DNA from: Thermostichus lividus PCC 6715
GTDB taxonomy: Bacteria > Cyanobacteriota > Cyanobacteriia > Thermosynechococcales > Thermosynechococcaceae
Length of the DNA stretch: 64,000 bases
Direction: 5' to 3'
NCBI RefSeq assembly: GCF_002754935.1
Contig: NZ_CP018092.1
Coordinates: 2,294,001-2,358,000 of the forward strand
The notes beneath the pieces were generated by a model. It was given only the letters and a program-made list of their open reading frames with translations. It was not told the DNA's origin and did not search any database. Position numbers and translations under genes: made by a program. Positions 1-64,000 of the stretch are shown here, in pieces. Within the stretch, counting starts at the first letter, position 1. Each line of letters opens with the position of its first letter.

Positions 1-733
1 TAATAATGTTGCGGACTAGAAATGGGATATTCTCCGGTAGTGTGTAAGGACGGCTCAAGTGTGCTGCGATGAGTTCGGCGGGGGTGCCATGGAAGGGGCG
101 ATCGCCCACCACCATTTCGTAAAGCAAAATACCGACAGCGTAGAGATCCGACACAGGAGAAGTTTGGCCGTAAAAGCGCTCCGGTGCCATGTAGGCCGGG
201 GAACCCGTCTGGCCGGTGCCTGTGACATCTTCAATGAGCCGCGCCACCCCAAAATCCGAAACCTTGGCGTGCCAGCCCGTGGGTTGCAGGTCTAGCAGGA
301 TATTTTCGGGCTTGAGATCGCAGTGGATAATGCCCCGATGGTGGGCATAGCTGAGGGCAGACAAAATATCAAGGATAATGCGTAATGCGGTTGTCAAGGG
401 TAAGCTTTGCTCCTGTTCAAGGAGCGATCGCAGTGTGCCGCCCACGCAATAGTCCATCACTAAACTGCGGTACTGCATCTGCCCCTGCTGGCGGGCAGGA
501 ATATAGTCAATGGCCTGACAACTCACCACATGAGGATGCTGCAGCGTCAGCAAGAAGTTGAGTTCCCGTAAGAACCCGCGGGTGAGCAAGTGTCGCTCAT
601 TGAGCACCTTAATGGCAACCAGTTCCCCAGATTCGCGGTTCACACCGACATACACTTGCCCATACTGCCCCTGCCCGGCTACATCCAAGAGCCGATAACG
701 AGAGGTTTGGGCAGCGTGAGCCGTGAGTAGCAA
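1..733 (-). CDS. Ser/Thr protein kinase, slr0152 (SpkG) type, C-terminus beyond the window
   Basis: Eukaryotic-type protein kinase: about 244 N-terminal residues are visible and the frame is still open at base 1. Seen: glycine loop GQGQYGQVY, VAIK lysine, catalytic loop HCDLKPEN, SDFG and the APE motif. The loop has Cys where most kinases have Arg (HRD), so it is a non-RD kinase and may not need activation-loop phosphorylation. No ATG lies in frame; the TTG at 733 is chosen because GAGG precedes it by 4 nt and a stop lies three codons upstream. It is the last gene seen of the minus-strand operon that matches Synechocystis slr0144-slr0152, where the kinase gene is slr0152. The kinase call is firm; the orthology rests on gene order. 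Confidence 0.88.
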   Translation of the reverse strand, partial: MLLTAHAAQTSRYRLLDVAGQGQYGQVYVGVNRESGELVAIKVLNERHLLTRGFLRELNFLLTLQHPHVVSCQAIDYIPARQQGQMQYRSLVMDYCVGGTLRSLLEQEQSLPLTTALRIILDILSALSYAHHRGIIHCDLKPENILLDLQPTGWHAKVSDFGVARLIEDVTGTGQTGSPAYMAPERFYGQTSPVSDLYAVGILLYEMVVGDRPFHGTPAELIAAHLSRPYTLPENIPFLVRNII

Positions 734-830
734 GGGGCCTCAACAACAAGGGTTAACAACAAGGACTCCAACCTTTATTCGCTGTTGCGCTAGGTGAAAT
801 ACAGATCAAATTTAGCAACGTTGAGGTTTT

Positions 831-1640
831 TCAGGAAAAGAGCAATTCTAGGGGAACTTCCTTCTCCGCCTGCTCAGCGCTGCCTACTTCGTGGATGCGT
901 TTGGCTAAATCCCGTGCCCGCTGATAACTGGCAATATCACCACTTTCAAAGAACAGTTTAGCAGCGGTTCGCAAATCTTCGACGGCACCCTTGCGATCGC
1001 CTAGGGTAGAGCGTGCCACCCCACGATTGTGGTATGCCTTAGCATAGGCATTGTTGATGCGAATAGCTTCTGAGTAATCCAGCACCGCTGCTTCTGCATC
1101 TCCAAGGCGTTGGTGGGTTAGGCCGCGGTTATAGTAGGCTTTCGCATGACTTGGATCCGTTTGAATCACTTGAGTATTCTTCTCAATTTCCCGCAGACAG
1201 TCGAGCACCTCTTCAATTTGTTTTTGCTCCGTATCCAGAATGCGGGTGTAATCGTGAAGATCCCGCGTCCCTTGGTTGAGCTGAAGTACTTGCTGCTGTA
1301 CATCTTCGAGGCGATCGCGCACTTGACTCAGAGCAAAGGTCAGGTTTGTCAGGTTCGACTGCTGCGTTGCCTGAGACTCGATCACTTGAGCCATCTGTTC
1401 GCGCTGTGCCTCAGCAAATTCCTTAAGGCTCGCGTTCAGTGTCTTGCGGCTGACAAGGTTTAGGCCCACCGCCAAGGATAATGGCAGCGGGGCGATCGCC
1501 GTCAAAATGGTTTGCTGAGTTACTGCGGCTGCAATGGAAAGAACCACCGTCAACCCAGTTGCCCCCGACTCCACCAGCTCAAAACCCCCTACTTTTGGTA
1601 CAGATGGGATAGGATTTGCACTTAAATCACGATTTTCCAT
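831..1640 (-). CDS. TPR protein with N-terminal membrane segments, slr0151 type
   Basis: 269 residues. The start ATG has GGGAG eight bases upstream. Residues ~25-65 contain two hydrophobic stretches suited to anchoring in a membrane; ~70-135 is a polar Gln/Glu-rich region likely to form a coiled coil; ~140-235 holds at least two tetratricopeptide repeats (motifs AYYNRGLTHQRLGD and AYHNRGVARSTLGD). The Synechocystis counterpart by gene order, Slr0151, is a TPR protein linked to photosystem II assembly and repair at the thylakoid. It lies 98 bp upstream of the kinase gene and 38 bp downstream of the ferredoxin-like gene. The TPR fold is clear; the PSII role is inferred from operon context. Confidence 0.85.
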   Translation of the reverse strand: MENRDLSANPIPSVPKVGGFELVESGATGLTVVLSIAAAVTQQTILTAIAPLPLSLAVGLNLVSRKTLNASLKEFAEAQREQMAQVIESQATQQSNLTNLTFALSQVRDRLEDVQQQVLQLNQGTRDLHDYTRILDTEQKQIEEVLDCLREIEKNTQVIQTDPSHAKAYYNRGLTHQRLGDAEAAVLDYSEAIRINNAYAKAYHNRGVARSTLGDRKGAVEDLRTAAKLFFESGDIASYQRARDLAKRIHEVGSAEQAEKEVPLELLFS

Positions 1641-1678
1641 GGTTTAGCTCCCTATAAACTTGTAAACAGACGGCTGCC

Positions 1679-2161
1679 CTAGGCATCCGACGTATTGGCA
1701 AGGAATTGTCCCACTTGCACTTGGGTATCTTTTAGCTGGGTAATCATCGTCCGGGTAATCAGCTTACCCGCTTCCACCAAAATGCGCCCATCCAGAGGAT
1801 GCAGAATATCCTGCTCTGCCCGCCGCCCAATCAGGGATTCAATATCCTCCACTGCATTGACGTACATCCCTGAGGGTAACTCCACCACCACCCCTGAGCC
1901 AAGAACCCGCGCCTGGCAGGCAAGGCGCGACGATGTGTTAGCGGTTGTAATCACCTCTAAGGTGCGCTGCTCTCGCTTAGTCATCGGCGAGAGGCTTTCC
2001 ATCCCTTCCTTGATATACACGTGGCAGGTGGCACACATCCCCCGCCCGCCACACTCTTTGAGGACGTGTAGTTCAGAGTCCAACAGCGCAGACAGCAAGT
2101 TATCGTTGGTGTTAATGGTCGTTTCCCGAGAAATGGGTTCGAGTTTTACAACTTTTGCCAC
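1679..2161 (-). CDS. 2Fe-2S ferredoxin-like protein, slr0148 type
   Basis: Plant-type 2Fe-2S domain. Counted from the upstream ATG, the cluster ligands are C48, C54 and C57 (ECGGRGMCATC) and C93 (RLACQAR). The C6C2C spacing is one residue longer in the loop than classic ferredoxin. About 75 residues follow the domain (GRRAEQDILHPLDGR region), more than in PetF. I prefer the GTG at 2161, with GAGGAG nine bases upstream and the ferredoxin beta-strand (AKVVKLEP) directly after it. The ATG at 2194 gives 171 residues but has no clear ribosome site and sits in a palindrome. By order it matches slr0148 of the PAP operon. No separate petF-like gene (slr0150) is present here between this gene and the TPR gene. 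Confidence 0.82.
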   Translation of the reverse strand: MAKVVKLEPISRETTINTNDNLLSALLDSELHVLKECGGRGMCATCHVYIKEGMESLSPMTKREQRTLEVITTANTSSRLACQARVLGSGVVVELPSGMYVNAVEDIESLIGRRAEQDILHPLDGRILVEAGKLITRTMITQLKDTQVQVGQFLANTSDA

Positions 2162-2212
2162 CGCTGTGTGCTCCTCAATATCCGTCCGTATCATTCATTT
2201 TGAATGATAGCC

Positions 2213-2884
2213 CTAAGCAGTCTGGGTGCGGCAGAGCCGCTCCATAACCGTGTTGTGATCCTGCCCCTCCTGTAACCATGCCTTAGCAGGTTCCACCCGC
2301 TCCCGCAACCCCAACACAAAATAGTTATTGCTTGCGCCAAGGGTTTCACAGGCCGTTTGCACACAATGGAGATCCCGACCCGTGAGTTGGCTAAAGAAGG
2401 CCTCCAGAATGCCAGCCTCAGCAAAACACTGCGGCTGACCAGTAGCCTTGGGCGCAGCCTCTGCAAACGCGGAGTCCCAAGTTTTCACCACCAAAAAGCC
2501 CTGCTGATAAAAGCTAACATCCAAGTCCAGGGTGCCCCAGCCATGGGTTTTCCAGCATTCCTTAAGGCACTGCAAAAACTCAATCATTTCCATATCCGCC
2601 AGCGGGCGACCATAGTACTCGCTCACATCTTCCACAAAGCGACGGTAAAAATTCTTGCCCCACCAGCGACCACAGTTAAACAACACGACCCCAGTGGCTT
2701 GGCCAACTTCGTGATCGAGTCCTGTGTAGATCGCTTGCAACAGCACATCCGGCAGGGCAATTAAGCGGGCACCTTTGCGATTTTCAATCAGCCCTGTTTC
2801 AAAATCCCCCTGAACGTAGGCATCAGCGGCAAAATAGTTACCGGGTAAAACAGGGTCTTTGACCAGATCAGCAACAGAAATCAT
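2213..2884 (-). CDS. V4R domain protein, slr0147 type
   Basis: 223 residues, start supported by GAGGA six bases upstream. The C-terminal half is a V4R (4-vinyl reductase-like, small-ligand-binding) domain: the region GRDLHCVQTACETLGASN followed by YFVLG matches the family's conserved C-terminal block, and HGWG with DLDVSFYQQG fits the preceding strands. V4R domains bind small hydrophobic or tetrapyrrole-like ligands. In Synechocystis the matching genes lie in the operon tied to PSII assembly. It is paralogous to the gene at 3989-4726; both share the layout G(N/S)YFGA or NYFAA near the N-terminus, GW(G) and the closing V4R block. A role in handling pigment or a pigment precursor is only an inference. 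Confidence 0.85.
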   Translation of the reverse strand: MISVADLVKDPVLPGNYFAADAYVQGDFETGLIENRKGARLIALPDVLLQAIYTGLDHEVGQATGVVLFNCGRWWGKNFYRRFVEDVSEYYGRPLADMEMIEFLQCLKECWKTHGWGTLDLDVSFYQQGFLVVKTWDSAFAEAAPKATGQPQCFAEAGILEAFFSQLTGRDLHCVQTACETLGASNNYFVLGLRERVEPAKAWLQEGQDHNTVMERLCRTQTA

Positions 2885-2919
2885 AGAACATCCTCTTAAA
2901 AACTCTCAAGATAGCAGGC

Positions 2920-3406
2920 TTAGGATTGAACGCTAACAACCGCAGGGATCCCCACAAGGGTAGCTTGGGCATGATCCAACAGGGGCAAAATTAAATCCTG
3001 CTCAGCATCGGTGAGCATTTCCTTGAGGCGAGCACTCAAGAGGTCGTGGCAACTGGTCCACACCGTTTGGGTTTGATGAGCATTGACAACTCCCGTCAGC
3101 CATTCCAAGAGGCGGTGTTGTAAAAATTCAGGATTATTCAGGAGCATGGCCATGGCCGCGTAGCGCAATAGGGCAATCGACTGCCGCAGCACTTCCTCAA
3201 GGGTGCGGGGGTTTTCCGTAGGATAGTTCTTTTGGAGTTTGTCAGCAACGGGTTGGAAAATCTCAACCTCATGATCCCGCAAAAAACTCGTAGGTGTGTA
3301 GCCGCTGTTGCAGGGATTCAACATGATGCCGCAGGACTTTGATGTCAACATTACTGAGGTAGTTTTCTTCGGCTTTGTAGTAGAGGTTCATTAATTCGGT
3401 ATGCAT
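2920..3406 (-). pseudogene. Phycobilisome-like (allophycocyanin-family) protein, one frameshift
   Basis: Read as assembled, translation from the ATG at 3406 (AAGGAG seven bases upstream) stops after 45 residues at 3269. The C-terminal part continues in another frame from the same place. Removing one T from the coding T6 run (3281-3286 on the plus strand) joins ...RLHTYEF to LRDHEVEIF... and gives one 161-residue protein, the usual length of a phycobiliprotein subunit. The segment LLRYAAMAMLLNNPEFL and what follows resemble the phycobilisome globin fold (YA.YALL.GDPS). No typical chromophore Cys is seen in the right place. It fits slr0145/slr0146 of the PAP operon by position. The break may be an assembly error; a start at 3351 in the C-terminal frame would be wrong. 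Confidence 0.72.
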
Positions 3407-3438
3407 AGGGGTCTCCTTAAAACTCCTTAAACAAGCGT

Positions 3439-4008
3439 TTAGAACAGAGTAGACAGGTCAGACAGGGTGAACTCTGGTTCAACTGGGGGCGCAGGATCTA
3501 CCACGGGTTTACTAACTTGGGCGATGACGGGCTGACCGCTCCAAGGGATTCCTGCACAAAACTCGGCCACCGACCGTCGCCACAGAGACACCCCCGGTTC
3601 AAGGGCAATTGCTTGGTCAGGCCGACCGTCCCAGTTGAGTTGGCCAAAAAAGGTGGCCACAGACCAAGCTGGCCATGCCGCTGACACAGGTCTATCGCTT
3701 GCGGTACCTGCTGCTAAGGTTTCATTGACAGGAAGTATGACACCAATCCCCTGCCAGTTCATGCGGCCAAAGAAATCTTTGACGTGGTACCGTGACCATT
3801 CAGTGGGGCTGGTGGTGGCAGGGGGTGCACTTGAGACCAATCCAAGCCAATTGACCCGCTGCCAAAACTCACTCACGCGCACGGTGTGCCAGTTCATGAA
3901 CGCTGGCTCAAGGGTGGGTGTATCTGCCACAGGTAAGCCAAGCCAGTTAAGGTGCGCCAAGAATTCAGCCACGGGGCGCTGCTGCCAGTTACCGCTTAGC
4001 TGTTGCAT
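3439..4008 (-). CDS. Five-repeat FxxxNWxG protein of the PAP-type operon, function unknown
   Basis: 189 residues, starting at the ATG 4008, which overlaps the upstream V4R gene by 20 bp (translational coupling likely). The frame is open further upstream, but that part lies inside the V4R gene. The protein is five copies of a ~35-residue unit: PVAEFLAHLNWLG, RVSEFWQRVNWLG, HVKDFFGRMNWQG, SVATFFGQLNWDG and SVAEFCAGIPWSG, joined by Pro/Ala/Thr-rich spacers, with a Trp about ten residues before each unit. No signal peptide or membrane segment. I do not recognise a named domain. Position suggests slr0145 or slr0146. The repeats look like short amphipathic helices that could bind several copies of one partner, perhaps a phycobiliprotein or the V4R proteins; that is speculation. 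Confidence 0.72.
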   Translation of the reverse strand: MQQLSGNWQQRPVAEFLAHLNWLGLPVADTPTLEPAFMNWHTVRVSEFWQRVNWLGLVSSAPPATTSPTEWSRYHVKDFFGRMNWQGIGVILPVNETLAAGTASDRPVSAAWPAWSVATFFGQLNWDGRPDQAIALEPGVSLWRRSVAEFCAGIPWSGQPVIAQVSKPVVDPAPPVEPEFTLSDLSTLF

Positions 4009-4726
4009 AGACAAGTTCCCCACTGCGGAGCCGTTTTTCAATATCCCGTGCAGATGCCCCTTCGTTTTGCCAAAAGGCTGCTGCATCGATGCGATCTTGT
4101 TTGCCAAGAAGGAACTTGCAGTAGGTTTCGCCCATGGCGTAGCACTGGATTTCAATGCAACTGAGGTCTTTTTGAATGAGGCCACTAAAGAAACCAGCAA
4201 ACAACCCTGCGTAGAGATGGCAGACGGGGCGACCGACATCCCCAAGGGTACGCGCCACTACTGAGTCAAAAATGTTGATAAACATGAAGCCGTGCTTCTG
4301 TTCACTGAGATCGACTTCCCAGTTGCCCCATCCTTGGGTCGTGCAAGGCCACCACCAAGCCTCTAGGACGTAGGGTAGCCGCATTTGCTTGAGACCTTGC
4401 TCGTAGCCGTATTCCTTGGGAAACCACTCTTGAAAGAAGCGGGCATCTCGGCGGCCCCATTCTTCGCCAATTTTGTACATCACAACACTGGAGGCGGAGC
4501 CAACTTCTTCTTCAAGACCTTCTATTAAGCCAATAATAAAATCCTCAGTGACCAAGAGGTTGCGGGCATTATTCCAATCGGTGTAGGTGCCGCGATCGCT
4601 ATCAAATTGAAAGAAGTCCCACAGCGCATAATGGTGGTGGCGCTTCGGATACTTTTTCTGCAGTAGGTGGTTGGCACCGAAGTAACTACCGGAAGCAGCA
4701 GGGGGGCGAGAACTTGTCATTGTCAT
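3989..4726 (-). CDS. V4R domain protein, slr0144 type, first gene of the operon
   Basis: 245 residues. The ATG at 4726 has TGGAG seven bases upstream and is preferred over the in-frame TTG at 4741. The C-terminal V4R domain ends in KDLSCIEIQCYAMGETYCKF and LLG; the Cys pair here (QCYAMGETYC) resembles the metal-binding cysteines in some V4R proteins, whereas the paralogue at 2213-2884 keeps only the first of the pair. Residues ~25-45 are His/Tyr/Lys rich. As the first gene of the minus-strand run it should carry the operon promoter. The Synechocystis counterpart by order is slr0144, associated with PSII assembly complexes. The ligand is unknown. Confidence 0.86.
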   Translation of the reverse strand: MTMTSSRPPAASGSYFGANHLLQKKYPKRHHHYALWDFFQFDSDRGTYTDWNNARNLLVTEDFIIGLIEGLEEEVGSASSVVMYKIGEEWGRRDARFFQEWFPKEYGYEQGLKQMRLPYVLEAWWWPCTTQGWGNWEVDLSEQKHGFMFINIFDSVVARTLGDVGRPVCHLYAGLFAGFFSGLIQKDLSCIEIQCYAMGETYCKFLLGKQDRIDAAAFWQNEGASARDIEKRLRSGELVYATAKR

Positions 4727-4957
4727 AGAGCAACTCCACAAAGATGGCTCAGAAAAACAGGTGGATACCTAACGTCCTTGGCAGAGATTGTCAAACCCAA
4801 AGAACCGAAACCCAACGGTCATAAAAAACTCCATAGTGGTACAGGTGAATAAACCCTAGCCGCTGTACCCAAGGTGGCTAAGAAACGCACCAGCAGTTGA
4901 AACTCTTTGGTGAGGTTGCAACTGAGACTCTCAAGAATCTGAGGGTATATTCCCATT

Positions 4958-4985
4958 CTTATATGATTTTCTTAAGTCATTGCAA
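4958..4985 (-). promoter_or_regulatory. Candidate promoter of the PAP-type operon
   Basis: On the minus strand TTGCAA (4980-4985) and TATAAG (4958-4963) are separated by 16 bp, a reasonable sigma-70 type pair about 230 bp upstream of the first V4R gene. The gap 4727-5226 between the divergent genes holds no convincing ORF. The distance leaves a long leader. This is pattern matching only. Confidence 0.3.
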
Positions 4986-5226
4986 ATCAATGATTTCCTG
5001 TGCATTATTTCTTAACTGAATGTATTAATCTTGTTACAGGCTGTTTCACTCACGAACACGGCACAAAAATATAGCGTGCAAAGAAATCCCTCATTAGGGC
5101 ACGTACACTCGTGTACTAGGCTTAATTTAGTGGGTTCTTCCTCTTGGTTGCCTCCGTGCTAATACGGATTCAACCCCTGTTATTGACCCAATAAGGTAAA
5201 TTCTTGTAAAGCCGTGCGTGGGTACC

Positions 5227-5553
5227 ATGCAGCAACCATCCTCCCATACGTTCCAGCAGTGTATCTACCAACTGGTGCAGCAGATTCCCTGTGGCTACGT
5301 GGCCACCTACGGCCAAGTGGCGGCTCTGTGTGGCTGGCCACGCCATGCCCGCTTTGTGGGCTATGCGCTATACCAAGTGGCTCCAGATTCAGAGATTCCG
5401 TGGCATCGGGTAGTCAATGCCCAAGGGAAGGTGTCTCTCTCGTGGCGCCGCGGCGGTTCTGACGAACTACAACGCTGGCGATTAGAGGCAGAGGGGGTGG
5501 TCTTTAATGCCAATGGCCGCATTAACTTGCGTCGCTACGGTTGGCAGCCTTAA
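5227..5553 (+). CDS. Alkyltransferase-like protein (ATL), MGMT-fold DNA-binding protein
   Basis: 108 residues from the ATG at 5227; an in-frame GTG at 5218 would add three. It has the DNA-binding core of O6-methylguanine methyltransferases (VATYGQVAALCGWP, helix-turn-helix; RFVGYALYQV), but the active-site PCHRV is PWHRVV, with Trp59 in place of the acceptor Cys. This is the ATL signature: such proteins bind O6-alkylguanine and hand the lesion to nucleotide excision repair instead of repairing it themselves. Length fits ATL (about 100-110), with no N-terminal ribonuclease-like domain. Its stop overlaps the stop of the convergent phosphatase gene by three bases. Confidence 0.88.
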   Translation: MQQPSSHTFQQCIYQLVQQIPCGYVATYGQVAALCGWPRHARFVGYALYQVAPDSEIPWHRVVNAQGKVSLSWRRGGSDELQRWRLEAEGVVFNANGRINLRRYGWQP

Positions 5554-6938
5554 TCCATCACCCGCATCACAATTAAGGTCATGTCATCGCTGATGCGCCC
5601 TTCCACACCAATAAAGTCGATGACTGCTGCAAAAATGTAGTCGAGCAAGGCTTGGGCATCTAAGCCTTTCGCGCACGCACGTTCGAGGACAGCGGCCAGC
5701 CGTGCTTCTTCGAAGCGATCGCCCTTGGGATTGTCGGCCTCGGTAATCCCGTCGGTGTAAAAAACAACGGTGTCCCCGGGCTGTAGCCGCACTTCTACTT
5801 GCTGATATTGGGTGCGCTCATCGAGGCCAATGAGCATGCCGTAGGTGTCTAGTCGTTGGACAGTACCGGTTTCGGCCCGCCACAGTAGCGGGGGTAAGTG
5901 AGCAGCGTTGCTGAAGGCTAGGACACGGGTTTGCGGATTGTATTCGGAGTAAAAGAGGGTGACAAAGCGATGGGAACTCTCTAGGTCAGCCTTCATGGCG
6001 CGGTTAAGATGCTGTAAGATGCGGCTGGGACGATGCCCGTTCAGTGCCTCAGCCCGCAGCATTCCCCGAGTCATGGTCATAATCAAACCCGCAGGAACAC
6101 CTTTGCCCATGACATCCCCAATGGCGATCCCCCATCGCCCTTGACTAATGTCTTGACTATCGGCAAGTCCATAGGTAATGGGAATAAAGTCGTAGTAGTC
6201 CCCCCCCACCCAACTGGCGGTGCGACAGGCGGCAGCCAGATCAAGCCCTTGAATCTTGGGGCAATGGCGCGGTAACAAGCGGCGCTGAATTTCGGCACCA
6301 ATTTCCAGTTCGCGGTCAAGACGTTGGCGATCGCGCAGCTTCAGAGCCATCTCATCGTTGGCAATGGCCACTGCGGTTTGATCGGCAATCACCTGCAGGA
6401 GTTGCTGGCGCGTTTCTGTCCACTCGTAGGTGGGTTGCTGGCTAAAGACGTAGAGCCGTCCGCGCTCTGAAAGGTTGGTATCTTTGACCAAAATCGTGGT
6501 GCCGTAAAACTGAATGCCCGCAGGAAGACGATCTTGCAATTGTTGATCGAGCACATGCTCTAAGCGGGGGCGATCGCCATGGGGGTCAGTGGTCATGATC
6601 CCCACGCTGTTGGCCAAGGTACGGGTGGCGGTTTCGAGGGCGGCGCGGATATTGGGGCACTGATCACTGGCATGACAGTGAAGCTGCTCCAGCCGTGCTT
6701 GACCATCGGCACGGAAGAGCACCAAGGCAGCGGCCTCTGCTTCGGTGACACGGCAGCTAATGAGTGGGATTAACTCAAAAAACTGGTTGAGGTTATTAAA
6801 GCTGCGCAGGGCAAAGCTGAGAGAGGCCAATAATTCTTGAATTTTACTGGTCTCGCGCTGTAACCGAGACACCATCTCTTTGAGGGCGATTACAGGACTC
6901 GAGGAACTCATAGCAGCAAGGGAAGAGGCGGGTAACAT
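5550..6938 (-). CDS. GAF domain PP2C/RsbU-type protein phosphatase
   Basis: 462 residues. N-terminal helix ~10-45, then a GAF-type sensor domain ~45-205, and a SpoIIE/RsbU PP2C phosphatase ~225-460. Metal-binding motifs are seen: WVGGDYYDF, GDVMGKGVPAGLIM, FSNAAHLPPLL, FYTDGITEADN and ISDDMTLIV. Proteins of this architecture dephosphorylate anti-sigma antagonists in partner-switching pathways. No anti-sigma kinase or antagonist gene lies beside it in the window, so its target is unknown. The ATG at 6938 is used; an ATG nine codons in is also possible. Confidence 0.85.
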   Translation of the reverse strand: MLPASSLAAMSSSSPVIALKEMVSRLQRETSKIQELLASLSFALRSFNNLNQFFELIPLISCRVTEAEAAALVLFRADGQARLEQLHCHASDQCPNIRAALETATRTLANSVGIMTTDPHGDRPRLEHVLDQQLQDRLPAGIQFYGTTILVKDTNLSERGRLYVFSQQPTYEWTETRQQLLQVIADQTAVAIANDEMALKLRDRQRLDRELEIGAEIQRRLLPRHCPKIQGLDLAAACRTASWVGGDYYDFIPITYGLADSQDISQGRWGIAIGDVMGKGVPAGLIMTMTRGMLRAEALNGHRPSRILQHLNRAMKADLESSHRFVTLFYSEYNPQTRVLAFSNAAHLPPLLWRAETGTVQRLDTYGMLIGLDERTQYQQVEVRLQPGDTVVFYTDGITEADNPKGDRFEEARLAAVLERACAKGLDAQALLDYIFAAVIDFIGVEGRISDDMTLIVMRVMD

Positions 6939-7035
6939 GGGCAGCCAATGACCGCAAAAGAGTCAATTGCCTGTACAGCGTAGCGCAAAAAACGTCAAGA
7001 TGAAAGACGTTTGGATTTTTTATACTACTTTATAG

Positions 7036-7471
7036 TAGTGATGTGGGCGGGCTAAAACCCCTCCGCTTTAGCGAGGGGATACAGCCAACTCAGGGGGCTT
7101 TAGCCCTCTCTATGTGTTAAACTAGAGACGTGGAAAGTAGGCGTATCAACTACGCGAAGAAACATCCTAGTACGGAGAAATCCCGGCAAGTAAGTCACTA
7201 CCGCTTTGGCGGCAAGCCTAAACCACTGCAAGCAATGGCAGGATGTTGAGCGTATCGAATTGGCTAGTGTTGAAAAGCGCGAAACCACGAACCAAAACAT
7301 AAACGTAGTCCCAATAGCAGAAATGCTTGAGGTGAGTAGGGGGTCTTTGACTGCCCCCACCCGCATTAAGTTGTGGGTGACAGCTCAAGGGAAAAGCGAA
7401 GCAACGCGGCTTCAGCCCGTTGCGCAGCATCCGTTGGGAATCCCCTCTCTTTCAAGGAGGGGAGAAGTCAA
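7036..7471 (+). mobile_element. Non-autonomous IS200/IS605-like element with omega-RNA-like 3' half, copy 1
   Basis: 436 bp, nearly identical to 41120-41555 and 61269-61703. All copies follow TTATAG and end in GAAGTCAA. The left end has a hairpin (CCCCTCCGC...GCGAGGGG, 7058-7078), and the right end a hairpin with nearly the same stem (CCCCTC...GGAGGGG, 7442-7462), typical subterminal palindromes of IS200/IS605 transposons. There are no flanking target duplications. The 3' half can fold into three more stems (7339-7358, 7358-7379, 7401-7423) just before the end, as in the omega RNA of TnpB elements. It encodes no transposase; a conserved ~40-codon reading frame lies at ~7130-7246 but has no known relative. 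Confidence 0.72.
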
Positions 7472-7479
7472 AGGTTCGC

Positions 7480-8766
7480 CTAGGAGGCTTCCCTCGTCGG
7501 GTGAATGGTGGCAATCAACGAACCACCGATGGCGATCGCCACCGCTAGCGCCACAAGCACAGGAACTAGCCCCCACCAAGTTTCGGCAATCCCCGCGAGG
7601 GCAAGGGGCAGGCTGAGGGCAATATTGACAAGGTTATTTTGTAACCCAAAGATGGTGCCCCGCTGCTCCGGCGGTGTCATGACCTGAACAGTGGTTTGCA
7701 TGGGAATAGCCACCAACGCCGCAAAAAAACCAAACCCCACAATAAAGGTTCCGCTTAGCCATAATGACTGTAGGGAAAAGGCAAGCCCCAACAGCATTCC
7801 CCCCATTCCCCAGCACCCGAGCAAACTCCACAGACGATAGGAGAGCCACCTTGTCCCGATATTCAGCAGTAATGCGCCCAGCCCTAACCCCACTGCGGCC
7901 GCAGCGAGCAAAAAGCCAAATTGATCGGTGTCAAGGGCAGGCATGACCTCTGCCAAACGAACAACAAGTACCGACATTGCTGCAACAACTGAAAACAGTA
8001 GGATCAACTGCATCAGCGCGAAGCGCAGCGCCGTATATTGCCCCAACAGGTGTAGCCCTTGGCGCAGCTCTTGCCAAACTTGGCGGTAGCGACTGGGGGG
8101 CAGGTGGCAGTGATCCGGAGGGCGCAACAGAAACAAAAAGGCAGCAGCACTGCCATAGCAAAGACTGACAAAGATTGCACCGCCCCATTGCGGCTGCCAG
8201 TGACTAGCCAAGGTCAGGAGCGGTTCGCCCGCTGCAAATCCCAGCACCAAAGCCGCCATCATCGTGAGGGTATAAAGAGAGTTCGCAGAAATTAAGTGAG
8301 ACTTATCGACCAATAGGGGAATGGCTGCCTGTTCCGCAGGCGCAAAGAATTGGGTCAAGCTGGAGATGGCAAAGGTGAGCAGCAGCAGTACCATAAAACC
8401 GCTAAGGCGACCCGTTGCCATGAGCGTTGTGGAGGGGACAGCCAAGACTAGAAGAGCGCGGTAGAGATTTGTAACAATGAGCACTTGTTTTTTGGACCAG
8501 CGATCCACAAATACCCCTGCCACCGAACCGAGCAAAATGGCCGGAATGGTAAAGGCCACCATAATGGCAGATACCCAACCACTAATACTCTGGTCGGGAG
8601 GTTGAAAGAACTGAGTGGTGAGGGCAATCACAAGCACAAGGTAAATTTTGTCCGCCAGCTGAGAGCATACTTGAGCAAGCCACAGGGCAATGAAATTGCG
8701 ATTTTGCCAGAGGGGGGGTACTGGCGCTGGAGGTGAAATCACGCGAATGTCGGGCTCAACGGTCAT
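7480..8766 (-). CDS. MFS transporter
   Basis: 428 residues with twelve predicted membrane spans. The start region (LWQNRNFIALWLAQVCSQLAD) and the loop 2-3 motif GVFVDRWSKKQVLI mark it as a major facilitator of the drug-efflux/enterobactin-exporter-like type. PEQRGTIFGLQNN in the C-terminal half fits the loop 8-9 region. The substrate is unknown. Its ATG overlaps the stop of recO by four bases (ATGA), so the two are probably translated together, and its stop lies nine bases from the end of the repeat element. Confidence 0.8.
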   Translation of the reverse strand: MTVEPDIRVISPPAPVPPLWQNRNFIALWLAQVCSQLADKIYLVLVIALTTQFFQPPDQSISGWVSAIMVAFTIPAILLGSVAGVFVDRWSKKQVLIVTNLYRALLVLAVPSTTLMATGRLSGFMVLLLLTFAISSLTQFFAPAEQAAIPLLVDKSHLISANSLYTLTMMAALVLGFAAGEPLLTLASHWQPQWGGAIFVSLCYGSAAAFLFLLRPPDHCHLPPSRYRQVWQELRQGLHLLGQYTALRFALMQLILLFSVVAAMSVLVVRLAEVMPALDTDQFGFLLAAAAVGLGLGALLLNIGTRWLSYRLWSLLGCWGMGGMLLGLAFSLQSLWLSGTFIVGFGFFAALVAIPMQTTVQVMTPPEQRGTIFGLQNNLVNIALSLPLALAGIAETWWGLVPVLVALAVAIAIGGSLIATIHPTREAS

Positions 8767-9563
8767 GGCTGTGGCACCATCAGGGGTGAAAAACAGGTAT
8801 CAAGGAGGGGGGGCACCCGCAGAACTTTATCAAAATAAAACTGCATATACTGCCGCAACACCCGCTCTAAGGACAGCCAAACACTTAGAGGATAGACCTG
8901 AGACGCCTCTAGAAAATTCTTGAGGTCGCACTCTTGGGTGGCTGGGGTTGCAAGCCACTGCCCCAGACGCACTTCGCTGGCGGTAAGCTGGCGATCGCCC
9001 CGACCGGTTGTTAGCAGCCCCCCCGCCGCAAAGCTAAAGCCCAGTCGCCAATCAGTGTCTGCCGCAGGCACATGAATAGCTCCGCCGCCGTCACCACACT
9101 GGTGCCATTGGGGGGCAATACCGCTAAGGTCAAGAAGACGGCAGAGACTTCGCAACAACACAGCAAGAGCTGCCCGACTGGATAGCTGCTGCAATTGCTC
9201 TAGGGTGGTGCACAGTAAATCAAAGAGTTCCGGCTGCGGCTGAGGATGATCCGCTTGGTACAGCACCACTTCCCCAAGGTACTGAGCCGCTGTAATCCTC
9301 GCCAGTTGAGTGGTCAGCCCATGATAGGTCATCACGGTTTCCGCTTGCAGGATGCGATCTAAGCTGCGACCATTGGCAATAAATAACTGATTGACCACAA
9401 ACAGATCAACCCGTCCCCCTAACCTAGAGCGGGATCCACGGCAGTGGGGAGCTACCAATTTCAAAAGGCCGCGATCGCGCGTAAGGACACTCAAGAGGCG
9501 ATCGTTTTCCCCCAAGGGCATGGCTTTAAGATTGATTCCAACAGTGGTGTAGGTGCGGCTCAT
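8763..9563 (-). CDS. recO: DNA repair protein RecO
   Basis: 266 residues, normal length. N-terminal OB fold (YTTVGINLKAMPLGENDRLL, then LTRDRGLLKLVAPHCRGSRS) followed by the helical domain with ITAAQYLGEVVLYQ. RecO acts with RecR to load RecA onto SSB-coated gapped DNA and can anneal strands. The four-Cys zinc site of some RecO proteins is not present. It starts 55 bp after the Argonaute stop on the same strand and overlaps the MFS gene by four bases, so Argonaute, recO and the transporter probably share a transcript. Confidence 0.9.
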   Translation of the reverse strand: MSRTYTTVGINLKAMPLGENDRLLSVLTRDRGLLKLVAPHCRGSRSRLGGRVDLFVVNQLFIANGRSLDRILQAETVMTYHGLTTQLARITAAQYLGEVVLYQADHPQPQPELFDLLCTTLEQLQQLSSRAALAVLLRSLCRLLDLSGIAPQWHQCGDGGGAIHVPAADTDWRLGFSFAAGGLLTTGRGDRQLTASEVRLGQWLATPATQECDLKNFLEASQVYPLSVWLSLERVLRQYMQFYFDKVLRVPPLLDTCFSPLMVPQP

Positions 9564-9617
9564 GGCCAGAAAAACAACAGGATCATTGTCTTCCTTTAGC
9601 CTATCGCGGCACGTTGC

Positions 9618-11783
9618 CTATACAGCGATCAACTTATCCCGATCAAGCCCCTCAAGAATGCTTAAGGGTTCAATACGCGAAAACTCTTGGCTGCTTTTGT
9701 GGGCAAAGTGCAGCACCCACGGTAAGCGGGCATGGCCATAGCCACTGGCTGGATGCAACTGTGCCAAGTGATAGGTTTGCAACGCCAGTAACTCAAGCGG
9801 CGTACTGCCATAGGCATGCACAATCCGTAAAGGACGGGTACTGCCTAGCTCGTGTGTACCTTTCTTAATGGGTTGACTGGTTATCAGCAAAAACGATCGC
9901 TCTGTGTCATCGTAAACGACAGTGCCCTTCGGGGCAGACTGATAGGTTCCATTGCTGGGGCATGCCATGCGACCGGCACCACTTTTGCGAACACTCAGCA
10001 GATCAACGTCAATGGACTCCCGTTTTAACTCTTGGATAGTGCGCTCAAACTCGTCAGGGCGCGTCAGTCCATCCCGCATCAACAAGACCTTACGTGGATA
10101 GCGGCGATAGATAGTGTCGAACTTGCCCATGAGCTTCCGGATCGTTTGCCAGACCGCTTCACCGCTGAGTTTTTCGCCCCGCTGCACCATCGGCAGTTCC
10201 CAGCCTAACGACTGCCCATTGGCAAGCACAGCAAAGGCAGGGGTGCCAAAATAAAGAAAGCGATTGGTGCCGGTATCAAACCCCACAATAAGTTCTGCTT
10301 TTCCCACATCATCAAGGGGCTGCAAGCGTACTGGCTGCCATTTAGCTTTACACAGCAAGCCAAGAACCACGTTCAAGCCCTTGTAGTCATTCTGCTGATT
10401 GGGGACAACAAACTGGGTGGCAATATTGGCTCGGAGAGCTTCATTGCGAATGCGCTGCTTTTGATCAGAATAGGGCATCACTACCAAGACAGTACGCACA
10501 CCTTCGTCAGCCCATGCCTGCCAAAAGCGTTGACGTGCCAGATCAGTCTTACCTAAGTCTGCTGATGTGCGGTAGGAGGACAGGTCTAGCTCGATACCAT
10601 GGTGGCGAGCAATCTGCTGTAGGCACTTGCGAATCTCCTCAGGATAGGCTCCCTCATTAGTGATGAGGTTCAGCAGACCAAACTTGGTCTCTCCGATCTG
10701 GGCGCAACCGTGCTTGCGGACATCGGCTACCTTTTTCACCTGCCGGTTATCCTTAGCAAGTAGAATCGCTGGGGGCAGTTGGTGCCCTTCCTTAGTCACG
10801 GGGGCAATGGAGTCGGCGCTGCCACTGTAGAGATTGATGCACAGCCACTCAGCAAATTTGGTGGATTTTTGGAAGCGCTCACTACTACTCAGCCGAATGT
10901 TCGTAAAGATTTTCTCCACCTCTTTGGCGTAGTTTCGCTGACGACCCAGTTCAGCCAGCATTTCCAAGGTGACGCTGGGTCTCAGCCGCTGCGAGAGATG
11001 GGCAATTGGCTGCCCCCCCTGAGCACGTTTGACGTACACTACTTGCGACGTACTAAGCTCTTGCTCTGTTGCCCCTTCGTTGCGATGGTACTCCGCAAGG
11101 CTGATGTTGAGTCCGGGTAGGTTCACTGCTTCGGGTTGCTCGTGAGTGATACTGTGTAGTTGCCAGCGCAGAAACTGGTTGTTCTTGAGGTACGTATTGC
11201 GCACCCATTTGATTAAAGGCTCATGCTCAGGATAGGTGTTGAGCCACTCCTGCAATGTCAAAGGTGTCCAGAAATGGTGGAAACGGTCAATTTCCAGATA
11301 AAGTTTTGCTGTGGCATCGAGCCTGACATCGAGGCAAAAGCCTTGGTGAACTGTCCACCCTTGCGCTGGACTCTCCGAGGGTTTCCGCTCCCAGATGCGG
11401 ATACTGTTGTTGCTTGCTCGGTCAACGTCCTCTCTATCTCGCTGCTTAAAGTAACGGTATAATTCTTGGCGGCATAGGCTCTCCAAGGCTTCGCGATCCT
11501 CAAGACAAGTGCAGTCAAAGACCCGAGGCGGCTGGGGAATCAGTTGCCACGCCTTCGTCTTAAGTTGTTCGAGGGGCTGGCGAGTCACAATGGCACTCCC
11601 CCAGCGAGCGGCAGGAACCGGTAACTGGTAGCACACCTTATTGAGGGCATAGGCTTCTGTTCCTAGTTCAGGATTCTGCTGCCACCGGCACGTGAATGGA
11701 TAAAGGAGTCGTGCCTCTTCCTCAAGGGTCTTAACACAAAACTGGTTGAGGATCACTGGGTAGGAGTTGCCAGAAGATGTCAT
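9618..11783 (-). CDS. Long prokaryotic Argonaute with complete DEDH catalytic set
   Basis: 721 residues. The C-terminal PIWI domain carries D503 (VGFDTGTNRF), E537 (QRGEKLSGE), D571 (LLMRDGLTR) and H695 (RLPWVLHFAHKSS), a full DEDX set with His in fourth place as in eukaryotic slicers. The MID domain (~430-485) shows Y438, K442, Q457 and K479, suitable for binding a guide 5' phosphate. N and PAZ domains (~1-290) are longer and less conserved but of normal length for a long-A Argonaute. It is predicted to cut nucleic acid guided by short oligonucleotides. Known cyanobacterial relatives use small DNA guides against DNA; that the same holds here is inferred. It lies directly upstream of recO. 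Confidence 0.9.
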   Translation of the reverse strand: MTSSGNSYPVILNQFCVKTLEEEARLLYPFTCRWQQNPELGTEAYALNKVCYQLPVPAARWGSAIVTRQPLEQLKTKAWQLIPQPPRVFDCTCLEDREALESLCRQELYRYFKQRDREDVDRASNNSIRIWERKPSESPAQGWTVHQGFCLDVRLDATAKLYLEIDRFHHFWTPLTLQEWLNTYPEHEPLIKWVRNTYLKNNQFLRWQLHSITHEQPEAVNLPGLNISLAEYHRNEGATEQELSTSQVVYVKRAQGGQPIAHLSQRLRPSVTLEMLAELGRQRNYAKEVEKIFTNIRLSSSERFQKSTKFAEWLCINLYSGSADSIAPVTKEGHQLPPAILLAKDNRQVKKVADVRKHGCAQIGETKFGLLNLITNEGAYPEEIRKCLQQIARHHGIELDLSSYRTSADLGKTDLARQRFWQAWADEGVRTVLVVMPYSDQKQRIRNEALRANIATQFVVPNQQNDYKGLNVVLGLLCKAKWQPVRLQPLDDVGKAELIVGFDTGTNRFLYFGTPAFAVLANGQSLGWELPMVQRGEKLSGEAVWQTIRKLMGKFDTIYRRYPRKVLLMRDGLTRPDEFERTIQELKRESIDVDLLSVRKSGAGRMACPSNGTYQSAPKGTVVYDDTERSFLLITSQPIKKGTHELGSTRPLRIVHAYGSTPLELLALQTYHLAQLHPASGYGHARLPWVLHFAHKSSQEFSRIEPLSILEGLDRDKLIAV

Positions 11784-11863
11784 GCTGTAGCTCGAGAATG
11801 TAATGCGCTAGGGGCGATCGCCCTATTTTACTCTGTCAAGGCTGGTTCAAAATTCCTAGAGGG

Positions 11864-12910
11864 CTAAGGGTGCAGTGCCACCTTAATCACTTGTCGTGCT
11901 TTCATCGCTTGCAGCACCTGCTCAATCTCGGTAAGGGGTGCGTGGCCACTTACAAGCATTTCAAAGGGTAAGGTTTGGCTGGCAATGAGGGCAAGGGCTT
12001 GACGAACAAAGGCGGGCGTATTGTGAAACACTCCCTTGAGGGTGAGTTCTTCGTAGTGCAGGCGCTCAGTATCGACACTGATGCGGGTTTCCCGCGGACA
12101 GCCGCCAAAGAGATTAATCGTTGCCCCCGGACGACCGCAGGCGATCGCCACTTCCCACACCTGCGGTACGCCTGTGGCTTCAATCACAATGTCAGCACCC
12201 CGTCCTGTCGTCCAATCTTTGACCACTGCTGGCATATCTTCGCACTGATGATGGTTCACCACCTGCTCTGCACCGAAGGTCTCGGCGATCGCCAACCGTT
12301 GATCCGAGCCGCCAAAGGTGAGTACCCGTGCCCCCTGCTGAGCCAACACCCCCACAAACATTAAACCAATGGCACCATCACCAATCACCACAATCTGGGG
12401 TGGACTCGGCCACTGCTGCATCTGGGGCTGCCACCCGCAACGTGCCACGCCGTGCAGGACACAGGCCAGCGGCTCCGTCAGGGCAGCCATCTCCTCGCTC
12501 AGGTGCTCAGGAATTGGCAGGAGGTTATGGCGGACAATACTAGCAGGAATCTTCAGATACTCAGCAAACGTGCCATTGTTAAACTCAAGGTGCGCACACA
12601 GCGAAAACTCCTGCCGCTGGCAATAGAAGCACTGGCCACAGGGCGCAGAGTTATTTGCTACCACGCGATCGCCCAGCCGCCAACCCGTCACCCCAGCACC
12701 GAGGGCAACAATTTCCCCTGCGGCCTCATGGCCAAAGAGAATGGGCGGGGTTAACATCCGGGCATGGCCGCCCCGCCGCCACACTTTCAAGTCGGTGCCA
12801 CAGGTGGTTGCCGCTTTCACACGGATCACCACTTCGCCAGCCGCTGGCGTTGGATCCGCCACGCTTTCAATGCGCACATCTTCTTTGCCGTAGAGCACTG
12901 CCGCTTTCAT
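11864..12910 (-). CDS. Zinc-dependent medium-chain dehydrogenase
   Basis: 348 residues. Catalytic zinc site: Cys37 (TTCGTD), His-Glu in GHEAAGEIVALG and a Glu further on. Structural zinc lobe: CGQCFYCQRQEFSLC. Rossmann motif: VVIGDGAIGLM. The family includes sorbitol, threonine and other polyol/alcohol dehydrogenases; the substrate cannot be fixed from sequence. The 80 bp to the Argonaute gene contain a HIP1-like site and no obvious terminator, so cotranscription with the Argonaute is possible. Its promoter region abuts the left end of the dead IS200/IS605 element. Confidence 0.82.
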   Translation of the reverse strand: MKAAVLYGKEDVRIESVADPTPAAGEVVIRVKAATTCGTDLKVWRRGGHARMLTPPILFGHEAAGEIVALGAGVTGWRLGDRVVANNSAPCGQCFYCQRQEFSLCAHLEFNNGTFAEYLKIPASIVRHNLLPIPEHLSEEMAALTEPLACVLHGVARCGWQPQMQQWPSPPQIVVIGDGAIGLMFVGVLAQQGARVLTFGGSDQRLAIAETFGAEQVVNHHQCEDMPAVVKDWTTGRGADIVIEATGVPQVWEVAIACGRPGATINLFGGCPRETRISVDTERLHYEELTLKGVFHNTPAFVRQALALIASQTLPFEMLVSGHAPLTEIEQVLQAMKARQVIKVALHP

Positions 12911-12949
12911 GATGACCCGCTAGGACGACCTCTTAGTTTTTATCAAACT

Positions 12950-13682
12950 TTGCGGGAAGACCCCATACGCAGCGTAGCGGAGTATGGGGATGAGAGCAAA
13001 GCCAAAAATCTGCGGCATTTAACTATTTGACCTGAGTTGGGTAAGTATTGTATAACATGCACTATGGGAAATAAAGCTTACAAATTTCGACTGTATCCAA
13101 ACAAAGAGCAATCCGCATTTTTAGCAAAATGCTTTGGTTGCTCCAGATTTGTATATAACCATTTTTTAAGGTTGACCATAGATGCATACGCCAAGTCTAA
13201 AAAATCTCTACGCTACAAAGACTGGGCAAAACGTTTAACAGGCTTAAAATCAGAGTTTGAATGGCTTAAAGAAGTTAATTCCCAAGCATTGCAGCAGACT
13301 CTTAAGGATTTAGAGTCGGCATTTGTGATGTATCGTGGGGCAGCTTCCTCGCCATGTTGGAATACAAAGGGTATATCTACGGTTGCGAAATTTGCTACGT
13401 AGATAGATTCTTCCCCAGTTCTAAGAGATGTTCCAATTGCGGGTACATCAAGCAAGATTTAACGCTTGCTAGTCGTGAATGGGAGTGCCCAGAATGCAAA
13501 ACTGTTTGGGACAGAGACATTAATGCTGCCTTGAATTTGCTGCTGTTCTCTGAATCAAAAATACCCTTGGAAGAAGGGAAATCTACGCCTGATCAGCTAG
13601 TTGCAAGACTAGGGATGAACCGGGATACTGGTTCAGGACAGGAAGCCGCAGGTGTAGCGTAGCGAAACCTGCGGTACTTCAC
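12950..13682 (+). mobile_element. Decayed IS200/IS605-family element (tnpB only)
   Basis: Left-end hairpin CCCCATAC...GTATGGGG (12961-12989); right-end hairpin CCGCAGGT...ACCTGCGG (13646-13674) followed by TACTTCAC. Between them is only an internally deleted tnpB, and no tnpA is seen. The outer limits are estimated from the hairpins. With both ends kept it could still move if a matching TnpA were supplied, but nothing in the window would do so. Confidence 0.7.
13064..13662 (+). pseudogene. tnpB: tnpB with large internal deletion
   Basis: Residues from the ATG at 13064 (MGNKAYKFRLYPNKEQ) match the TnpB N-terminus to about residue 90 (LQQTLKDLESAF). The sequence then jumps to the C-terminus in another frame: MLEYKG...VDRFFPSSKRCSNCG with the zinc finger CSNCG...CPECK and the RuvC-III motif WDRDINAALN. 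About 200 residues, including the RuvC-I Asp and RuvC-II Glu, are missing, so it cannot be a working nuclease. The zinc-finger part is intact to the stop at 13662, and the tail runs into the right-end hairpin, as in functional elements where the omega RNA overlaps the tnpB end. Confidence 0.85.
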
Positions 13683-13748
13683 ACCATGTGCCCTCTTTGC
13701 ACGTAGTTTTAGGGCTAAGATAGAAAAGGAATGTAAAGAAATGTAACG

Positions 13749-14468
13749 ATGCGTCACTTAGCGGATCAAGTGGTATTGGTGGTAGGTGCCACCGGTGGGA
13801 TTGGCCGTGCCGTTGTCGAGCGGTTAAAAGGCACGGGAGCAACCTTAGTGTTAGCCGCTCGTTCTGGCGATCGCCTCCAGCAGTTAGCCGCCACGCTCTC
13901 AGGGGAGCGTAACGTGCAGAGTCACCCCTGCGACATTACCCAGCCGGATCAGGTTGTGCAGTTAATGCAGGCCATTCGCGAGCAACACGGGCGGCTCGAT
14001 GTCCTGATTAATGCTGCTGGGGCAGGCTTACTCAAGCCCTACGCCAAAATTACCCCCACAGAACTAGAGCAGATGCTGGCGTTAAACCTGAAGGGCTGCT
14101 TCTACACCACTCAGCAGGCAGCGGAACTCATGAAAGAGCACCAGCAAGGACACATCTGTACAGTCGTGGGAATTTTGGGGAAGCATTCCATGGCCATGGG
14201 AGCCGCGTACTGTGCCGCCAAGTTCGGGGTGGTGGGCTTTAGTAAGTGCATGGCCGAGGAACTCAAACGCTACGGCATTAAGTTTAGCCTGTTCTATTTT
14301 GGCGGCGTGGATACGCCCTTTTGGGATGGCGTGAGCCTCAAAGTCGATCGCCAGAAACTCTTGCAGCCAGATGCAGCAGCAGCCTTGATCCAAGCTGCCT
14401 TGGAAACCGATCGCCACGCAGTTCCCCTTGAGCTAAGCTTGATGCCCGATAGTCATGTGTTTTTCTAG
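13749..14468 (+). CDS. SDR-family NAD(P)-dependent oxidoreductase
   Basis: 239 residues. Short-chain dehydrogenase fold with cofactor motif VGATGGIGRAV near residue 15, the NAG-type strand INAAGAGLLKP, and the catalytic Tyr-Lys in YCAAKFGVVGFSK. The residue aligned with the catalytic Ser lies in the segment VVGILGKHSMAMG and is not certain. Substrate unknown. It is read away from the IS element and lies 71 bp before thyX. Confidence 0.85.
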   Translation: MRHLADQVVLVVGATGGIGRAVVERLKGTGATLVLAARSGDRLQQLAATLSGERNVQSHPCDITQPDQVVQLMQAIREQHGRLDVLINAAGAGLLKPYAKITPTELEQMLALNLKGCFYTTQQAAELMKEHQQGHICTVVGILGKHSMAMGAAYCAAKFGVVGFSKCMAEELKRYGIKFSLFYFGGVDTPFWDGVSLKVDRQKLLQPDAAAALIQAALETDRHAVPLELSLMPDSHVFF

Positions 14469-14539
14469 AGGCAATGTTTTCTAGAGCCAATAGCCCCAAT
14501 GGACTAGGCTAGAACATGCAGCATTTGAGACGAGGTTCC

Positions 14540-15385
14540 ATGCAAGACGGACGGGTGATTGCCGATTCCCTCTCGCCAGCAGGAATACGGCTAGTCACAC
14601 TTCAATTAACCTATCCGCGGTTTATCCACAGCGAACTGCTCACCCACCGCGTATTTTCCCGTAATTCTGCCAGTTCTCGTGCTGTTCCCATCAGCAAAAT
14701 GATGGAACAGGTGAGGCAAGACCCAGTGATACCCTATCACTGGGGGCAAAACCAGAAAGGGATGCAAGCCCGCGTAGAAAGCGAACACAAGGAAGCGGCA
14801 AAGGAGATATGGCTAGAAACCCGCCTTGCCGTTTTAGAGGGTGCCCGTAAGCTGAACGAGTTAGGGATTCACAAGCAGGTTGTAAATCGGATACTAGAGC
14901 CGTGGATGTGGATGCAAACGGTGGTCAGCAGCACCGAGTGGGACAACTTCCTTGCGCTACGCAATCATCCCGATGCCCAACCAGAGATGCAGTCCCTAGC
15001 CAAGATGATCCAGCATTTGCTAGAAGCCCATACCCCTACACCGCTAGCCGTTGGCGAATGGCATTTACCCTACATCGAGGAGCGCGATCGCCAACAATAC
15101 ACCCTAGAAGAGTGCAAGTATATGTCTGTTGCTCGTTGTGCTAGGGTGTCTTACTACCTGCGAGATGGTCAACGCAGCGACCCCGCGTCGGATTTGGCAC
15201 TGTATCAGCGGCTGGCTGGAGCAAACCCCAAGCACTTGTCACCCCTTGAGCATGTGGCAGAGTGCATGGGCGATCGCCGACGCTACGCCAACTTTGTCGG
15301 CTGGCGGCAACTCCGCTATTTTGAAGAGGCACATCTCCCTAAAGGACAAGCTGCTGCTCAAGGCTATCTACAGGTAAGCGAGTGA
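14540..15385 (+). CDS. thyX: FAD-dependent thymidylate synthase, ThyX family
   Basis: 281 residues from the ATG at 14540, which has GAGG five bases upstream; an ATG at 14516 would add eight. ThyX makes dTMP from dUMP using methylene-tetrahydrofolate and FAD. The signature region reads THRVFSRNSASSRA, against RHRxxSxNExSxR in the standard motif, so the first Arg is Thr. The closing part LSPLEHVAECMG and FVGWRQLRYF is as expected for the family. It is longer than bacterial ThyX of ~220-250 residues and resembles the variant branch seen in cyanobacteria and phages. No thyA is seen in the window. Confidence 0.8.
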   Translation: MQDGRVIADSLSPAGIRLVTLQLTYPRFIHSELLTHRVFSRNSASSRAVPISKMMEQVRQDPVIPYHWGQNQKGMQARVESEHKEAAKEIWLETRLAVLEGARKLNELGIHKQVVNRILEPWMWMQTVVSSTEWDNFLALRNHPDAQPEMQSLAKMIQHLLEAHTPTPLAVGEWHLPYIEERDRQQYTLEECKYMSVARCARVSYYLRDGQRSDPASDLALYQRLAGANPKHLSPLEHVAECMGDRRRYANFVGWRQLRYFEEAHLPKGQAAAQGYLQVSE

Positions 15386-15443
15386 CCAACGGTGGAAATA
15401 GCGGTAGGATACTCAAGGATTCTCTCAAGTTATTCAAGTCTCT

Positions 15444-16211
15444 ATGGGTCAGCCATCTAGGGTTATGCCTGCCCTTCCTGCCAAAGTCTCTGTCTTTAGC
15501 TATCCCTTACACTTGGTGGACAATGCCCCAGAGTGGTTATTGATGCAGCAGCGCAGTGGCCGGGGTCAGCACGTTGTCACCCTCAACTCAGAAATGGTGA
15601 TGCTGGCGGAGCGCACGCCACGCTTTGCCGAGCTTCTGCGGCAAGCAGACTTAGTGATTCCTGACGGCTCCGGGGTCATTCTTTACCTCAAGCTCCACGG
15701 CCTATCTGTAAAACGGCAACCAGGAATTGAGTTTGCCGAAGCCCTACTGAAGCTGGCCAGTGAGTCTGACCATCACAATCGTGTCTTTTTCTATGGCGCG
15801 GCACCGGGCGTTGCTGAAACGGTGGCTGAGCGCTGGCAGGCTAAGCTCCCCAACCTGAAGGTTGTTGGTGTAGAGTCAGGTTACCATGATGCCAACACCG
15901 AAGCTGAACTGATCCGGCGGTTAGAGCGTTTACAACCCAACATTATCTTTGTGGCCTTAGGGGTGCCCCGCCAAGAGTACTGGATTCAAGACCATCGCCA
16001 TGTGTGTCCGACCGCCATTTGGGTAGGTGTGGGCGGCAGTTTTGATATTTGGGCGGGGCAAAAGCAGCGCGCCCCCAAGCTCTTTCGCAATTTACACCTC
16101 GAGTGGCTCTATCGCCTCTACCAAGAGCCTTGGCGCTGGCGACGGATGTTGGCACTGCCACAGTTTGCATGGAAAGCCCTTGTGAGTCGTTTATACGGGC
16201 GGCGACGTTAA
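15444..16211 (+). CDS. WecG/TagA/CpsF-family glycosyltransferase
   Basis: 255 residues. Conserved family blocks: VVTLNSEMV, ADLVIPDGSGVIL, the YGAAPG loop, FVALGVPRQEYWI, and GVGGSFDIWAGQKQRAP near the C-terminus. Members add N-acetylmannosamine-type sugars to lipid-linked precursors of wall or capsule polymers. The C-terminal basic/aromatic stretch (LYRLYQEPWRWRRML) suits peripheral membrane attachment. It ends 8 bp before ftsE and may be cotranscribed with it. Confidence 0.87.
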   Translation: MGQPSRVMPALPAKVSVFSYPLHLVDNAPEWLLMQQRSGRGQHVVTLNSEMVMLAERTPRFAELLRQADLVIPDGSGVILYLKLHGLSVKRQPGIEFAEALLKLASESDHHNRVFFYGAAPGVAETVAERWQAKLPNLKVVGVESGYHDANTEAELIRRLERLQPNIIFVALGVPRQEYWIQDHRHVCPTAIWVGVGGSFDIWAGQKQRAPKLFRNLHLEWLYRLYQEPWRWRRMLALPQFAWKALVSRLYGRRR

Positions 16212-16219
16212 CGCTTCCT

Positions 16220-16954
16220 ATGGTCACCGCTACAGCAGTGCAAAGACCTTCAACCGCTCAATCGAGTCCTGATGTGATTGCCGAGCTAAGGCAAGTCACA
16301 AAGTGTTTTGCGGCTCATCCGCCCTGTCTTAATGGCGTCAGCCTGCAACTGCGGCAGGGGGAATTCTATTTTTTAACGGGGGTCTCTGGCTCTGGGAAGT
16401 CCACCCTGCTCAAGTTATTGTCCGGTCAGACAACACCGGATCACGGCAGTGTACACCTTTTTGGACAAGTGGTCACCCCCGACAATGATAGGGCGATGGC
16501 ACAACTGCGGCGACGGTTGGGGGTGATTTTTCAGGACTTTAAGTTACTGGGCGATCGCACCGTGGCAGACAATGTGGCCTTTACCCTCCTTGTGCGCGGC
16601 ACCCCTAAACCAGAACTGCAGCAGCGGGTGCACACGGCTCTCAAACTGGTGGGGCTGACCGCCAAAGCCAGCGCCTACCCCGACGCTCTTTCCGGAGGCG
16701 AGCAACAGCGCGTCAGTATTGCCCGCGCAATTGTGGGCGGCCCCGACCTGCTGCTAGCGGATGAGCCAACAGGCAACTTAGACCCCCAGACCAGTCAACA
16801 GATCCTCTACTTACTCCATCGCCTGCACCAGCATGGCCTCACGGTGTTGTTCACCACCCACGATCGTGCGTTAACCCAATTGCTTCCCCATCCTATTTTG
16901 CGATTACACCATGGCCAACTTCAGCAGGTTGCCACACCCATGGCCAACCCTTGA
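16220..16954 (+). CDS. ftsE: Cell division ATP-binding protein FtsE
   Basis: 244 residues from the ATG at 16220. Walker [16 protein letters not shown]-loop VIFQDFKLL, signature [14 protein letters not shown], Walker [14 protein letters not shown] and switch His in TTHDRALT. With FtsX it forms the type VII ABC complex that controls peptidoglycan hydrolases at the division site. A ~20-residue N-terminal extension precedes the ABC domain. It overlaps ftsX by 44 bp. Confidence 0.92.
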
Positions 16955-17831
16955 CTTCTTAATTCCAGAAATGCGGCGCAGCCTCTGGCGCGGCGGCTGG
17001 CTCAATGGGGCTGCGGTGATTGCAGTGGCGGTAACCCTCTTTATCTTTGGTTGGGGCTGGCAGATCTCCCATACCCTCGGTGCAGCGGTGGCTGCCCTTG
17101 GCAACCGCCTTGAAATTACGGCCTACGTTGCCCCTGACTTACCGGAGGCGGCCATCGCTCGTCTGAAGCAGGAGTTGGCTGCATTACCCGCCGTTGAACG
17201 CTTAACATGGATTGGGCGCGATCGCGCTTGGGCAGAGCTACAGGCAGATTTAGGCTTGACCACTCAGCAAGGAGATCTGCACCTGTTTGAGCAAAACCCC
17301 CTGAGTGACGAAGTCAAAATTCGCGCCAAGACCCTCGATCAGGTCGCTTCCTTGGCCACTCAAATTGCTCAGCAGCAGGGAATTGAATCGGTACAGTACC
17401 TTGAGCGGGCACTGAGCGGTCTGCAACGGCTGCAGCGAGTTATCCGTACGGCCACGATCGCCCTTGTGCTGTTATTGGGGGTCACTGTTGTGGCGCTGGT
17501 GAGCACCATTTTGCGGCTGATTATTTTAGTGCGGCAGCCAGACATTGAGATCATGATCCTGGTAGGGGCAACCCAGCGCTGGATTTATACCCCCTTCTTT
17601 GTGCAGGCAACAGGCTTGGGGGGAATCGGCGGAGCAGTGGCTTGGTTGGCTGGAGCCAGCAGTAGCCAGCACCTACAGCACTGGTTGAGCCGCCAGTTTA
17701 GCGGCGGCGCCATAGCGAACAGTGTAACGCTGGAATGGAGTTGGCTGCTGGGCGTGAGCCTTGTTCTTGCAGGGATTTGCTTGGGTGGGCTGAGCACGCT
17801 GCTAGCAATCAAAACCGCTCCCCGAGGCTAA
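16911..17831 (+). CDS. ftsX: Cell division permease FtsX
   Basis: 306 residues. One membrane span near residues 33-55, a periplasmic domain ~60-175 (LEITAYVAPDL, then LTWIGRDRAWAEL typical of FtsX), then three spans in the C-terminal half. It starts inside ftsE; a later ATG at 16971 would still leave the first span, so the exact start is open. Partner of FtsE. Confidence 0.9.
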   Translation: MANFSRLPHPWPTLDFLIPEMRRSLWRGGWLNGAAVIAVAVTLFIFGWGWQISHTLGAAVAALGNRLEITAYVAPDLPEAAIARLKQELAALPAVERLTWIGRDRAWAELQADLGLTTQQGDLHLFEQNPLSDEVKIRAKTLDQVASLATQIAQQQGIESVQYLERALSGLQRLQRVIRTATIALVLLLGVTVVALVSTILRLIILVRQPDIEIMILVGATQRWIYTPFFVQATGLGGIGGAVAWLAGASSSQHLQHWLSRQFSGGAIANSVTLEWSWLLGVSLVLAGICLGGLSTLLAIKTAPRG

Positions 17832-17875
17832 TCGGCTGTGTAACAATAAATGGGGCAATCACAATTTTGTCGGTT

Positions 17876-18574
17876 ATGACGCAAGCTACCCCTCCGTTAG
17901 ACGAAAAAACCATTGTCCAAAACTACTTCAACACCACCGGCTTTGATCGCTGGCGACGCATCTATGGCACCGATACGGTGAGCAAAGTGCAGGCGGATAT
18001 TCGCCTTGGTCATCAGCAAACGATTGATACGGTTTTGGCGTGGCTCCAAGCCGAGGGACACCTCAAGGGCAAGCTGTTTTGTGATGCGGGTTGTGGGGTT
18101 GGCAGCCTGAGCATTCCCCTTGCCCAGTTGGGAGCACGGGTCTATGCCAGTGACATTTCTGAAAAAATGGTGGCTGAGGCTCGCGATCGCGCCGCCGCCC
18201 AGTTGAATGGTCACCATGAGCTAATTCTCAGCGTCAGCGACTTAGAGGCGTTACGGGGGCAGTATCACACCGTCATTTGCCTAGATGTGCTCATTCACTA
18301 TCCCGATGCGCAAATGGCAGGGATGCTAGCGCACTTGAGTTCCTTAGCCACAGAGCGACTCATCCTCAGCTTCGCCCCTAAAACCCCCAAATACACACTG
18401 CTCAAAAAAATCGGTGAGTTTTTCCCGGGGTCTAGCAAGGCAACCCGTGCCTATCTCCACAGCGAAGAGGAGATTGTGCAGCGCCTCAGGGCACTCGGCT
18501 GGCGTATCGAGCGCAATACCATGACCAAAACCCGCTTTTACTTTTCGCGCCTCTTGGAGGCGGTACGGGCGTAA
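17876..18574 (+). CDS. chlM: Magnesium-protoporphyrin IX methyltransferase ChlM
   Basis: 232 residues from the ATG at 17876. SAM-binding motif CDAGCGVGSLSIPLA, second motif VYASDISEKMVAEAR, and the ChlM-type N-terminus VQNYFNTTGFDRWRRIYG. It methylates the ring-C propionate of Mg-protoporphyrin IX in chlorophyll synthesis. The C-terminal segment ERNTMTKTRFYFSRLLE is well conserved in the family. It follows ftsX by 44 bp and precedes tsaE by 3 bp. Confidence 0.92.
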   Translation: MTQATPPLDEKTIVQNYFNTTGFDRWRRIYGTDTVSKVQADIRLGHQQTIDTVLAWLQAEGHLKGKLFCDAGCGVGSLSIPLAQLGARVYASDISEKMVAEARDRAAAQLNGHHELILSVSDLEALRGQYHTVICLDVLIHYPDAQMAGMLAHLSSLATERLILSFAPKTPKYTLLKKIGEFFPGSSKATRAYLHSEEEIVQRLRALGWRIERNTMTKTRFYFSRLLEAVRA

Positions 18575-18577
18575 CTC

Positions 18578-19042
18578 ATGGTCAACGAGGTGGGGGTGTT
18601 CACCCTAGCTGAATTGCAAGCCTTGGCGCACCGGTGGGGTCAACACCTGCCCAGTGGCACCACGTTGCTGCTGGTGGGGGCACTGGGGGCAGGCAAAACC
18701 ACGTTTGTTCAAGCCCTCGGGGCTGGGCTAGGCATCACAGACGTTATCCAAAGTCCCACCTTTACCCTGCTGCAGGAGTATCCCGAAGGACGCGTGCCCC
18801 TGTATCACTTTGATCTCTATCGCTTAAGTGCGGCGGATGTGTCAGAACTAGCACCGCAGCGGTACTGGTATGGCGAAGAGGTTGAGCTAGGGATTGTGGC
18901 AATTGAATGGCCCGATCGCCTACCACAGTGGCCTACCGATTATCTTAAACTTGAGCTTCAGCGGCAGGGCGATCGCACTCATCTGGCACTAACGGCTGTA
19001 GGGGCAGCGACAGTGCTGCTGCCCATGTGCTTAAATCGTTGA
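18578..19042 (+). CDS. tsaE: tRNA t6A synthesis ATPase TsaE
   Basis: 154 residues. Walker [16 protein letters not shown], then [13 protein letters not shown], the block YHFDLYRLS, and IEWPDRLP, the standard TsaE set. It assists TsaB and TsaD in making threonylcarbamoyladenosine-37 on ANN-decoding tRNAs. Its last ~98 bases overlap the end of trmFO on the opposite strand. Confidence 0.92.
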
Positions 19043-20318
19043 GGGCGCGATCGCGATAGGCAGCATAGCGCAGGGCTTTGGAGCGGACTTTCTCCGCCAA
19101 GGGCGGCAAAATACCAAAGTTCGGGGGCATCGGCTGAAACGTTTTGCTATCAGCGGTACTAATGTAGTGAAACAGTGCCCCGGCCATCGTGGTGGGGGGC
19201 AACACCAACGGCGGTAACCCTTGGGCAATTCGGGCCGCATTGGTGCCAGCCAACCATCCCCCCACTGCCGCCGCCGTATAGCCTTCTGTGCCCGTGAGTT
19301 GCCCTGCCCCCAAGAGAGTGGGGCGATCCCGAAACTGCAAACTGGCACTCAGAAGTTTCGGCGCATTCAGAAACGTGTTGCGGTGCATCACCCCCATGCG
19401 CACAAATTCCGCCTGCTCCAGCCCCGGAATCAGGCGAAACACCCGCTGCTGCTCACCCCAGCGCAAATTAGTCTGGAACCCCACCAAGTTCCACAGTTGG
19501 CCGTGGCGATCCTCCTGCCGCAGTTGCGCAACGGCATAGGGACGGCTACCTGTCCGAGGATCCTGTAAGCCGACGGGTTTAAGTGGCCCAAAGCGCAGCG
19601 TATCCACTCCCCGCCGCGCCAACTCCTCTACCGGTAAACAGGCTTCAAAAAACTGGGCACTATCGCGCTCAAAATCCTTGAGGGGAGCCTGCTCCGCCTG
19701 ACACAGCGCCTGCCAAAATCGCTGGTACTCGTCTGCAGTAAAGGGGCAGTTCAGGTACGCTGCTTCGCCGCGATCGTAGCGAGAGGCGAGAAATGCAATC
19801 TCGCGATTAATCGACTCCCCCACCACAATGGGGCTAGCAGCGTCAAAGAAACTGAGATACTCTAACCCCGTCAACCGCTGCAAATCTGCACTCAGGGAAG
19901 GACTGGTCAACGGGCCTGTGGCCAGTACTGTAATGCCGCTTTCGGGGAGGCGCGAGACCTCACTGCGTCGGAGTTCCACCAACGGATGAGTCTCAAGGCA
20001 GCGGGTGAGTTCACGGCTAAACTCGGCTCGATCCACCGCTAGCGCTCCTCCTGCTGGCACCCGATGGCGATCCGCTGTAGCAATAATCAGGGAGCCAAGA
20101 GCGCGTAATTCGTGGTGTAATAACCCCGTGGCGCGATCGCTGGCCTTTGCACCAAAGGAGTTACTACACACCAACTCCCCTAGCTCTGCCGTATGGTGGG
20201 CAGGACTGGGAACGTGGGGGCGCATCTCGTAGAGGATCACCGGCAACCCTGCCCGGGCAATTTGCCATGCTGCCTCTGTCCCTGCCAAGCCACCGCCAAT
20301 CACTACAATTGGTTCCAT
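18945..20318 (-). CDS. trmFO: Folate/FAD-dependent tRNA (uracil-54-C5)-methyltransferase TrmFO
   Basis: 457 residues. FAD motif [19 protein letters not shown] at the start, then the TrmFO blocks [19 protein letters not shown] and [15 protein letters not shown], and the C-terminal [15 protein letters not shown]. It makes ribothymidine at T-loop position 54 using methylene-tetrahydrofolate and FAD. It starts two bases after the antiporter stop, so the two are cotranscribed. The C-terminal ~30 residues are encoded opposite the end of tsaE. Confidence 0.93.
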
Positions 20319-20320
20319 GC

Positions 20321-21722
20321 CTACCCTTCTGGCGGTGACTCAACCGCAACCCCTGCCCCCTCTGGCAGCAGGTTCTCCTCTGCTTGCGGCTTAAACACCA
20401 ATCGCAGTAGCGGCGGCGCAAGGAAGGTCGTTAAAATCACCATCACAATAATGCCTGCTTCTAAGGATTTCGAGAGCACACCACTGGCAGAACCCACCGC
20501 TGCAAAAATTAACCCTACTTCCCCCGGGGAACCATACCAATCCCAATGGCCCAGCGATTGATCCCAGGCTGGCCAAACACGGTTGCCCCCGTTACCACCT
20601 TACCAAGGATAGCGACGACTACGAGAAATGAGGCAATAATCAAGCCAGCGCGATTTTCTGGCTCTAGGGGATTTAAGACACTAATATCCGTGCGCGCTCC
20701 CACACACACAAAGAACACCGGCACCAGCATATCGGCAATGGGTAAAATTTGCTCCTCCAGTTCCCGCCGTTTTTCCGTTTCTCCCAATACCAAGCCAGCG
20801 GTAAATGCCCCAAAATTGCCTCCAGTTGCAGAATTACCGCTACATACCCCAAGACAAAAGCAAAAATCAAGGAAGGAATCAGCAAGCTCCCGCGGGTGGT
20901 TAGCCGATCCACCATCCCCAAAAAGAATGGACTCAGCAGCCGCCCTAGCACCACCGACCCCACCAAAAACACCACAGAACTCAGGATCAGATAAATCACG
21001 TTGCTAACTTCCACGGTGCCGGTTTTGGCAAGACTGGCCACCACTGCCAGCACAATAATGCCAAGAATGTCATCCAGCACCGCTGCGCCAATAATGATTT
21101 GCCCTTCACGGGAGGTCAGCCGTTGAATCTCTGCTAAGACTTTTGCCGTGATACCAATACTGGTGGCGGTCAGTGCCGCACCCGCAAAAATGGCTGGCAC
21201 TAGATCCACATGAAACAACGTGACAAGGCCAAGGGTACCCGCAGTAAAGGGGGCAACCACCCCCACAATGGCCACAACCGCTGCCTGAGGCCCCACCTTC
21301 AGCAAGCCCTGCAGATCCGATTCAAGGCCAATCTCAAACAGCAAAATCATTACGCCAATTTCTGACAGCACTGAGATCACTTCACTGGCGGTACTGGCTA
21401 CTACCGAAGCCACCGTGCCATCCATCCCCGCTGTTTGCTGAATAAATGTGGTCAATACCGACGGTTCAGTGACGGCACCTTCGGAAAATACCAGTAGATG
21501 CAGCACCGAAATGCCAACGACAACCCCTCCCACCAGTTCCCCCAACACGGGTGGAAAGTTAATGCGGGCGCAAATTTCACCGCCCACTTTACTGGCAACG
21601 TAAATGACCACTAAGCTCAAGAGCACCGCCGCAAGGATCAAAGGACCAGCTTCTGCCAAATTCAGGGCTTCCGCAGCAACATCAGCAATTGAAGGCACAA
21701 AAGGTAGCGTAATGAAAGGCAT
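20321..21722 (-). pseudogene. CPA2-type cation:proton antiporter, two frameshifts
   Basis: Reads as one 467-residue antiporter if one base is added in each of two runs: C4 at 20808-20811 (restoring ILGAFTAGLVLGETEKRREL) and C5 at 20521-20525 (restoring GMVPRGEVGLIFAAVGSASG). Both breaks drop a G on the coding strand. Eleven or more membrane spans; the conserved GIGMVPRGEVGLI and the GLESDLQGL block fit the NhaS/Kef-like CPA2 family. No RCK domain follows. The start ATG 21722 is followed by a hydrophobic N-terminus (LPFVPSIADVAAEA). Function in Na+/H+ or K+/H+ exchange is by family. As assembled it would not be made in full; an assembly error is the likely cause. Confidence 0.82.
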
Positions 21723-21921
21723 AGGGGCAAATCGTTAAAAACTCTTTACCTAGTTAAGCACGGTGGTTGTTTGTGCTCAACTAGAAGGGACACTTATGGA
21801 ACATATTGGTTAGGGCCGATGTTTTTTGCCTAGCCCCAAGCGGCTTCAACCGGTTTGTCTAGCAACTCACTCAAGGAGAATGGCAAACTAGCAGCGTACA
21901 CCCTTTTGTAGGAATGCCCCC

Positions 21922-22626
21922 ATGAATTTTAGTCCAGAGTCCTTAATGCCAACAGAGCCTCTTCGACAGAATCAACAGAGGATGGACAGCTATTTTGGTG
22001 ATTTCTTTGGCTTGATGCGCAAAGCCTTGGTTGCGGGGGGGTCGGAACTGGGCTTAGGTATGACTCTCTTTTCCCTAGCAGTGAGCATTCGCGCCAGCCG
22101 CATTATTGAAATTGGCCGATTCAAGGGATTTTCCACCCTATGCCTTGCCAGTGCACTGCGATTTATTGATGTGGGGTGGCAGGAGCCGCAACAGCATAAG
22201 CAGCGACCGGATATTGACTATACGGACTGGGAAGCCCCCAAACAACGTCAGCTTTTTTCTATAGATCCCTTTCCAACCCAAGATGCAGAGGATTTGATTG
22301 CTGAGGCGAACCTAAAGCACTATGTTCAGTTCATTAATGCCCGTTCGGATGAAGTCACGATTGAGGGGTTAGTTGACCTGATTTTTATCGACGGTGATCA
22401 TAGTTATGAGGGCTGCAAGGCCGATGTGTTCAACTATGTACCCTGGTATTTACGTCCGGGGGGATATTTTATCTTGCACGATTATTATGGCTGGTACGAC
22501 GACCAAGGTCGCAATAATTCTCCTGTGAAACAAGTTATTGATGAGCTGATAGAGGAAGACTTGTTTGAACACCTACTTGTGGATACAGGTTACCAGTCAT
22601 TTACGGTGTTCCGCAACCCAGCATGA
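21922..22626 (+). CDS. Class I SAM-dependent methyltransferase (methyltransferase-24 type)
   Basis: 234 residues. Motif I IIEIGRFKGFSTLCLA, motif II block FSIDPFPTQDAE, and LIFIDGDHSYEGCKADV with YLRPGGYFILHDYYG, typical of the CmcI/methyltransferase_24 group acting on sugars or small metabolites. Substrate unknown. Fewer HIP1 sites and a slightly higher AT content than its neighbours hint at later arrival. An AGGA box sits 9 bp upstream of the ATG. Confidence 0.82.
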   Translation: MNFSPESLMPTEPLRQNQQRMDSYFGDFFGLMRKALVAGGSELGLGMTLFSLAVSIRASRIIEIGRFKGFSTLCLASALRFIDVGWQEPQQHKQRPDIDYTDWEAPKQRQLFSIDPFPTQDAEDLIAEANLKHYVQFINARSDEVTIEGLVDLIFIDGDHSYEGCKADVFNYVPWYLRPGGYFILHDYYGWYDDQGRNNSPVKQVIDELIEEDLFEHLLVDTGYQSFTVFRNPA

Positions 22627-22636
22627 ACAGAGTGCT

Positions 22637-22724
22637 TTGACATCCTTCCCATGCCTAAAGGCAGGGGCTTTACGGCGTTCTTCGGTAAAATAAATACGTT
22701 CTTCGGTAAAATAAATATACTGAA
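22637..22724. repeat. IS200/IS605 right-end remnant followed by a 21-bp tandem repeat
   Basis: TTGACATCC... with the hairpin GCCTAAAGGC (22637-22675) is the reverse of the ends that close TnpB elements (compare 60949 and 61700). It is followed by two perfect copies of the 21-mer CGTTCTTCGGTAAAATAAATA (22676-22696, 22697-22717). The related stretch at 61700-61745 has the hairpin, CTTTACGGCG and a degenerate form of the 21-mer. It lies just upstream of queF and could affect its expression. Confidence 0.5.
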
Positions 22725-22739
22725 TGTTCGGGCTAATCA

Positions 22740-23126
22740 ATGCAAGAGACTGCAATGAAGTATGGTGAGCGTGCTATTGAAGAAGGTCAACTGATTACCT
22801 TTCCCAACCCGCGCCCTGGTCGGCACTATACAATTGAGATTACGCTGCCCGAGTTTACCTGTAAATGTCCCTTTTCGGGCTATCCTGATTTTGCAACTCT
22901 TTACGTTAGCTATAGCCCCCATGAAAAGGTCGTGGAGCTAAAGGCGATTAAGCTCTATATCAACAGCTACCGCGATCGCTACATTTCCCACGAAGAAGCA
23001 GTGAACCAAGTTCTCGATGACTTAGTCGCAGCCTGTGACCCCCTGTACATGCAAATCAAGGGCGATTTTGCACCGCGGGGCAATGTGCATACCGTGATTA
23101 CCGTGGAGCATCGCCGTAGTGCCTAG
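22740..23126 (+). CDS. queF: NADPH-dependent 7-cyano-7-deazaguanine reductase QueF
   Basis: 128 residues, type I (short) QueF. The active-site Cys lies in [16 protein letters not shown], and the substrate Glu region is [16 protein letters not shown]. It reduces preQ0 to preQ1 in queuosine synthesis. No preQ1 riboswitch is evident; the upstream ~100 bp is the repeat at 22637-22724. A second ATG five codons in is possible. It lies 30 bp before the tRNA gene. Confidence 0.92.
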
Positions 23127-23156
23127 TTTGCTGCTAAAATAAGAGATTGTAAAATT

Positions 23157-23228
23157 GCGGACGTAATTCAGTGGTAGAATGTCAGCTTCCCAAGCTGAAC
23201 GTCGTGGGTTCGAGTCCCATCGTCCGCT
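23157..23228 (+). tRNA. tRNA-Gly (CCC)
   Basis: Acceptor stem GCGGACG/CGTCCGC, D-arm TTCAGTGGTAGAA, anticodon arm TCAGC-TTCCCAA-GCTGA with anticodon CCC, T-arm GTGGG-TTCGAGT-CCCAT, discriminator T. CCA is not encoded. No variable-arm irregularity. Confidence 0.95.
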
Positions 23229-23253
23229 TCATACAACCAGTCTTGACGAACCT

Positions 23254-24456
23254 ATGGTTCTTCCTGCTGCACAGTTAGTGTCTCAGCTCAACGCCAAAAA
23301 GAATGACTTTTTGCAATACGATAGCGAGTTGAGCCAAGTTTGGCGAGCCTATCAACAAGCCTTGAATCATGCCCAAGCCCTATCCCCTGCGCAGTTGTTG
23401 ACCACGATTCCGCAAGAGATTGAGTGGTCTGGTGCCCGTCCTTTGGAGCCTTGGCCACAGGAGTGGCGAATTCCCCTCGGTATGTCATGGCCTCACCGCG
23501 ACGCGGCTCGATCTTGGGCAAAGGAGCAACTGCAGGGGGTAACCACGATCGCCGTTGATGGATCGCAAATTTTACCCACCGAGGAGATTTCAACCCCTGT
23601 AGGGGTGGTTCAAGCGGGCTGGTTTATTAATCCCCATTGTCCTGATCAGCCCTATAGCAAAGACATCCATCTTGAGCTAATTACCCCTGCTGAGCTATGG
23701 CAGGCTCGGCAGCATTACAATCAAGATCAACCGCACCGCTTTAGCGAGCGTTTTATTCACTTAAAGCGATTTCAGTTAGAGTTGGCAACCCTGCGCCAGT
23801 TAATTGCCACGAGGAGTCTTCCTCGCCAGACCTTGGCTCTCTTTGATGGCTCTCTTGTGCTTACCTTTGCGGAATCCTACGATCATCAGTGGCAGCAGCA
23901 GTACGTCCAAGGGATTTGCGACACTCTCCAGCAGAGTGAGCAGCAGCAAGTACCTCTTGTTGCGTATATTGACTATTCTCAGGCGCGGGATTTAGTCACC
24001 CTGCTGTGCCATACCCACCACCTTAGGAGAACCAACCAAATCTTTGACTGCCACTTGCTGAATGACGTGCTGTCTCAATGGGGCGATCGCTCCCCATTTT
24101 TCGTGTGCGATCGCGGCGATGAGGATGGTTCTGCTGCCATCTTGGGTACTTACGGCACTTGGTCGCACCAAATCGGTTTTTGCTACCTGAAGGCTCACCA
24201 AGGATACCCCGTGCGCCTTGAGCTGCCGGTTTGGATCTATACAGCGGGACTGCTAAATAGTGTGATCCGCTGGTTGTGCGGCGAACTCATTAGTGGTCAG
24301 GGGTATCCCTACGCCCTAGAAGCCGCCGATCAGGTGGCCGTTCTCCAAAGGAGCGATCGCCAAGCCTTTCTCAAACAGCTTCAACAATGGGCAGAGCAAG
24401 TGGGGGTTGAACTGCGCTTTAGCCGCAAGTGGGTGAGCAAACAATCTCGCCGCTAG
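23254..24456 (+). CDS. NurA domain nuclease
   Basis: 400 residues from the ATG at 23254, 26 bp after the tRNA; longer in-frame starts would run into the tRNA gene. The NurA motif with its first catalytic Asp is IAVDGSQILPTEE (~residue 97), the second is LALFDGSLVLTFAE, and FFVCDRGDEDGS gives further acidic residues. NurA family proteins are Mn2+-dependent 5' nucleases that in archaea work with HerA in end resection. No herA-like gene is next to it, so its bacterial partner is unknown. Confidence 0.82.
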   Translation: MVLPAAQLVSQLNAKKNDFLQYDSELSQVWRAYQQALNHAQALSPAQLLTTIPQEIEWSGARPLEPWPQEWRIPLGMSWPHRDAARSWAKEQLQGVTTIAVDGSQILPTEEISTPVGVVQAGWFINPHCPDQPYSKDIHLELITPAELWQARQHYNQDQPHRFSERFIHLKRFQLELATLRQLIATRSLPRQTLALFDGSLVLTFAESYDHQWQQQYVQGICDTLQQSEQQQVPLVAYIDYSQARDLVTLLCHTHHLRRTNQIFDCHLLNDVLSQWGDRSPFFVCDRGDEDGSAAILGTYGTWSHQIGFCYLKAHQGYPVRLELPVWIYTAGLLNSVIRWLCGELISGQGYPYALEAADQVAVLQRSDRQAFLKQLQQWAEQVGVELRFSRKWVSKQSRR

Positions 24457-24459
24457 CTC

Positions 24460-25812
24460 CTAGCTTTGTGCCCGCCGCAAAAAGCTCATCGGATCAACCG
24501 CGCCGCCTCCTTGGGGATGAATTTCAAAATGAACGTGCGGACCGGTGCTGCGGCCAGTACTGCCCATTTCAGCAACCTGCTCGCCCTGCTGAACATACTG
24601 ACCAACGCGCACCAAGTTGCGATGATTGTGGGCATAAAGAGTCAAGGTGCCATCACTATGGCGAATTTCGACTAGGTTCCCATACCCCCCAGAATTCCAC
24701 TGGGAATAGGTCACAACCCCTGCGGCTGCGGCATAAATGGGAGTACCCACCGGCGCAGCAATGTCAATACCACGGTGCATCCGTCCCCAGCGAGGGCCAA
24801 AGCCAGATGTCAATACCCCACGGGCAGGCCAAATGAAGTTTGTTGTTAAGCTGGGCAAAAAGCGATCGGAGGCCGGTAAGGGGGGTAAATTAAGATTGCT
24901 AGGTAGCGGTGGTGTAACAATTGAGCGCGCCACTTGTACCGGCACAGGGGGAGCGATGGGTTGCACCGGTGCCACAGGAGCGACCGTTGTTGTTTGGGAA
25001 CGATTAGCAATGGTTGGTTGTGGCCGCACTTCAGGGGTTGCGGGAACCGTTGTTGCCTGAACAGTCGCCAGAGAAGGGCCAATCCGCCGTTGGCGATCAA
25101 CCGCCCGGCCAAAGGGAACCGGATTGGCTGTCACCCTCATTTGTGACGAGTTGGCGGCTTGTGAGGGCGCAAAGGCCACTCGTCCAGAGGAGGGTTCTAC
25201 ATCTGGTTGTGGGGGTATGGCTTCAGGCTCTACACCTGCTGTCGTCTGCTCCAGAGCCCCCCCCACAGACAAGGGCACATCAAGGGTCAGTGAGGCCACA
25301 ACTGTAGTGGTTGCTCGGGTCACAAGGGTCGCAAGGCTATCGGTGTTTGCACGGCGATCCACAAGCCTAAAGGTCGGCTCTGAGGTGCCGCTGAGGCGTT
25401 CTAGAGGTGCGGCACTAGACAGGGTTAAGGGGTTCGAGGCAGGCGTGAGAGAGGAAAACCTAGCCTGTGGCAGAACTGCTTGCTGCCACGCCCCTTCGGT
25501 AATTCCCGCAAGCGGCTCGCTCTCCTGAGCGAAACCAATGCGCTCGGGTGACTGCCCAAAGGTAGAAAATTCATCGGCGTTTGTGCTAAAGGCAACAGAT
25601 TTTGCGAAAAAGGAGGGCAACCCAAGCACTTCAGCGCGATCGCCGAGCAATGTGGAGGTATCAAGGGCCTGAGCAGGGCTGATAACGGCTGCTGTCCCAA
25701 GGGAGAGCAGTGGCAGATAGGAACAAACTGAGCACAGCGACCGACCAATCCTAACCGAGGGGGTAACGAGTGCATCCTGAAGTACAGCAGGGGTACGACT
25801 ATCGTTGTTCAA
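24460..25812 (-). CDS. M23 (LytM) family peptidoglycan endopeptidase
   Basis: 450 residues from a TTG at 25812, which has GAGGAGG seven bases upstream; a frame start at 25872 has no such site. Residues ~25-50 (SYLPLLSLGTAAVISPAQA) look like a signal peptide. Then a long Pro/Ala/Val/Thr-rich linker to ~330, and a C-terminal LytM domain with HRGIDIAAPVGTP (HxxxD) and GPHVHFEI (HxH) zinc ligands. It is expected to act on the wall in the periplasm, either as a hydrolase or as an activator. It faces nurA with a 3-bp gap between stops. Confidence 0.88.
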   Translation of the reverse strand: MNNDSRTPAVLQDALVTPSVRIGRSLCSVCSYLPLLSLGTAAVISPAQALDTSTLLGDRAEVLGLPSFFAKSVAFSTNADEFSTFGQSPERIGFAQESEPLAGITEGAWQQAVLPQARFSSLTPASNPLTLSSAAPLERLSGTSEPTFRLVDRRANTDSLATLVTRATTTVVASLTLDVPLSVGGALEQTTAGVEPEAIPPQPDVEPSSGRVAFAPSQAANSSQMRVTANPVPFGRAVDRQRRIGPSLATVQATTVPATPEVRPQPTIANRSQTTTVAPVAPVQPIAPPVPVQVARSIVTPPLPSNLNLPPLPASDRFLPSLTTNFIWPARGVLTSGFGPRWGRMHRGIDIAAPVGTPIYAAAAGVVTYSQWNSGGYGNLVEIRHSDGTLTLYAHNHRNLVRVGQYVQQGEQVAEMGSTGRSTGPHVHFEIHPQGGGAVDPMSFLRRAQS

Positions 25813-25967
25813 GGTAAGCCTCCTCGCACACAAAATACTTGGTGATTCGACAAATCGGTTTGCTGAGAACACAACAATCCAACAGATTGCTACCTAGGTA
25901 GCTGACTGAGTCTATGCCTAAAACTGTCCCAAAGCAGTGAATATGCAAAGGATGTTTTTGCAAGACA

Positions 25968-26072
25968 ATGAAACTTCTAGGTGACTTTACCGAATCCCTC
26001 AGCAAAAGACAAGCCTTGACGCAAGCCACTCCCACCCATGCACCACAGCGAATTATCTACAAAAGGGGATAA
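25968..26072 (+). CDS. Possible 34-residue basic peptide, unproven
   Basis: In the ~600-bp gap between the M23 gene and aroA an ORF MKLLGDFTESLSKRQALTQ... ends in QRIIYKRG. It is basic, has no membrane segment and no clear ribosome site. The rest of the gap (25813-25967 and 26073-26422) is AT-rich with no convincing gene; it should contain the aroA promoter. The ORF may be chance. Confidence 0.2.
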   Translation: MKLLGDFTESLSKRQALTQATPTHAPQRIIYKRG

Positions 26073-26422
26073 ATGGGATATTTCTCTGGCAAATATTTAA
26101 TTGAAAACCCTGAATTCACAACGGCTTCACGATAATTTATTTTTTGCAGATAAAATCAATGCCCCTCTTCAAAGTAATAAGGAAAATAAAGTTTGTGCAG
26201 GATCAGCTATAGTTATTTTTAATAATGTAAATCCTATAGCAATCATCCCATCGGGGGTAGTTGGCGCCAAAGTGTCCTAGTATAATTGTGCCAATCCATG
26301 GCAAAGTGGCACAATCTAATGATGGGTGATGTGGCTTCCATGAAGGGCTTGCACGCAGAAGGTGATCAACCGCAGCAGACGTGGGAGAATCAAAGACGCA
26401 AGTTGATTCGCAATTTTTGCCA

Positions 26423-27745
26423 ATGGCTGCAATTACAATTACCTCCGATGATGCATGGCAGATTCAGCCCAACGGCCAACCCTTGCGGGGAACCATTCAC
26501 GTACCGGGGGATAAATCTATCTCTCACCGGGCACTAATGCTAGGGGCGCTAGCAACAGGAACCACCTACATTCAAGGCCTATTAGTAGGGGACGATACCT
26601 GTAGCACGGCGGCATGTTTCCGGGAATTGGGGGCAACCATTTCTGATCTCAACTCAGACTTGGTAACAGTTGAGGGCATAGGAAGCGGTCGCCTGAAAGA
26701 ACCTCTAGATGTTCTGAATGCTGGCAACTCTGGCACAACCATGCGGCTTTTGCTAGGCATACTGGCTGCGCAAACGGGTCGTTTCTTTACGCTGACAGGA
26801 GATGCATCCCTGCGATCGCGCCCGATGGGACGAGTCGTACAGCCCTTGACCCAAATGGGTGCCCAAATTTGGGGACGAGATGGGCATCGCCGCGCCCCGT
26901 TGGCCGTCCTAGGGCAGGCGCTGAAACCCATCACCTACACTAGCCCCATTGCGTCAGCACAGGTGAAATCAGCCATTTTGCTAGCGGCACTGCCGACTGA
27001 GGGAACAACGATTCTCCGAGAACCTTACCGTTCTCGCGATCATAGTGAGCGAATGCTGCAAGCCTTTGGTGCCCAGCTTACTGTAGAACCCGAAGAGGCC
27101 ACCGTAGAACTCACAGGCCCTTGCCAGTTAAGCGGCCAAACCGTGATTGTCCCAGGGGATATCAGCTCGGCAGCGTTTTGGTTGGTGGCGGCTTCGATTA
27201 CCCCTGGCTCAGAATTGCTGTTGACCAATGTGGGGGTGAACCCGACTCGCACCGGCATTTTAGACGCACTCTGGAACATGGGCGCTGATATTACCCTAGA
27301 AAACGAACGCATGGCGACAGGGGAACCCGTTGCCGACCTGCGGGTGCGCTCCACTCAGCTCCAAGGGACAACGATTTCTGGTGCTTTAATTCCGCGCTTA
27401 ATTGACGAAATTCCAATTCTTGCTGTTGCTGCAGCCTTTGCTACAGGCACAACCCAGATTCGGGATGCTGCGGAACTGCGGGTCAAAGAGAGCGATCGCC
27501 TCGCGGCAATTGCAACTCAGTTGCAACATCTTGGTGCAACAGTTACAGAGATCAGCGATGGTCTTGACATTACTGGCGGCACGCCCCTCTACGGTAATGC
27601 CCTTGAGAGCTATGGGGATCACCGGATGGCCATGAGCCTTGCGATCGCCGCACTAAATGCAAAGGGGTCGAGTCGGATTCACCAAGCGAGTGCTGCTGCC
27701 GTGTCCTACCCAAATTTTGTAACAACGCTGCAACACATTGCTTGA
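26423..27745 (+). CDS. aroA: 3-phosphoshikimate 1-carboxyvinyltransferase (EPSP synthase)
   Basis: 440 residues from the ATG at 26423. Conserved blocks: [62 protein letters not shown], and [14 protein letters not shown] with [13 protein letters not shown] at the end. It catalyses the sixth step of the shikimate pathway, from shikimate-3-phosphate and PEP. It has Ala in NSGTTMRL-type loops as in class II-like enzymes; glyphosate sensitivity cannot be judged here. The frame upstream of the ATG is open but unlike the family. Confidence 0.94.
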
Positions 27746-28076
27746 TACCCTAAAAATTAGGATAACTGGCTAAGAATTTTGCCGACAGCTAGACCCATGT
27801 GCTAGTATCAAATAAATTATCTTGGTCTTACAGCCCTACGGTATTCCTAGCGTTAAAAACTGTAATATTGCTGTGCTGTAAACTGCTTCCTTGCGTTAGT
27901 CATCAAGCTCAACATAAGACCAAGTTAGACCCAAAATGATATAGAATCAAAAAAACACGGTACTATAGCATCATCTGCGCTGATAAACCATCGTACTGTT
28001 GCAATCATTGCAGAAACAATCAGTATCCCTGTTGTTCTCGGTTTTTAACTTCAAAAAAGGCTGCGCTAATTCAACC
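27746..28076. other. Intergenic region, aroA to MerR-like gene
   Basis: About 330 bp, AT-rich, no gene supported. It probably holds the aroA terminator and the promoter of the 28077 gene; no strong hairpin with a T-run or clear -35/-10 pair stands out. Confidence 0.4.
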
Positions 28077-28708
28077 ATGGCAACAATTCAAGAATATATT
28101 CACGTTCAGGATCAATGGTCATTAGACGAGTTGGTGGAAATTGCCAACGAGCTACTGCCCCAGCACTTGCCTCAAGAAGACTCTAAGAACCGTGTTTTAG
28201 AGGAAGTCAATCCTCGTCTTGTGCGTCACTATACCTCCTGCAAGCTGATTGATCGCCCAGCCCGCATTGGTCGTGAAGGCCGCTACGGCTATCGCCACCT
28301 AGTGCAATTATTAGTAGTGCGCCGTCTTTTGATGGAAGGCTACACTGCGGGTGCCATTTACAAGCTGGTGTATCGCATGAGTACCCCTGAGCTACGGGCA
28401 CTACTAGAGCAAGGGGTTCACCTGCAACTGAATCCACCCCGATCAATCCTGCCCTTGCCTTTTTGCAACAGGTTCAGGATCGCACTGAACATCGCTATCC
28501 TGAGCCAATACGCGCCAGTGCTGTCCGCCGCACTACCGAAGTCCCGCCGCCTAGTTCGCCCCGGCCGGAAACGTGGAACCGGGTGGAGGTGGTGCCGGGC
28601 TTTGAGGTGCATATCCGCGAGGACTTTGACTTTCCGCAGATCAACCGTGACCAAGAGGCACTGGTGAAACAGTTAGTGCAGCTACTGTCGTCCTACACGC
28701 AACGCTAG
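28077..28708 (+). pseudogene. MerR-type helix-turn-helix protein, one frameshift
   Basis: 210 residues if one C is added to the C4 run 28437-28440, joining LQLNPP to the frame INPALAFLQQVQDRTEH... The N-terminal ~40 residues are acidic. Then comes a MerR-like winged helix (VRHYTSCKLIDRPAR, then GRYGYRHLVQLLVVRRLLMEGY) without the usual long coiled coil. The C-terminal part is Pro-rich and ends in a short helical segment (QEALVKQLVQLLSSY). It lies 30 bp upstream of the PatA-like gene, so it may control or be cotranscribed with the chemotaxis cluster. Ligand unknown. The break is likely a sequence error. Confidence 0.72.
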
Positions 28709-28738
28709 CCGCTACCGGCGATCGCCATCACCACAACC

Positions 28739-29920
28739 ATGGAAGGGTGCCTCAACGATACTGACATCTATACCCTGTGCCAAACCCTTGCCTTGGCGCA
28801 ACGCACAGGGGAACTGTACCTTGAGGATGAGCGCGGTCAAACGTGGCTGTTGTTTCTTAACCATGGGCACCTTGCCTATATCGCCGATCGCCATAGTCAG
28901 AGCTTAGAGCGGCTGCAAGACTTACTCTACGGTCAGGGGATTCCCTTACCTGCAACCGAAGATCTCATTGAAAGCGCCTCAGGTGCCAGTTGGGTGGAGT
29001 ACGAATGCCTTTGGTGGTTAGTTCCCCACTGTCCCCTCGCGCAAATTCAGATGCTTTGGCGATCGCTCCTGCGTGAAAGTCTCTTCGATATTGTCAGTTT
29101 GAATCGCGGCTGGTTTAAGTTCTGTAGTGCGAGTCCCCTCACCCCCCAATGGCATAGCTTACCCTTAACAAGCTTGATCAACGATAGTCTCGGGCAACTG
29201 CGGGAATGGAAAAAACTCCACCCGTACCTGCGCTCCCTAGACCAGCCCTTGGAGATGACGAATGTCAAACCCAGCCTGCCAGAACCACGTCTGCGTCAGC
29301 TAGAGCCATTTATCCAAGAGCATTTAAGCGTGCGCCGCCTCAGTCGCCGCCTAGGGCGAGATGTCATTACCGTGGGTAAGCTCCTTTTGCCCTACCTACA
29401 TCAAGGCTATCTGCAACTCAGTCCCCTTCCTACCAACAGCCAAAGTCGTCCGTTTCCGCCCTTGGCATGGCGGCGATCGCCACGGGTTGTGTGTGTTGAC
29501 GATGCTGCCACGGTGCGTCAAGTGGTAGAGTCAACCCTACAGGAGGCGGGGTATGAAGCCACGGCGATCGCCCATCCCCTCACCGCCCTAAGCCTCATTT
29601 TTCAACTCAACCCCGATCTCATCTTTTGTGACATTGCCATGCCCGAGCTAGATGGCTACGAACTGTGTACCCTACTACGCCACACCCCACGCTTTCGCTA
29701 CACCCCCATCATCATGCTCACCAGCTTTGTCGGCTTACCAGATCGGTTGCGGGCAAAAATTGCCGGAGCCACCGACTACCTCAGCAAACCCTTTACCACC
29801 AATGAACTACTGACCATCACCCAGCGCTATATTGGCGGAGCCTCACCCCTCAGGGATGTTGCAGACGAAACCCTCACAGACGTGCTAGAACAAAAAGCAG
29901 TTCTAGAATCCTCCCCGTAA
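28739..29920 (+). CDS. PatA-type response regulator (PATAN + REC), PilG/PixG-like
   Basis: 393 residues. The N-terminal ~1-240 is the PATAN/DUF4388-like region found in cyanobacterial PatA proteins (GELYLEDERGQTWLLFLNHGHL). The C-terminal receiver domain ~245-370 has the acidic pocket CVDDAATVRQ, phosphoacceptor Asp in LIFCDIAMPELDGYE, Thr/Ser in MLTSF and Lys in YLSKPF. It is the first gene of a five-gene chemotaxis cluster; the matching Synechocystis proteins act in phototaxis and in type IV pilus control. Confidence 0.85.
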   Translation: MEGCLNDTDIYTLCQTLALAQRTGELYLEDERGQTWLLFLNHGHLAYIADRHSQSLERLQDLLYGQGIPLPATEDLIESASGASWVEYECLWWLVPHCPLAQIQMLWRSLLRESLFDIVSLNRGWFKFCSASPLTPQWHSLPLTSLINDSLGQLREWKKLHPYLRSLDQPLEMTNVKPSLPEPRLRQLEPFIQEHLSVRRLSRRLGRDVITVGKLLLPYLHQGYLQLSPLPTNSQSRPFPPLAWRRSPRVVCVDDAATVRQVVESTLQEAGYEATAIAHPLTALSLIFQLNPDLIFCDIAMPELDGYELCTLLRHTPRFRYTPIIMLTSFVGLPDRLRAKIAGATDYLSKPFTTNELLTITQRYIGGASPLRDVADETLTDVLEQKAVLESSP

Positions 29921-30122
29921 GGGGCAGGTTACCGCTAGCGCCATTCAACAACCCTAGAGGCTCCGAGATACTGTCTTGCTCATTGCAGGATGTTGTCTTG
30001 AGGGTTTCCGTCCTCTATCGGGCGGGGTAGTTTACAACCGGCCACACCGTCAATGGAGATCGTTTCTTAGAATATAGACAATCCCTTTGCAGCAAACCTC
30101 ATTAAACATCCATTAAACATCT

Positions 30123-30488
30123 ATGAGTAAAGTCTTAGTTGTTGAAGATAGCCCCCCACAGCGGGAGATGATTAGCGAGCTACTAGCAAAGACAGGCTTC
30201 GAAGTCACAATTGCCAGCGATGGTGTCGAAGCAATTGAACAGCTCCAGAACTTCACCCCTGATCTTGTGGTTCTAGATATTGTCATGCCACGCATGAATG
30301 GCTATGAAGTCTGTCGCCAAATTAAGGCAGATCCGCGCACTCAAACGGTTCCCGTTGTCATTTGTAGTTCTAAAGGCGAAGAGTTTGATCGCTACTGGGG
30401 CATGAAACAAGGCGCTGATGCGTATATCACAAAACCCTTCGACCCCAAAGAACTGATTGGTACCATCAAACAACTATTACGAGGCTAG
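30123..30488 (+). CDS. CheY-like response regulator, PilH/PixH-like
   Basis: 121 residues, a single receiver domain. Acidic pocket VVEDSPPQRE, phosphoacceptor D52 (VVLDIVMPRMNGYEV), SSK switch region (ICSSKGEEF) and Lys in ITKPFDPKEL. It is six bases from the next gene, so cotranscribed. In related clusters the small receiver shuttles phosphate from the CheA-like kinase. Confidence 0.92.
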   Translation: MSKVLVVEDSPPQREMISELLAKTGFEVTIASDGVEAIEQLQNFTPDLVVLDIVMPRMNGYEVCRQIKADPRTQTVPVVICSSKGEEFDRYWGMKQGADAYITKPFDPKELIGTIKQLLRG

Positions 30489-30493
30489 GCGCC

Positions 30494-31024
30494 ATGTTTA
30501 GTAGTTCAGACCTGATGGCAGAGAGTATCTCCCTTGAAAGCGGCAACATGGATGCCCTGAAAACTCCAGAAGGGGACTTGCATATTCTCTTCACCATTGC
30601 TTCAGGAGATGCCTTAGCGTTGTCAGCCGTTGGCGTGCGGGAGGTGGTGGCCGTCAGCCCTGATCGCATCACACCAGTTCCCAACACATCGCCATTGCTG
30701 CTGGGCATTCTCAACCTCCGTGGACAGGTCATCTGGGTTGCCGACACTGGCCAATTCCTAGGAGACGAGACCCCCCTCAATACCGATCGTCCAGAGTTGT
30801 CCATCATTGCTATTGAAGAGGACGAACTCATGGTCGGCTTGGCCGTGCATCAGATCAAAGGCATGGAATGGCTCAACAGCGATCAGATCAAGCCCGCCAC
30901 CAACCTGAGTGATAAAATGGCACCTTTTATTCGTGGGGAGTGGCTCCTAGACGGCGAGCAGCCACAGGTCTTAAAACTGCTTGACCCCCTCGCCATCCTG
31001 CGCAGTGCCCGCTGGGGCATTTAG
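30494..31024 (+). CDS. CheW-like adaptor protein, PilI/PixI-like
   Basis: 176 residues. CheW fold with the conserved LLGILNLRGQVIWVADTGQFLG and later strands (IIAIEEDELMVGLAVHQIKG). It has an N-terminal ~25-residue extension. It should bridge the methyl-accepting protein and the CheA-like kinase encoded just downstream. Confidence 0.9.
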   Translation: MFSSSDLMAESISLESGNMDALKTPEGDLHILFTIASGDALALSAVGVREVVAVSPDRITPVPNTSPLLLGILNLRGQVIWVADTGQFLGDETPLNTDRPELSIIAIEEDELMVGLAVHQIKGMEWLNSDQIKPATNLSDKMAPFIRGEWLLDGEQPQVLKLLDPLAILRSARWGI

Positions 31025-31162
31025 ACCCCCTAGTAAGGAGTCAGTTCAGGAAAATTAACACCTCAATATCACCTTTGCCGAGGTTTGGCGCATACTTTGT
31101 AAATATCTAGCATAACTTATTCCGCCAGTTTCCCCCTTACCGTCCATTTTGGGAGTACGCCC

Positions 31163-34100
31163 ATGGCATCCAGCAGCACCCATCACACCCAAGAGTATCA
31201 AAAAGCCGTTGCCGCTTACGTCCAAGGTCACTACGACGAAGCCGCAAGGATTACCGACGATTTGGTGGGCACCCGACCGGACGACCCCAATTTGCGGCTG
31301 CTGCGGGGACATATTTACTGCTGCCAACAACAGTACAAAGAAGCCCATGCCCAGTACCAAGCAGTTCTTAGCCACACCAGTGATCCCGATCTAATTACCC
31401 TTGCCAACGAGAGTATTGCCAAAATTCAAGAGTTTATTACCGTTGAGCCTACCAATGGTGGCCATGACTGGAGCGAGGATTCCTCCGCGACAACCTTCCA
31501 AGGGGATCACACCATACTCCAAGGCGAGCACACAACTCTTCAGGGCGCAACCGCTGATGTCCCTGCTGATGAGAACATCCGCCTTGAAGAGATGAGCCTA
31601 GAGAGCTTTAATGATTTCGGCGCGGGGGATAGTAGTCCCTTCGATGATCTAGGTATTTCTGGCATTGAGAGCGAGTACCCAATGACGGCTGAAATGCCGT
31701 CCTTTAATCCCTTTGATGAAGATGCCACCCTCAACAGTACAGACGATCCCTTTGGGTTACCACCGCTAACAGAGCCCCAACCTAGTGCCACCCTCGATGA
31801 CTTTGGCCTTGGGGAAAATATTCCGGAAATTCCCATAGGGGAGTCAGTTCAACCGATGGGAGCCGCAGCCGTTGACGACGATGACGTGACAATGCTGATG
31901 GGTAACTCCCCCTTTGGCAGCGATGCGCCTGCGGCAAACGAACCGGCTGCTGAAGCGAGTGATCCGTTATTTGATTTCGCTGCAACTGCGGATACTCCCC
32001 TGTTGAGCGACCCGTTCGCCCAGCCATCACCATCTCCTGACATCTCTGCACCCGCCGCAGCAGACGATGCCCTCTTCCCCAGTTTTGCCGAGGAATTGGC
32101 TGCTCCCGCACCCCTAGAAGAGGAAACCTCTGCCGCCGCCATTAGCGAGTTGTTGAGCAGTGAGCCTGAGGTTGATCTACTTCCAGAGCCTGCGGCTACC
32201 CCTCCCAGCAGTCCTAGTGACGAGGAGGATGACCTCTTTGGTGGCTTTATTGATTCTGGTTTGGCGGATATGGTGGCTGAGCCGCTTCCCACCACAGACT
32301 TTGATCCTGCCCTGTTTGACACTAGCGACGATCAAACCATTGCCATGGCGCAGTTGCCAACGGCTGAGTCTGCCGATCCCCTCTTTCGGGCAGAAGAAGG
32401 AGCCGCACTGGCTGAGTTAGAGGAGGATGAAACCATTGCTATGGCGAGTATGCCGCCCATCCCCTCCGAAGAAGGGGCGATGGGAGACGAAACCATTGCC
32501 ATTTCCCAGCAGAGCAGCTTTGATCCCAACACCTTCACTGGCGTAGCGCCCACTGCGGACGACTCCTTAGAGGTCATTCCCGATTTTGACCTTGGGGATT
32601 TTGACCTTGACGACTTTGGTGCTGATAACGCTGCCACCCCCGAGTTAGGCTTTGACGATGAAATGACGATCGCCAACCCTAAACTCCAGATGCATTCTGC
32701 CGGCAGTAGCCCTGAGCCACAAACCGACTTGGGCACCGAAACCTTTGCTGTTTTACCCGAGGAATTTGACCTCAGCCAAGACAACTTAGCGGATTTGGCT
32801 GAGTTTAGCCTTGAGCCGAACCAGCCAGCCGCCCCCACCAGCCAAGGCAGCAGCCACGACAGTGCCCATGACCTTTCAACCTTTGCGCAGCAAACTGCAC
32901 CTCCGCCCAGCCGTTCTGTGGCTACACCGCGATCCGTGCCAGCCGCAGCGGTCACCTCCCCTTCGCCTGCGACAACCGCTGGGGGATCCTTCACGCAGCA
33001 GAACCTCACCTCTGCGGTAGCTACAGGGGTATTATCAGCCTTGGCCGCAGGTGCCGTGGGATTAGGCTTTAGTGCCCCAGTTCCGGTTCCCGTCGTGGGA
33101 GGCACCGCCGCTGGCTTAACCGCAGGCTTAGCGGCCTACGCCTTAGGGCAGCGGAGTGTCAGTCGGGTCAAACGCTTCTGTACTGACCTGCAAGCCCAGT
33201 GTAATGCCGTGATTGCTGGGGACATGACTGCACAGGTTCCCGTCACTGGCCATGACGAGCTAGGGGTTTTGGCTCAGAGCTTCAACCAAATGACCGAGAG
33301 CATTCGGCAAATCACGTCAGATGCCCAGAAAAAGGCTGAAGAGAACGAACGTCAGCGGGATGATCTGCAACGGCAAGTGATTCGGCTCCTCGACGATGTG
33401 GAGGGTGCTGCCCGTGGCGACTTGACGGTACAAGCGGAGGTGACCGCCGATGTGTTGGGGGCGGTCGCAGACTCCTTTAACCTGACCATCCACAACCTGC
33501 GCACCATTGTGCAACAGGTGAAAGTGGCGGCGCAGCAGGTGAGTCGCGGTGCGGCAGAAAGCGAAACGTTTGCCCGTAGCCTCTCAGCAGATGCCCTGCG
33601 GCAAGCAGAGGAGTTGGCAGTGACCCTCAACTCTGTGCAGATGATGACCAACGCAATTCAGCGGGTTGCCGAAAGCGCCCAAGAAGCCAATGCCGTGGCT
33701 CGTAATGCCTCTGAAACGGCTCTGCGCGGCGGTGAAGCGGTGGAGCGTACCGTGGCGGGGATTTTGCAAATTCGGGAAACGGTGGCGGAAACAACTCGCA
33801 AGGTCAAACGCTTAGCCGAGTCTTCCCAAGAAATTGCCAAGATTGTTGGTGTGATTTCCTCCATTGCCAACCGGACAAACCTCTTGGCACTGAACGCTAG
33901 TATTGAGGCAGCGCGAGCGGGTGAATCGGGTCGTGGCTTTGCGGTGGTGGCCGATGAGGTGCGACAACTGGCAGATCGTGCCGCTAAGGCCTCGAAGGAG
34001 ATCGAACAGATCGTGCTGCAAATTCAAAGTGAAACCGGCGCGGTGATGACCGCTATGGAAGAGGGAACGCAACAGGTGATTGAGGGGACGAAGCGGGCAG

Positions 34101-34369
34101 AGCAAGCCAAACACTCTCTTGAGGACATTATCCAAGTGTCGTCACAGATTGATGCGCTGGTGCGCTCGATTACTAATTCTACGGTTGAGCAAACGGAGTC
34201 TGCCCGCTCCATGGCTCAGGTGATGCAGTCAATTGAGTTGACCGCCCAAGCTACCTCCCAGGAAGCGCAGCGCGTGTCAGACTCATTACAGGGACTGGTG
34301 ATCGTGGCTCGTAACCTGCAAACATCTGTGGAACGGTTCCGCGTTGAAAATACTGAAGACCAAGCCTAA
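31163..34369 (+). CDS. pilJ: PilJ-type methyl-accepting chemotaxis protein with TPR and long acidic linker
   Basis: 1068 residues. N-terminus 5-95 is TPR-like ([31 protein letters not shown]). Residues ~100-600 are acidic and low in complexity, with repeated DDxTIA/DETIA motifs. A hydrophobic stretch ~613-660 is the only membrane region. HAMP-like segments follow (~660-780). The C-terminal signalling domain (~785-1060) has the hairpin tip [37 protein letters not shown]. There is no periplasmic ligand domain and no GAF, so it differs from the phytochrome-like PixJ and matches PilJ of type IV pilus systems. The acidic linker is unusually long. Confidence 0.85.
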
Positions 34370-34386
34370 GCAATCCGGGAGGGGCT

Positions 34387-37300
34387 ATGCAAAGCGATCA
34401 ACAAAAGCGCATTCTCGGCTATTTCATTGAAGAGGCTCAGGAACACCTGACCACCATTGAAGAAAGCTTGATGAATCTGCAACAGGTGGTAAACGATCCC
34501 GAAGCGATGAGTGAAATGTTTCGGGCTGCCCACTCTGTCAAGGGTGGTGCAGCAATGCTGGGGCTGCACAGTATTCAGCACACCGCCCACAAGCTAGAAG
34601 ACTACTTCAAGGTACTGCGGGAGCATCCTATTACCGTAGATAGCACGCTGGAAAACCTGTTTTTGCAGGGAGTGGATGCGCTACGGGAACTTCTGGATGA
34701 ACTCCAAGGCCCCTTTGGTTTGACTGAGGAAACGGCAACCGCAACCCTGTCAAGAGTTGAACCTGTTTTTAAGCAACTTCACGATCACCTGAATGCCTTA
34801 ACTCAAGGTGGTGCTACCCCAGCAGAACCGGTGGCTACTGGCGTTGTAGAGACGCCGCCGCCCCCCCCTGTTGATCCTAGCTATACTTTTGTCTTTCAGA
34901 CGGATGTGCCTGAACGCCTGCGGGCGATGCTGCAACTCTTTAAGCAGCCAGATTCACCGGCGGTTCGCCAGCAGTTGGTGGAGGCATGTTCCAATTTGGG
35001 TCAGTTAGGGGAAACCTTTGCGCTGCCGAAGTGGGTGGATCTGTTGGCGATCGCCCAACAGGTTGTTAGTAATGATAGCCAACCGCTCACTGTCCTTGCC
35101 CCAGTGGTGATCAAAGAGATTATGGCGGCGCGGGATCGGGTGCTGAGCGGCCAAGGTTGTGTCATTGCTGCTAGTCAGGCCTTGTTGGATCTTCAGCCCG
35201 CTCCTGTGCCTGCGGCAGAGCTAGAGCCGATTCAGGATCTCTCTGCGCCCTTAGAGCAGGCTGCTGTTGAGGAGGTTGCACCAGTGGCCGAGGCGATCGC
35301 CGTCGAGGAGGCTGATCTCATCACCGATGTGCCTGATGGGGTCACCGTATTTGGTGACGATAGCCAGACCGATCTCGAAGAACTGAGTGACATCTTTAGC
35401 CTAGCTGGGGATTTGGGGGAACAATGGGGCGATGATACCCTAGATGAGCAACTGGCGGGTCTAAAGAGTGATGAATTTATTGATGAAGACATTTCCGACT
35501 TCTTGACGGTGACTAGTGACTCCGCTGAGGCCAGTACTGAAGACCTGAGCATTGATCAACTCCTGACGGATATTGATAACTTCTTGGACGACAAACCGGC
35601 TGATACTATCACCGATGACATTGATGCCCTGCTGCTGGATGAGACTGCATCGGCGATCGCCGACTCCCCTAGCGAGGAACACGAGGAAGTCGATATCGCT
35701 TCCTTCTTAGAGGGGTTCAGTGACACCGCAGTGAGTTATCCAGCGGATGCTGCCATTGCCGATGCTCTGGCAGCGGATGAAGGGGTGCGTACCGAGGCGC
35801 CTCTCGCCGATCTCGAATTGCCAGAGAGTGAGCCCCTGTCTGCCGATACATTCTCTGATGTCGCTGCCTTTTTAGGAGATGTTCCGGGCCTGACGGATGC
35901 CCTCGATAACCTTGTGGTTGAAAATACGGCGGCAGATGTGTTGGCGGAATTTGTCGCCTCTCCCCCCTTGAGGATCTATGGTTAGAGGCTGAGACACCTG
36001 CTGCCCCAGAGATTCCAACAGATACCACTGCACCCGTAAATCCCCCTGAAGCCTTAATTCCAGATACGCCAGATACGTCAGAGCAGCCAGAGGCGGATAC
36101 CAGTCACTCCCTAGATGCCCTTGAAGACTTAGAAAACTTAATTAACGAGAGCCTTCAGACCACACCGCATGAGGCAAGTGCTGTTGCTGATCCGGAACAG
36201 TTACTTGTTGATGAATCTGCTGCTACTGCTGCTGCCCCTGTGTTTGAGGATCTCGAACAGATGCTCGGTGCTCCTAGCGCTCCAGAGGTGGCGCCGAGTT
36301 CTGCCAGTCCAGCCACCGATAGTGACTTTGCAGAGTTAGAAGGTATTATCGGTACGCCGACCAAACCTACCGCCCCACGACGACGGGAAGCAGCCAAGGG
36401 GGCAGCCTTGTGGAGCAAACCATGCGAGTTCCCGTGCGCCATCTCGATAGCTTAAGTAACTTGGTTGGGGAGTTGGTGGTCAATCGTAACAGCCTCGAAG
36501 ATAGCCAAGAGCGACTCCGGCAATTTTTAGATAACTTGCTCTATCAGGTGCAGCAGTTAGGGGATGTCAGCCAACAGATGCAGGACCTCTACGAGCGATC
36601 GCTCCTTGAAAGTTCTCTGTTGGGCATTACAACAGCGCGAGTGACGAATGGTCATGGCCAAAAGGATCGCGCCCACGCGACCGGGGTTGAGTTTGATGCC
36701 CTAGAAATGGATCGCTTTACTGGCTTCCACACCCTATCTCAAGAAGTCATTGAGCGGATTGTGCGGGTACGGGAGGCCGCAGACGATATCCAGTACGTTG
36801 TGGACGAAGTGGAGCAAGTGGCACGGCAGTTTCGCCAAGTGACCACCCAAGTCCAAGAAGGGCTAAGTCGCTCGCGAATGGTGCCCTTCCGTGAAATGTC
36901 TTCCCGCTTGCCCGCGGCCGTGCGGCGCGTCGCTAGCACCATTGGCAAACAGGTGGAACTGAAGGTGGAAGGCGAAGACACCCTCATTGATAAGGGGATT
37001 CTTGAAAAACTTTTTGACCCGATGACCCACCTTATTAACAATGCCATCTATCACGGCATTGAGCTGCCAGAGGTTCGCAAACAATTGGGTAAACCAGAAA
37101 AAGGACTGATTCGTGTCCGTGCCTTTTACCAAGGCAGTCAGGCCATTATTTCCGTTAGCGATGATGGCAGCGGCATTGATCCGGCTCGGGTTAAACAGAA
37201 AGCTATTGAGAAAGGGTTGCTCAACCCTGCGGATGCCCCCAATTTATCTCGGCAAGAGGTCTATGCCTTTTTATTCCGGTCAGGATTTAGTACCCAAGAC

Positions 37301-38358
37301 CAAGCCGACTCCCTTGCGGGTCGAGGGGTCGGCATGGACGTGGTGCGCAAAAACCTAGAGGATATTCGCGGCACCATTAATACCGATTCAACGGTGGGCA
37401 AGGGCACGACCTTTACCATTCGCTTGCCCCTGACCCTAAGTATTACCAAGGCGCTCTGCTGCATTGACAACCACTGCCGCATTGCCTTTCCGATCGATGG
37501 GTCGAGGATATGCTGGATATTCCCCAGGAGCGCATCCACACCCTTGAGGAGGGCAAGCAGGTGTTGCCGTGGCACGATCGCCAACTTCCCCTGCGCAACC
37601 TGAGTGATTTACTCACCTACAGCCGAAACATTAGCCGCAGTAACGTCTATGGCGGCAGCAACCAAGATGATGGCATGGTCTCTGTGGTGGTGCTCCGCAG
37701 CGGTGATGATCTGGTGGCGATCAAAGTCGATCAGGTGATTGGGGAACAGGAAATTGTGATCAAGCAGTTGTCGGGGCCTGTGCCCAAACCCGTTGGCATT
37801 GCTGGGGTGACTGTACAGGGGGATGGCCGCGCGATGGCGATCGCCGACATTCTGGAAATTATTGACCTATCCTTAGAGCGCATGGATCGTGAATGGCGCA
37901 GTTCCTTTGGTCACGATCGCACCATTGGCGTGCTAGAGCCAACCGAAGTGGCCGCTGAACCCTTGGTGTTGATTATTGACGACTCCATTACGGTACGGGA
38001 ACTGCTATCCATGACCTTTACCCGTGCGGGCTATCGGGTGGAGCAAGCTCGTGATGGCCAAGATGCGTGGGAAAAACTGCGCTCCGGTCTGCCCTGCGAT
38101 CTGGTCTTCTGTGACATTGAGATGCCGCGGATGGACGGCCTAGAGCTGTTGTCGCGGATTCAAAAAGATCCCAAGCTTAGTCAACTGCCCATTGCCATGC
38201 TCACCTCCCGGGGGGCGGATCGTCACCGCAAGATGGCAGCGCAACTGGGAGCCAAGGGCTATTTCACCAAGCCCTACCTTGAAGAGCAGTTGCTGGATGC
38301 CGCAGCACGGTTACTGCAAGGTGAAGTTCTTGTGCAGGAGCCAACCCCAACCCCATGA
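34387..38358 (+). pseudogene. CheA-type hybrid kinase (HPt-ATPase-CheW-REC), PilL-like, three frameshifts
   Basis: Single protein of about 1320 residues if one base is added at each of C6 35962-35967, G5 36398-36402 and G3 37499-37501. HPt domain at the N-terminus with phosphoacceptor H49 (AAHSVKGGAAMLGL). Long acidic linker (~170-650), P3/P4 region (RVPVRHLDSLSNLVGELVVNR; N-box HLINNAIYHGIE; GRGVGMDVVRKNL), CheW-like domain (RNLSDLLTYSR...), and a C-terminal receiver (CDIEMPRMDGLELL). It is the kinase of the cluster and is encoded 18 bp after the MCP. Its stop overlaps the helicase start. All three breaks are single missing bases in runs, so the gene is probably whole in the organism. Confidence 0.83.
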
Positions 38359-41024
38359 GCGAGCGATCGCCAGCCCTAGCCGACTTCCTTGCCCAACTGC
38401 CGTTTTCCTTGGATGCCTTTCAGGAAGCGGCCATCGCTGCCCTAGAGGCGGGGCGATCGGTGGTGGTGTGTGCCCCCACAGGATCGGGTAAAACCCTCAT
38501 TGGGGAGTACGCGATTCACCGTGCCCTGAGCCGACAGCAGCGGGTGTTTTACACCACCCCCTCAAAGCCCTCTCTAACCAAAAGTTACGGGACTTTCAGC
38601 AGCAGTTTGGCAGCGAGCAGGTGGGGTTGCTCACGGGCGATGTCTCCATTAATCGCGATGCGCCTATTTTGGTGATGACCACGGAAATTTTCCGCAACAT
38701 GCTCTACGGCACCTCCATTGGTGAAGTAGGTACTTCCCTTGCGGGGGTAGAAGTGGTCGTGCTGGATGAGTGCCACTACATGAACGATCGCCAGCGGGGC
38801 ACCGTTTGGGAGGAATCCATCATTTACTGCCCGCCAGAAATTCAACTCGTCGCCCTCTCCGCCACCATTGCCAACGGTGCCCAACTCACTGACTGGATTA
38901 AAACAGTGCATGGCGAGGCGGAGCTGATCTACTCTGACTGGCGACCGATTCCGCTGCACTTTTACTTTTGCAATGGCAAGGGGTTGGTACCGCTTCTCGA
39001 TGGTCAGCGCAAGCGCCTGAACCCCAAGCTGCACGGTCACAGCGAGACGCGGCGGCGCGGGGGCAAGCGAGAGTTCCTGAGTATCCGCTATGTCGTCAGC
39101 CAACTGCAACAGCGCGACATGCTGCCAGCCATTTACTTTATTTTCAGTCGCCGGGGCTGCGATCAAGCCGTGCAAGACGTCCAAGGGATGAATTTGCTCA
39201 CCGAGTCAGAAAAGGCAACCTTGGCAGCACGAGTCGATCAGTTTTTGGCGCAGCACCAAGAAATTGTAACCCCTGAAATCATTGCACCGCTGTACCAAGG
39301 TATTGCCGCACACCATGCAGGCGTACTGCCCGTAGTGAAAACCTTTGTGGAAACCCTCTTTCAGGAGGGACTGATTAAATTGGTCTTTGCCACAGAAACC
39401 CTAGCGGCGGGGATCAACATGCCAGCACGCACCACCATCATTTCCACCCTATCGAAGCGGACCGACAGTGGCCATCGCCTCCTGACGGCCTCGGAATTTT
39501 TGCAGATGGCTGGACGAGCCGGACGGCGTGGGATGGATACCATTGGCCACGTGGTGACCTTGCAAACCCCCTTTGAAGGGGCCAACGAAGCCGCATTTTT
39601 GGCCACTGCCGCCCCGGATCCACTGATTAGCCAGTTTACCCTAGCTATGGGATGGTCTTGAACCTACTCCAGCGCCATACCCTTGCAGAAGCCAAAGAAC
39701 TGGTGGAGCGCAGTTTTGGCCAGTACCTAGCGACGTTGCACCTCACGCCGCAGCGGCAGGCGATCGCCACCCTAGAGGCCGAACTAAAGACCATTCAGCA
39801 GCGACTTGTAACCATCGATCGCAGCCAACTGGCCACCTATCAAAAACTACGGGAGCGGCTCCACCAAGACCAGCGCCTCCTAAAAATTTTTCAGCAGCAG
39901 GCAGAGCAGGAACGCAGCTACGAACTGCTGCCCCTGCTGATGGCCGTTCCCTTAGGAACTTGGGTGCACCTCAAACCCACCGTAGCGGAGCAGCCCCCCC
40001 TACCCGCCGTGCTATGCCATCAAGTGGCGGGGTCTGGTCAGTTGCCGCACTGGGTATGCCTTGCCGCCGATGGTCGCTTTTATGTGGTTGCCGTTGAGCA
40101 TATTTTAGGGATCTACCCGATCGCCCCCCCTTGTCCACCCTGCCGCCATTGCCAGAAACCTTAACGCTGCGCCTCGGCCATAGCTGCCCAGCCCCTAACA
40201 CCGAACAGTGGCTAACGACTGTTCCCGAGTTGCCCCCCGTGCTGCCTGCACCCCAGGTGGCTGCCCAAGCGGCCAAAATCGCAGATTTACAGGCCAAACT
40301 GCATCAACTGCAAGCCAGTTTTCCCCAGAATGTAAACAGCCTGTTACGTCTGGTGCGTCGCGAAGAACGCCTCCTGACAGAACTGAGCGATCGCCAGCAA
40401 AAACTCAATTTGCAAGCCCAACGCCATTGGGATCAGTTCCTCGCCCTAGTGGGCGCCTTGCAAGACTTTGGCGGTCTCAACGAATTAACCCCCACCCCCC
40501 TCGGCGAAATGGCTGCTGCCCTACGGGGGGAAAACGAACTCTGGCTAGCTCTTGCCTTAGCCTCCGGTGAACTGGAGGATTTGCCCCCCCATCTTCTTGC
40601 GGCAGCCGTAGCCGCCCTAGTCACAGAAACACCGCGTTCTGATAGTTGGTGTAATTATCCCATCGCTAGCGAGGTGGAGGAGCGCTTAGCCGCCCTTAGC
40701 CCCATACGACGGCGGCTGTTTCAAATTCAGCGGCGGCGACACATTATCTTCCCCCTCTGGTACGAGTGGGACTTAATTGGCTTGGTGGAACACTGGGCAC
40801 TGGGAACACCCTGGAACGAACTCTGTGCCCAAACCAACCTTGACGCAGGCGATATTGTCCGCCTACTGCGGCGAACCTTAGATTTTCTCTCCCAGATTCC
40901 CCACGCCCCCCACACTAGCCCACAGCTTCGCCAAAGCGCCCAACAGGCTCGTTACCTGCTGGATCGCTTCCCCGTGAATGATCTGCTAGAAGGCGTTGAA
41001 TTAGAGGCTGCCACCCTGACCTGA
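38355..41024 (+). pseudogene. DEAD-box/DSHCT RNA helicase (Mtr4/HelY-like), three frameshifts
   Basis: 890 residues if one C is added at C5 38557-38561, C3 39639-39641 and C7 40124-40130. Walker A APTGSGKTLIGEYA, box II VVLDECHYMNDR (DECH), motif V LVFATETLAAGINMPART, motif VI FLQMAGRAGRRGMD, then a long helical region and the DSHCT domain. Such Ski2-like helicases unwind RNA; in cyanobacteria they are linked to RNA turnover and ribosome maturation. Start ATGA overlaps the CheA stop. As assembled the protein is cut into four pieces; the breaks look like consensus errors. Confidence 0.85.
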
Positions 41025-41119
41025 ATCCCGCCTCATTCCTAAAGGGCAGGCCTAGAAATCCTGAAGAGACGCTGGCTTGCTTGGCTGACGAGGGGCGAGA
41101 TCGGTGTAAGTGCTTATAG

Positions 41120-41555
41120 GAGTGATGTGGGCGGGCTAAAACCCCTCCGCTTTAGCGAGGGGATACAGCCAACTCAGGGGGCTTTAGCCCTCTCTATGTG
41201 TTAAACTAGAGACGTGGAAAGTAGGCGTATCAACTACGCGAAGAAACATCCTAGTACGGAGAAATCCCGGCAAGTAAGTCACTACCGCTTTGGCGGCAAG
41301 CCTAAACCACTGCAAGCAATGGCAGGATGTTGAGCGTATCGAATTGGCTAGTGTTGAAAAGCGCGAAACCACAAACCGAAACATAAACGTAGTCCCAATA
41401 GCAGGAATGCTTGAGGTGAGTAGGGGGTCTTTGACTGCTCCCACCCGCATTAAGTTGTGGGTGACAGCTCAAGGGAAAAGCGAAGCAATGTGGCTTCAGC
41501 CCGTTGCGTAGCATCCTTTGGGAATCCCCTCTCTTTCAAGGAGGGGAGAAGTCAA
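41120..41555 (+). mobile_element. Non-autonomous IS200/IS605-like element, copy 2
   Basis: 436 bp, same element and orientation as 7036-7471, again after TTATAG and ending GAAGTCAA. Differences from copy 1 are scattered single bases. In the stem at ~41485-41507 a C-to-T change (GCAACG to GCAATG) keeps pairing as G-U, and in the GGGGG/CCCCC stem one C-to-T also keeps a G-U pair. It lies between the helicase stop and the convergent cnaT gene. Confidence 0.75.
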
Positions 41556-41601
41556 CGTCTCATCACCTGTGACAGACGATGTTCTCTTCTGAACAGCAAC
41601 A

Positions 41602-42651
41602 TCAAAGTTGTTCTACGACAGCTTGCAGTCGTTGACAGTGCTGGCGAACGGTACCACTACACAGCAGGTCTTGGCTGAGCGCCATCCCCTCTGTTAAGGT
41701 TGCTGCCTTTCCCCCTTGCCACAGATAAAACCCGCTATTCCAAAGGACTGAAGCAGTTAAGGGGTGTGGCTCACCTGTTAATACCTGCTGCATGGCCTCA
41801 CCTGCCTCGCTGAGAGTCGTCCAAGGTATATTGCTGCTATTCATTCCGTAGTCTTGGGGATGGAGGCGTAATCGCTGCCACGGCTCGGGCTGGTGCCGTC
41901 CTAAGCCAATAATCGCGGTGCGCTCCCGGGGTAAGTCACAACTTCCCTCCAGCCCTTTAACGGTCGTAAATTCTTGAACCCCGTGGAGATATAGGGCATC
42001 GCGGATGATAGTTTCGGTGGGGGGATGGACAAAGCCAGCCACCAGATGGCTTGCCCCTTGGTAAGGATTCCAGATTAACTCAAGGGTGGCAATGGGTGGG
42101 CGTTTGCCAATTTGCTCGCGGTAGGGCACAAGTCCCTGAGCCGCAGGGAAGTGACGCGGTAAGTAAACAAACCCCAGATGGGCTTTTGCCAAACAGATTG
42201 ACACCTGCTCAAGGGGCACCCGTGACCAGTCCACTCCTAGGGCGCGCCAAAGATCAATCAGGGGAACGCCTTCCTTGGTAGGCATACGATCGCCTCCATG
42301 CTGTAGCACCGGAATGCCAGCACTCGCTAAGACAAGAGCGGTTAAGGGACTCAAGGGAAAGGTGCGATCGCGCCCATCGTAGGGCTGGCTCAGGATCATC
42401 ACTGGTGAGGCACTCTCAATAGCAGCCACCTTGGGGCCTAACTCTTGGTAGGTATCTAGCATCCCGGCCATTTCGGCAGCGGTGGGGCGCTTAATGCGAT
42501 GGGCAATTAGAAAAGCACCAATCTGCGCTGGGGTTGCTGTTTGCTCGAGCATCAGTTTCAGCGCCATGGCCGCCTCAGCGCGGGTCAAATCTTGGTGGGT
42601 ATGGGCACCACTGCCTACTTTCTTCAGTAGATTACGAAAAACAAGACTCAT
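41602..42651 (-). CDS. cnaT: Anthranilate phosphoribosyltransferase-like protein CnaT
   Basis: 349 residues. TrpD-like fold (AHRIKRPTAAEMAGML; LQHGGDRMPTKEG in place of the GNRxxSS loop; AKAHLGFVYLPRHFPA), but the catalytic TrpD signatures are altered, so it is unlikely to make phosphoribosyl-anthranilate. It overlaps the LysR gene ntcB by 20 bp. In Anabaena 7120 the TrpD-like gene cnaT lies by ntcB and is needed to express the nitrate assimilation (nir) operon. The pair here matches that arrangement, which is the main reason for the name. Confidence 0.8.
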   Translation of the reverse strand: MSLVFRNLLKKVGSGAHTHQDLTRAEAAMALKLMLEQTATPAQIGAFLIAHRIKRPTAAEMAGMLDTYQELGPKVAAIESASPVMILSQPYDGRDRTFPLSPLTALVLASAGIPVLQHGGDRMPTKEGVPLIDLWRALGVDWSRVPLEQVSICLAKAHLGFVYLPRHFPAAQGLVPYREQIGKRPPIATLELIWNPYQGASHLVAGFVHPPTETIIRDALYLHGVQEFTTVKGLEGSCDLPRERTAIIGLGRHQPEPWQRLRLHPQDYGMNSSNIPWTTLSEAGEAMQQVLTGEPHPLTASVLWNSGFYLWQGGKAATLTEGMALSQDLLCSGTVRQHCQRLQAVVEQL

Positions 42652-43546
42652 GGGAAGCCTGTTGGCGAATAAGGGTTAACAACTGAGCCATGGGAGGCAA
42701 ATTCAGGCGATCGCGCGTGGTAATGGCCAAAACTTGACGGTCGGGCGGTGCCACTTTAGCATCAAGGTGACGAATCACCAAGGTATCATCATCCAAGGCA
42801 TCTTTTAGCGCCGATCGGGGCAATAGTGCCAACATGTCACTTTCGCGAATGACAGCAATAAAGGCATCGGGGGTATTTAGCTCTAGGGCTGGTTGCCAAG
42901 GGAGATTGCGGCGGGCAAACTCCTCTGCCACTAAGCGGCGCATCCCATACCCATCCTTAAAGACCACATGGGGATACTGGGCTAAGGCCTCCCAAGTCAG
43001 TGTAGGGTGACAGGCGAGGGGATGCTGCGCCGCCATGAGGATCTGGACAGGTTCACTATAGAGAGGTTCAATCACCCATTCCGACTGCTTAAAGAGATAG
43101 CGATCGCCCATCACAATGATCAAATCTACCAAGCCATCCTGAAATACCTTGACGGCGCGATCGCTCCCTAGGGCAGTCACCCGCAATTGCATCTGCGGAA
43201 AGCTCTGATGAAACCTTGGCAACAAGGTAGGTAAAAAGTGGCGACAGATAGAGTGAATAGCCGCAATACACAGTTCATGTTGCTGACCGTGCTGCATCGC
43301 CTTCAGTTCAGCACTGGCTGCCTGCCACTCCTGCCAAATCCTGTAGGCACGCCGAAGAAACAGATCCCCCGCCACCGTCAACTTGGCTCGGCTAGACCGA
43401 TGGAGAAGCTGAATGCCTAAGTTATCTTCTAGGGCTTGAATTTGCCGACTAATGGTGGGTTGGCTGACCCCACACCGCTGAGCCGCAGCCTGAAAGCTAC
43501 CGGTTTCAGCAACCGCCAAAAAAGACTGCAACTGATCGAGTCGCAT
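42632..43546 (-). CDS. ntcB: LysR-family transcriptional regulator NtcB
   Basis: 304 residues. N-terminal winged helix MRLDQLQSFLAVAETGSFQ...CGVSQPTISRQIQALE, then the LysR effector domain. The N-terminus and length match cyanobacterial NtcB, the nitrite-responsive activator of nitrate assimilation genes. The cnaT partner next door supports this. No nir, nrt or nar gene is in the window. The 175-bp upstream region has no convincing NtcA site (GTA-N8-TAC). Confidence 0.78.
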   Translation of the reverse strand: MRLDQLQSFLAVAETGSFQAAAQRCGVSQPTISRQIQALEDNLGIQLLHRSSRAKLTVAGDLFLRRAYRIWQEWQAASAELKAMQHGQQHELCIAAIHSICRHFLPTLLPRFHQSFPQMQLRVTALGSDRAVKVFQDGLVDLIIVMGDRYLFKQSEWVIEPLYSEPVQILMAAQHPLACHPTLTWEALAQYPHVVFKDGYGMRRLVAEEFARRNLPWQPALELNTPDAFIAVIRESDMLALLPRSALKDALDDDTLVIRHLDAKVAPPDRQVLAITTRDRLNLPPMAQLLTLIRQQASHESCFS

Positions 43547-43721
43547 AGTTGCTATCGTGTTCTCCTTAAAGGATGAGCCTTATTTAGGCTAATCGTGAGC
43601 TTTTACTGTATGCAATTTTCGTATGACAAAGGGTGTTCCTTGATACGATTAGGCAGAATGTTTCCCTACCATTGGGAGAAGTCCAGCAACTGCTGATTTA
43701 ATCCGTTAGGTACCCAAGACA

Positions 43722-44186
43722 ATGAAAATGAAATTGTCTCTCATTCCAATTGAGCGTAACGGTTCCCCACGTGGCTATACAGGCTTCCTGCCTGAAGTGA
43801 CGCAGGAAGTATTCCGGGCAACTGCTGATCTCTATACGATGGTCGGATTCGAAGAGCCGTGGATCGGCTATCTTGCGTTAGCAAACGGGATACCGGTTGG
43901 CACATGTGGCTTCAAATCACCCCCTCACGATGGATGCATTGAAATTGCCTATTTCACATTTCCGGACTTTGAGAACCGGGGCGTTGCTTCCGAGATGGCT
44001 GCCGCGCTCGTAGCAATTGCGCGCCATCATAGGCCATCTATTGTGGTCTCGGCACAGACACTTCCGGAGCGTAATGCCTCCCATAGAGTGCTTGAGAAGC
44101 TTGGATTCCAACACGTTGAAACTCTTAAACACCCTGAAGATGGTACGGTTTGGGAATGGCAACTGAGGGAGGAGATTGGCACCTAA
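43722..44186 (+). CDS. GNAT-family N-acetyltransferase, possibly acquired
   Basis: 154 residues. Acetyl-CoA motif in FPDFENRGVASEMAAALVA (Q/RxxGxG/A region) and the closing block ASHRVLEKLGFQHVETL. The preferred start ATG 43722 has no strong ribosome site; an ATG two codons in is possible. The gene has no HIP1 site and a codon pattern that differs from neighbours, with a decayed DUF2442 gene just downstream. Substrate unknown. Confidence 0.72.
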   Translation: MKMKLSLIPIERNGSPRGYTGFLPEVTQEVFRATADLYTMVGFEEPWIGYLALANGIPVGTCGFKSPPHDGCIEIAYFTFPDFENRGVASEMAAALVAIARHHRPSIVVSAQTLPERNASHRVLEKLGFQHVETLKHPEDGTVWEWQLREEIGT

Positions 44187-44308
44187 GATAGGCTTTAAGG
44201 CAAACAGAATCAACGTCAGCTATGAAATAGGCCACCACGCTCCTTTACCTTAAACCTAGAGAATACGTCAGCATAGCCTGCTGTTCCTATTCCTCGGTGC
44301 TCGATGTC

Positions 44309-44497
44309 CTATATTGGCTCAATAAGCTGTACCTGCCCTTCGTCCACATCGGCTCACTCAATCGCGTAACCATCCCCTAAGAGTTGCCAGTTTTGCCGTT
44401 CCTCCTCAGAGGCGTGCAGCAAACGGGGATACCAACATCAGGGGACACTTAAACTTCGGCCATCGATCAAGTCCACAATTAATGTTCTATACCCTCG
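44309..44497 (-). pseudogene. DUF2442 protein remnant with two in-frame TGA codons
   Basis: Read on the minus strand: TLIVDLIDGRSLSVP, TGA, CWYPRLLHASEEERQNWQLL, GDGYAIE, TGA, ADVDEGQVQLIEPI. This matches the DUF2442 family (…DGR.LSVPLxWYPRLLHA…GDGxxIxWxDxDE). The second TGA replaces the conserved Trp (TGG to TGA). The N-terminus is degraded. DUF2442 proteins often pair with a DUF4160 protein as a toxin-antitoxin-like module; no partner is seen. Confidence 0.65.
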
Positions 44498-44561
44498 GTT
44501 TTTCGCCAAGGAAACAGGGCTGAGCCAAAACCTACATGCTTTCTGAGGCCAGTGATAGCTG

Positions 44562-45050
44562 CTACTGAAGTGCCGCAGCCCCAAAGGTCGCATTAAATCG
44601 CCGACACCAAATGGCGACTGAGCGGTACTCATCTAAGTTGACAGTGGCTGGAATGTCATACCGTTGATCCCCACTAAACGATTGCAGCTCTGCCAAAATG
44701 ACATAATCTCCTTCTCGCAGCGGGAACGCTGGGGGAGTTGTTGAACCCAGAACGTTCTCAGAACGGTGCAGGACAACTACTAGATCAGGCCCCATAGGAG
44801 AGGTTTCAAAGCTTTGGTCGAGTTCTAGGACTAACTGACCAGAGTTGTTAAAAATTTTGGCTATCCCAGAGGTCGGATGCTCGCCAGACATAAAATTACC
44901 CGACTTAATGGTGACGGATGCTGCGTCAGACCCAGCCTCTAGAGGTGTAGTAGGTGCTGAGTCTGCCCTCACCTCCGCAGCAGGATGGGACGTGCAAGCT
45001 GCTGTTAGAGCTAGGGGAACCCCCAGTAGTAGAAACCGTTTGAGTAACAC
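44562..45050 (-). CDS. DM13 domain lipoprotein
   Basis: 162 residues from a GTG at 45050, which has GAGG five bases upstream; the frame is open to 45071. The signal peptide ends in a lipobox (LALTAAC, Cys ~19). The remaining domain resembles DM13 (SGNFMSGEHPTSGIAKI; GPDLVVVLHRSE; LAELQSFSGDQRYDIP; YRSVAIWCRRFNATFGAA) with a Cys near the C-terminus that is typical of DM13 electron-transfer domains. It should sit in the periplasm on a lipid anchor. Redox role by family only. Confidence 0.75.
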   Translation of the reverse strand: MLLKRFLLLGVPLALTAACTSHPAAEVRADSAPTTPLEAGSDAASVTIKSGNFMSGEHPTSGIAKIFNNSGQLVLELDQSFETSPMGPDLVVVLHRSENVLGSTTPPAFPLREGDYVILAELQSFSGDQRYDIPATVNLDEYRSVAIWCRRFNATFGAAALQ

Positions 45051-45210
45051 AATAACCTCAGTAATAAGCAAGGGTTACCGCCATTCTATTGACAAACTCC
45101 CAGAACTGAGGGGGGAGGAGTCTAAGGCTGCCCTGACCGTACCGTCTGTCGCTTAGCTGTTAGGTACTTCTTGAGGAGTGCCAAAAGGAACTGATGCTGG
45201 TTGATTCTCC

Positions 45211-45750
45211 CTAGCCGTTCAAGGTTGCCTGCTGCTGCACCAATGCTTTGATCTGCTCGGCGTTAGCATGGGTTACTCGTTTTTTCAGTGGCAGAACCAC
45301 AACCGCAGGGCCTCGTTTACACTCGCCAAGGCAACCGGTAGCTTTTAAACATATCGGTAACTCTTGAGCGATCGCCTCCTGCTGCAATTCTTGCCACAGT
45401 TGTTTTGCCCCCCGCCGGCAACAGGACGACTTCTGACAAATGAGCACTTTGCACCGAGGTACGGCAACAGACCCTGACGGCTGCTTAACTGCTAAAAATT
45501 CTAAATGATGTGCCTTGCAGTAATACGCTCTATCAGAGCCCTTACAACAACGATCGCCATAGATACGGAGGCGATCGCCCACCCTAGGATGGGGATGAAG
45601 TTCCTGACGCAATGACTTTTTCAGCTTAATCCACAGGAGTCGCCCGGCTGTTTCCAAGACAATAACTTTAGGAAGCGCCTTTTTATAGATCACCTCTTGC
45701 ACCGTGCCTTCAACACTGACTTGAGGCGAAACTGCTACAGCAAGTGTCAT
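45211..45750 (-). CDS. Thioredoxin-like 2Fe-2S ferredoxin domain protein
   Basis: 179 residues. The C-terminal part has VLICQKSSCCRRGAKQLWQEL and CLKATGCLGECKRGP, the cysteine pattern of the thioredoxin-fold (NuoE/Shethna-like) 2Fe-2S domain. The N-terminal ~90 residues are a basic beta-rich domain with its own Cys cluster (GDRCCKGSDRAYYC). Such proteins are common in cyanobacteria but their role is unclear. Standing alone with its own upstream region. Confidence 0.72.
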   Translation of the reverse strand: MTLAVAVSPQVSVEGTVQEVIYKKALPKVIVLETAGRLLWIKLKKSLRQELHPHPRVGDRLRIYGDRCCKGSDRAYYCKAHHLEFLAVKQPSGSVAVPRCKVLICQKSSCCRRGAKQLWQELQQEAIAQELPICLKATGCLGECKRGPAVVVLPLKKRVTHANAEQIKALVQQQATLNG

Positions 45751-45884
45751 ATTTGTCAGTCTCTATTAATAGTTATTCTCAATTAAGTTAACTCTAACAT
45801 AGCCAGAGACATCTGGTAAGGGGTTCAAGGAAACAGGGATGATCAAGGATCAGGCAAATTACTGTCCCACCCACTGGATGGCTT

Positions 45885-46205
45885 TTGCATAGGTTGTCAG
45901 CTTCCACAGAACTGATGAATGGTTCCAAACCAGCAACAATACTTCATCTATCGTTCGATTGCCGAGGAGTGGGGCAAATGCAAGTTCTGCCGCCCATTGA
46001 GACCCTAGATACGCCTTTATTAGCTGCCGCCCAATCCATTTATAATCTCTATCAGCAAGTGCATGGGGTGAGTCCCTCCCCTGCGGGCGTAGCGGTAAAT
46101 CGGCAAACCCTCCGTGGTCACGTTGTCTTTACTTCCCAACCCGTGCTTCTCCCCCAAGAGTGCTTTATTCCTTACCATCACTTACCAGAAGTGGCCAGCC
46201 TATAA
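45885..46205 (+). CDS. Hypothetical small protein upstream of pilD
   Basis: Up to 106 residues; later in-frame ATGs at 45915 and 45978 are also plausible starts. The C-terminal half (LDTPLLAAAQSIYNLYQQVHG...) looks folded, with no signal peptide or membrane segment. No family recognised. It overlaps the pilD frame by 46 bp, so coupling is possible. Confidence 0.5.
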   Translation: MHRLSASTELMNGSKPATILHLSFDCRGVGQMQVLPPIETLDTPLLAAAQSIYNLYQQVHGVSPSPAGVAVNRQTLRGHVVFTSQPVLLPQECFIPYHHLPEVASL

Positions 46206-47026
46206 CTGCTCTTACGCTCTTTACCCTCAGTAGTTACAGCCTCATCTTTTTGTTGGGGACTGCCGTGGGCAGTTTTCTGAATGTAGTGATTTACCGGATT
46301 CCCAACGGGCGATCGCTACTGTATCCGCCCTCCCGCTGTCCTGCCTGTCTGACATCCCTGCGAGCCTACGACAATATACCGATCCTAGGTTGGTTGCTGT
46401 TGCGGGGGCAGTGTCGCTATTGCCATGCTCCAATTTCATGGCGCTATCCAGCGATTGAGCTGCTTGTTGGCCTCCTATTTGTGGTCATCTTTGCCGTCAG
46501 CGGTTGGCAGTGGCAAACCCTAAAGATGTGGCTACTAACCGCTTGGCTGTTGGCCTTAGCATTCATTGATCTCGATACAATGATGCTGCCCCATCCCCTC
46601 ACCCAGTGGGGACTGGTTGCCGGTCTGATCATACAAGGCTTACTTGCAGGGGGGTGGCTGCCTGCCTTGGTTAGCATTAGTCATGGCATAATCGCCGCAG
46701 CGCTAGGCATTTGGCTTTTTGATCTGATTCGCTGGGGAGGGGCGATCGCCTTCGGCCAAGAAGTCATGGGGGGAGGTGACGGCAAGCTCGCTGCAATGAT
46801 CGGTGCATGGTTGGGCTGGCAAGGGCTACTGGTCACTTTCTTTATCGCCGCACTACTGGGCGGCAGCGTCGGGGGGCTGGGAATTGCCCTTGGTTGGATT
46901 CAACGCCGTCAACCCATTCCCTTTGGTCCTTTTTTAGCCATAGCTGCTATCATTGCCGCCCTCTTTGGGGCTGATCTCATACAGTTTTATGTGGACACCT
47001 TTTTGCCCGGAGTCAGCATTCCCTAA
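46160..47026 (+). CDS. pilD: Prepilin peptidase / N-methyltransferase PilD
   Basis: 288 residues from a GTG at 46160; the exact start is uncertain and could be slightly later. N-terminal domain with the zinc-type CPAC...CRYC motif and a GSFLNVVIYRIPNG stretch; aspartyl protease motifs FIDLDTMMLP and GGGDGKLAAMIGAW. Eight or so membrane spans. It cleaves and N-methylates type IV prepilins, so it serves the same pilus system as the chemotaxis cluster at 28-38 kb, though it is not next to it. Confidence 0.9.
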   Translation: MLYSLPSLTRSGQPITALTLFTLSSYSLIFLLGTAVGSFLNVVIYRIPNGRSLLYPPSRCPACLTSLRAYDNIPILGWLLLRGQCRYCHAPISWRYPAIELLVGLLFVVIFAVSGWQWQTLKMWLLTAWLLALAFIDLDTMMLPHPLTQWGLVAGLIIQGLLAGGWLPALVSISHGIIAAALGIWLFDLIRWGGAIAFGQEVMGGGDGKLAAMIGAWLGWQGLLVTFFIAALLGGSVGGLGIALGWIQRRQPIPFGPFLAIAAIIAALFGADLIQFYVDTFLPGVSIP

Positions 47027-47362
47027 AGAAGCAGGCAAAAGCCCCACTGCCATAAGGAAGCCGCCCGAACGAATAACTGTCCAGGCGGGGTGTGGTGTGA
47101 GGAGTGAACGGAAACGTGCGTCTCCGCTATTTCTATTGTAGGGGACAGTTTCAGAATTGCCATAGGCAAATTGACGCAAAATCCGCAAATCTTTAGGCTA
47201 ATTTAACTTGGTGTCGCGGAACTCCTACCGATGCGGTGGGCTAGTTCATGGCGATGGCAATGAACTTGCCATCGCCCTTAGGGCAGCAGAGAGTCAATAT
47301 ACAGGTACAAGGCCGAGCCTTCTGGGGATTAAGCTAAATAGAGAGGTTCAAACGAACAAGCG
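47027..47362. other. Intergenic region with a strong inverted repeat
   Basis: About 335 bp with no convincing gene. It contains the inverted repeat GGCGATGGCA...TGCCATCGCC (~47251-47275), which could act as a terminator-like or mRNA hairpin. Nothing else stands out. Confidence 0.4.
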
Positions 47363-47464
47363 ATGGAAACCACAACACTGGATTGGTTAGCGGGTGCTCT
47401 GGCGATCGCCATCGTCATTGGCGGCCTACTGATGATGTTTACTAATTTGTGGACGCAGCGATGA
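47363..47464 (+). CDS. 33-residue single-span membrane protein
   Basis: METTTLDWLAGALAIAIVIG followed by GLLMMFTNLWTQR: one membrane helix and short polar ends. The TGA stop overlaps the permease ATG (ATGA), so the two are translated together. It resembles small photosynthetic or transporter subunits in size but matches none I know. It has no clear ribosome site. Its pairing with the ABC permease suggests a helper role for that transporter; that is inference. Confidence 0.5.
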   Translation: METTTLDWLAGALAIAIVIGGLLMMFTNLWTQR

Positions 47465-48285
47465 AACAGTGGCTGCGACTGGGATTGACCTATGGGCTGT
47501 TAATACTTTTAGCCCTTGGGATGCTGTTGCCCCTATTCTGGCTTGTGAGCACGGCCTTTAAGTCTGCCAATGAAGATATTTTTGCGTTCCCTCCCCAATG
47601 GCTGCCTAGGGAACCAACGTGGCAGAACTTTGTCACGGTGTGGCAGACGAATCCCTTTGGGCAGTACCTGTTCAACAGCACCCTCGTTGCTGGTTTGACG
47701 GTTGCCTGCAACCTGCTGACCTCTGCCTTGGCGGCCTATCCTCTAGCGCGGTTGCAGTTTCGCGGTCGGGGGGTCATTTTTGCAGCGGTGCTGGCCACTA
47801 TTATGATCCCGTTTCAGATTGTCATGATTCCGCTGTATATTTTGGCGGTGCAGTTGGGGCTGCGCAATACCTACCTTGGGATTATTCTCCCGGGGTTGGC
47901 CTCCGCCTTTGGTATTTTTCTGCTGCGGCAGGCCTTTATGGGAGTTCCCAAAGAACTGGAAGAAGCAGCACGGCTCGATGGCTGCTCGGAGTTAGGGTTG
48001 TGGTGGTTTGTGATGCTGCCTGCTGTCCGCCCAGCCTTGGTCACCCTCGCTATTTTTGTCTTTATTGGCGCTTGGAGCGATTTTCTGTGGCCGCTGATTG
48101 TTCTCGATCAGCCGGAGCTTTATACATTACCCATTGGCGTGGCCACCTTGGCAGGCACCTTCTCCCTCGATTGGCGGTTAATTGCTGCTGGCTCAGTGAT
48201 TTCAGTAGTGCCCGTTTTCATCGTGTTTCTTCTTTTACAACGGTATATCATTCCCTCCGCAGCAGCGAGTGGTATCAAAGGTTAA
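47461..48285 (+). CDS. Sugar ABC transporter permease, MalG type
   Basis: 274 residues from the ATG at 47461. Six membrane spans and the EAA loop EEAARLDGCSELGLWWFVMLP. Homologues are inner-membrane permeases of type I sugar importers and usually work with a MalF-type partner and a binding protein. Neither is in the window, so it is an orphan subunit here. It faces the RCK gene with a 4-bp overlap at the end. Confidence 0.85.
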   Translation: MKQWLRLGLTYGLLILLALGMLLPLFWLVSTAFKSANEDIFAFPPQWLPREPTWQNFVTVWQTNPFGQYLFNSTLVAGLTVACNLLTSALAAYPLARLQFRGRGVIFAAVLATIMIPFQIVMIPLYILAVQLGLRNTYLGIILPGLASAFGIFLLRQAFMGVPKELEEAARLDGCSELGLWWFVMLPAVRPALVTLAIFVFIGAWSDFLWPLIVLDQPELYTLPIGVATLAGTFSLDWRLIAAGSVISVVPVFIVFLLLQRYIIPSAAASGIKG

Positions 48286-49043
48286 GAGGGTAGCCCCCGC
48301 CCCCGATAGCGCATTTGGTAGCGGTAGGCATTCTGCTGGAAAAAGAGTCGAATTTCCGCAAGGTGACCAAGGGCAATAATCGTATCGGCAGGCTCTAGCA
48401 AAAGGGTCAGGGGCGGATGGGTAACCAGCACCCCGTTGGCACGGCGCAGGGCAATAATAATAAAATGACCCCGCCCACGACCTTCGAGGTCGGCGATCGC
48501 CAGCCCCACCAGTGGCGAATCCAAGGGCAGGGTAAATTGCTCAATTTGCACATCCAGTTGGGTCAGCAGTTCAATCAGATGACTGCGCTCCTCCTTGGCC
48601 TCTAAAAAATTCAGTACCGTGGGTCGGGTAATGAGTTGCACCATCCGTTGAGCACTAATACTTGCGGGTAAAATCACGTGATCTGCCCCAGCAAAGCGCA
48701 GTTTTGATTCTGTGGCCGGTAAGTCACCCCGCGCTAAAATTTGCAGCTTATGGTTGAGGCGGCGAGCCGTGAGGGTAATAAACACATTACTGGCATCATC
48801 GGGAAGCACCGCCACTAAGGTTTGCGCCTGTTCAATGCCCACCGCTAGCAACTCGTTCTCATCCATCAAGTCATCGCCACGGTAGAGAGGATGCCCCATC
48901 TGTTGCGCCAGACGGACGTGCTCCCGCTGGTTATCAATGACAATAAACGGCAGCCCAGCACTGGTTAAGTCGGCGGCTAAACTGCGACCAAGAAAGCCGT
49001 AACCACAAATAATGACGTGATTCCGCAGTTCCGGGGGTGCCAT
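48282..49043 (-). CDS. RCK (TrkA-N/TrkA-C) regulatory protein without channel domain
   Basis: 253 residues. Rossmann motif HVIICGYGFLGRSLA and a matching Asp (FIVIDNQ), a second half with TARRLNHKLQIL and AGADHVILPASISAQRM, then the TrkA-C domain ~175-235. It looks like the gene at 49046 without its channel part and shares the order of motifs, so it is a duplicate. It starts three bases after the channel gene stop. It may form a mixed gating ring with the channel. Confidence 0.83.
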   Translation of the reverse strand: MAPPELRNHVIICGYGFLGRSLAADLTSAGLPFIVIDNQREHVRLAQQMGHPLYRGDDLMDENELLAVGIEQAQTLVAVLPDDASNVFITLTARRLNHKLQILARGDLPATESKLRFAGADHVILPASISAQRMVQLITRPTVLNFLEAKEERSHLIELLTQLDVQIEQFTLPLDSPLVGLAIADLEGRGRGHFIIIALRRANGVLVTHPPLTLLLEPADTIIALGHLAEIRLFFQQNAYRYQMRYRGRGLPS

Positions 49044-49045
49044 CG

Positions 49046-50119
49046 TTAACCCCGTGCCCCCCGATACTGCACTTGCCCACGAGAGCTAACTTCGCGCACT
49101 AGTTTAGGTGTGTCATGGGAGTGACCGAGCAAAATTAGGGTATCTCCCACTTCCATGATGGGATTGACACGTACCGGAAACAACTGGCCGCTCCGTTTAC
49201 GCAAACCGATAATAATAAACTCCCCTTGACCGCGCACCTCTAAACTGGCTAGCCGCCACCCCACATAGGGATACTCGGGGGTAATGTCTAGTTCGGCCAA
49301 TTGGACATCAATTTGGTTTAAGAGTTGGTTTAGTCCTTGGCGATCGCTGGTTTGTTCGAGGAAATCAATCCCCCGCGGGCGACGAATGAGGTTAGCCATT
49401 TGGGTCGCACCAATGCGAGTGGGTAGCACCACATGATCAGCACCGGCCATGCGTAGCTTTGCCTCCGTTGCCGGTAGATTGGCCCGCGAGAGAATCAGCA
49501 ATTCGGCGTTAATATGCCGTGCCGTTAAGGTAATAAACACATTCATCGTATCGTTGGGCAGCACCGTAGCAAGGGCGATCGCCCGGTCAATTCCCACCAC
49601 CCGCAAGGCCGCTTCTTCCGTAGCACTGCCAAGGTAGGCCAAATAGCCCAGCTTCTCTGCCAAACTAATGCGTTGCTCATCCACATCTAAAATCACAAAG
49701 GGAGTTTTGGCCTGGGTGAGTTCTTGAGCCATCACCTGACCAATACGACCAAACCCGCAAACAATCACATGGCGATTCAGCTTGCTAATGTCCCGCGCCG
49801 CCCGCTGCACATCCAAGAGACGCTTGATTTCACCCTCAGTAAACATTTGCAGAATTGCACCGACAGTATAGATAGCTGAGGCACTGCCCGCCACAATCAC
49901 AACCATGTTAAAGATGCGCTGCTCTGGCGTGATTAGGGGGCACACCTCCCCGTAGCCCACCCCAAAAACGGTGATTACGTACATATAAAACGCATCCAGC
50001 CAGTTCCAGCCAAAACTGATATACCCAATCACCGCCACAGCCATCGTCAATAAAAAAAAGCTAATGCCAACAACAACACGCTTCAGAGCGGGAGTCAGGG
50101 GGCGGCGTTCCGAACTCAT
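49046..50119 (-). CDS. Potassium channel with RCK domain
   Basis: 357 residues. Two membrane helices flank the selectivity loop ITVFGVGYGEVCPL (GVGYGE at 53-58, TVGYGD in the classic filter), followed by an RCK (TrkA-N) Rossmann domain (HVIVCGFGRIGQVMA...VILDVDEQRISLAEK) and TrkA-C. This is the MthK-like layout. The Gly-Glu ending of the filter (GYGE) departs from GYGD. It is read with the RCK gene next to it. Confidence 0.84.
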   Translation of the reverse strand: MSSERRPLTPALKRVVVGISFFLLTMAVAVIGYISFGWNWLDAFYMYVITVFGVGYGEVCPLITPEQRIFNMVVIVAGSASAIYTVGAILQMFTEGEIKRLLDVQRAARDISKLNRHVIVCGFGRIGQVMAQELTQAKTPFVILDVDEQRISLAEKLGYLAYLGSATEEAALRVVGIDRAIALATVLPNDTMNVFITLTARHINAELLILSRANLPATEAKLRMAGADHVVLPTRIGATQMANLIRRPRGIDFLEQTSDRQGLNQLLNQIDVQLAELDITPEYPYVGWRLASLEVRGQGEFIIIGLRKRSGQLFPVRVNPIMEVGDTLILLGHSHDTPKLVREVSSRGQVQYRGARG

Positions 50120-50136
50120 ACCTATAGCTAACGTCC

Positions 50137-51864
50137 TTAGTAGGTTCGTTCTTGGGGGGCAAACAGCGTCATCGTAACGGGGAAGTAATCAATGGCAACA
50201 CCATCCGGGCGATAGAAAGCCAACGTGTGGCGCAAAAAGTTAGTGTCATCTCGCTGGGGATAGTCCTCGCGGAAGTGGGCACCGCGGCTTTCTTGGCGGG
50301 CTAAGGCACCCGCTAAAATAATCTCGGCAACCACCAGCAGGTTCGCCAGTTCTAGGGCTTCAAGGAGTTCGGTGTTCCAATACCGGCTGTGATCTCCTAA
50401 ACGGATCTGCTGATAGCGAGATTTTAATGTCTGTAATTCTTGCAAGCCTTGTTGCATCAATTCTGCTGTTCGGAACACACCGCAATAGTTGGTCATGCAG
50501 TCTTGCACCTGCTGCCGGAGGTGGGCAATGCGCAAGTCTCCTTGCTGAGCAAACAGTTGCTCAAGGTGTTGTTCGGCTGCCTGACGATAGGGCTGGGGAT
50601 TGAGGTCTGGCCAAGCGAGATGGGCTAAATCCGTGGCGATGGCGGCACCGGTACGCCGCCCATAAACCACGCATTCCAGTAAGGAGTTACTGCCCAAGCG
50701 GTTAGCACCATGCACCGAGACGCAGGCACATTCCCCCGCAGCATAAAATCCGGTGACAGTGGTGGCAGCATTGGCTCGCACTTGCCCCCTGAGGGTAACG
50801 GGAATTCCCCCCATGGAATAGTGCACGGTGGGACGCACGGGAATTGGCTCCACCACTGCATCAACCCCTGCTAAGCGGTGGGCTTCCTCCCAGCAGAAGG
50901 GAATGCGGCTCATGATCGTGTCTCGTCCCATATGGCGCAGGTCTAGATAGACAAACGGGCCACCTGCAGTGCCATCGGGGTGAATGCCGCGGCCTAGGCG
51001 GATTTCAGTAGCAATGGCACGGGAGGTAATGTCCCGGGGGGCAAGCTCCATGCGGCTAGGGGCATAATGCGCCATAAAACGCTCTCCCGCCGCATTGATC
51101 AGGTAGGCGCCTTCGCCGCGCACAGCTTCGGAAATGAGCACCCCTGCGGGATACAAGCCGGTGGGATGAAACTGCACAAATTCCATATCTTCGAGGGGCA
51201 GCCCCGCCCGTGCGGTCATGGCTAGGCCATCCCCCGTTGAGGCAAAGTCATTGGAGGTGGTGTTAAAGACTCGCCCATAGCCGCCGGTGGCAAAGAGGAT
51301 AGCCTTGGCGCGCAGCACCTCAAGCCGACCTGTTTCAATGTGGTAGGCCACCACCCCCTTGGCTTGCTGATCTTCAACAATGAGCTGCAGCACATACCAC
51401 TCGCTAAAAAAGGTGACGTTATACTTCAGCAGGTTGCAGTACAGCTCGTGGAGAATGGCGTGGCCAGTTTTGTCAGCGGCATAGCAGGTGCGTTGATGGC
51501 TGTGGCCGCCAAAGGGGCGCTGGGCGATGCGACCATCCGGCAGCCGTGAAAAGAGCACCCCCAAGTGTTCTAGGTCAATCACCACATCGGGGGCATCTTG
51601 GGCTAGGATGGCGACAGCATCTTGATCCGCTAAAAAATCGGATCCTTTGACGGTATCAAAGGCATGGCTCTCCCAAGAGTCTTGATCATCGACGTTTTTG
51701 AGGGTGGCGGCAATTCCGCCTTGGGCAGCAACGGAGTGGGAGCGGATGGGATGGGTTTTAGCCACAAGGGCAATGGGTGTATGTGGGGCAAGGCGGCAGA
51801 TTTCCAGTGCAGCTCGACAGCCGGCTAGGCCACCACCGACAATAACTACCGCAAAGTCTTGCAT
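50137..51864 (-). CDS. sdhA: Succinate dehydrogenase flavoprotein subunit
   Basis: 575 residues from the ATG at 51864; an in-frame TTG at 51879 is possible. FAD motif VVIVGGGLAGCRAALEI, FAD-linking His in the SHSVAAQGGIAATL block, catalytic region THYS-type (RPTVHYSMGGIPV) and AANRLGSNSLLE (HGANRLGSNSLLE). It oxidises succinate to fumarate, feeding electrons to plastoquinone in the cyanobacterial respiratory chain. The iron-sulfur subunit is not in the window. Confidence 0.93.
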   Translation of the reverse strand: MQDFAVVIVGGGLAGCRAALEICRLAPHTPIALVAKTHPIRSHSVAAQGGIAATLKNVDDQDSWESHAFDTVKGSDFLADQDAVAILAQDAPDVVIDLEHLGVLFSRLPDGRIAQRPFGGHSHQRTCYAADKTGHAILHELYCNLLKYNVTFFSEWYVLQLIVEDQQAKGVVAYHIETGRLEVLRAKAILFATGGYGRVFNTTSNDFASTGDGLAMTARAGLPLEDMEFVQFHPTGLYPAGVLISEAVRGEGAYLINAAGERFMAHYAPSRMELAPRDITSRAIATEIRLGRGIHPDGTAGGPFVYLDLRHMGRDTIMSRIPFCWEEAHRLAGVDAVVEPIPVRPTVHYSMGGIPVTLRGQVRANAATTVTGFYAAGECACVSVHGANRLGSNSLLECVVYGRRTGAAIATDLAHLAWPDLNPQPYRQAAEQHLEQLFAQQGDLRIAHLRQQVQDCMTNYCGVFRTAELMQQGLQELQTLKSRYQQIRLGDHSRYWNTELLEALELANLLVVAEIILAGALARQESRGAHFREDYPQRDDTNFLRHTLAFYRPDGVAIDYFPVTMTLFAPQERTY

Positions 51865-52005
51865 CCCCAGTTCCTTCAAGGCAGCTTATCTCTATCTATA
51901 CTAGGTTGGTTTTTGGCGGGATGGGGGTAAAACTGTAGCAAAACCAACTTGCGAGCTTGGTGGTGAATCGTTAAACTTTCAACATTGAGCGGGAGGCAGC
52001 GTTCC

Positions 52006-52536
52006 TTGAGTCTGTTTTTTCTCGAGTATGGCAATGGCTGCAGGGTGCGGCACTGGCAGTCGGACGATCGCCCCGCGGTGATTCAATTAATCCAAAGCGT
52101 CCTCACAGAATTTGGCCTCACTTGGCAGCCGGAGGGTGCGGATCGTGACGTCGTACATGTTGAAGACTACTACCAGCGTCGTGGGGGGCAGTTTTGGGTC
52201 GTCGAGCAGGCTCAGGAGATTGTGGGCACCATTGCCTTTTACCCTATTGAGCGCGGGGAGGCGGCGGTGGAAATTCGCAAAATGTATCTGCATCCACGGG
52301 TACGGGGTCAGGGGTTAGGCACATTTTTGCTGCACCATATCGAGCAGGCCATTCTAGGGGCGGGGTATCGCACCATTTGGATTGAAACCGCCTCTGTGAT
52401 GACCACAGCAGTGCACCTTTACGAGAAAGCAGGCTACCAACCCACCAGTGGTGTTGAAACCCAACGCTGCGATCGCGTCTATGTCAAGGATGTGCGCTCC
52501 CATACCGTGGTGTCCATTGCACCGGTATCTTGCTAG
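52006..52536 (+). CDS. GNAT-family N-acetyltransferase
   Basis: 176 residues from a TTG at 52006 with GGGAGG about ten bases upstream; a TTG at 51985 gives seven more. Acetyl-CoA motif MYLHPRVRGQGLGTFLLHHIEQ and YEKAGYQP. Substrate unknown. Its end overlaps the start of the PBP4 gene. Confidence 0.78.
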   Translation: MSLFFLEYGNGCRVRHWQSDDRPAVIQLIQSVLTEFGLTWQPEGADRDVVHVEDYYQRRGGQFWVVEQAQEIVGTIAFYPIERGEAAVEIRKMYLHPRVRGQGLGTFLLHHIEQAILGAGYRTIWIETASVMTTAVHLYEKAGYQPTSGVETQRCDRVYVKDVRSHTVVSIAPVSC

Positions 52537-53908
52537 GGGGCTAATTGCCGCGATCGCCCTGGGGCTAGGGTCTCCCGCTCTGGCGAGGGCGATCTGTCCT
52601 GCCGAGTTAGGGACTGCCATTGAGCGCCATCTGCAGCAGCCCCAGTGGCAACCCGGGCAGTGGGGGATTGCGGTGCAAGTGTTGGGGACAGGGGCAGTGC
52701 TCTACAGCCACCAAGCGGACAAGCTGTTTTTAGTGGCCTCGAACGTCAAACTGACAACGACTGCGGCGGCTCTTGCCTATTGGGGCGCAAATTATCGCCT
52801 AGAAACAGTGATCAGTGCCACGGGGCGATCGCCCCAGCTTGAGCGGTTGCGGGTTCAAGGAGGCTTTGACCCCAGCCTCAGTGACCAAGACCTACAGCAA
52901 ATTGCCCGTACCTTAGCGCAGCAGGGGGTGCAACGCATTCAAACTCTAGAAATTGCCGGAGCACAGAAGACATGGATTGAGCCAACGTGGGCGCTGGAAG
53001 ACCTGAAGATGGGCGACGCAGCAGCGGTCACCCGCTTGAGTGTGAATCAAAACGCCCTAGAGGTGGATGCGTTGCCCCAGCAGTTGGGGCAACCCCTGAC
53101 CTTAGTATGGCGGCAACCTACTGCCGCCCGCTCGTGGCAGCTTGTGAATCAAACCCGCACCGTCGCCACCAGTGAGCCAGAGTTTCTTGAGGCGGAGGTG
53201 GGCGATCGCCAGATCACGATTCGCGGTCAACTGCATGTGGGCAGCGCCGCGGGCGATATTCGCGTGCCCCTCCCTCAGCCAGCTCCCTACATCCAAGCGC
53301 AAATTGAACAGGCACTTCAGGCGGCAGGCATCACCGTTGAGGGCACCACCCTCATCGAGGCCACGGATCATCTGCCAGAGGTATTGCTGCGCCATGGCTC
53401 ACCTCCTATCGGCGAGCTTATTGTCCCCATCAACCAAGATAGCGATAATTTCTATGCCGAGATGCTTTACGTTGCCCTTGAGCAGGCGCGTTCTGGGTAT
53501 CGCCAACAGTATCTGGACCAACAGGGGCTTGGCACTGTGGTTTTAGTGGATGGCTCCGGGCTCTCGCGCCAAAACTGGCTCACCCCGCACGCCTTAACGA
53601 CCCTTTTGCAAGGGGTCTATCGCAGGCCAGATTATCCCCTCTGGTGGCGATCGCTCCCCCTAGCCGCAACGTCAGGCACCCTACGCAATCGCTTTCAGGG
53701 TACCGCTGCCCAAGGACGAGTCTGGGCAAAAACCGGCACCCTGCGGGGGGTGGTGGCCTTGGCAGGTTATGCCGACCCTCCCAATCATCCGCCCTTGGCC
53801 TTTAGCATTGTTCTCAATCAAGCCGGAACCCCAATCCCTCAACTGCGTAATGGCCTTGATGCTATTGTGCTGGAACTGATCAAACTGGTTAATTGCGACC
53901 CTCCGTAG
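52481..53908 (+). CDS. dacB: D-alanyl-D-alanine carboxypeptidase/endopeptidase, PBP4 (DacB) type
   Basis: 475 residues from the ATG at 52481, with ATG 52490 and TTG 52514 as alternatives; it overlaps the GNAT gene by 56 bp. Signal peptide (LIAAIALGLGSPALARA). Active site SxxK in LVASNVKLTTTA, SxN in NQDSDNFYAEML and KTG in VWAKTGTLRG. It trims or cuts cross-links of the wall in the periplasm. The convergent diguanylate cyclase gene ends 10 bp further on. Confidence 0.9.
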   Translation: MSRMCAPIPWCPLHRYLARGLIAAIALGLGSPALARAICPAELGTAIERHLQQPQWQPGQWGIAVQVLGTGAVLYSHQADKLFLVASNVKLTTTAAALAYWGANYRLETVISATGRSPQLERLRVQGGFDPSLSDQDLQQIARTLAQQGVQRIQTLEIAGAQKTWIEPTWALEDLKMGDAAAVTRLSVNQNALEVDALPQQLGQPLTLVWRQPTAARSWQLVNQTRTVATSEPEFLEAEVGDRQITIRGQLHVGSAAGDIRVPLPQPAPYIQAQIEQALQAAGITVEGTTLIEATDHLPEVLLRHGSPPIGELIVPINQDSDNFYAEMLYVALEQARSGYRQQYLDQQGLGTVVLVDGSGLSRQNWLTPHALTTLLQGVYRRPDYPLWWRSLPLAATSGTLRNRFQGTAAQGRVWAKTGTLRGVVALAGYADPPNHPPLAFSIVLNQAGTPIPQLRNGLDAIVLELIKLVNCDPP

Positions 53909-53918
53909 CAAGAGGGAC

Positions 53919-56900
53919 TCAAACTTGGGGGATGTCACCTAGGGGCATGGGGGGATAGAAGGCGTAGCCTTGACCACAGCAGCATCCCAGAGCCAGCAAT
54001 TGCTCGGCTTGGGCGGCGGTTTCCACCCCTTCGGCAACGACTCTTAGGTTGAGGCTTTTCCCTAAGGCGATGACTGCGCCAATAATTTCGGCAGCAGCGG
54101 CGGTGTGCCCAAGGTTCACGACAAAGGAGCGGTCAATTTTCAGGGCGTAAATAGGCAACTGGTGCAGCCGACTCAGGGACGAGTAACCGGTGCCAAAGTC
54201 ATCAATGTTGAGCGCTACCCCTAACTGTTGGAGTTGCTCTGCCACCGCTAGGGTTGCTTCTAAATTGCGAATCATCGTCGTTTCGGTAATTTCTAGGTGC
54301 AACTGTTGCGGCGCTAAGTTCGCCTTGCTCAAGGCATGGGTAACATCCTTAACAAAGTCAGGATCAACCAGTTGCTGCGGCGAAATATTAATCGCTAGGG
54401 TGAGTGCATGGCGCTGTGGGGCTGCCTGCTGCCACTGGCTAAATTCACTGATGGCGCGATCGAGAATCTGACGGCCAAGGCCAACAATTAACCCCGCTTG
54501 CTCCGCTAAGGTAATGAACTCTGCCGCTGGAATTTCGCCTTTTTCGGGATCAAACCAACGACTGAGAGCCTCTAGCCCAACGATTTTGCCGGTCTCTAGG
54601 TGCACAATGGGCTGGAAATAGACCTGCAGTTCACTGTTGGCGATCGCCTGTTGGAGTTGACTTTCAAGGGTAAAGCAGCTTTGGGCTTGCAGATGCATTT
54701 CCGGCGCAAAGACCCGGTATTGACCTAGCCCCTGTTTTTTGGCGTGGTACATAGCGATATCGGCATCCCGCAGCAGCATGGCCGCGGAGGCATCGGCGCG
54801 ATCGCTAAACGCTACACCAATACTGGCGCTGAGGCTCAGGACATGGCCATCAATCACCAACGGTTCCTGGATCACCCGCTTCAGAGCCAGCACCTGCTCA
54901 TTCACTTGAGTGTGCATTTGTTTAGGGTCAAGGTCTTCGCAGAGCACCACAAACTCGTCGCCACTTAGGTGTGCTAGGGTATTCTCCTGCGGCACAACGG
55001 CTTGCATGCGCTGGGCAAGGGTGATAAGTACCTGATCACCCGCCGCATGCCCTAGGCTATCGTTCACGCGCTTGAAGCGATCCACGTCGATGAAAATGAC
55101 TGCAAAGGGGCGATCGCGATGGCGTTGGTACTGGCGACAGCAGTGCAATAGGCGATCGTTGAGTAGGGCGCGGTTCGGGAGTCCCGTAAGGCGATCGTGG
55201 AGGGCATCATGAATCAACCGCTCCTCCATTAACTTACGGCGACTAATATCTCGACCGACGCACTGATACTCTAAGCACCGCCCATGGCTATCAAAAAACG
55301 CCCGAGTTGTCCACTCAAACCATTCCACCCCGCCATCCGTGTGATTGACAGCACATTCAAGGGTACTGATGGGCTGATCGGGCGTGAGTGCCTCAAGGTG
55401 GTGTTCAAAGCGCTGCTGAGTCTCTGGAGCAAATGGGTGGCGGAGCACGTCCCCCAAATCACAGCTCAGATCAAATCGAGCCAAGTAGCGGAAAAACGCA
55501 GGATTGGCAAAGGTGAGCCGCCCCGCCGGCGTACAGCGGTAGAGGAGTTCGGTTTGTGCCTCGAGCACCCGGCGGTAGCGATCTTTTTCCTGGTGCAGGG
55601 CGCTCACCAGTTCAGCACGATGGATCCCCAGCCCCAACTGTTCCCCCAACTGCCGAACCAGTTCTATTTCATCAAGTGCCCAAGGGCGGGTCTCCGAGCA
55701 ATGGTGGCACAGCAGCAGCCCCCAAAGGGTCTCTTCCTGAATAATGGGCACTACTAAATTGGCGTGTACTGAGAGACCTTTTAGGAATTCACGGTGACAG
55801 GGGGTGAGGGTGGCGGTGTCGATATCGGCGATCGCCAGTACACGTCCCTCTAGATACGCCTGGGCGTGGCTCTTGTGAAAACAGGGATCGTGAAAGGCGC
55901 AGTTGTGCAAAGAAAACTCTGGCTTGGCTACCGATTCGGCCACCACGGTGCCACTGCCATCAGCGTGAAACTGAAAGATCAGCGTGCGGTCAATGCGCAG
56001 TAATTCGCGGATTTCGGCCAGAGCAGTCGTGAGTACAGTGTCTAAATCAAGGGATTGGCGGATTTTCAGGGTGAGGCGGTGCAATAGCTCGGCTTGGGTT
56101 TGTCGCCGTTGTAGCGAGAGGCTGGAGGTCACTTGGGTTGTAATATCTTGAAGAAAGACGGCCAGACCCCGACGGGTAGGAAAGGCGCGCACCATATGCC
56201 ACTGGTTCAGACTGCTGTAGAAGGCCTCAAACTGCACGGGGGTTTGCTGGCGCACAGCAGTACGATAGTGCTCTTCAACAAGTGTATTCAGGCAATCGGG
56301 ACACACCTGCCACAGAGACTGCCCCAGAATCTCTGACGCTGACTTGGCCAGCAGACGGCAAAAGCGACCATTGACGTAGATGATGCGGAAGTCGTGATCC
56401 ACCTCAAAAAAGTAATCCGACATACTTTCGAGAATATCGGTGAGTTGGTTATAGGCCGCTTGCAGGCGATCGTTAAACTGGCGTTCCTCCGTCACATCCC
56501 GCGCCGCAGCATAGAGGCGATGTTGCCCCAATACCCCTTCCCATTCATACCAGCGATATTCCCCCTGCTCGGTACGCAGGCGAATAAGATGCTTAGAAAC
56601 AGACTCTCCCTGCAACAGTTGTGCCACGACAGCACGGTGCCTTGGGCGATCCGCGGGGTGAATAAACTGCTCAAAACTAGCTCCCAGCAGTGTATTCAAG
56701 CCATAGCCCAGATGCGTGTACCAGTGTTGATTGACCCGCCGCAATCGTCCCTCGGTATCAGCAATCATAAATAGTTCCAGCGACGAACTAAAGAAATACT
56801 CTAGCTCTGCTGTTTTTTGGGCCAGTTCTGCCTGTATCCGGACGCGATCGCTAATGTCCCGCTGCACCGCAAAATGACCCGTAATTTCCTGCCGTTCGTT

Positions 56901-57647
56901 GTACAGACAGACATAATTCCCCTCAATCCAAAAGGATGAGCCATCCTGACGAAACAGCTCCAGCTCCGCGTGGAAGTTGCCCAAGTCAAACAAAGCACGC
57001 CACAGGCGTTTTCCCAGTTCCAGATCGTGGCCAAAGCAGTCACGGGGGGTCAAGCCAATCAGTTGGTCTTCAGAGCAGCGGTATTGCTGAGCCAGAGCAG
57101 CATTCACCTTCGTAATGCGTTGATGGTCAAAGACGTACTCAAGGATGGCCTCTTTGTCCGCCGTGTCATCCCAGCGCACGGGCTGATCCAACATCATAAA
57201 AAAGCAGGCTTCGAGGGATTGCTCAAAAAAGGTTTCAAGAAGTTCCTGATTCCTTTGCAGTTGCAGTTCCAGTTGCTTGCGGCGGCTCACATCTCGGGAG
57301 GTTGTCACCAAAAATAGGGGTGTTCCCTGTTCATTGCAGATGGGATGAGTCAGGGTTTCAAGCCAGATGTAGGAGCCATTTTTTTTGCGCATCCGGTAGG
57401 TCTCAACTAGCTCTGTTGTCCCCTGCAGCGCCAAGGCATGGGCACCACTGCGAATGCGCTCCACGTCATCGGGATGGAAAAACCGGTAAGGACTTTGACC
57501 AACGAGTTCATCGGGACGATACCCCAAGAGCCGTTCACTGGAGGGCGTAACGTAGAGATAGCAGCCGTTGGGTTCGTGCAGACAAATCAGATCATCTGTG
57601 TAGTTGACCAGTAGCTCTGTAAAATGTTCAAATTCGCCGATGAGCAT
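53919..57647 (-). CDS. PAS/GAF sensor with GGDEF and EAL domains (c-di-GMP turnover)
   Basis: 1242 residues. About four or five PAS/PAC units in the first ~520 residues (TSSERLLGYRPDELVGQ; FDLGNFHAELELFRQDG; QHWYTHLGYGLNTLLG...), a GAF domain ~530-690, another PAS ~700-815, GGDEF domain ~820-985 with LSGDEFVVL (SGDEF form, usually still active), and EAL domain ~990-1240 with LEALSRWFDP, INISPQQL, DDFGTGYSSL and ALKIDRSFV. Both catalytic domains seem intact, so it could make and break c-di-GMP depending on the sensors. No membrane spans. Relevant to the pilus system encoded nearby. Confidence 0.88.
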   Translation of the reverse strand: MLIGEFEHFTELLVNYTDDLICLHEPNGCYLYVTPSSERLLGYRPDELVGQSPYRFFHPDDVERIRSGAHALALQGTTELVETYRMRKKNGSYIWLETLTHPICNEQGTPLFLVTTSRDVSRRKQLELQLQRNQELLETFFEQSLEACFFMMLDQPVRWDDTADKEAILEYVFDHQRITKVNAALAQQYRCSEDQLIGLTPRDCFGHDLELGKRLWRALFDLGNFHAELELFRQDGSSFWIEGNYVCLYNERQEITGHFAVQRDISDRVRIQAELAQKTAELEYFFSSSLELFMIADTEGRLRRVNQHWYTHLGYGLNTLLGASFEQFIHPADRPRHRAVVAQLLQGESVSKHLIRLRTEQGEYRWYEWEGVLGQHRLYAAARDVTEERQFNDRLQAAYNQLTDILESMSDYFFEVDHDFRIIYVNGRFCRLLAKSASEILGQSLWQVCPDCLNTLVEEHYRTAVRQQTPVQFEAFYSSLNQWHMVRAFPTRRGLAVFLQDITTQVTSSLSLQRRQTQAELLHRLTLKIRQSLDLDTVLTTALAEIRELLRIDRTLIFQFHADGSGTVVAESVAKPEFSLHNCAFHDPCFHKSHAQAYLEGRVLAIADIDTATLTPCHREFLKGLSVHANLVVPIIQEETLWGLLLCHHCSETRPWALDEIELVRQLGEQLGLGIHRAELVSALHQEKDRYRRVLEAQTELLYRCTPAGRLTFANPAFFRYLARFDLSCDLGDVLRHPFAPETQQRFEHHLEALTPDQPISTLECAVNHTDGGVEWFEWTTRAFFDSHGRCLEYQCVGRDISRRKLMEERLIHDALHDRLTGLPNRALLNDRLLHCCRQYQRHRDRPFAVIFIDVDRFKRVNDSLGHAAGDQVLITLAQRMQAVVPQENTLAHLSGDEFVVLCEDLDPKQMHTQVNEQVLALKRVIQEPLVIDGHVLSLSASIGVAFSDRADASAAMLLRDADIAMYHAKKQGLGQYRVFAPEMHLQAQSCFTLESQLQQAIANSELQVYFQPIVHLETGKIVGLEALSRWFDPEKGEIPAAEFITLAEQAGLIVGLGRQILDRAISEFSQWQQAAPQRHALTLAINISPQQLVDPDFVKDVTHALSKANLAPQQLHLEITETTMIRNLEATLAVAEQLQQLGVALNIDDFGTGYSSLSRLHQLPIYALKIDRSFVVNLGHTAAAAEIIGAVIALGKSLNLRVVAEGVETAAQAEQLLALGCCCGQGYAFYPPMPLGDIPQV

Positions 57648-57690
57648 GGCTTAGAGTCCGCACCGCTGTGCGGTCGGAGTCGGGAGTATG

Positions 57691-58392
57691 TCACTGCAGT
57701 ACTGGAATATTTTCAAGGCTAGGACGTTTGCTATTGCGAATGCCGGCGATCGCCGCCGCATAATCTGGAGCATTAAACACGGCTGAACCTGCCACAATGG
57801 CATTGGCTCCCGCCTCTAGCACCTGCCATGTATTATCAACCTTCAGACCGCCATCGACCTCAATCCATGGATCTAAGCCCCGGTCTTCACACATTTGCCG
57901 CAACCGTTGAATTTTCGGCAGAACCGCTGGAATAAACTTCTGGCCGCCAAACCCTGGGTTCACACTCATAATCAAGATGAGATCGCACACCTCAAGGACA
58001 TACTCAATGAGGTCTAGCGGGCTAGAGGGATTGAGAACCACCCCAGCTTGCTTACCTAATTCACGAATTTGGCACAGGGTGCGGTGCAAGTGGGGCGAAG
58101 CGTTGTGCTCTGCGTGCACAGAGATAATGTCGGCACCGGCCTTGGCAAAGTCAGCCACGTATTTTTCCGGCTCAACAATCATCAAGTGCACATCGAGGGG
58201 CTTCTGGGTGAGGGGACGAATTGCTTCGACAATTAACGGCCCAATGGTAATATTCGGAACAAAGCGACCGTCCATCACATCCACATGAATCCAGTCGGCA
58301 CCCGCGCGATCGACGGCTTCAATTTCCTCGCCCAAACGGCTAAAGTCAGCAGACAAAATTGAGGGCGCAATCACAACGGGCTTAGCACTCAT
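57691..58392 (-). CDS. rpe: Ribulose-phosphate 3-epimerase
   Basis: 233 residues. Motifs [44 protein letters not shown], and [14 protein letters not shown] with the C-terminal IEVDGGL. It interconverts ribulose-5-phosphate and xylulose-5-phosphate in the Calvin cycle and pentose phosphate pathway. It stands alone here. Confidence 0.95.
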
Positions 58393-58548
58393 GGTAGGTC
58401 GGCGTCCGTAGATTTAAGGTAACAGTTGCTACTAGTTTAGCCCTCGATCGCCCCTAGGGCAACTCCTTTTGCGGCTAGTTCCCTGTGACGAACTTCTAGC
58501 CAAAAAAAAACTTGCTTAAAGTTGGTTTGTGGAGCCTTGCCTAGAGGC

Positions 58549-58962
58549 TTACCCTGAGGTGCGACCATTCGGCAGCACAGTACCTCGCAGGGTGGCGGTT
58601 AATAGGGAGGTATGGGTTAGGGTTGCCCCTCTGAAACTGGCACGACTGAGATTGGCTTGCCGCAATTGGACATTTGTTAGCTCAGCATTAATCAATTTTG
58701 CTTCAATGAGTTTTGCATCACTCAGGTCAACATTAGTCAAACTAGCAGTAGATAAATCTGCTCCGCTCAGATCAATCCCTGAAAGGTTGACATCCTCGAG
58801 GGTTACCCCCCGTAGATCGTAGTGGCGAAAGTCACGACGACCAGCAGCATACTCCTTGATCAGTTCCGCCGCTTTCTTTTGGTTAATAATTGCGGGGGCA
58901 TAGCGGTTCAGAAAACCATGGGCATCTAAGGAATTAACAGGCCGCTCGGCAGAACCGGTCAT
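58549..58962 (-). CDS. Pentapeptide repeat protein
   Basis: 137 residues. From ~55 to ~125 there are runs of A(D/N)LxX pentapeptides (LRGVTLEDVNLSGIDLSGAD, ANLSRASFRGATLTHTSLL), giving a right-handed quadrilateral helix. The N-terminal ~50 residues (KKAAELIKEYAAGRRDFRHY) are helical. No membrane segment or signal peptide. Function unknown. Confidence 0.85.
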   Translation of the reverse strand: MTGSAERPVNSLDAHGFLNRYAPAIINQKKAAELIKEYAAGRRDFRHYDLRGVTLEDVNLSGIDLSGADLSTASLTNVDLSDAKLIEAKLINAELTNVQLRQANLSRASFRGATLTHTSLLTATLRGTVLPNGRTSG

Positions 58963-59028
58963 TCTAAACTTGGTATTATAGTTATTCTTTAATTGTAGCG
59001 CGACCTTTAGGCTATAGTCGATTCAGTC

Positions 59029-59940
59029 TTGTTACCTACCCTTGCCCGACTCTATGGGTTAATTTTCTTCTGCATGGGGGCGGGCTATATTGGTGTGCGG
59101 TTTGTGCCTGCCACAACAACAGGTTGGCTGGCTCAAGGGTTGTTTTGGGTGGGTGCTCCCCTCTGTGCCTTAAGTTTCATTCTCACAACCCCCTTGACCG
59201 GAAGTAGTAGCTTGGCTCCCTTAATGGCATGGGCAGGGATGGGTCTAGGTGTTGGTGTGGCGTGGCTATGGTTACGGTGGCACCCCTGCCACACTCGCCA
59301 AGGGTCAGGTAGTTTTCTGTTGGCAACGATGGTCGGTAATACCGGTTTTATTGGTTATCCAATTACATGGCAACTACTGGGGAGCAGTCATTTTAGTTGG
59401 GCTTTATTTTACGATCTGCTGGGTTCTTTGCTAATTTCTTACAGTGCCGGTATTGGCTTGGCCGCTAGCTTTGGTCAAACGCATGTGTCCGTGCCGAAGC
59501 TGCTTTGGCATATTGGCCGCAATCCAACGCTTTGGTGTGTGGGGTTGGGGTTGGCGCTACGGAACTATCCCTTGCCGGCGATCGCCCATCAAGGACTACT
59601 GGCCGTGGCGTGGCTCATGGTTTTGGCGGGACTGGTCTATATGGGAATGTGCCTTGGGGAAACAAACCTACACATGGACTGGCGGCGCATTATTCCCTGT
59701 TTAAGTATCAAGATGTTTCTGGTGCCCCTACTGTTAGGGATAGGGCTGACCCTTGTAGGGGTTAATGGTTTACCTCGTTTGGGGATCGTCTTGCAAGCGG
59801 GTATGCCCCCTGCCTTTATGACCCTTGTGCTGGCAGATGTCTATCGTTTAGACCGCCCGTTTGCCGCGAGTCTGATCATGGTGAGTCTGCTGGTGTTAGT
59901 GCCACTATTACCCCTATGGCTATTGCTATTTGGTTCCTAG
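59029..59940 (+). CDS. AEC family (auxin/malate efflux type) transporter
   Basis: 303 residues from a TTG at 59029. Ten membrane spans; conserved GNTGFIGYPIT block (TMVGNTGFIGYPITWQLL) and the C-terminal LQAGMPPAFMTLVLADVYRLD. These proteins resemble bile-acid/auxin efflux carriers; the substrate is unknown. No upstream partner. The stop is followed by the IS200/IS605 debris. Confidence 0.85.
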   Translation: MLPTLARLYGLIFFCMGAGYIGVRFVPATTTGWLAQGLFWVGAPLCALSFILTTPLTGSSSLAPLMAWAGMGLGVGVAWLWLRWHPCHTRQGSGSFLLATMVGNTGFIGYPITWQLLGSSHFSWALFYDLLGSLLISYSAGIGLAASFGQTHVSVPKLLWHIGRNPTLWCVGLGLALRNYPLPAIAHQGLLAVAWLMVLAGLVYMGMCLGETNLHMDWRRIIPCLSIKMFLVPLLLGIGLTLVGVNGLPRLGIVLQAGMPPAFMTLVLADVYRLDRPFAASLIMVSLLVLVPLLPLWLLLFGS

Positions 59941-59984
59941 GCAACTGACTGTGGCAGGAGACGTCCCTTGGCCGCATGAACTAT

Positions 59985-60705
59985 CACTCGTATGACCCTT
60001 GCAAGGAAGTAAACTACTCCCAGCTAAAGCAGGGAGTAGTTTACTGCTTGCTTTTGGCTGTTCAACTTCGTCATCTATCAGCAGAGACGCAGAGTATCGC
60101 CCATCCGGCATCTTAGATTAGGGTTACGGTTTTAAGCTGTCCAACAACGTCGCGATGCACCTTAGCTTTAACAACGCCAAGCTTTCCGGGGAACTTAATC
60201 TCTGCAGCGCTGAGCAGTTTGACGTTTGCAGGATACTGGAGAGACTGCCGACCGTGGCGAGTCTTGAACTTTGGATATTGAGCTCGGCCATCAAAAAAGT
60301 TAATGAACGCCCTAGATAGATTTAGCACCGACGACTGGAGGCGTTGAGAGTAGCATTCCTTGAGCCACGGGTGCTCCAACTTCCAGAGCGGAATCTGCTT
60401 TTTCATGTCGTAAGCAGAAAGACCTTTCCCTGTCTCGTTGTAGGTCTGAGAGAGTGTTGCAAGGGACTGATTCCAAACCCATCGCGCCCAACCGAACGCT
60501 TGAGCTAGATGCGTCTGCTGTTCAATCGTGGAATAGAGTCTAACCTTGACGCTCTTAACATGAACCTTTATCGCAGTAATACGACCATAATAACACGGTT
60601 AGATAGGTTTGCCATGTCATCAATCAAATTGTTCGCCTACGGCTCACGCGACTCTCATCCCGACGCTGACCCTAGCACGTACAGCGCGGGGCTTCCCGTC
60701 TAGAA
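59985..60705 (-). mobile_element. Decayed IS200/IS605-family element with truncated tnpB
   Basis: It reads on the minus strand. The right end is a perfect 14-bp hairpin AGTAAACTACTCCC...GGGAGTAGTTTACT (60008-60045). A left-end mini-hairpin (CGGG AAGC CCCG) lies near 60690-60705. Between is the first ~150 codons of tnpB only. No tnpA. Limits are estimated. Confidence 0.55.
60113..60598 (-). pseudogene. tnpB: tnpB, N-terminal fragment only
   Basis: The open frame (60598 to stop at 60113) has no ATG until 60406. It matches the TnpB start (KVRLYSTIEQQTHLAQAFGW; WKLEHPWLKECYSQRLQSSV; GRAQYPKFKTRHGRQSLQYP; then VKAKVHRDVVGQLKTVTLI). It stops before the RuvC and zinc-finger parts. The right-end hairpin follows about 70 bp later, so the middle and end of the gene are lost. 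Confidence 0.8.
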
Positions 60706-60708
60706 CAG

Positions 60709-60810
60709 CTAATCGTCGGGGGTTAGGCGCAGTAGCAGGTAGCCCGCCCCTAGGCCGACAAGAACAAGGGTGAAGGAAATGACTGCGGTGTTAAAAATTT
60801 CTTCTGCCAT
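60709..60810 (-). CDS. petM: Cytochrome b6f complex subunit PetM
   Basis: 33 residues: [20 protein letters not shown] then [13 protein letters not shown]. One membrane span with the PetM pattern E-I-F-N...GLGAGxLLLRL. It is a small single-helix subunit of the cytochrome b6f complex in the thylakoid. It sits next to the mobile-element debris and away from other pet genes, as petM usually does. Name rests on pattern similarity to short subunit VII. Confidence 0.75.
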
Positions 60811-60948
60811 AGGATTGCAAGGCTCTAGTGAACAAGAACCCATTGTAGCCAATTTGGGGACATTCTCGGTCTTCTAGTGGGGTGTTGCTGAATGTGGCTC
60901 GCAAAAGACTAAGACAGTCGGCCTCGCTGTCCGTGTACCATCAGGATT

Positions 60949-61262
60949 TTGACATACTCCCCAGCCTAAAGGCTGAGGATTCTTGTTCTTGGTTCCACGA
61001 GCGCACTTACTTCATCAGGTTGCCCCTCTAAAGCAGAGGTGCATCTCTCCCCAAGCGTTCCTCCTTTCGGAGCGGTTCCCTTATGCCCTAAGGTACCGTA
61101 GCCCACGTCGTGGGCTTCGTTGCAAACAAACACAAACCTATTGAGGTTGTATTCAGTCGTTTGACTGTTGGGTTTTTAGAGCGGTTGACTACCCTCCCGC
61201 TATAATGGCGGTGTACCACGATCTCGCTTTGCGTGCAAGTCTTTCATCAAAGCAAAAGCGCC
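60949..61262 (-). ncRNA. Orphan omega-RNA-like right end of a TnpB element, no tnpB
   Basis: On the minus strand this ~300-bp stretch has several possible hairpins (GCCCACGACGTGGGC; CCGCTCCGAAAGGAGG; CCTCTGCTTTAGAGGGG) and ends in the hairpin CAGCCTTTAGGCTG and GGGGAGTATGTCAA at 60949, the standard closing end of TnpB elements where the omega RNA stops and the guide would begin. No tnpB is attached. The guide, if any, would start AATCCTGATGG. Copy 3 of the 436-bp element is placed just beyond the other end. Confidence 0.5.
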
Positions 61263-61268
61263 TTATAG

Positions 61269-61703
61269 GAGTGATGTGGGCGGGCTAAAACCCCTCCGCT
61301 TTAGCGAGGGGATACAGCCAACTAGGGGGCTTTAGCCCTCTCTATGTGTTAAACTAGAGACGTGGAAAGTAGGCGTATCAACTACGCGAAGAAACATCCT
61401 AGTACGGAGAAATCCCGGCACGTAAGTCACTACCGCTTTGGCGGCAAGCCTAAACCACTGCAAGCAATGGCAGGATGTTGAGCGTATCGAACTGGCTAGT
61501 GTTGAAAAGCGCGAAACCACGAACCGAAACATAAACGTAGTCCCAATAGCAGAGATGCTTGAGGTGAGTAGGGGGTCTTTGACTGCTCCCACCCGCATTA
61601 AATTGTGGGTGACAGCTCAAGGGAAAAGCGAAGCAACGCGGCTTCAGCCCGTTGCGTAGCATCCTTTGGGAATCCCCTCTCTTTCAAGGAGGGGAGAAGT
61701 CAA
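61269..61703 (+). mobile_element. Non-autonomous IS200/IS605-like element, copy 3
   Basis: 435 bp (one base lost relative to the others in the CCAACTCAGGG/CCAACTAGGG stretch). Preceded by TTATAG and ending GAAGTCAA. It is followed at once by ATCCCCGCCCTAAAGGGCAGG, an older right-end hairpin, so it has entered or replaced part of another element. It lies just upstream of the TrmH-type gene, and a long reading frame starting inside it at 61605 runs into that gene. Confidence 0.75.
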
Positions 61704-61772
61704 ATCCCCGCCCTAAAGGGCAGGTCTTTACGGCGCTGCTTGGTAAAAATCGATGCCAAGGGAAGCAATATT

Positions 61773-62543
61773 TTGTTGAACTCTTCTGCTGTCCAGCGGC
61801 TTGCTGGGGTGCGCATTGTTCTTGTCGAACCCAACGGTGATATCAATATCGGCAGCGTAGCTCGGGTAATGAAAAATATGGGGTTACAGCAGTTATGGAT
61901 TGTGAGTCCCCGCTGCTGCCCCCACAGTGAGCTGGCCTATCGCTGGGCAGTGCATGGAAAAGAGGTGCTCACCCAAGCTACGATTACCGATTGCCTAGAC
62001 ACTGCCTTAAAAGGGTGCCAGCGGATTTTTGCTACCGTTGGCCGTGATGTTGCCGATTTAGCCCTTCCCTGCTGGCCACCGCGCGAGGGCGCACCGCAAC
62101 TGTTAGGTACCGGTACCGCTGCGCTCATCTTTGGTCGCGAGGATCGCGGCTTAACGAATCAGGAACTCGCCTTAGCCCAAGGACTCATTCGCATTCCCAC
62201 AGCAACCCTCTACCCATCTTTGAATCTGGCCCAGGCTGTGGCCGTATGTTGCTATGAATTGTGGTGCGCTGCCAGCAACCCAGCGGGAACTTCCGATCAG
62301 GAGTCTGCCGTCACATTTGAGCGGTTGCAAGGGTTCTACGACCACTTAGAGCAGCTATTGCTCAGGGTTGGTTTTTTGTACCCCCATACGGCAGCCCGTC
62401 GCATGGAAAAGGTGCGATCGCTCCTGGGCCGTGCTTACCCAACAGAGGCAGAAGTGGCTCTGCTGCGGGGGATGGTACGGCAATTGGAATGGGCGATTGG
62501 TCAGCCTTCCCCCACAAAATCAGACACATTCCCTTTACAGTAG
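61773..62543 (+). CDS. TrmH/SpoU-family RNA methyltransferase, TrmJ-like
   Basis: 256 residues from TTG 61773 (or 61776); the frame is open further upstream into the mobile element but that part is not gene-like. Blocks VRIVLVEPNGDINIGSVARV (motif 1), LIFGREDRGLTNQELALAQG (motif 2) and IPTATLYPSLNLAQAVAVCCYEL (motif 3) fit the SPOUT knot. The C-terminal domain (~170-240) resembles TrmJ. It methylates ribose 2'-OH of tRNA. The start was chosen because the homology begins there. Confidence 0.85.
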   Translation: MLNSSAVQRLAGVRIVLVEPNGDINIGSVARVMKNMGLQQLWIVSPRCCPHSELAYRWAVHGKEVLTQATITDCLDTALKGCQRIFATVGRDVADLALPCWPPREGAPQLLGTGTAALIFGREDRGLTNQELALAQGLIRIPTATLYPSLNLAQAVAVCCYELWCAASNPAGTSDQESAVTFERLQGFYDHLEQLLLRVGFLYPHTAARRMEKVRSLLGRAYPTEAEVALLRGMVRQLEWAIGQPSPTKSDTFPLQ

Positions 62544-62547
62544 TGGC

Positions 62548-63600
62548 ATGGTTGCACGGTATCGATCGATGGTTCAACAGTCTAACCTTTCCTCACTCCC
62601 CCGTTATACTTCTGCACCGTCGTCGCCACCCCATCCTCGCCCTAACCTATTGCTGATCAGCTTTCGCTTTGGGGTGAGCGTCGTTGCCCTTGCGGCTATT
62701 GTTGGCACGCTGCTGTCCATCCTGCAACCGCGGGAACTCTCCTTAGACACGGTTGCTGCGCAGGCGATCGCCCCCGATGTGACCAACGCTGATCTACCGC
62801 CGGAGCGCCCCTTAGGGAATTTGCAGCAAAAGATTCAGCAGTTAGTGACCCGTCAACCCAAACTCAGTGCTGGGTTTGTACTTTTTCAACCTTGACTCCG
62901 GTGCAGCACTGAACGTCGGTGGTGACGATGTCTTTCCTGCCGCCTCAACCATTAAGATTCCAATTCTGGTGGCCTTTTTCAAAGCAGTGGATGAGAACCG
63001 CATTAGCCTGAGTGAGCGCCTGACCATGCGACCCGATTTAATTGCGCCGGAGGCAGGAACCTTACAGTACCAAAAACCCAACTCCCAGTATCCAGCCCTA
63101 GAAGTGGCCGACTTGATGATTACCATCAGTGACAACACCGCCACCAATATGCTGATCGATCGCCTAGGGGGTGCCGCCGTGCTCAACCAACAGTTTCAGG
63201 AGTGGGGCTTAAAGAATACAGTGATCAATAATCTGCTGCCGGATATGGAGGGCACCAACACCACCAGCCCTCGGGATTTAGCTACCCTAATGCTGAAGAT
63301 TGGCCAAGGGGAACTGGTCTCTCCCCGCAGTCGCGATCGCCTCCTCGATATTATGCGCCGCACGGTTACCAACACGCTGCTACCGGCTGGCATTGGCCCA
63401 GGTGCCACCATTGCCCATAAAACAGGTGACATTGGCACCGTCGTGGGGGATGCTGGCATGGTGGATATGCCCAACGGTCAACGCTATGTTGCCGCCATGA
63501 TGGTCAAGCGCCCCTACAATGACCCCAAGGTAGTGAGCTGATCCGTCAAGTGTCGCGCTTAGCCTACCAAGCCTTTGAAAAAACACCGCCGCAGCCATGA
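62548..63600 (+). pseudogene. Class A beta-lactamase-like serine hydrolase, two frameshifts
   Basis: 350 residues if one base is removed in the G3T3 stretch 62872-62877 and one C is added to the C4 run 63523-63526. Membrane anchor ~35-60 (LISFRFGVSVVALAAIVGTL). Then the transpeptidase-like fold with SxxK in AASTIKIPI, SDN in TISDNTATNMLIDRL, and KTG in [11 protein letters not shown]. It lacks an obvious ExxLN-type motif in the visible part, so hydrolase activity on beta-lactams is not certain. The end restores [14 protein letters not shown]. Its stop overlaps the livG start (ATGA). Confidence 0.75.
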
Positions 63601-64000
63601 GTGGGGCAGCCGTCCTGACCCTTAGAGAGGTCAGCCGTACCTTTGGTGGCCTGAAGGCCGTGGATCGGGTATCGCTGACGGTTGAAGAGGGGGAAATTTT
63701 TGGCATTATTGGCCCCAATGGTGCGGGCAAAACCACCCTCTTTAATCTGCTCACGGGGCTGATTCCCCTCACTAGTGGCGACATCTACTTTCAGCAGCAG
63801 CGGTTGACCCATGCGCCCCCCCACCAGATTGCCGCCTTGGGGATTGCCCGTACGTTTCAGAATATTCGCCTGTTTAAGGAGATGACGGTGTGGCAGAATG
63901 TGCGGCTGGGGCAGCATCGCCACGGCTCAACGCAGTTTTGGGCCAATCTGCTGAACACTCCTGCGGTGCAACAACAGCAGCGCCGCTTGGCCGATCGCGC
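63597..64000 (+). CDS. livG: Branched-chain/neutral amino acid ABC transporter ATPase LivG, cut by the window end
   Basis: 134 codons of the start are seen. Walker [22 protein letters not shown]-loop [20 protein letters not shown], the LivG-type spacing. The natural family is amino-acid uptake (NatA-like in cyanobacteria) and the rest lies beyond 64000. It may be cotranscribed with the upstream hydrolase through the four-base overlap. Confidence 0.88.

What the first reader, a model, noticed from the sequence alone, without database searches (positions are those of the whole stretch)
8763..11783. DEDH Argonaute directly upstream of recO in one apparent operon
A full-length Argonaute with an intact catalytic set (D503, E537, D571, H695) and a MID pocket lies 55 bp upstream of recO, which overlaps an MFS gene by four bases. 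RecO loads RecA on gapped DNA and anneals strands; an Argonaute that makes or binds short DNA guides could cooperate with it in replication-termini or gap repair. His in the fourth catalytic place is less usual in bacteria than Asp. The Argonaute and the catalytic residues are seen; the link to RecO is inferred from gene order.
Basis: partly seen in the sequence, partly recalled or inferred. Interest (0 to 1): 0.75.

Follow-up and report, generated by a model that had tools for sequence, protein, structure and literature searches.

The report
Argonaute gene inherited beside recO
A hot-spring cyanobacterium carries an apparently intact DNA-cutting Argonaute gene next to a DNA-repair gene; the pairing looks old, but most relatives have lost it, so the two are probably neighbours rather than partners.

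Summary
A 721-aa long-A Argonaute (9618-11783, minus; nearest solved structure TtAgo) carries D503, E537, D571, H695 and ends 54 bp before recO, with no listed terminator between. The proposed RecO partnership is weakly supported: of 29 cyanobacterial genomes with this Argonaute family, 2 have it beside recO (this genome and sister G010), 25 do not, 2 cannot be judged.

New here: (1) His in the fourth place marks one clade, seen in four genomes of the genus; the 31 other readable relatives have Asp. (2) The pairing is probably ancestral: six recO loci without Argonaute keep what looks like its last codons, in two of them as the tail of a nucleotidyltransferase gene that seems to have displaced it. 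(3) All 11 sampled genomes of the genus hold an Argonaute, from at least three acquisitions. (4) This genome's second Argonaute (DEDD) lies between integron attC-like sites and is 98.1% identical over 2,377 bp, crossover to crossover, to one in a distant cyanobacterium: an Argonaute gene cassette.

Best reading: a guide-dependent DNA-cutting defence nuclease, parked at recO since the genus ancestor; co-transcription is possible, partnership unproven.

The parts
9618..11783 (-). Argonaute (long-A pAgo, TtAgo/SeAgo-like family), 721 aa, tetrad D503 E537 D571 H695
9699..9701 (-). codon of the fourth catalytic residue, H695 (CAC); Asp in the 31 other readable relatives
10173..10175 (-). codon of E537 (second catalytic position; in a loop of low model confidence)
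10275..10277 (-). codon of D503
10071..10073 (-). codon of D571
9564..9617 (-). 54-bp gap between Argonaute and recO; its GCCGCGATAGGCTAAA core is shared with the recO leaders of 7 of 9 other recO-bearing genus genomes (G010 and the six with the relic; G004 with one change)
8763..9563 (-). recO, 266 aa
   Evidence: TIGR00613, 69.5 bits, cut-off 48.7
7480..8766 (-). MFS transporter, 428 aa, 4-bp overlap with recO; it follows recO in the 10 genus genomes where recO was found (split into two frames in G002)
11662..11822 (-). 161-bp block (22 bp of leader plus the first 45 codons of Argonaute) with a 97% identical copy beside purL at about G000:C1:499584-499744; marks a rearrangement breakpoint at the Argonaute 5' end
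11864..12910 (-). zinc-type alcohol/threonine dehydrogenase-like gene now upstream of Argonaute, same strand; G010 has purL (divergent) there instead

Best explanation
The gene encodes a catalytically competent long-A Argonaute that most likely uses short 5'-phosphorylated DNA guides to cut matching DNA, mainly limiting incoming plasmid, phage or transforming DNA, as reported for its relative SeAgo. It came to lie upstream of recO in the ancestor of the genus. In one branch (this genome and G010) it stayed; in the other branch a nucleotidyltransferase module displaced it, leaving its last codons before recO. It is probably co-transcribed with recO and the MFS gene, but the neighbourhood is inherited position, not a RecO-Argonaute machine. 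Shown here: protein family, tetrad, MID pocket, gene order, relic, clade. Inferred: guide type, cleavage, defence role, co-transcription.
For: Family and fold: (Foldseek ranks 1-33 are all TtAgo entries). Tetrad and pocket. Ancestral position: the 21 nt before the recO leader match the Argonaute 3' end at 14-19 of 21 positions in six genomes; of 1,510 other TAG-ending 21-mers in the window none reaches 16 against the G000 tail or 15 against the G010 tail. Four nucleotidyltransferase relatives outside the genus end at this point without the tail, whereas 29 of 38 Argonaute rows end in KLIAV or KLIGV. recO without Argonaute in 8 of 11 genus genomes. Purifying selection: dN 0.25 against dS 2.1 (saturated) between G000 and G010. 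SeAgo restricts RSF1010 plasmids and natural transformation (PMC10653904; passages and one section seen).
Against: No activity, guide or expression data exist for this protein here. The adjacency has outlived strong divergence (Argonaute 66%, RecO 83.5% identical between G000 and G010), which a useful link could also explain. SeAgo and LrAgo effects in E. coli depend on RecA and RecBCD (PMC10269773, passages), and pAgo operons are enriched in DNA-processing genes (PMC6299218, passages), so a repair link is not absurd.
Confidence: 0.65

Rival explanations
1. Argonaute and RecO form a functional pair: Argonaute makes or binds short DNA at gaps or replication termini and RecO anneals or loads RecA there.
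For: Tight co-directional order kept in two species that have diverged strongly and probably ancestral in the genus; relatives act with RecA and RecBCD in E. coli (PMC10269773, passages).
Against: Adjacent in 2 of 29 Argonaute-bearing genomes, not in 25, undecidable in 2. DEDH Argonautes of G006 and G009 are elsewhere. recO persists without it in 8 genus genomes.
Confidence: 0.1
2. Mainly a chromosome-maintenance factor (completion of replication or decatenation, as proposed for TtAgo), independent of the recO position; the genus needs one such protein at all times.
For: 11 of 11 sampled genus genomes hold an Argonaute against 18 of 377 others in the class sample, from at least three separate lineages (tree). 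TtAgo role cited in the abstract of PMC10269773.
Against: Patchy, mobile distribution and an integron-borne copy fit defence better. Relatedness of the 11 genomes makes the count less than 11 independent events.
Confidence: 0.17
3. The Asp-to-His change reduced or altered cutting, so this is a binding or differently acting Argonaute rather than a slicer.
For: The change sits on a long stem branch (0.62 changes per column); this genome also keeps a DEDD copy.
Against: DEDX with X = D, H or K counts as catalytic (PMC6299218, PMC10653904; passages). D, E, D and H are all kept in the three full-length DEDH rows and in the half-length G006 row. G010 has no other Argonaute hit.
Confidence: 0.08
4. 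History reversed: the nucleotidyltransferase was the old neighbour of recO and Argonaute replaced it in the G000/G010 ancestor through chance similarity of the two gene ends.
For: The nucleotidyltransferase side is the commoner state in the genus; similarity of the DNA just before the shared tail is visible.
Against: The tail is family-wide in Argonaute and absent from four outside nucleotidyltransferases; no remnant of the nucleotidyltransferase pair in the eight G000, G010, G006 and G009 stretches searched at E 1.
Confidence: 0.1

Closest known systems
TtAgo (Thermus thermophilus Argonaute)
   Same: Same fold and domain order; best sequence match in the PDB, E 7.7e-67; best structural matches, TM-score by query length up to 0.74; MID pocket aligned.
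   Different: 28-29% identity in the structural alignment; TtAgo has Asp where this protein has H695 (alignment; the TtAgo catalytic residue is recalled).
SeAgo (Synechococcus elongatus) and the DEDD cyanobacterial long-A pAgos
   Same: About 50% identity with the DEDD cyanobacterial relatives found here, same KRQK pocket; active cyanobacterial pAgos, Thermosynechococcus named among the holders, form one cluster with TtAgo in PMC10653904 (section read).
   Different: DEDH instead of DEDD, separate clade with a long stem, beside recO. SeAgo itself was not identified by name among my sequences.
Second Argonaute of the same genome (G000:C1:2020414-2022594)
   Same: Same family, PADLOC PDLC02387.
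   Different: 50% identical, DEDD, lies in an attC-like array; nearly identical to the G044 copy.
Defence genes in integron cassettes (Vibrio studies as reviewed in PMC12409362; passages seen)
   Same: For the second Argonaute: a defence gene carried as a cassette between attC-like sites.
   Different: A roughly 2.4-kb Argonaute cassette in cyanobacteria; that review says cassette-borne defence systems are streamlined in size. The window Argonaute is not in such an array.

Membership tests
Long-A, catalytically active prokaryotic Argonaute | N, PAZ, MID and PIWI regions in one chain | tested here: met
   PAZ_3 hit, full-length PADLOC match, full-length structural match to TtAgo, mean pLDDT 85.9. 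Pfam Ago_Mid was below cut-off and no PIWI model was listed.
Long-A, catalytically active prokaryotic Argonaute | DEDX tetrad with X = D, H or K | tested here: met
   DEDH at 503, 537, 571, 695; definition from passages of PMC6299218 and PMC10653904. Geometry was not measured; E537 is in a loop with pLDDT under 50.
Long-A, catalytically active prokaryotic Argonaute | Guide-dependent target cleavage | not testable with these tools
   needs purified protein
RecO | Passes the curated RecO model | tested here: met
   TIGR00613 69.5 bits against cut-off 48.7; RecO_N and RecO_C above cut-off
Argonaute-RecO functional operon | Gene order conserved wherever the Argonaute family occurs | tested here: not met
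   2 of 29 adjacent, 25 not, 2 undecidable
Argonaute-RecO functional operon | Co-transcription | not testable with these tools
   54-bp gap, no listed terminator; no RNA data
Integron gene cassette (window Argonaute) | attC site next to the gene | tested here: not met
   no model R1 match in the window, L034, L035, L036 or L047 at E 0.1
Integron gene cassette (second Argonaute of the genome) | attC-like sites on both sides in the cassette orientation, block boundary at the GTTA crossover | tested here: met
   98.1% identity between crossovers, 38.3% in the kilobase before the preceding site, 20.8-27.4% after
Integron gene cassette (second Argonaute of the genome) | attC folds as a strong single-stranded hairpin | tested here: inconclusive
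   bottom strands of three sites: z -1.39, -3.21, -0.78 against shuffles
Integron gene cassette (second Argonaute of the genome) | Integron integrase in the same genome | tested here: not met
   TIGR02249: no match in G000; full-length over the cut-off only in G231, which holds a related Argonaute beside an attC-like site; partial or broken in G010, G044, G088. G000 would be an array without integrase.

The most novel reading that the evidence does not exclude
Thermosynechococcus-type cyanobacteria have a standing need for an Argonaute and renew it by swapping: a founding DEDH lineage coupled to recO, a DEDD lineage beside the carboxysome operon, and DEDD copies delivered as integron cassettes shared with Gloeomargarita-type cyanobacteria. 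The recO slot was where the founding copy was tied to RecFOR repair, and the tie survives in the G000/G010 branch.
Probability: 0.2. Interest if true: 0.8.

Novelty: new member of a known kind. Interest (0 to 1): 0.55.

Why it matters
The window protein is a thermophile's Argonaute with the DEDH tetrad inside an otherwise DEDD family, so one active-site change can be studied against close DEDD relatives, one of them in the same cell. The genus also gives a natural series: the same recO locus with Argonaute, with a nucleotidyltransferase module grown onto Argonaute's last codons, and with neither, which makes a RecO link directly testable. The integron-borne copy suggests a concrete vehicle by which Argonaute genes cross between distant cyanobacteria.

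Tried and rejected
RecO partnership as main reading: rejected as the best supported because the adjacency is found in 2 of 29 genomes. Argonaute as a recent arrival at recO: rejected in favour of an ancestral position because of the tail relic. Window Argonaute as an integron cassette: no attC-like site. A simple inversion as cause of the 161-bp duplication: both copies lie on the same strand of the chromosome, which one inversion would not give; not pursued. A promoter for recO in the gap: nothing listed by the consensus scan, not decided. First scan of genome contigs with the single protein found no relative; the second scan, with alignment A1, gave 25 loci and named three of the genus MAGs.

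Results against my reading: the G007 relic matches at only 14-15 of 21, and one and two control 21-mers reach 15 and at least 14 against the G000 tail. G003 and G005 keep no relic. A complete nucleotidyltransferase was matched in only 2 genus genomes, G001 and G004. Two of three attC-like sites do not fold better than most shuffles, and G000 has no integrase match. TIGR02249 also rings below its cut-off in all 14 control genomes, so its weak matches mean little. The attC-like model was built from 15 sites in six genomes and matches those by construction; G010 (9 matches), G032 (2), G004 (1) and G006 (1) were not in it; only 150 of about 750-1,570 first-look candidates per genome were scored.

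Rows left out: the 29-30% hits L019 and L020, the fragments L003 and L022, and L073 and L074 (records of the G008 copies) were not in the tree; 16 rows identical to others were merged, leaving 38. The tree is a quick one with SH-aLRT only; a careful tree was made for purL alone.
Full report
What is there. The minus strand of 7480-11783 holds Argonaute, recO and an MFS gene in that order. Argonaute is a full-length member of the TtAgo-like long-A group: PADLOC PDLC02387 E 2.3e-274, TtAgo the best PDB sequence at E 7.7e-67. The AlphaFold2 model (mean pLDDT 85.9, pTM 0.84, 14-sequence alignment) finds TtAgo entries in ranks 1-33 of Foldseek against the PDB, TM-score by query length 0.62-0.74. The tetrad D503, E537, D571, H695 is confirmed by alignment, as is the MID pocket K442, R446, Q457, K479 (roles of the TtAgo counterparts recalled). 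E537 lies in a loop of low model confidence (534-537). RecO passes its curated model.

The DEDH clade. Of 38 distinct relatives, 4 have DEDH (the window, G010, G006, G009), 31 have DEDD and 3 are unreadable at the fourth position. The four DEDH rows form one clade with SH-aLRT 100 on a stem of 0.62 changes per column (quick tree). All four come from the window's own genus. G006 and G009 are identical in this gene to records titled uncultured Thermosynechococcus sp. S1_Bin_METABAT__322_1 and Thermosynechococcus sp. M46_R2017_013; G006 is a half-length gene at a contig end. Between G000 and G010 the Argonautes are 65.6% identical, RecO 83.5%, the MFS protein 86.2%, PurL 92.1%; Nei-Gojobori dN/dS is 0.25/2.06 for Argonaute (dS saturated) and 0.10/0.86 for recO. 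Argonaute evolves fast but under purifying selection.

Gene order in relatives. In the class sample 29 of 388 genomes carry the family at E 1e-30 or better: all 11 of the genus and 18 of the 377 others. recO was located in 10 of 11 genus genomes and 17 of the 18 others. Argonaute is directly upstream of recO in G000 and G010 only. In 8 genus genomes recO and Argonaute are far apart or on different contigs. In G006 no recO was found and Argonaute is followed by a convergent leuB-like gene; G009 has its DEDH Argonaute beside a gene of the same cluster. Outside the genus 16 are not adjacent; G359's contig stops 63 bp after the Argonaute stop, and G289's Argonaute is cut by the contig end with no recO found, so these two cannot be judged. 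In six genus genomes (G001-G005, G007) the Argonaute is a DEDD copy beside a carboxysome-type cluster (Pfam BMC, EutN_CcmL and RuBisCO_small tested on the G007 copies).

The relic. recO followed by MFS and the SpoIIE-type gene is kept across the genus loci. In G001, G002, G004, G007, G008 and G009 the DNA just before the shared recO leader reads like the end of Argonaute, for example coding NKLITV-stop where the window has DKLIAV-stop. The 21 nt match the window or G010 Argonaute end at 14-19 positions. Among 1,510 other TAG-ending 21-mers in the window the best reach 15 (one) and 14 (one) against the window tail, and 14 (one) against the G010 tail. In G001 and G004 this tail is the C-terminus of an intact nucleotidyltransferase (Pfam Polbeta; in G001 read together with an NTase_sub_bind partner), which also scores with PADLOC candidate system PDC-S09. 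In G002, G008 and G009 I read decayed remnants of that gene in the printed DNA, and in G007 a deletion between its partner and the tail; this was read by eye. Four relatives of the nucleotidyltransferase outside the genus end at that point without the tail, whereas 29 of 38 Argonaute rows end in KLIAV or KLIGV. The simplest history is Argonaute upstream of recO in the genus ancestor, kept by the G000/G010 branch and displaced by the nucleotidyltransferase pair in the other. The purL tree separates G000 plus G010 from the other nine (bootstrap 100) with G006 and G009 as sisters of the rest (midpoint root). The reverse history is kept as a rival.

Local rearrangement. In G010 Argonaute is preceded by a 69-codon ORF and a divergent purL. 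In the window it is preceded by a dehydrogenase gene. A 161-bp block with the Argonaute start (window 11662-11822) has a 97% identical copy beside purL at about G000:C1:499584-499744, and there the G010-like upstream DNA continues. So in this genome a rearrangement cut Argonaute from its former leader; its present promoter is probably new or read through from upstream (inferred).

The second Argonaute. G000:C1:2020414-2022594 (DEDD, 50% identical) is bounded by repeats with attC-like ends. From the GTTA crossover of the preceding repeat to that of its own, it is 98.1% identical over 2,377 columns to the copy in G044. The preceding repeats are 77.5% alike, the kilobase before them 38.3%, and the DNA after the second crossover 20.8-27.4%. 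G044 shares its family and genus codes with G088, whose Argonaute is identical to that of a record titled Gloeomargaritales cyanobacterium VI4D9. A covariance model of 15 such sites matches 7 places in G000, 10 in G044, 24 in G088, 6 in G231, 9 in G010, 2 in G032 and 1 each in G001, G004, G006 and G008, and none in 6 of the 16 genomes searched (six of the genomes gave training sites). A full integron integrase over the curated cut-off exists in G231 (467.7 bits; cut-off 265), whose Argonaute contig also bears an integrase fragment; G010, G044 and G088 have partial or broken matches, G000 none. Single-strand folding of three sites is inconclusive. I conclude that this Argonaute travels as an integron cassette; excision itself is inferred.

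How it most likely works. With an intact DEDX tetrad and a 5'-phosphate pocket like TtAgo, guide-dependent DNA cutting is the likeliest activity (inferred). SeAgo lowers natural transformation and blocks RSF1010 plasmids (PMC10653904; abstract, passages and section 5 seen), so defence against incoming DNA is the likeliest role. SeAgo and LrAgo also help E. coli under gyrase inhibition in a RecA- and RecBCD-dependent way (PMC10269773; passages), which keeps a maintenance role open. PMC6299218 (passages) reports no conserved operon structure for any pAgo group but a strong association with DNA-processing genes.

Novelty. Active pAgos in Thermosynechococcus and the DEDX rule are already in print. 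I found no paper in this library on an Argonaute beside recO (4 papers listed, none holding RecO; 2 listed, none holding RecO or Thermosynechococcus) or on an Argonaute integron cassette (8 papers, listings seen; 5, listings seen; 24, 10 listings seen; passages of one, PMC12409362). The library lacks most subscription journals. The window protein is a new member of a known kind. The displaced-tail history, the DEDH clade and the cassette-borne sister are the parts worth following.

Noticed in passing
G000:C1:2018899-2022915 (L033 8900-12916): A second Argonaute (DEDD) sits in an array of attC-like sites and is 98.1% identical, crossover to crossover over 2,377 bp, to a copy in distant cyanobacterium G044: an Argonaute integron cassette.
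   Followed up: yes
G000:C1:531882-532837: recA of this genome reads in two overlapping frames, with a frame change at a run of G; the 10 other genus genomes each give one open match. It may be a sequencing error.
   Followed up: partly
L038 10347-12592 and L039 4210-6455 (G008, contig C10): Two copies of a DEDD Argonaute, 99.8% identical over 2,246 bp and about 14 kb apart; one is followed by an attC-like site, the other by a truncated one.
   Followed up: partly
L111 383-613 (G009, contig C179 end): A second, 5'-truncated copy of the G009 DEDH Argonaute start runs off a contig end.
   Followed up: no
window 13037-13662: IS200/IS605-type OrfB (TnpB) pieces in two frames (HTH_OrfB_IS605 and Cas12f1-like_TNB), beside the dehydrogenase gene now upstream of Argonaute.
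   Followed up: no
window about 7206-7480: DNA after the MFS gene resembles a stretch downstream of ubiD in the same genome (end of L136), read by eye from printed sequence; it may be a mobile-element remnant.
   Followed up: no
window 47058-47127: Yfr1 small RNA of cyanobacteria, minus strand (Rfam RF01116, 49.8 bits).
   Followed up: no
L037, L041, L042, L044, L045, L046: In six genus genomes a DEDD Argonaute lies directly upstream of a carboxysome-type cluster; one of them (G001) also has an attC-like site nearby (L044 15425-15514).
   Followed up: partly
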